From NCBI GenBank assembly GCA_002686955.1, contig NYZA01000062.1:1-11339 (forward strand): a stretch of DNA of 11,339 bases. Direction: 5' to 3'. The position numbers were made by a program, and so were the translations under genes. Of the stretch, positions 1 to 11,339 are shown piece by piece. This DNA is from Gemmatimonadota bacterium. Lineage in GTDB: Bacteria; GCA-2686955. Every line of letters begins with the position of its first letter. Positions within the stretch are counted from its first letter, which is position 1. The notes below the pieces were generated by a model. It did no database searches. It worked only from the letters and a program-made list of their open reading frames with translations, and was not told the origin of the DNA.

Positions 1-1091
1 AATATCTCCAGATCTATGTCACCGTCGAGGTCGGCGACGAGGGGTTGGCCGCGGAATGCTCCGCTTCCGTAGAACTGTGGCCAAGTGGGGTACACCTCTC
101 CGTAGGGATCGTAGATAGCGACATTGCCGGAGTAGGAGCTCATGACGATCGCCTGGGCCACGCCGTCGATCGCGTTGATGGCGACCGGCATGGTCTCCAC
201 GTGCCCGATGCTGGGCGGGGGCCAGCCATCGATCGGCTGGCCGTCGATCGAGAAGGCGTGGAGGTGTGATCTTCCACAATTGATCATGATCTCGGGTCGA
301 TGATCACCTTGCAGATTGGCGATGCCGATCCCGTAGGGAGAGATCGAGCGGTCGACTTCGGCAAGGACCGCATTGGGACCGAAGGGAGTGCCGTCGTGAT
401 GGAATGCGTACAGCCACCCGGAAGTGTGGAACTCGCTGTATCTCCCCCCTCCGAAGACGAGTTCCATGTCTCCGTCGAGGTCGAGATCGGCGACCGCGAT
501 CTCGCTCTCGATGATCATGTCCCAGAAGAAGACCGGCCAGCCGGCGGCCTCCTCACCGTTGGCATGGAAGATGTGGACGCGCGCGGTGTCGACCGGGGCC
601 TGCTGGATCGCGTTGATTGTTGGCACCAAGATTTCCAAGCGCCCGTCGCCATCGAAGTCGTGGACCGTGGGGGTTGGTACACTGAGCCACGAGACGCGCA
701 GCGGCCAACCCTGCGGCTGCGTCGCATCAATATGGAAGGCGTGAATGGTCCCTTCCCAAGGACCGCGAGTCGATGCGTTAGCGAGGACCTCCACGATTCC
801 GTCGTTATCGATGTCGCAGGGTGTGAAGGTCCCATCGATCGGCCCAAGTGTCTGGATCGGCCAGCCCGGAATGGCGTTGCCGTTGCGATCCCACATTCCA
901 ACCCACGGGTCTTGTTCCATACCCGATCCAGCGATGACTTCCATATGTCCATCACGATCGAGATCGACAACCGCTGGTGCCCCTCCGGTCAGCGCGAAAT
1001 GCACGGGCCAACCCTCGTTCTCACCGACCGCGAACGCGGCCGTAGCGGCGGTGAGAACGAGGAGCGTGACGCCGCCGGCAGTGCGCCTCAC
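1..1091 (-). CDS. Secreted FG-GAP/VCBS repeat protein, C-terminus beyond window
   Basis: I translated this frame by hand: it is open from GTG 1091 to the left edge (363 codons seen) with no stop. The start GTG overlaps the TGA of the upstream beta-helix gene (GTGA, 4 bp), so translation is probably coupled. The N-terminus is a signal peptide: RR, then a hydrophobic run, with likely cleavage after residue 21 (TAAFA, then VGENEGW). The mature part consists of repeats of about 50-57 residues, each with a GWP turn (residues 27, 76, 128, 184, 289) and a calcium-binding DxDxDG-type loop: DLDRDG 43-48, DIDNDG 93-98, DFDGDG 145-150, DLDLDG 202-207, a degenerate NLQGDH 259-264, and DLDGDI 354-359. This is the FG-GAP/integrin-alpha-like propeller pattern, probably one beta-propeller. 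Such proteins are exported and bind ligand or surface; the ligand is unknown. The long plus-strand frame opposite is its shadow. Confidence 0.9.
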   Translation of the reverse strand, partial: MRRTAGGVTLLVLTAATAAFAVGENEGWPVHFALTGGAPAVVDLDRDGHMEVIAGSGMEQDPWVGMWDRNGNAIPGWPIQTLGPIDGTFTPCDIDNDGIVEVLANASTRGPWEGTIHAFHIDATQPQGWPLRVSWLSVPTPTVHDFDGDGRLEILVPTINAIQQAPVDTARVHIFHANGEEAAGWPVFFWDMIIESEIAVADLDLDGDMELVFGGGRYSEFHTSGWLYAFHHDGTPFGPNAVLAEVDRSISPYGIGIANLQGDHRPEIMINCGRSHLHAFSIDGQPIDGWPPPSIGHVETMPVAINAIDGVAQAIVMSSYSGNVAIYDPYGEVYPTWPQFYGSGAFRGQPLVADLDGDIDLEI

Positions 1092-2638
1092 TGCGGGTCC
1101 GGGGACGACCAACACTGTCCCACTCCTTGCAGGTACTCGACACAGGGCTCCACCTCGTTTGGATCCCAGAAGCTGTGGGGACCGCCATAGGCGCCCATAT
1201 CGTTGCGGCGTAATCCCAGCCCCGGGCCGCCCAATGCGTCCCAATAATTAGTATCGTCCCACCCGACGTCAATGGCATCCGACCGCACGTTATCTTGCTC
1301 CGGATAGCATGGCGACGACTCGTCATCGATCCTCAACATGAAGCTCACCGAGGCGGTAGGCGGGTCGATGAGCCCCTGGAACGCCGCGCTGTTGTTGCCG
1401 GTAACTTTGTTCAAGTCGCCATCTCCCTCCAGCGACGGATGTTCGTAATCCAGCTGATTGCCATCGAGCATATTGAACTCGGAGTCCCAAAGATCGGGTG
1501 CATCCGGCCCGGGCCACGTCTGGCCCGCAGGATGAATCCCGATCGCAGCCCTTGATCCTTCCCGACCGGTCCACCGTATGACATTGCTGCGGATCTTCAC
1601 GGCGGCCTCTGGATGTATCAAGAGCCCGGATCCGTCGGTAAGTTGAATTGTGTTGTTGTGAACCAATGCCTCGACAATGAACTCGTCGTCACCCGTCGCG
1701 GCTTTGTCGTAGCACTCATCTGGATCGGCGACGCAGATGTCATCCGAAGGGTCATAAACGGGCGGTTCGCCCACAACGATGCCTCGGCCGAATTGATTGG
1801 GGTCCGCGTTGATGTTACGAACCACGATGTTGTTGCGGACGATTCCCTTCGAGCTGTGCACGAAGTGGATCCCATGTTGGTCGGGGTTGCAGTAGAAGAG
1901 GTTGTGCTCGACGATCGTGTCGAAGAGAAGCGGGACTTCGGGAGGAGCCCCGGGCTCCACATGCCGCCAGTCGAGCCGAGCGTAGCCGACGTGTATGCCT
2001 TCGCTGTTGCCGCTGACCCGATTGTTGGCAATCTTGCCGACGAAATGGTGGATTGTCATGCCATCGGTGGTTTCCTCGGTACCCATCGCGACGATCTCGT
2101 TGTTGGTGATCGCCCCCCATTTCAGCGACTGGTTGCGCATGCTGATCGCGGCAGCCTCGCCCAGGCCGAAGATCTCGAAGCCCTCGATCGTGACGCGCAT
2201 GTCGTTGCACTTGGTCTGAGGCCGACCGGCGAAGTCGGAGTCGTTGAAGATCTCTACGACGGCGCCGCGGTGGTCCTCGTCTTGATTTGTCTCGTCGTAG
2301 CGCACCGTGACCGGAGCAGCGCCCGACTGCTCGGCCCTCAGAGTCAGTGTGAACTCGGGAGGATTCGTTGCGGGGGGGGCGATCCAAATCTGTTCGGTGT
2401 AGGTGCCCGACAGCACGAACACCTCGTCGCCGTGGGTGGCGTCGTTCACCGCCGACTGAATGGTCGTGTAGCAAGGAGGGGGGCCCGTGCAGTTCGGATC
2501 CACAACCAGCTGGGCGGCGTCAACCCCTGGACTGACACCGAGTACCGCGATCAGCGCGAGGGCTGAGCGGAGAGGCTGAGCGGAGAGGCTGAGCGGAGAG
2601 GCTGAGCGGAGAGGCTGAGCGGAGAGGCTGAGGTACAC
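1088..2638 (-). CDS. Secreted right-handed parallel beta-helix protein
   Basis: The 516-residue frame begins at GTG 2638 and ends in the GTGA overlap with the FG-GAP gene. Residues 27-41 (ALALIAVLGVSPGVD) are a signal-peptide core with likely cleavage near A41. After it, YTTIQSAVNDATHGDEVFV (57-75) is the classic entry strand of right-handed parallel beta-helix proteins (pectate-lyase-like fold, PbH1 repeats), where a long list of potential sites is introduced. Asn-rich coil turns follow: NNEIV 179, NNRVSG 205, EHNLFY 244, RNNIVVRN 268, HNNTI 327, RSNVIRW 350. The C-terminal MGAYGG (481-486) is common at the end of this family. No catalytic triad of a known polysaccharide lyase is evident, so the role is an exported adhesin or carbohydrate-binding/degrading protein; which one cannot be told. 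Residues 2-26 are encoded by a 13-bp tandem repeat, and the ATG at 2642 with the better ribosome binding site is out of frame. Confidence 0.88.
   Translation of the reverse strand: MYLSLSAQPLRSASPLSLSAQPLRSALALIAVLGVSPGVDAAQLVVDPNCTGPPPCYTTIQSAVNDATHGDEVFVLSGTYTEQIWIAPPATNPPEFTLTLRAEQSGAAPVTVRYDETNQDEDHRGAVVEIFNDSDFAGRPQTKCNDMRVTIEGFEIFGLGEAAAISMRNQSLKWGAITNNEIVAMGTEETTDGMTIHHFVGKIANNRVSGNSEGIHVGYARLDWRHVEPGAPPEVPLLFDTIVEHNLFYCNPDQHGIHFVHSSKGIVRNNIVVRNINADPNQFGRGIVVGEPPVYDPSDDICVADPDECYDKAATGDDEFIVEALVHNNTIQLTDGSGLLIHPEAAVKIRSNVIRWTGREGSRAAIGIHPAGQTWPGPDAPDLWDSEFNMLDGNQLDYEHPSLEGDGDLNKVTGNNSAAFQGLIDPPTASVSFMLRIDDESSPCYPEQDNVRSDAIDVGWDDTNYWDALGGPGLGLRRNDMGAYGGPHSFWDPNEVEPCVEYLQGVGQCWSSPDPQ
2561..2632. 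repeat. 13-bp tandem repeat (5.5 copies) in beta-helix gene start
   Basis: Plus-strand unit GGCTGAGCGGAGA occurs at 2561, 2574, 2587, 2600 and 2613, all identical, followed by a 7-base partial copy 2626-2632. It lies directly inside the start of the minus-strand beta-helix gene. Because 13 is not a multiple of 3, each copy gained or lost changes which start codon reads into the gene. Five full copies keep GTG 2638 in frame; one, four or seven copies would put ATG 2642 in frame instead. Confidence 0.97.
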
Positions 2639-2650
2639 GCATGTCTACGT

Positions 2651-2657
2651 CCTTCCT
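2651..2657 (-). promoter_or_regulatory. Strong ribosome binding site serving out-of-frame ATG
   Basis: On the minus strand AGGAAGG lies 8 nt upstream of ATG 2642-2640 (AGGAAGGACGTAGACATG), an ideal spacing. For the in-frame GTG at 2638 the spacing is 12 nt, which is long. The ATG frame reads MRVPQPLRSASPL and then leaves the gene after the repeat. This is the sequence reason for thinking the ATG is the ancestral start. Confidence 0.65.
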
Positions 2658-2662
2658 GTGCC

Positions 2663-2705
2663 GGGGCGTTGGCCCCTATGTGTCGCGCGGTCGATTCGGC
2701 CGCGC
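2663..2705 (-). promoter_or_regulatory. Two consecutive hairpins in the beta-helix leader
   Basis: The inner hairpin has a 5-bp stem (2663-2667 with 2672-2676) and a 4-base loop. The outer has a 9-bp stem with one T-G pair (2685-2693 with 2697-2705) and a 3-base loop, ATT. On the minus strand both would sit in the 5' leader just upstream of the AGGAAGG. Neither is followed by a T-run on the minus strand, so they are not intrinsic terminators. A role in leader folding or attenuation is inference. Confidence 0.35.
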
Positions 2706-3254
2706 TTCATCTACTAGAGTAGCACCAAAATCCAGATCACAAGGGACAGAATCGAAAAAGTGCGCCGACGATATTGTCTGATAGGCGTCATATATACTGC
2801 ACAGAAGCCGGGCAACGCCGAACCCTACGGGCCGGGGCGCGTGAAGGTCGCGCGGCGAAGGGGCGTGCGTGGCTTGCTCACACGGAACCGGATCGCAGTG
2901 CGTCCCCAAGAAGAAAAGATAGAAAGGTGGTTCCATGCAGATTCTCTCAGAAATATGTCGACAGGCTTTTCGCGCCTAGATGCGGCTCGTGCCGACCTGG
3001 CGACGGAAATACGCAGGGAGCGCGCTGGACCAGAGGTGTCGCGAGAGAACGTGACGCTTTCGAGTGGAGAAGTCGGAATCATGGAGATCGGCCGGCAGGC
3101 AAGCAACAGTAGTTCCCGGCAGGTCCACTTAGCGGGTGCGGCAAGTGGCGATGGGGGGAGTGGGAAGGGGCCGCGAACTGTGTTGCGGCCAAATCATACC
3201 GGTCTTGCGCAGATATTGGGCACGATCGGGGGGGCAGAGGCTACGCTGTGGATC

Positions 3255-3593
3255 ATGCGGCCGGCGGTCATCTTGCGCTCGTGCGCCGACTACGACACCC
3301 AGCTGATTCGAAAGGCGATCGAGATGGCTTGGGAGTCCACGGATGCGGCCGACTTCAAGCGACGTTTTCACGACAAGATGCTGCTCGGCCTGGCCGATGC
3401 GCTCGAGCTCGTCCCCGCCACATTCGGCATCCTCGCCGTCACGCGGGGGGAGTTCCGGGGGGCGGTCGTGGAGGGCGCCAATTTCGAAAGAGACACCGAT
3501 ACGATCGCGGCGATGGCGGGGAGCGTCGCGGGGGCGTTGCACGGCGTGGAGGCGCTTCCCGATCAGTGGGTGGAGGCGGTTCGTTCCGCCAAT
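3255..3593 (+). pseudogene. ADP-ribosylglycohydrolase, C-terminal third only, fused in frame to mtnK
   Basis: Residues counted from ATG 3255: ELVPATFGILAVTRGEFRGA (51-70), then GANFERDTDTIAAMAGS (74-90) and VAGALHGVEALPDQWVEAVR (91-110). This is the C-terminal signature of the DraG/ADP-ribosylglycohydrolase family, in which the RDTDT aspartates bind one of the metal ions. The usual protein is about 280-330 residues; the N-terminal two thirds, with the GDALG and TDDT metal-site motifs, is absent, so it cannot be a working hydrolase. After about residue 113 the same frame turns, without a stop, into a methylthioribose kinase segment. A glycohydrolase gene lying beside mtnK is plausible for a nucleoside or sulfur-salvage cluster, but that is inference. 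The open frame extends further upstream without recognisable content. Confidence 0.75.
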
Positions 3594-4303
3594 GCCGACC
3601 AGCCCGGGCTCGTTCCGAAGGTGTACGCGTGCGACGAAGAAATGTCTCTCGTCATAATGGAGCACCTCCGCGATCACGAGATCATGGGAAGACCCCTGGT
3701 CGCCCGTAAAAGATTTCCGCTCTTCGTGGACCAGATCTCCACACCGGGAGCATTATGGTGAACGAGCGCGACACTCGTGTGATCGACGCGGAGTTCGCTT
3801 TTTGCGGGCCGATGGGATTCGACCTGGGAGCGATCCTCGAAAATCTCGTGCTGAACCATCTCTCCCACTTTGCCCACACTCCCGATCCGACGGACCGCCG
3901 GGAGAACCAGGCCTATCTTCTCGATCTGGTGAGCGAGGTCTGGTCCGAATTCGCTCGCAAATTCGAGACGCTGTGGATCGAGAACAATCGAGGTGAGTTG
4001 GTGCCGGAGCCGTACTGGCGCTTCGCCGGGGGTGAAGAGGCGTTCGCCGAATTCCGCCGTCGCTACATGGCCGACCTGCTCCAAGACACGACGGGGCACG
4101 GGGGCGCCAAGATGCTGCGACGCATGATGGGCATCGTGAGCATCTGGGATCTCATGAGCATCGAAGATCTCGACGAGCGCGCCGTGGCCGAGCGCTTGGC
4201 CATTCGAATCGGCACCCGGTGGGTCGTGGAACGGGCGCGGATCACCAGCGTCGAAGATCTGGTCGGGATCGTCGTCGATGAGACCCGAGAGGTCGAGGAA
4301 TAG
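3594..4303 (+). pseudogene. mtnK: Methylthioribose kinase, internally deleted and frameshifted
   Basis: MtnK (EC 2.7.1.100) phosphorylates 5-methylthioribose in the methionine salvage pathway and is normally about 400 residues. Two pieces are seen. The first (3594-about 3740) reads LVPKVYACDEEMSLVIMEHL and HEIMGRPLVARKRFPLFVDQ, matching the end of the N-lobe. The second, one frame over, reads DLHTGSIMVNERDTRVIDAE then FAFCGPMGFDLGA, the catalytic loop and metal loop (family HGDLHTGS and DPEFAFYGPMGFD), and continues through a complete C-lobe to 4303. Missing are the nucleotide-binding N-lobe start and about 90 residues between DQIS and the catalytic loop, including the His of HGD. The break lies at AGATCTCCAC (3733-3742), which fits both ends of the missing piece. 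A separate product from ATG 3755 (182 residues) would lack the ATP site. Confidence 0.8.
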
Positions 4304-4420
4304 AAGTGTCGATTCAATTGCGTCTCCACCCTATGGGAGCCAGCCGGAGATGCGCCTCGTACACATTGAACACGCGCAGATCTTGTCCAGGTCTGCCGGA
4401 ATCGTCGGCGACGTGCACCG

Positions 4421-4582
4421 TCAGCGTGTGACACCCTCGAAGTCGAGCTCGGGCTCATCGAGCTGGCGAGCAGGTTCGATCGGCGGCGCCCGGGTCGGCA
4501 GGCCGACCGAGCGCGGAGTCTTCGCGATCGTGTCGTGTTCGGTGATGAAAGAGACGAGTTTGAGGCGCCCGCCACCGAGCCA
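4421..4582 (-). pseudogene. IS91-type transposase, C-terminal remnant
   Basis: An open stretch of 53 codons on the minus strand reads GGRLKLVSFITEHDTIAK, then SVGLPTRAPPIEPARQ, then EPELDFEGV, ending with TGA at 4421. This is the typical C-terminal tail of IS91/IS801-family (Y2, HUH-type) transposases: a CPRCGGRL zinc-like turn, an Ile-rich helix, LGLPT, a Pro/Ala stretch and ELDF near the end. In this copy the first Cys positions of the CPRCGG turn are lost and a stop (TAG 4585-4583) precedes it, so the upstream catalytic domain is gone. The fragment lies in the 390-bp gap between mtnK and the membrane sulfatase. I find no gene in the rest of that gap (4304-4420, 4583-4693). Confidence 0.68.
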
Positions 4583-4693
4583 CTATCGCTCGTGCACCCA
4601 CTGGACACGGCGTCGCTACCGGATTCGATGATCAGACGACGCGTTGCGCTTCCCCCCGGATTCCCATCTCTTTCGAAGATCGATCATTGGCTC

Positions 4694-6856
4694 TCAGCGC
4701 AGGTATCCGAGAGATTGCAGACGTTCTCTCATCGCCGGCGAGAGCTCGACGGCCTCGGCATCCTCGGCATCGATCTCCGTTTCGGCCAGCTCGCTCAGGC
4801 GTGCTTCCAGGTAGCTGCGAATACTGTCGGAAACGACGGCATTCGAATTCTCTTCGAGGGGATCGACCAGTAGGTCGTAGAGCATCTTCTCTTCGCCGCC
4901 ATCGGGGGTGTTGCGTACGATCAACTTGTAACGACGGTCGAACACCGCCTTGGCCTCGCCGCCATAGAGCAGGCTGGAAGCGAAGGCGAGGCGATCGGGC
5001 GGTGGGGCCGATCCCGTCAGGATCGACGCCCAGCTCGATCCCTGGGCCTGCAGGCCTGTGTCGTTCGCGCCGATCAGCTCCAAGATCGTGGGGGCCAGGT
5101 CGATCATCGGAAAAAGCTCCGCGATTCTGCGGGGGGCAACGCTGGCCTGGGTCGGGAGCTTGAGGATCAGTGGAACCCGGAGCAGCTCCTCGTACATATT
5201 TTGACCGTGGTCGTAGGGGCGAAACCATGCGTCGTCGCCCTCGCCCCACTCGTCCTGCCCGCGGTCGCCCAGAACCTCTCCGTGGTCCGCGGTGATCGCG
5301 ACGACGATCTCCTCCATGACGCCGAGCTCGGCGAGACCGTCGAAGAGCATCCCAAAGGCGCGATCGACCCGTTCGATTTCCCCGTCGTAGAGCGCAGGAT
5401 CTGGAACCTCGTCGTTGCGGGACAGGGGCGCGGGGGCGGTCCAGGGCGAAGGCTCGGAGAGATAGGGCGTGTGAGGATCCATCAAATGGAGCACCATCAG
5501 GAACTGCTGATCCGTTCTCGAGGCGATCCAGGACAAGGCGCGCTCGACCATCTCCTCCGCGACCGTATATGGCGCGATCTCGATGCCGACCAAAGGTGCC
5601 AGAAACCTGATCGGCACACGCGCCCGCGCCTCGCCCAAGGGGCACGCGTAGGCATCGAAGCCTCGTGGAAGACCGAAGAGGGGTCGCAAGTAGGGGTTGG
5701 AGGCGAGCCCGACCGTCGCGATCCCGGCTCGGCCGGCGCACTCCGCGAGCGTAGAGATGCCCGAAGGCAAGGCCGTGCGCAGGTTCTCCTCCCCGTCGTT
5801 GATCCCCGCACCGTGCTGGCCCGCGTTCCGGCCGGTGAAGATCGTCGCGATCGAGGGCAGGGTCCACGGAGCCGACGCGGCGGCACGGTCGAATTGAACC
5901 GCTCGCTGGGCGAACTCGCCCAAGCGCGGACTCGTGGGGTGGGGATACCCGTAGTTGGTCAATCGATCCGCTCGAAGCGTGTCGACGATCACAAGAAGCG
6001 CCGAGGGACCGTCGCGCTTCCCTTCGGTGCCTTCCAGGAAGAGAGCATTCGCGACCGAGTGCTGCCACGCCTGCAGGCCGCAAGCGAGAGTCAGAGGCGA
6101 CAGGAACCTAATCGCCAATCCGAATCGCGGTGGTTGCTGGCGCGATCGAAGCGCCCACGGTATCGCGGCCAATGCCACCAGAGAAGCGGCGGCGACGACG
6201 AAGAGCTGAAACTCGCGAGCCCGCGGTGTGTCGGTCAACTCCGCGCAATGGAGCTCGAGCTTGAGGAGCGCGACGCCCGCCAAGAAGGCGACGCGAGTCC
6301 AGGCGTGGAGGAGGCGATCCCGGAAGGGGTCGACGCGCGTAATCCTGGCTGCGACAAGCGGCACGACGGCGCCAAAGACCACAGAGGCCAGCGCCAGACC
6401 CAGGGCGCCCGCCACCGCGCCCGGTGCGCTGACCCGCCCGATGAGCAGATTGTGGCCGGGCAGCGCAAGAGCGACCGCGAATGTCGTCACCAGAACCCAC
6501 CAGGGATCGAGCGAGCGCCCCTGCCACTGTGGCTGTCCAGGGATCGGGCGGCGAATCCAGCGAGCGAGCGTGGGGAAAGACGACGCGAGCAGACCCAGCG
6601 CCGCCAACGATGCGGCGAGTGTCGGCACCGCCATTCGCCCTCTTTCCGGGTTGCCCCAGGAGAGCTCCACGATCGACTCGACGGCGAACCACCAAGCACA
6701 CAAGCCGATTCCGTGCAGCCACGCAGCCGCGAAGGTTTGGAGTCGGGACGATTTGGAGAGCGATTGCACGATGACGAGATTCGAAAAGGGGGCATTGTTG
6801 CAAACCGATCCCCTTCGCTCACCGACTTTCGGTGAATGGATCTTCCACGCCGCCAA
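4694..6856 (-). CDS. Membrane-anchored sulfatase/alkaline phosphatase superfamily protein
   Basis: This is an intact 720-residue protein. Residues 40-270 contain about six hydrophobic segments (near 41-62, 77-95, 119-138, 145-170, 187-202, 216-236), and the enzyme domain follows, probably facing the periplasm. Enzyme landmarks are VIVDTLRADRL (289-299, Asp292 metal ligand), SAPWTLPSIATIFTGR (328-343), MDPHTPY (459-465), ADHGE (523-527) and DHGQNMYEELLRVPL (549-563). At the nucleophile position, where sulfatases carry Cys or Ser in C/S-x-P-S-R, there is Thr332, and Arg is replaced by Ile. It therefore cannot form formylglycine and may act as a phosphatase, phosphodiesterase or phosphotransferase on a lipid or glycan. 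The tail LQSLGYLR is common in this subfamily. TTG 6856 is chosen because GGGAGG lies 7 nt upstream; GTG 6769 is the alternative. Confidence 0.87.
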   Translation of the reverse strand: MAAWKIHSPKVGERRGSVCNNAPFSNLVIVQSLSKSSRLQTFAAAWLHGIGLCAWWFAVESIVELSWGNPERGRMAVPTLAASLAALGLLASSFPTLARWIRRPIPGQPQWQGRSLDPWWVLVTTFAVALALPGHNLLIGRVSAPGAVAGALGLALASVVFGAVVPLVAARITRVDPFRDRLLHAWTRVAFLAGVALLKLELHCAELTDTPRAREFQLFVVAAASLVALAAIPWALRSRQQPPRFGLAIRFLSPLTLACGLQAWQHSVANALFLEGTEGKRDGPSALLVIVDTLRADRLTNYGYPHPTSPRLGEFAQRAVQFDRAAASAPWTLPSIATIFTGRNAGQHGAGINDGEENLRTALPSGISTLAECAGRAGIATVGLASNPYLRPLFGLPRGFDAYACPLGEARARVPIRFLAPLVGIEIAPYTVAEEMVERALSWIASRTDQQFLMVLHLMDPHTPYLSEPSPWTAPAPLSRNDEVPDPALYDGEIERVDRAFGMLFDGLAELGVMEEIVVAITADHGEVLGDRGQDEWGEGDDAWFRPYDHGQNMYEELLRVPLILKLPTQASVAPRRIAELFPMIDLAPTILELIGANDTGLQAQGSSWASILTGSAPPPDRLAFASSLLYGGEAKAVFDRRYKLIVRNTPDGGEEKMLYDLLVDPLEENSNAVVSDSIRSYLEARLSELAETEIDAEDAEAVELSPAMRERLQSLGYLR

Positions 6857-6863
6857 GCGGTAC

Positions 6864-6869
6864 CCTCCC
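6864..6869 (-). promoter_or_regulatory. Ribosome binding site supporting the TTG start of the membrane sulfatase
   Basis: GGGAGG on the minus strand is separated by 7 nt from TTG 6856. The alternative GTG 6769 has no purine-rich site before it. The choice is not certain: the TTG start leaves only 38 bp to the ATG of the divergent alcohol dehydrogenase fragment, little room for two promoters. Confidence 0.45.
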
Positions 6870-6894
6870 GGAGACAGCCAAGAAGGCGCTCTTC

Positions 6895-7008
6895 ATGCGC
6901 GCGATGCTCCTCGACAAGCCAGGCGCTCCGCTGCGCCTCGCCGAGATTCCCGATCCCGTACCAGGGCCGGAACAGGTTCGTGTACGTGTTCGAGCCTGTG
7001 CCGCACCG
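6895..7008 (+). pseudogene. Zinc-dependent alcohol dehydrogenase, N-terminal fragment
   Basis: From ATG 6895 the frame reads MRAMLLDKPGAPLRLAEIPD then PVPGPEQVRVRVRAC (residues 1-35), the standard N-terminus of the medium-chain zinc alcohol dehydrogenase family (GroES-like fold), with AAGAAGG as ribosome binding site 8 nt upstream. The family continues ACGVCRTDLH, the Cys being the catalytic zinc ligand. Here the match stops right after the Cys, and the frame continues only to TGA 7071 through sequence that, on the other strand, encodes the IS91-type transposase N-terminus. About 300 residues, including both zinc sites and the NAD-binding domain, are missing, so it is a dead 5' end. It is oriented divergently from the membrane sulfatase gene. 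Confidence 0.75.
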
Positions 7009-7213
7009 GACGCGGGCGAAGCCGTGGCTGAAGATCCCGCGGGTCAGGAAAGATCGGAGCTCGTCCTTTGACGAACCGGCGGAGCTCCCGGTCGCCGGTT
7101 TCGGTCCTTTCGAGGAAGGTCTCGAGGTGGCCCTGAAGGACCCGATAGAGCACCGTGGTCTCGGGGTGCCGCGGACTGTAGAGAGGCGCGCACGATGACA
7201 CGATCGACGACAT
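7003..7213 (-). pseudogene. IS91-type transposase, N-terminal remnant with one frameshift
   Basis: From ATG 7213 the minus strand reads MSSIVSSCAPLYSPRHPETT, then VLYRVLQGHLETFLERTE and RELRRFVK. After one extra A in the AAAGG at about 7065 it continues one frame over as DELRSFLTRGIFSHGFARVR plus a Cys at 7003. This is the N-terminus of IS91-type transposases (YxPRxPExxxLYRVVxxHLExFL, later HGFARVRC), ending at the first Cys of the zinc-binding domain. Beyond that Cys the match stops at the join with the alcohol dehydrogenase fragment. The rest of the transposase is missing here, but a matching C-terminal piece lies on the same strand at 4421-4582. Nothing else is recognised between 7214 and 7393. 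Confidence 0.75.
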
Positions 7214-7381
7214 GGAGGCCGTCCATGCGCACGGTCCGTGCTCGCGGGTGAGCAAGCGGGCGGCGGGCGGTGCTCCGAATAGGCGAACAGGCGGTGCGGC
7301 CGCTTCTTGGCACATCGACCGCGGCGCCCGCGCGAACCTGCATTTGGGGCCGGAATGGGATCCCAGCGGGGCGATCGGGTC

Positions 7382-7387
7382 TATACT
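7382..7387 (+). promoter_or_regulatory. Possible -10 element (TATACT) for the SGNH gene
   Basis: TATACT matches 5 of 6 bases of TATAAT and ends 6 bases before GTG 7394, the proposed start codon. A transcript would then begin at or next to the GTG, that is, leaderless. This would explain the lack of a Shine-Dalgarno sequence before the GTG. No convincing -35 is seen 17 bp upstream (GATCCC). Confidence 0.35.
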
Positions 7388-7393
7388 GCGGCA

Positions 7394-9748
7394 GTGTCGC
7401 CAATTGGAGCCCGCTGGCCGTTCATTGGAGCCACCGCGTTTGCCTTCGTGACAGCGGTCGCCCTCCGGCTGGGGCTCCCCGATCGGTGGTTCGATTGGAG
7501 CCAGCTACCCTGTCACACCGCCATGCCCGGCGTGGCGGCGCAGGGAGTCGCGTGGTTGGGCGGTGCTCTCTGGCGGGACGGCGCCATGGCGCTGTCCCAC
7601 GGTGGCAGCGTCGAGACCGAACCCGTCGACGCCAGCGGTGGTGTTGAAGTGCGATTCGGACCCATTCGGGGCGAGCCCACCTTCACCCTCGACCTCCTCG
7701 ATGGCGATGCTCGCCTGCTCTCCTTCGCCCACCGACCGGAGGATGACCACAGGGGGCTGACACCTGCACCAGGCGACGACTCTCCCTTTCCGCGGCGCTG
7801 GGAGGGGCGGTTGGCTGAGGTCGAGTTCTTCGTGGGGGAGGAGGCGATCGAGGTCGCGGTAGACGGCCACAAGGCGTCGGTTGCGCTCGAAAGAGCACCG
7901 GACGAGGTCCGCGTCGTCCTCCGGTCGGAGTCGGGGCTCGACCCGCCCCATCTGGAGCTGGGTGGCCTGGAGGTGGTCAACGGATCCGGGGAGAGGCGTC
8001 ACGTGAGCTTCGCCTACGGTCCCCGGTGGGTGGATCTCCGGGGCGGGTCGGCGTCGGCTCGGTTTCCGTGGGTCGCCAGCATCCTCGGCCTGACCATCCT
8101 CACGGTGGGAGCCCACGCCGTGGCTGTGGCTGCCGCGCGGCTTGGTCTGGACCGCGACGGCTTCGCCACGCTGCCCGTCCAGTGGGTCGGCGCCTTGGCC
8201 CTTGCGAGGGGCTTTCAGATCCCTCTGGCGGACTGGACGCTCTTCGCGATGGTGTGGGGGCTCGTGCGGATCGACGGCGGGGTCCACTCGGGCATTGTCG
8301 AGCGTGAGGCCACTCGCCCCGCACGCTTGCGCTGGGTGGGTTGGCTGCTCATGGGGACCGCGGGGGCCGGGACGGCGCTGGTCCACGTCGCGCAAACGGC
8401 GAGCCAGCTGGCCCCGGACTCGCCCGACCCGCGCTGGTTCTTGCTCCTGGCCCTCGTGGCGTGGGCCTGGGGAACCCTCGCTTCCCGCGGCCTCCCCCAG
8501 CGCTCCGCCGCTTTGTTCTGGACCCAGCTCGCCCTCGTCCCACTCGTCGATGCCCATCTGCAGCCCGGGTATCACCAGGCGTCGATCCTCGCGTTCTGGG
8601 CTACGGCTCTGGGGACATGGGTGGCGGCCCGCTCGGTCGTCAACGCCCGGGCGCTTCCGGTCGTGGCGGCCCTCGGTATCCTCATACCCGCGGTCTCAGT
8701 GGAGCTGGGAATGCGCTCACCGGTCGGACCTCTGGCCCAGCTACGCCTCGACTACGTCCAACGAATCGAGTCTGAATTCTGGGACATCGAAGGGACCACC
8801 GACCTCTTCGGGCGAGTGGCGGGGGCAGACTCCTTGGCCTTCAAGGGGCGCAGCTTCTCCGTGGCCCGTCCGGATGGGATCGGCCGGATTGTCTGCCTCG
8901 GGAGCTCCTCCACGTGGGGCTCGACCCTTCCCGATACCCCCACCCACGGCTACCCGGCCGAGCTCGAGCGAATCCTCTGCGACAAGGGAGTGAGCACCGA
9001 GGTGATCAACGGTGGCATCGAGGGCGCCGGGCTCTTCATGCTGGCCACCTATCTCGAAGATCGACTTCTTCCGCTCGAGCCCGACGCGGTGATCCTGTAC
9101 TACGGAAAAAACACGGAGCTGGCGAGGAACCACGCGCTGCTGCCGGAGATGGAGCGGCTCGTGGAGGAGCACCCCTGGATCGATTCAAGTCTGAAGATGG
9201 CGGCAGCGTTGGAGCTGCGTTGGGATCCACAGTGGGTCAACAGCCTCTATGTCGGATCGATGCACCTCTATTCGCTGGTCGCGGTCCGGGAGTTGGCGTT
9301 CTGGCTCACCCGGTTCCTGGAGACACCCGCGGGATTGGAGCGGGCCCGGCAGCTATATCCCTGGCGCTCCCTCCGGGTTCCGCCCAAGCACAAAGTCGAG
9401 AGCCTCGCCCCGACCGTGGTCGCGATCGTGGATCTCTGCGCGGAGCGGGGTATTCCGCTGATTCTGGTTCCGGAGGTGGTCGTTCCCGAGCTCTGGGGTG
9501 GGGGCATTCCCTACCGTGGCATCTTCGAGAGCCTCTCCGACCTGCCCGGGGTCGTGACGCGCCGGGTCGACCGGGCGCTCCTGGCTCCCCCGCGAGACCG
9601 GGTCTTCAACGACGACGTTCATCTGACTGAGTGGGGGTGTTGGCTTCTGGCCGAGGAGCTCACCCCAGCCGTGCTGGCGATTCTCGACGAGGAGACGTCG
9701 AGCGAGGCCCCCGTGGCCGGCTCGCCACAGGTTGAGATTGTTCCGTGA
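7394..9748 (+). CDS. Polytopic membrane protein with C-terminal SGNH/GDSL hydrolase domain
   Basis: 784 residues from GTG 7394, chosen because the first membrane segment follows at once (residues 9-28). The frame is open further upstream with an ATG at 7355, but the added residues are hydrophilic and untypical. Residues about 60-215 form an Asp/Glu-rich domain, probably beta and extracytoplasmic. Hydrophobic segments follow near 226-250, 263-290, 312-332, 348-364, 372-388, 396-414 and 420-437. The C-terminal domain (about 497-765) has the SGNH blocks: CLGSSSTWGS (501-510, likely nucleophile Ser505), NGGIEG (539-544), YYGKNTE (569-575, Gly571 and Asn573) and NDDVHLTEWG (739-748, Asp740-x-x-His743). 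The family removes or transfers acyl groups on lipids, glycans or wall polymers; the substrate is unknown. It is transcribed away from the membrane sulfatase across 540 bp of transposase debris, so joint function is unproven. Confidence 0.85.
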   Translation: MSPIGARWPFIGATAFAFVTAVALRLGLPDRWFDWSQLPCHTAMPGVAAQGVAWLGGALWRDGAMALSHGGSVETEPVDASGGVEVRFGPIRGEPTFTLDLLDGDARLLSFAHRPEDDHRGLTPAPGDDSPFPRRWEGRLAEVEFFVGEEAIEVAVDGHKASVALERAPDEVRVVLRSESGLDPPHLELGGLEVVNGSGERRHVSFAYGPRWVDLRGGSASARFPWVASILGLTILTVGAHAVAVAAARLGLDRDGFATLPVQWVGALALARGFQIPLADWTLFAMVWGLVRIDGGVHSGIVEREATRPARLRWVGWLLMGTAGAGTALVHVAQTASQLAPDSPDPRWFLLLALVAWAWGTLASRGLPQRSAALFWTQLALVPLVDAHLQPGYHQASILAFWATALGTWVAARSVVNARALPVVAALGILIPAVSVELGMRSPVGPLAQLRLDYVQRIESEFWDIEGTTDLFGRVAGADSLAFKGRSFSVARPDGIGRIVCLGSSSTWGSTLPDTPTHGYPAELERILCDKGVSTEVINGGIEGAGLFMLATYLEDRLLPLEPDAVILYYGKNTELARNHALLPEMERLVEEHPWIDSSLKMAAALELRWDPQWVNSLYVGSMHLYSLVAVRELAFWLTRFLETPAGLERARQLYPWRSLRVPPKHKVESLAPTVVAIVDLCAERGIPLILVPEVVVPELWGGGIPYRGIFESLSDLPGVVTRRVDRALLAPPRDRVFNDDVHLTEWGCWLLAEELTPAVLAILDEETSSEAPVAGSPQVEIVP

Positions 9749-10157
9749 CCAAGCCAACGAGTGGGTGGAAGCCCATGCTCGAACGGTTGCGGATAGGCAC
9801 TCCAAACCGGGTTTCCGCCTCATCTGTGTAACCAACCCGTCCGCAATCATGCCCCGTCTTCTCTCGGCCTTCTCCCCGGAACCGCTCCTGACTGTCACCA
9901 ATCCCCGAAAACCGCGCGAATCTGAACTAACTGAGCGCAGCTCTGGCCCGTCGAGGTCCGCGGATGCCCTGCGCCGCGCCGAGACGAGGCCCGCGGCGAT
10001 GTAGGATTCGCTTCCCCACAGGTGAGGGCCCGGAGTACGTCGCTCCGAGCCCTTCGGTGGACGGTCGGAATACTGTGGTGACGGCCGACCGTCCGAGTTC
10101 AGATGTAGCGCGTGGTGGGGAGTTTGTCGAGAGTTTCCGTCACCGGATGGGCTGAGC
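9745..10157. other. No supported gene; possible 28-codon coupled open frame
   Basis: The SGNH stop TGA is overlapped by a GTG (9745, GTGA) that opens a short frame, GWKPMLERLRIGTPNRV, closing at TAA 9831. It may be the start of a lost downstream gene or chance. A weak hairpin (TGGG/CCCA, extended by GAG/CTC across a two-base bulge) lies at about 9759-9780, without a T-run. Longer frames across this stretch on both strands show no family features. The last 130 bases hold the two hairpins listed separately. Confidence 0.4.
10026..10094. repeat. Pair of strong hairpins upstream of the Cys/Arg-rich mobile-element gene
   Basis: Hairpin 1: GGGCCCGGAG (10026-10035) pairs with CTCCGAGCCC (10043-10052), 9 of 10 pairs, with loop TACGTCG. 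Hairpin 2: GGACGGTCGG (10059-10068) pairs perfectly with CCGACCGTCC (10085-10094) across a 16-base loop. They are 6 bases apart and about 65 bases before ATG 10158. There is no T-run, so they are not simple terminators. They could be an element end, a leader or a structured RNA. Confidence 0.55.
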
Positions 10158-10661
10158 ATGGCGACGGAACTGGTTGTTCGACTGGCGACTTGCCCTGCTT
10201 GTCTTGCGCTATTCAGCATCTGCCGTTCCTGTGATCGGGGGCATCGCTACTGCGGTACGGCCTGTTCGCAGAGAGCGCGCCGGAAGGGCATGCACCGGGC
10301 GAGGCGGCGCCACCGCCGCAGCCCTGAGGGGCGCCTGGATCATCGAAACGCGGAGCGCCGGCGGCGGGCGCGACGACGAGCCGAGCGAGCTTCTTGCGTG
10401 GGGGATCACGGTTCCCACGATGCGGCTCCGGCGCTGACCCTGAGCACTCCCGGATCAGACCCCGGGAGAGAGGACAAGAACCGTGTATCTCGTTGTCATG
10501 AAGTGGAGTGGCACACACGCTGCGCTTCGGCTCCCATCGGTATTCACGCAACTCGAGGCGTGGCGCCGCGGTGCGCCGGGTGCGGCCGCTGGAGCAGTTC
10601 GGTCGACGTTCACGCGCCTCCGTGGCGCCGAAGGCCTCGATCTCGTCGGCGGCCGGTGTGA
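10158..10661 (+). CDS. Small Cys/Arg-rich putative zinc protein of an IS21-like element
   Basis: An intact 167-residue frame. The N-terminus carries paired cysteines, C12-x-x-C15, C22-x-x-C25 and C32-x3-C36 (CRSCDRGHRYCGTAC), able to bind zinc. An Arg-rich helix follows (37-77), then an unordered stretch and a last pair C139-x-x-C142 (CAGCGR). From memory, short proteins with a CDRGxxYC core and an Arg-rich tail are often encoded just before transposase genes in deltaproteobacteria. The istA-like start 15 bp downstream supports that context. The role is unknown: zinc-dependent nucleic-acid binding is an inference from composition. It looks intact although its neighbours are broken. The second half could be a frame kept open by chance in GC-rich DNA. 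Confidence 0.6.
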   Translation: MATELVVRLATCPACLALFSICRSCDRGHRYCGTACSQRARRKGMHRARRRHRRSPEGRLDHRNAERRRRARRRAERASCVGDHGSHDAAPALTLSTPGSDPGREDKNRVSRCHEVEWHTRCASAPIGIHATRGVAPRCAGCGRWSSSVDVHAPPWRRRPRSRRRPV

Positions 10662-10676
10662 TGAGAGGAGTTGGTC

Positions 10677-10814
10677 GTGATCCACCCGGAGCGGAGGCAG
10701 AAGATCCGCCGTCTGTACTACCCGGAACATGGAAGGTGGGGACGATCAGGCCATCCCTTCCACCCGAAGTGCCTACCGTCAGCCGGCGGCGGATCCGCTC
10801 GTACCGATCGTTGA
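10677..10814 (+). pseudogene. istA: IS21-type istA transposase start, frameshifted and truncated
   Basis: GTG 10677 lies 6 nt behind AGAGGAG and reads MIHPERRQKIRRLYYPEH, the usual N-terminal helix of IS21-family IstA transposases (family pattern MIxPExRxxIRRLYxxEHWKVGTIA). After CAT one T is missing: the expected WKVGTI is found one frame over (TGGAAGGTGGGGACGATC, about 10730-10748). The frame in register with the start ends at TGA 10812-10814. After the helix-turn-helix nothing of the DDE domain remains, and the sequence runs into a converging gene on the other strand. The assignment rests on about 25 residues, so it is moderate. Confidence 0.55.
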
Positions 10815-10826
10815 GGTCGGTGGCGG

Positions 10827-11245
10827 TCACGGTGTGCTCCTGGGTGACCGACTCGCTGCGTTTCTTTTCCGCCCGGCCCGGTCCCGACGGATGCTCTTGG
10901 GGTGGACCTTGACGCCGAGCTCTTCCTCGAGGCGCCGCCCGAGCTCGGCGGGCCGGATGTCCGGCCGGGCCGCGATCTCGGCGTCGACGAACTCGAGGAC
11001 CTCGGGCGTCAGCTTGTGAGCGCGCTTGGGTCCCTTCTTGTCGGGCAAGAGCCCCGCAAGGTCATTGCGCTCGAACGCCTCTTTCGCTTGGTAGTAGGTC
11101 GGCCGGGAGAGCCCGCAAGACGAAACCGCGCGGCTGACGCTGTGGCCGTCCGTGCGGACTCTGCGGAGTATCTCGTATGTGACCTGCACGAGATCGCGCG
11201 GATCGATCTCCCGAGATCAGGAGGTCTGAAGTTATCATTTGGCAT
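10827..11245 (-). pseudogene. Helix-turn-helix transposon-type DNA-binding protein, frameshifted at both ends
   Basis: The core frame (GTG 11189 to TGA 10827, 120 residues) reads VTYEILRRVRTDGHSVSRAV, then SRPTYYQAKEAFERNDLAGL, LPDKKGPKRAHKLTPEVLEF and ELGRRLEEELGVKVHPKSI. These are two helix-turn-helix units (about 14-37 and 60-100) of the kind found in transposase-like proteins, with the conserved GLLPxKKGPKxAHKLTPEV hinge. The frame is open upstream to a stop at 11219-11217. The likely start ATG 11245 (MPNDNFRPPDL) is one base out of register; adding one C at CTCGG (about 11212) joins them as PPDLREIDPRDLVQVTYEIL. Near 10890 a second indel separates SIRR from GRAEKKRSESVTQEH, the basic tail in another frame. 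No catalytic domain follows. It converges on the istA fragment, so two different elements abut here. Confidence 0.6.
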
Positions 11246-11265
11246 CCCATCTGCACTACATTTCC

Positions 11266-11338
11266 GGCCGATCGGCAAGCCCCGAAATCCTCAAAATAGC
11301 CCTACTATTCCTGCGGTTTCGGAACTTGCCGATCGCCC
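11266..11338. repeat. 22-bp inverted repeat with 29-base AT-richer spacer
   Basis: The left arm 11266-11287 (GGCCGATCGGCAAG, then CCCCGAAA) is the reverse complement of the right arm 11317-11338 (TTTCGGAA, then CTTGCCGATCGCCC), 19 of 22 positions pairing. The spacer is richer in A/T than its surroundings and itself holds a small hairpin, AATAG/CTATT (11296-11310). It lies 20 bp upstream of the helix-turn-helix start on the minus strand, at the window edge. It may be facing element ends, a regulatory operator or a cruciform. Confidence 0.75.
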
Positions 11339-11339
11339 A

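Follow-up and report, generated by a model that had tools for sequence, protein, structure and literature searches.

The gene pair and its leader

The stretch of DNA analysed here (the window, 11,339 nucleotides long) carries two adjacent genes on its minus strand. The first encodes an exported right-handed beta-helix protein of 516 aa, runs from GTG 2638 to TGA 1088 (1088-2638, minus strand), and matches the Pfam families Beta_helix, NosD and DUF1565 above their cut-offs. The second (1-1091, minus strand) encodes an FG-GAP protein (Pfam FG-GAP_3 and FG-GAP) with its own signal peptide, and it is cut by the window edge. Its frame starts at GTG 1091 and overlaps the stop codon of the beta-helix gene as GTGA, in agreement with an earlier note on this DNA. 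Both genes are stop-free. Compared with their relatives on C149, another contig of the same genome, the beta-helix gene gives dN 0.30 and dS 0.91 (dN/dS ∼0.33) and the FG-GAP gene dN 0.14 and dS 0.98 (dN/dS ∼0.14); dN is far below dS in this comparison, which shows that purifying selection acted on both genes over most of their past. At window ∼2133 there is an in-frame internal deletion, where the beta-helix protein is without ∼45 residues found in C149 (SVWHRWYDLEQRYVTGLFIRDNYLE...).

The beginning of the beta-helix gene has an unusual layout. On the coding strand, the order is AGGAAGG, 8 nt, ATG (2642), C, GTG (2638), TACC, five units of CTCAGCCTCTCCG, CTCAGCC, and the signal-peptide core. 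The Shine-Dalgarno-like AGGAAGG (2651-2657, minus strand) is thus well placed for the ATG (2640-2642, minus strand), which is off-frame with the gene, while the GTG that is in frame (2636-2638, minus strand) has a spacing of 12 nt; the off-frame ATG and the in-frame GTG had been pointed out in the earlier note and are seen in the window sequence. The array itself occupies 2561-2632 (minus strand), and Tandem Repeats Finder describes it with a period of 13, 5.5 copies and 100% identity, so that the note's count between the ATG and the signal core, with a 13-bp unit present five times without change and 7 bases after it, is exact. Given that all five units are identical, the array probably expanded recently. 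Directly after it comes the hydrophobic core, SALALIAVLGV, and then a plausible cleavage site; core and A-x-A-like cleavage region together (SALALIAVLGVSPGVDA) span 2516-2567 (minus strand). This region was judged by eye, without a signal-peptide predictor.

A different kind of repeat is found at the far end of the window, where a palindromic element of ∼105 bp (11235-11339; CCGATCGGCAAG...CTTGCCGATCG) folds far better than its shuffles (z -5.9). The same genome has at least 40 dispersed copies, with 81-100% identity; the related genus has none. The element lies near a small HTH_32/HTH_29 gene (Pfam; 10827-11189), and it looks REP- or MITE-like.

Frame arithmetic of the array

What happens to the reading frame when the number of units changes? 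The window leader was recomputed with 0 to 8 units. With one, four or seven units, ATG 2642 falls in frame, as had been counted before; with two, five or eight, GTG 2638 is in frame, five being the present state; and with zero, three or six, there is no in-frame start ahead of a stop. At five units, the ATG frame meets a stop after 40 codons and is a decoy, so that competition between the two starts for a single Shine-Dalgarno sequence is to be expected. The locus has two of the features by which phase-variable loci are recognized: a perfect array, with a unit that is not a multiple of 3, within the 5' coding region, where a change in unit number toggles, by computation, between open and closed frames.

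There is another way to look at the array, namely that it merely lengthens the n-region of the signal peptide, with constitutive translation from GTG 2638 and a unit number that is fixed or tolerated. The GTG at five units does lead into an open 516-aa frame with a signal peptide that is long yet usable, and a 12-nt Shine-Dalgarno spacing may still work. However, 13 cannot be divided by 3, so that any single unit change loses the GTG frame. Among the relatives described below, a paralogue with one unit has its ATG, not a GTG, in frame, and two further array-bearing leaders are without a comparable start ahead of the core. Overall, we consider this explanation improbable.

A one-unit leader in the same genome

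A search of the window's own genome uncovered a paralogue with the same leader on contig C35. The block that the two have in common starts 31 nt ahead of the ATG, stops where the signal peptide does (2516-2673, minus strand) and is 96% identical if the unit number is ignored, with unrelated sequence on both flanks; on C35 (L004) it measures ∼111 bp and lies at about 5688-5577, minus strand. The signal-peptide core and cleavage region are kept. The C35 leader has one unit, and its ATG is in frame with the signal peptide. For a leader reduced to one unit, the earlier note had predicted a compact signal peptide, MRVPQPLRSALALIAALGA; such a peptide is indeed encoded by C35, as MRVPQPLRSALALIAALGASPGVDAAQL, with two substitutions relative to the prediction.

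The unit number is therefore 1 in C35 and 5 in the window, in a comparison with a remnant paralogue and not with an orthologue: the C35 leader is followed by a broken body fused to an FG-GAP tail, which marks it as a remnant. The bodies of the two genes are far more diverged than their leaders. The sharp edges of the shared block suggest either leader shuffling or a chimeric contig. As for the origin of the array, an ancestral leader with one unit would already have contained the 7-bp CTCAGCC as a direct repeat with its copies 13 apart, a possible seed of the expansion.

Arrays and decay among the relatives

The beta-helix/FG-GAP pair is recurrent in its own genome, where it is found on contigs C62 (the window), C149, C21, C55 and, in part, C11. 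Relatives also occur in G001, a different genus of the same family (GenBank JALXCG01, "Gemmatimonadetes bacterium"). Two of these copies have arrays of their own. In C21, (GCCTCTC)x3 comes after an ATG that is off-frame; when recomputed, one unit gives MVHAPLAVALFVCSATRAFAG and four units a longer form. In C523 of G001, the leader reads ATGA(GCTACTC)x3, again with the ATG off-frame, and two units give MSYSLLVGALALVSPDPARA. At 3.1-3.6 copies, both 7-bp arrays are short, which may make for slow switching in these genes. The leaders of C55 and of C567 in G001 were inspected as well; they have in-frame starts, and the array is absent, a point against a switch. In a further G001 leader of the family, on C485 (L043), GTG is the sole start and the signal-peptide region holds a C8 homopolymer (∼3166-3175). 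This run may be one more place prone to slippage, but homopolymers of this kind (C8/G8) are frequent in the genome of the window.

Could the unit number simply be an assembly artefact? The window's genome exists as a draft broken into 270 contigs (84.5% complete), and the G001 contigs have ∼2.5x coverage according to their titles. Against this stand the length of the window array, which at 72 bp would fit inside an ordinary short read, and the recurrence of the same arrangement, with different units, at three separate loci in two genomes. We regard an artefact as highly improbable.

More serious is the condition of the relatives. The array-bearing copies are partly decayed, and this counts against a functional switch. 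In C21, the beta-helix body is stop-free, and its FG-GAP partner (L038) has an otherwise open frame that is interrupted by TAG at codon 348 and again at codon 383 and ends in TAG at 610; this partner is read as a putative pseudogene. The C523 copy has ∼100 residues missing and a further frameshift. In C149 (L037, 2151-2540), an unrelated gene that is truncated at ...GPTNDGGYYLMGI and resembles, by eye, DUF2064-type proteins leads into the beta-helix body in another frame; because of this junction, the C149 gene is without its own leader or start. The body itself and its FG-GAP partner are intact.

These observations are the substance of the main rival explanation, in which the leader is slippage-prone in a family that duplicates and decays: the expansions would be neutral or mildly harmful, and most array-bearing copies would be en route to pseudogenes, with no selected reversible switching. 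The remnant on C35, with its deletion and its junction to an FG-GAP tail, fits this picture, as do the lost leader of C149, the two TAG codons in the C21 partner, and the deletion and frameshift in C523. The leaders are also CTC-rich, with short internal direct repeats. Two aspects of the data count against it, the intact state of the window pair and a bias in position. Neither the window pair nor the C21 beta-helix body contains a stop, and the window copy has been under purifying selection. Moreover, although each gene pair spans ∼3 kb, all three arrays are confined to the ∼50 bp from the ATG to the core, which random decay does not explain. On this evidence, decay of a slippage-prone leader seems an unlikely account of the locus, though one to be taken seriously.

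How unusual are such arrays?

Perfect arrays with at least 2.5 copies and a period of 4-30 were counted in a sample of 1.04 Mb, with 856 kb taken from the window's own genome and 179 kb from G001 and made up of arbitrary contigs and the family loci. The own-genome sample has only 7 such arrays, the longest being that of the window, which is far more than chance would produce. In the full 1.04 Mb there are nine: three in family leaders, three with a period divisible by three, and three of 4 or 5 bp. When at least 3 copies and a period of at least 7 that is not a multiple of 3 are required, only the leaders of the window, C21 and C523 are left in the 1.04 Mb. Leaving out the window, two arrays occur in six 60-bp leaders where 0.001 would be expected from the background (P ∼5e-7, a rough Poisson estimate). 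About 126 signal-peptide-like ORFs in the sample, picked by a crude test, contain no further array with a period of at least 7 not divisible by 3 and at least 3 copies. The idea that the genome is generally repeat-rich was rejected, as the sampled stretches contain few arrays.

The comparison set comprises one genome per species and two genomes of the phylum. A single-protein scan of 84,980 species genomes returned no close relatives, and in an alignment scan of species genomes the matches were confined to G001 and to distantly related beta-helix proteins. The 134 kb surrounding such distant homologues in other phyla is free of arrays, and the viral contigs contain neither relatives of the proteins nor matches to the leader. 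In the open-access literature, no paper on phase variation in this lineage was found.

A candidate phase-variation switch

On balance, the leader is probably, if only just, a translational phase-variation switch that works by slipped-strand mispairing in the signal-peptide region of exported beta-helix proteins that form a family of paralogues. Replication slippage would add or remove 13-bp units, and each change would move the gene among three states. With one, four or seven units, translation would begin at the strong ATG. With two, five or eight, which includes the present state, it would begin at the GTG, a weaker start that shares the Shine-Dalgarno sequence of the ATG and competes with the ATG. 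With zero, three or six units, there would be no start, and the beta-helix gene would be off. The FG-GAP partner may be switched along with it through translational coupling. Since the earlier note proposed it, the switch has gained support from the one-unit peptide of C35 and from frame-breaking arrays in two genera; reversible switching and the joint switching of both proteins are parts that we still only infer.

It is tempting to extend the three-state switch to the whole family, with each pair evolving a separate non-triplet repeat, of 13 or 7 bp, between the ATG and the signal core and populations stochastically displaying differing combinations of the exported pairs. This extension is tentative, and we think it rather doubtful.

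Comparison with known systems

The closest parallel comes from Neisseria, whose opa genes encode a family of paralogous surface proteins; variable pentamer (CTCTT) repeats in their leader-peptide 5' region shift the frame by slipped-strand mispairing (PMC3960869, PMC3899988). The position of the repeat in the leader, the logic of the frame shift and the multicopy family are alike. The differences are that the units here have 13 or 7 bp instead of 5, that the protein is a beta-helix (Beta_helix/NosD/DUF1565), whereas Opa is an outer-membrane protein, and that the window holds a candidate switch.

The licA gene of the Haemophilus influenzae lic1 locus (CAAT repeats) has several start codons just upstream of the repeat, and its downstream genes overlap the preceding gene (PMC2992063). 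The window recalls both features, with ATG 2642 and GTG 2638 as candidate starts, each in its own frame, directly ahead of the repeat, and with the GTGA overlap to the FG-GAP gene. In contrast, licA has a tetranucleotide in many copies and is an LPS gene, whereas the window gene encodes an exported protein and has only two candidate starts. In the same species, 7-bp repeats tune the surface proteins of hmw1A/hmw2A (PMC2651432). The unit length is that of C21 and C523; however, the hmw repeats are located in the promoter and tune transcription, whereas those of C21 and C523 come after the ATG and shift the frame. By analogy, the window switch would combine an opa-like position with licA-like alternative starts.

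If the switch is real, an opa-type design would have arisen, with differing units, far from host-adapted bacteria, in an uncultured environmental lineage of a poorly sampled phylum. The beta-helix/FG-GAP pair would then be something that populations gain by varying, perhaps, to speculate, against phages or predators.
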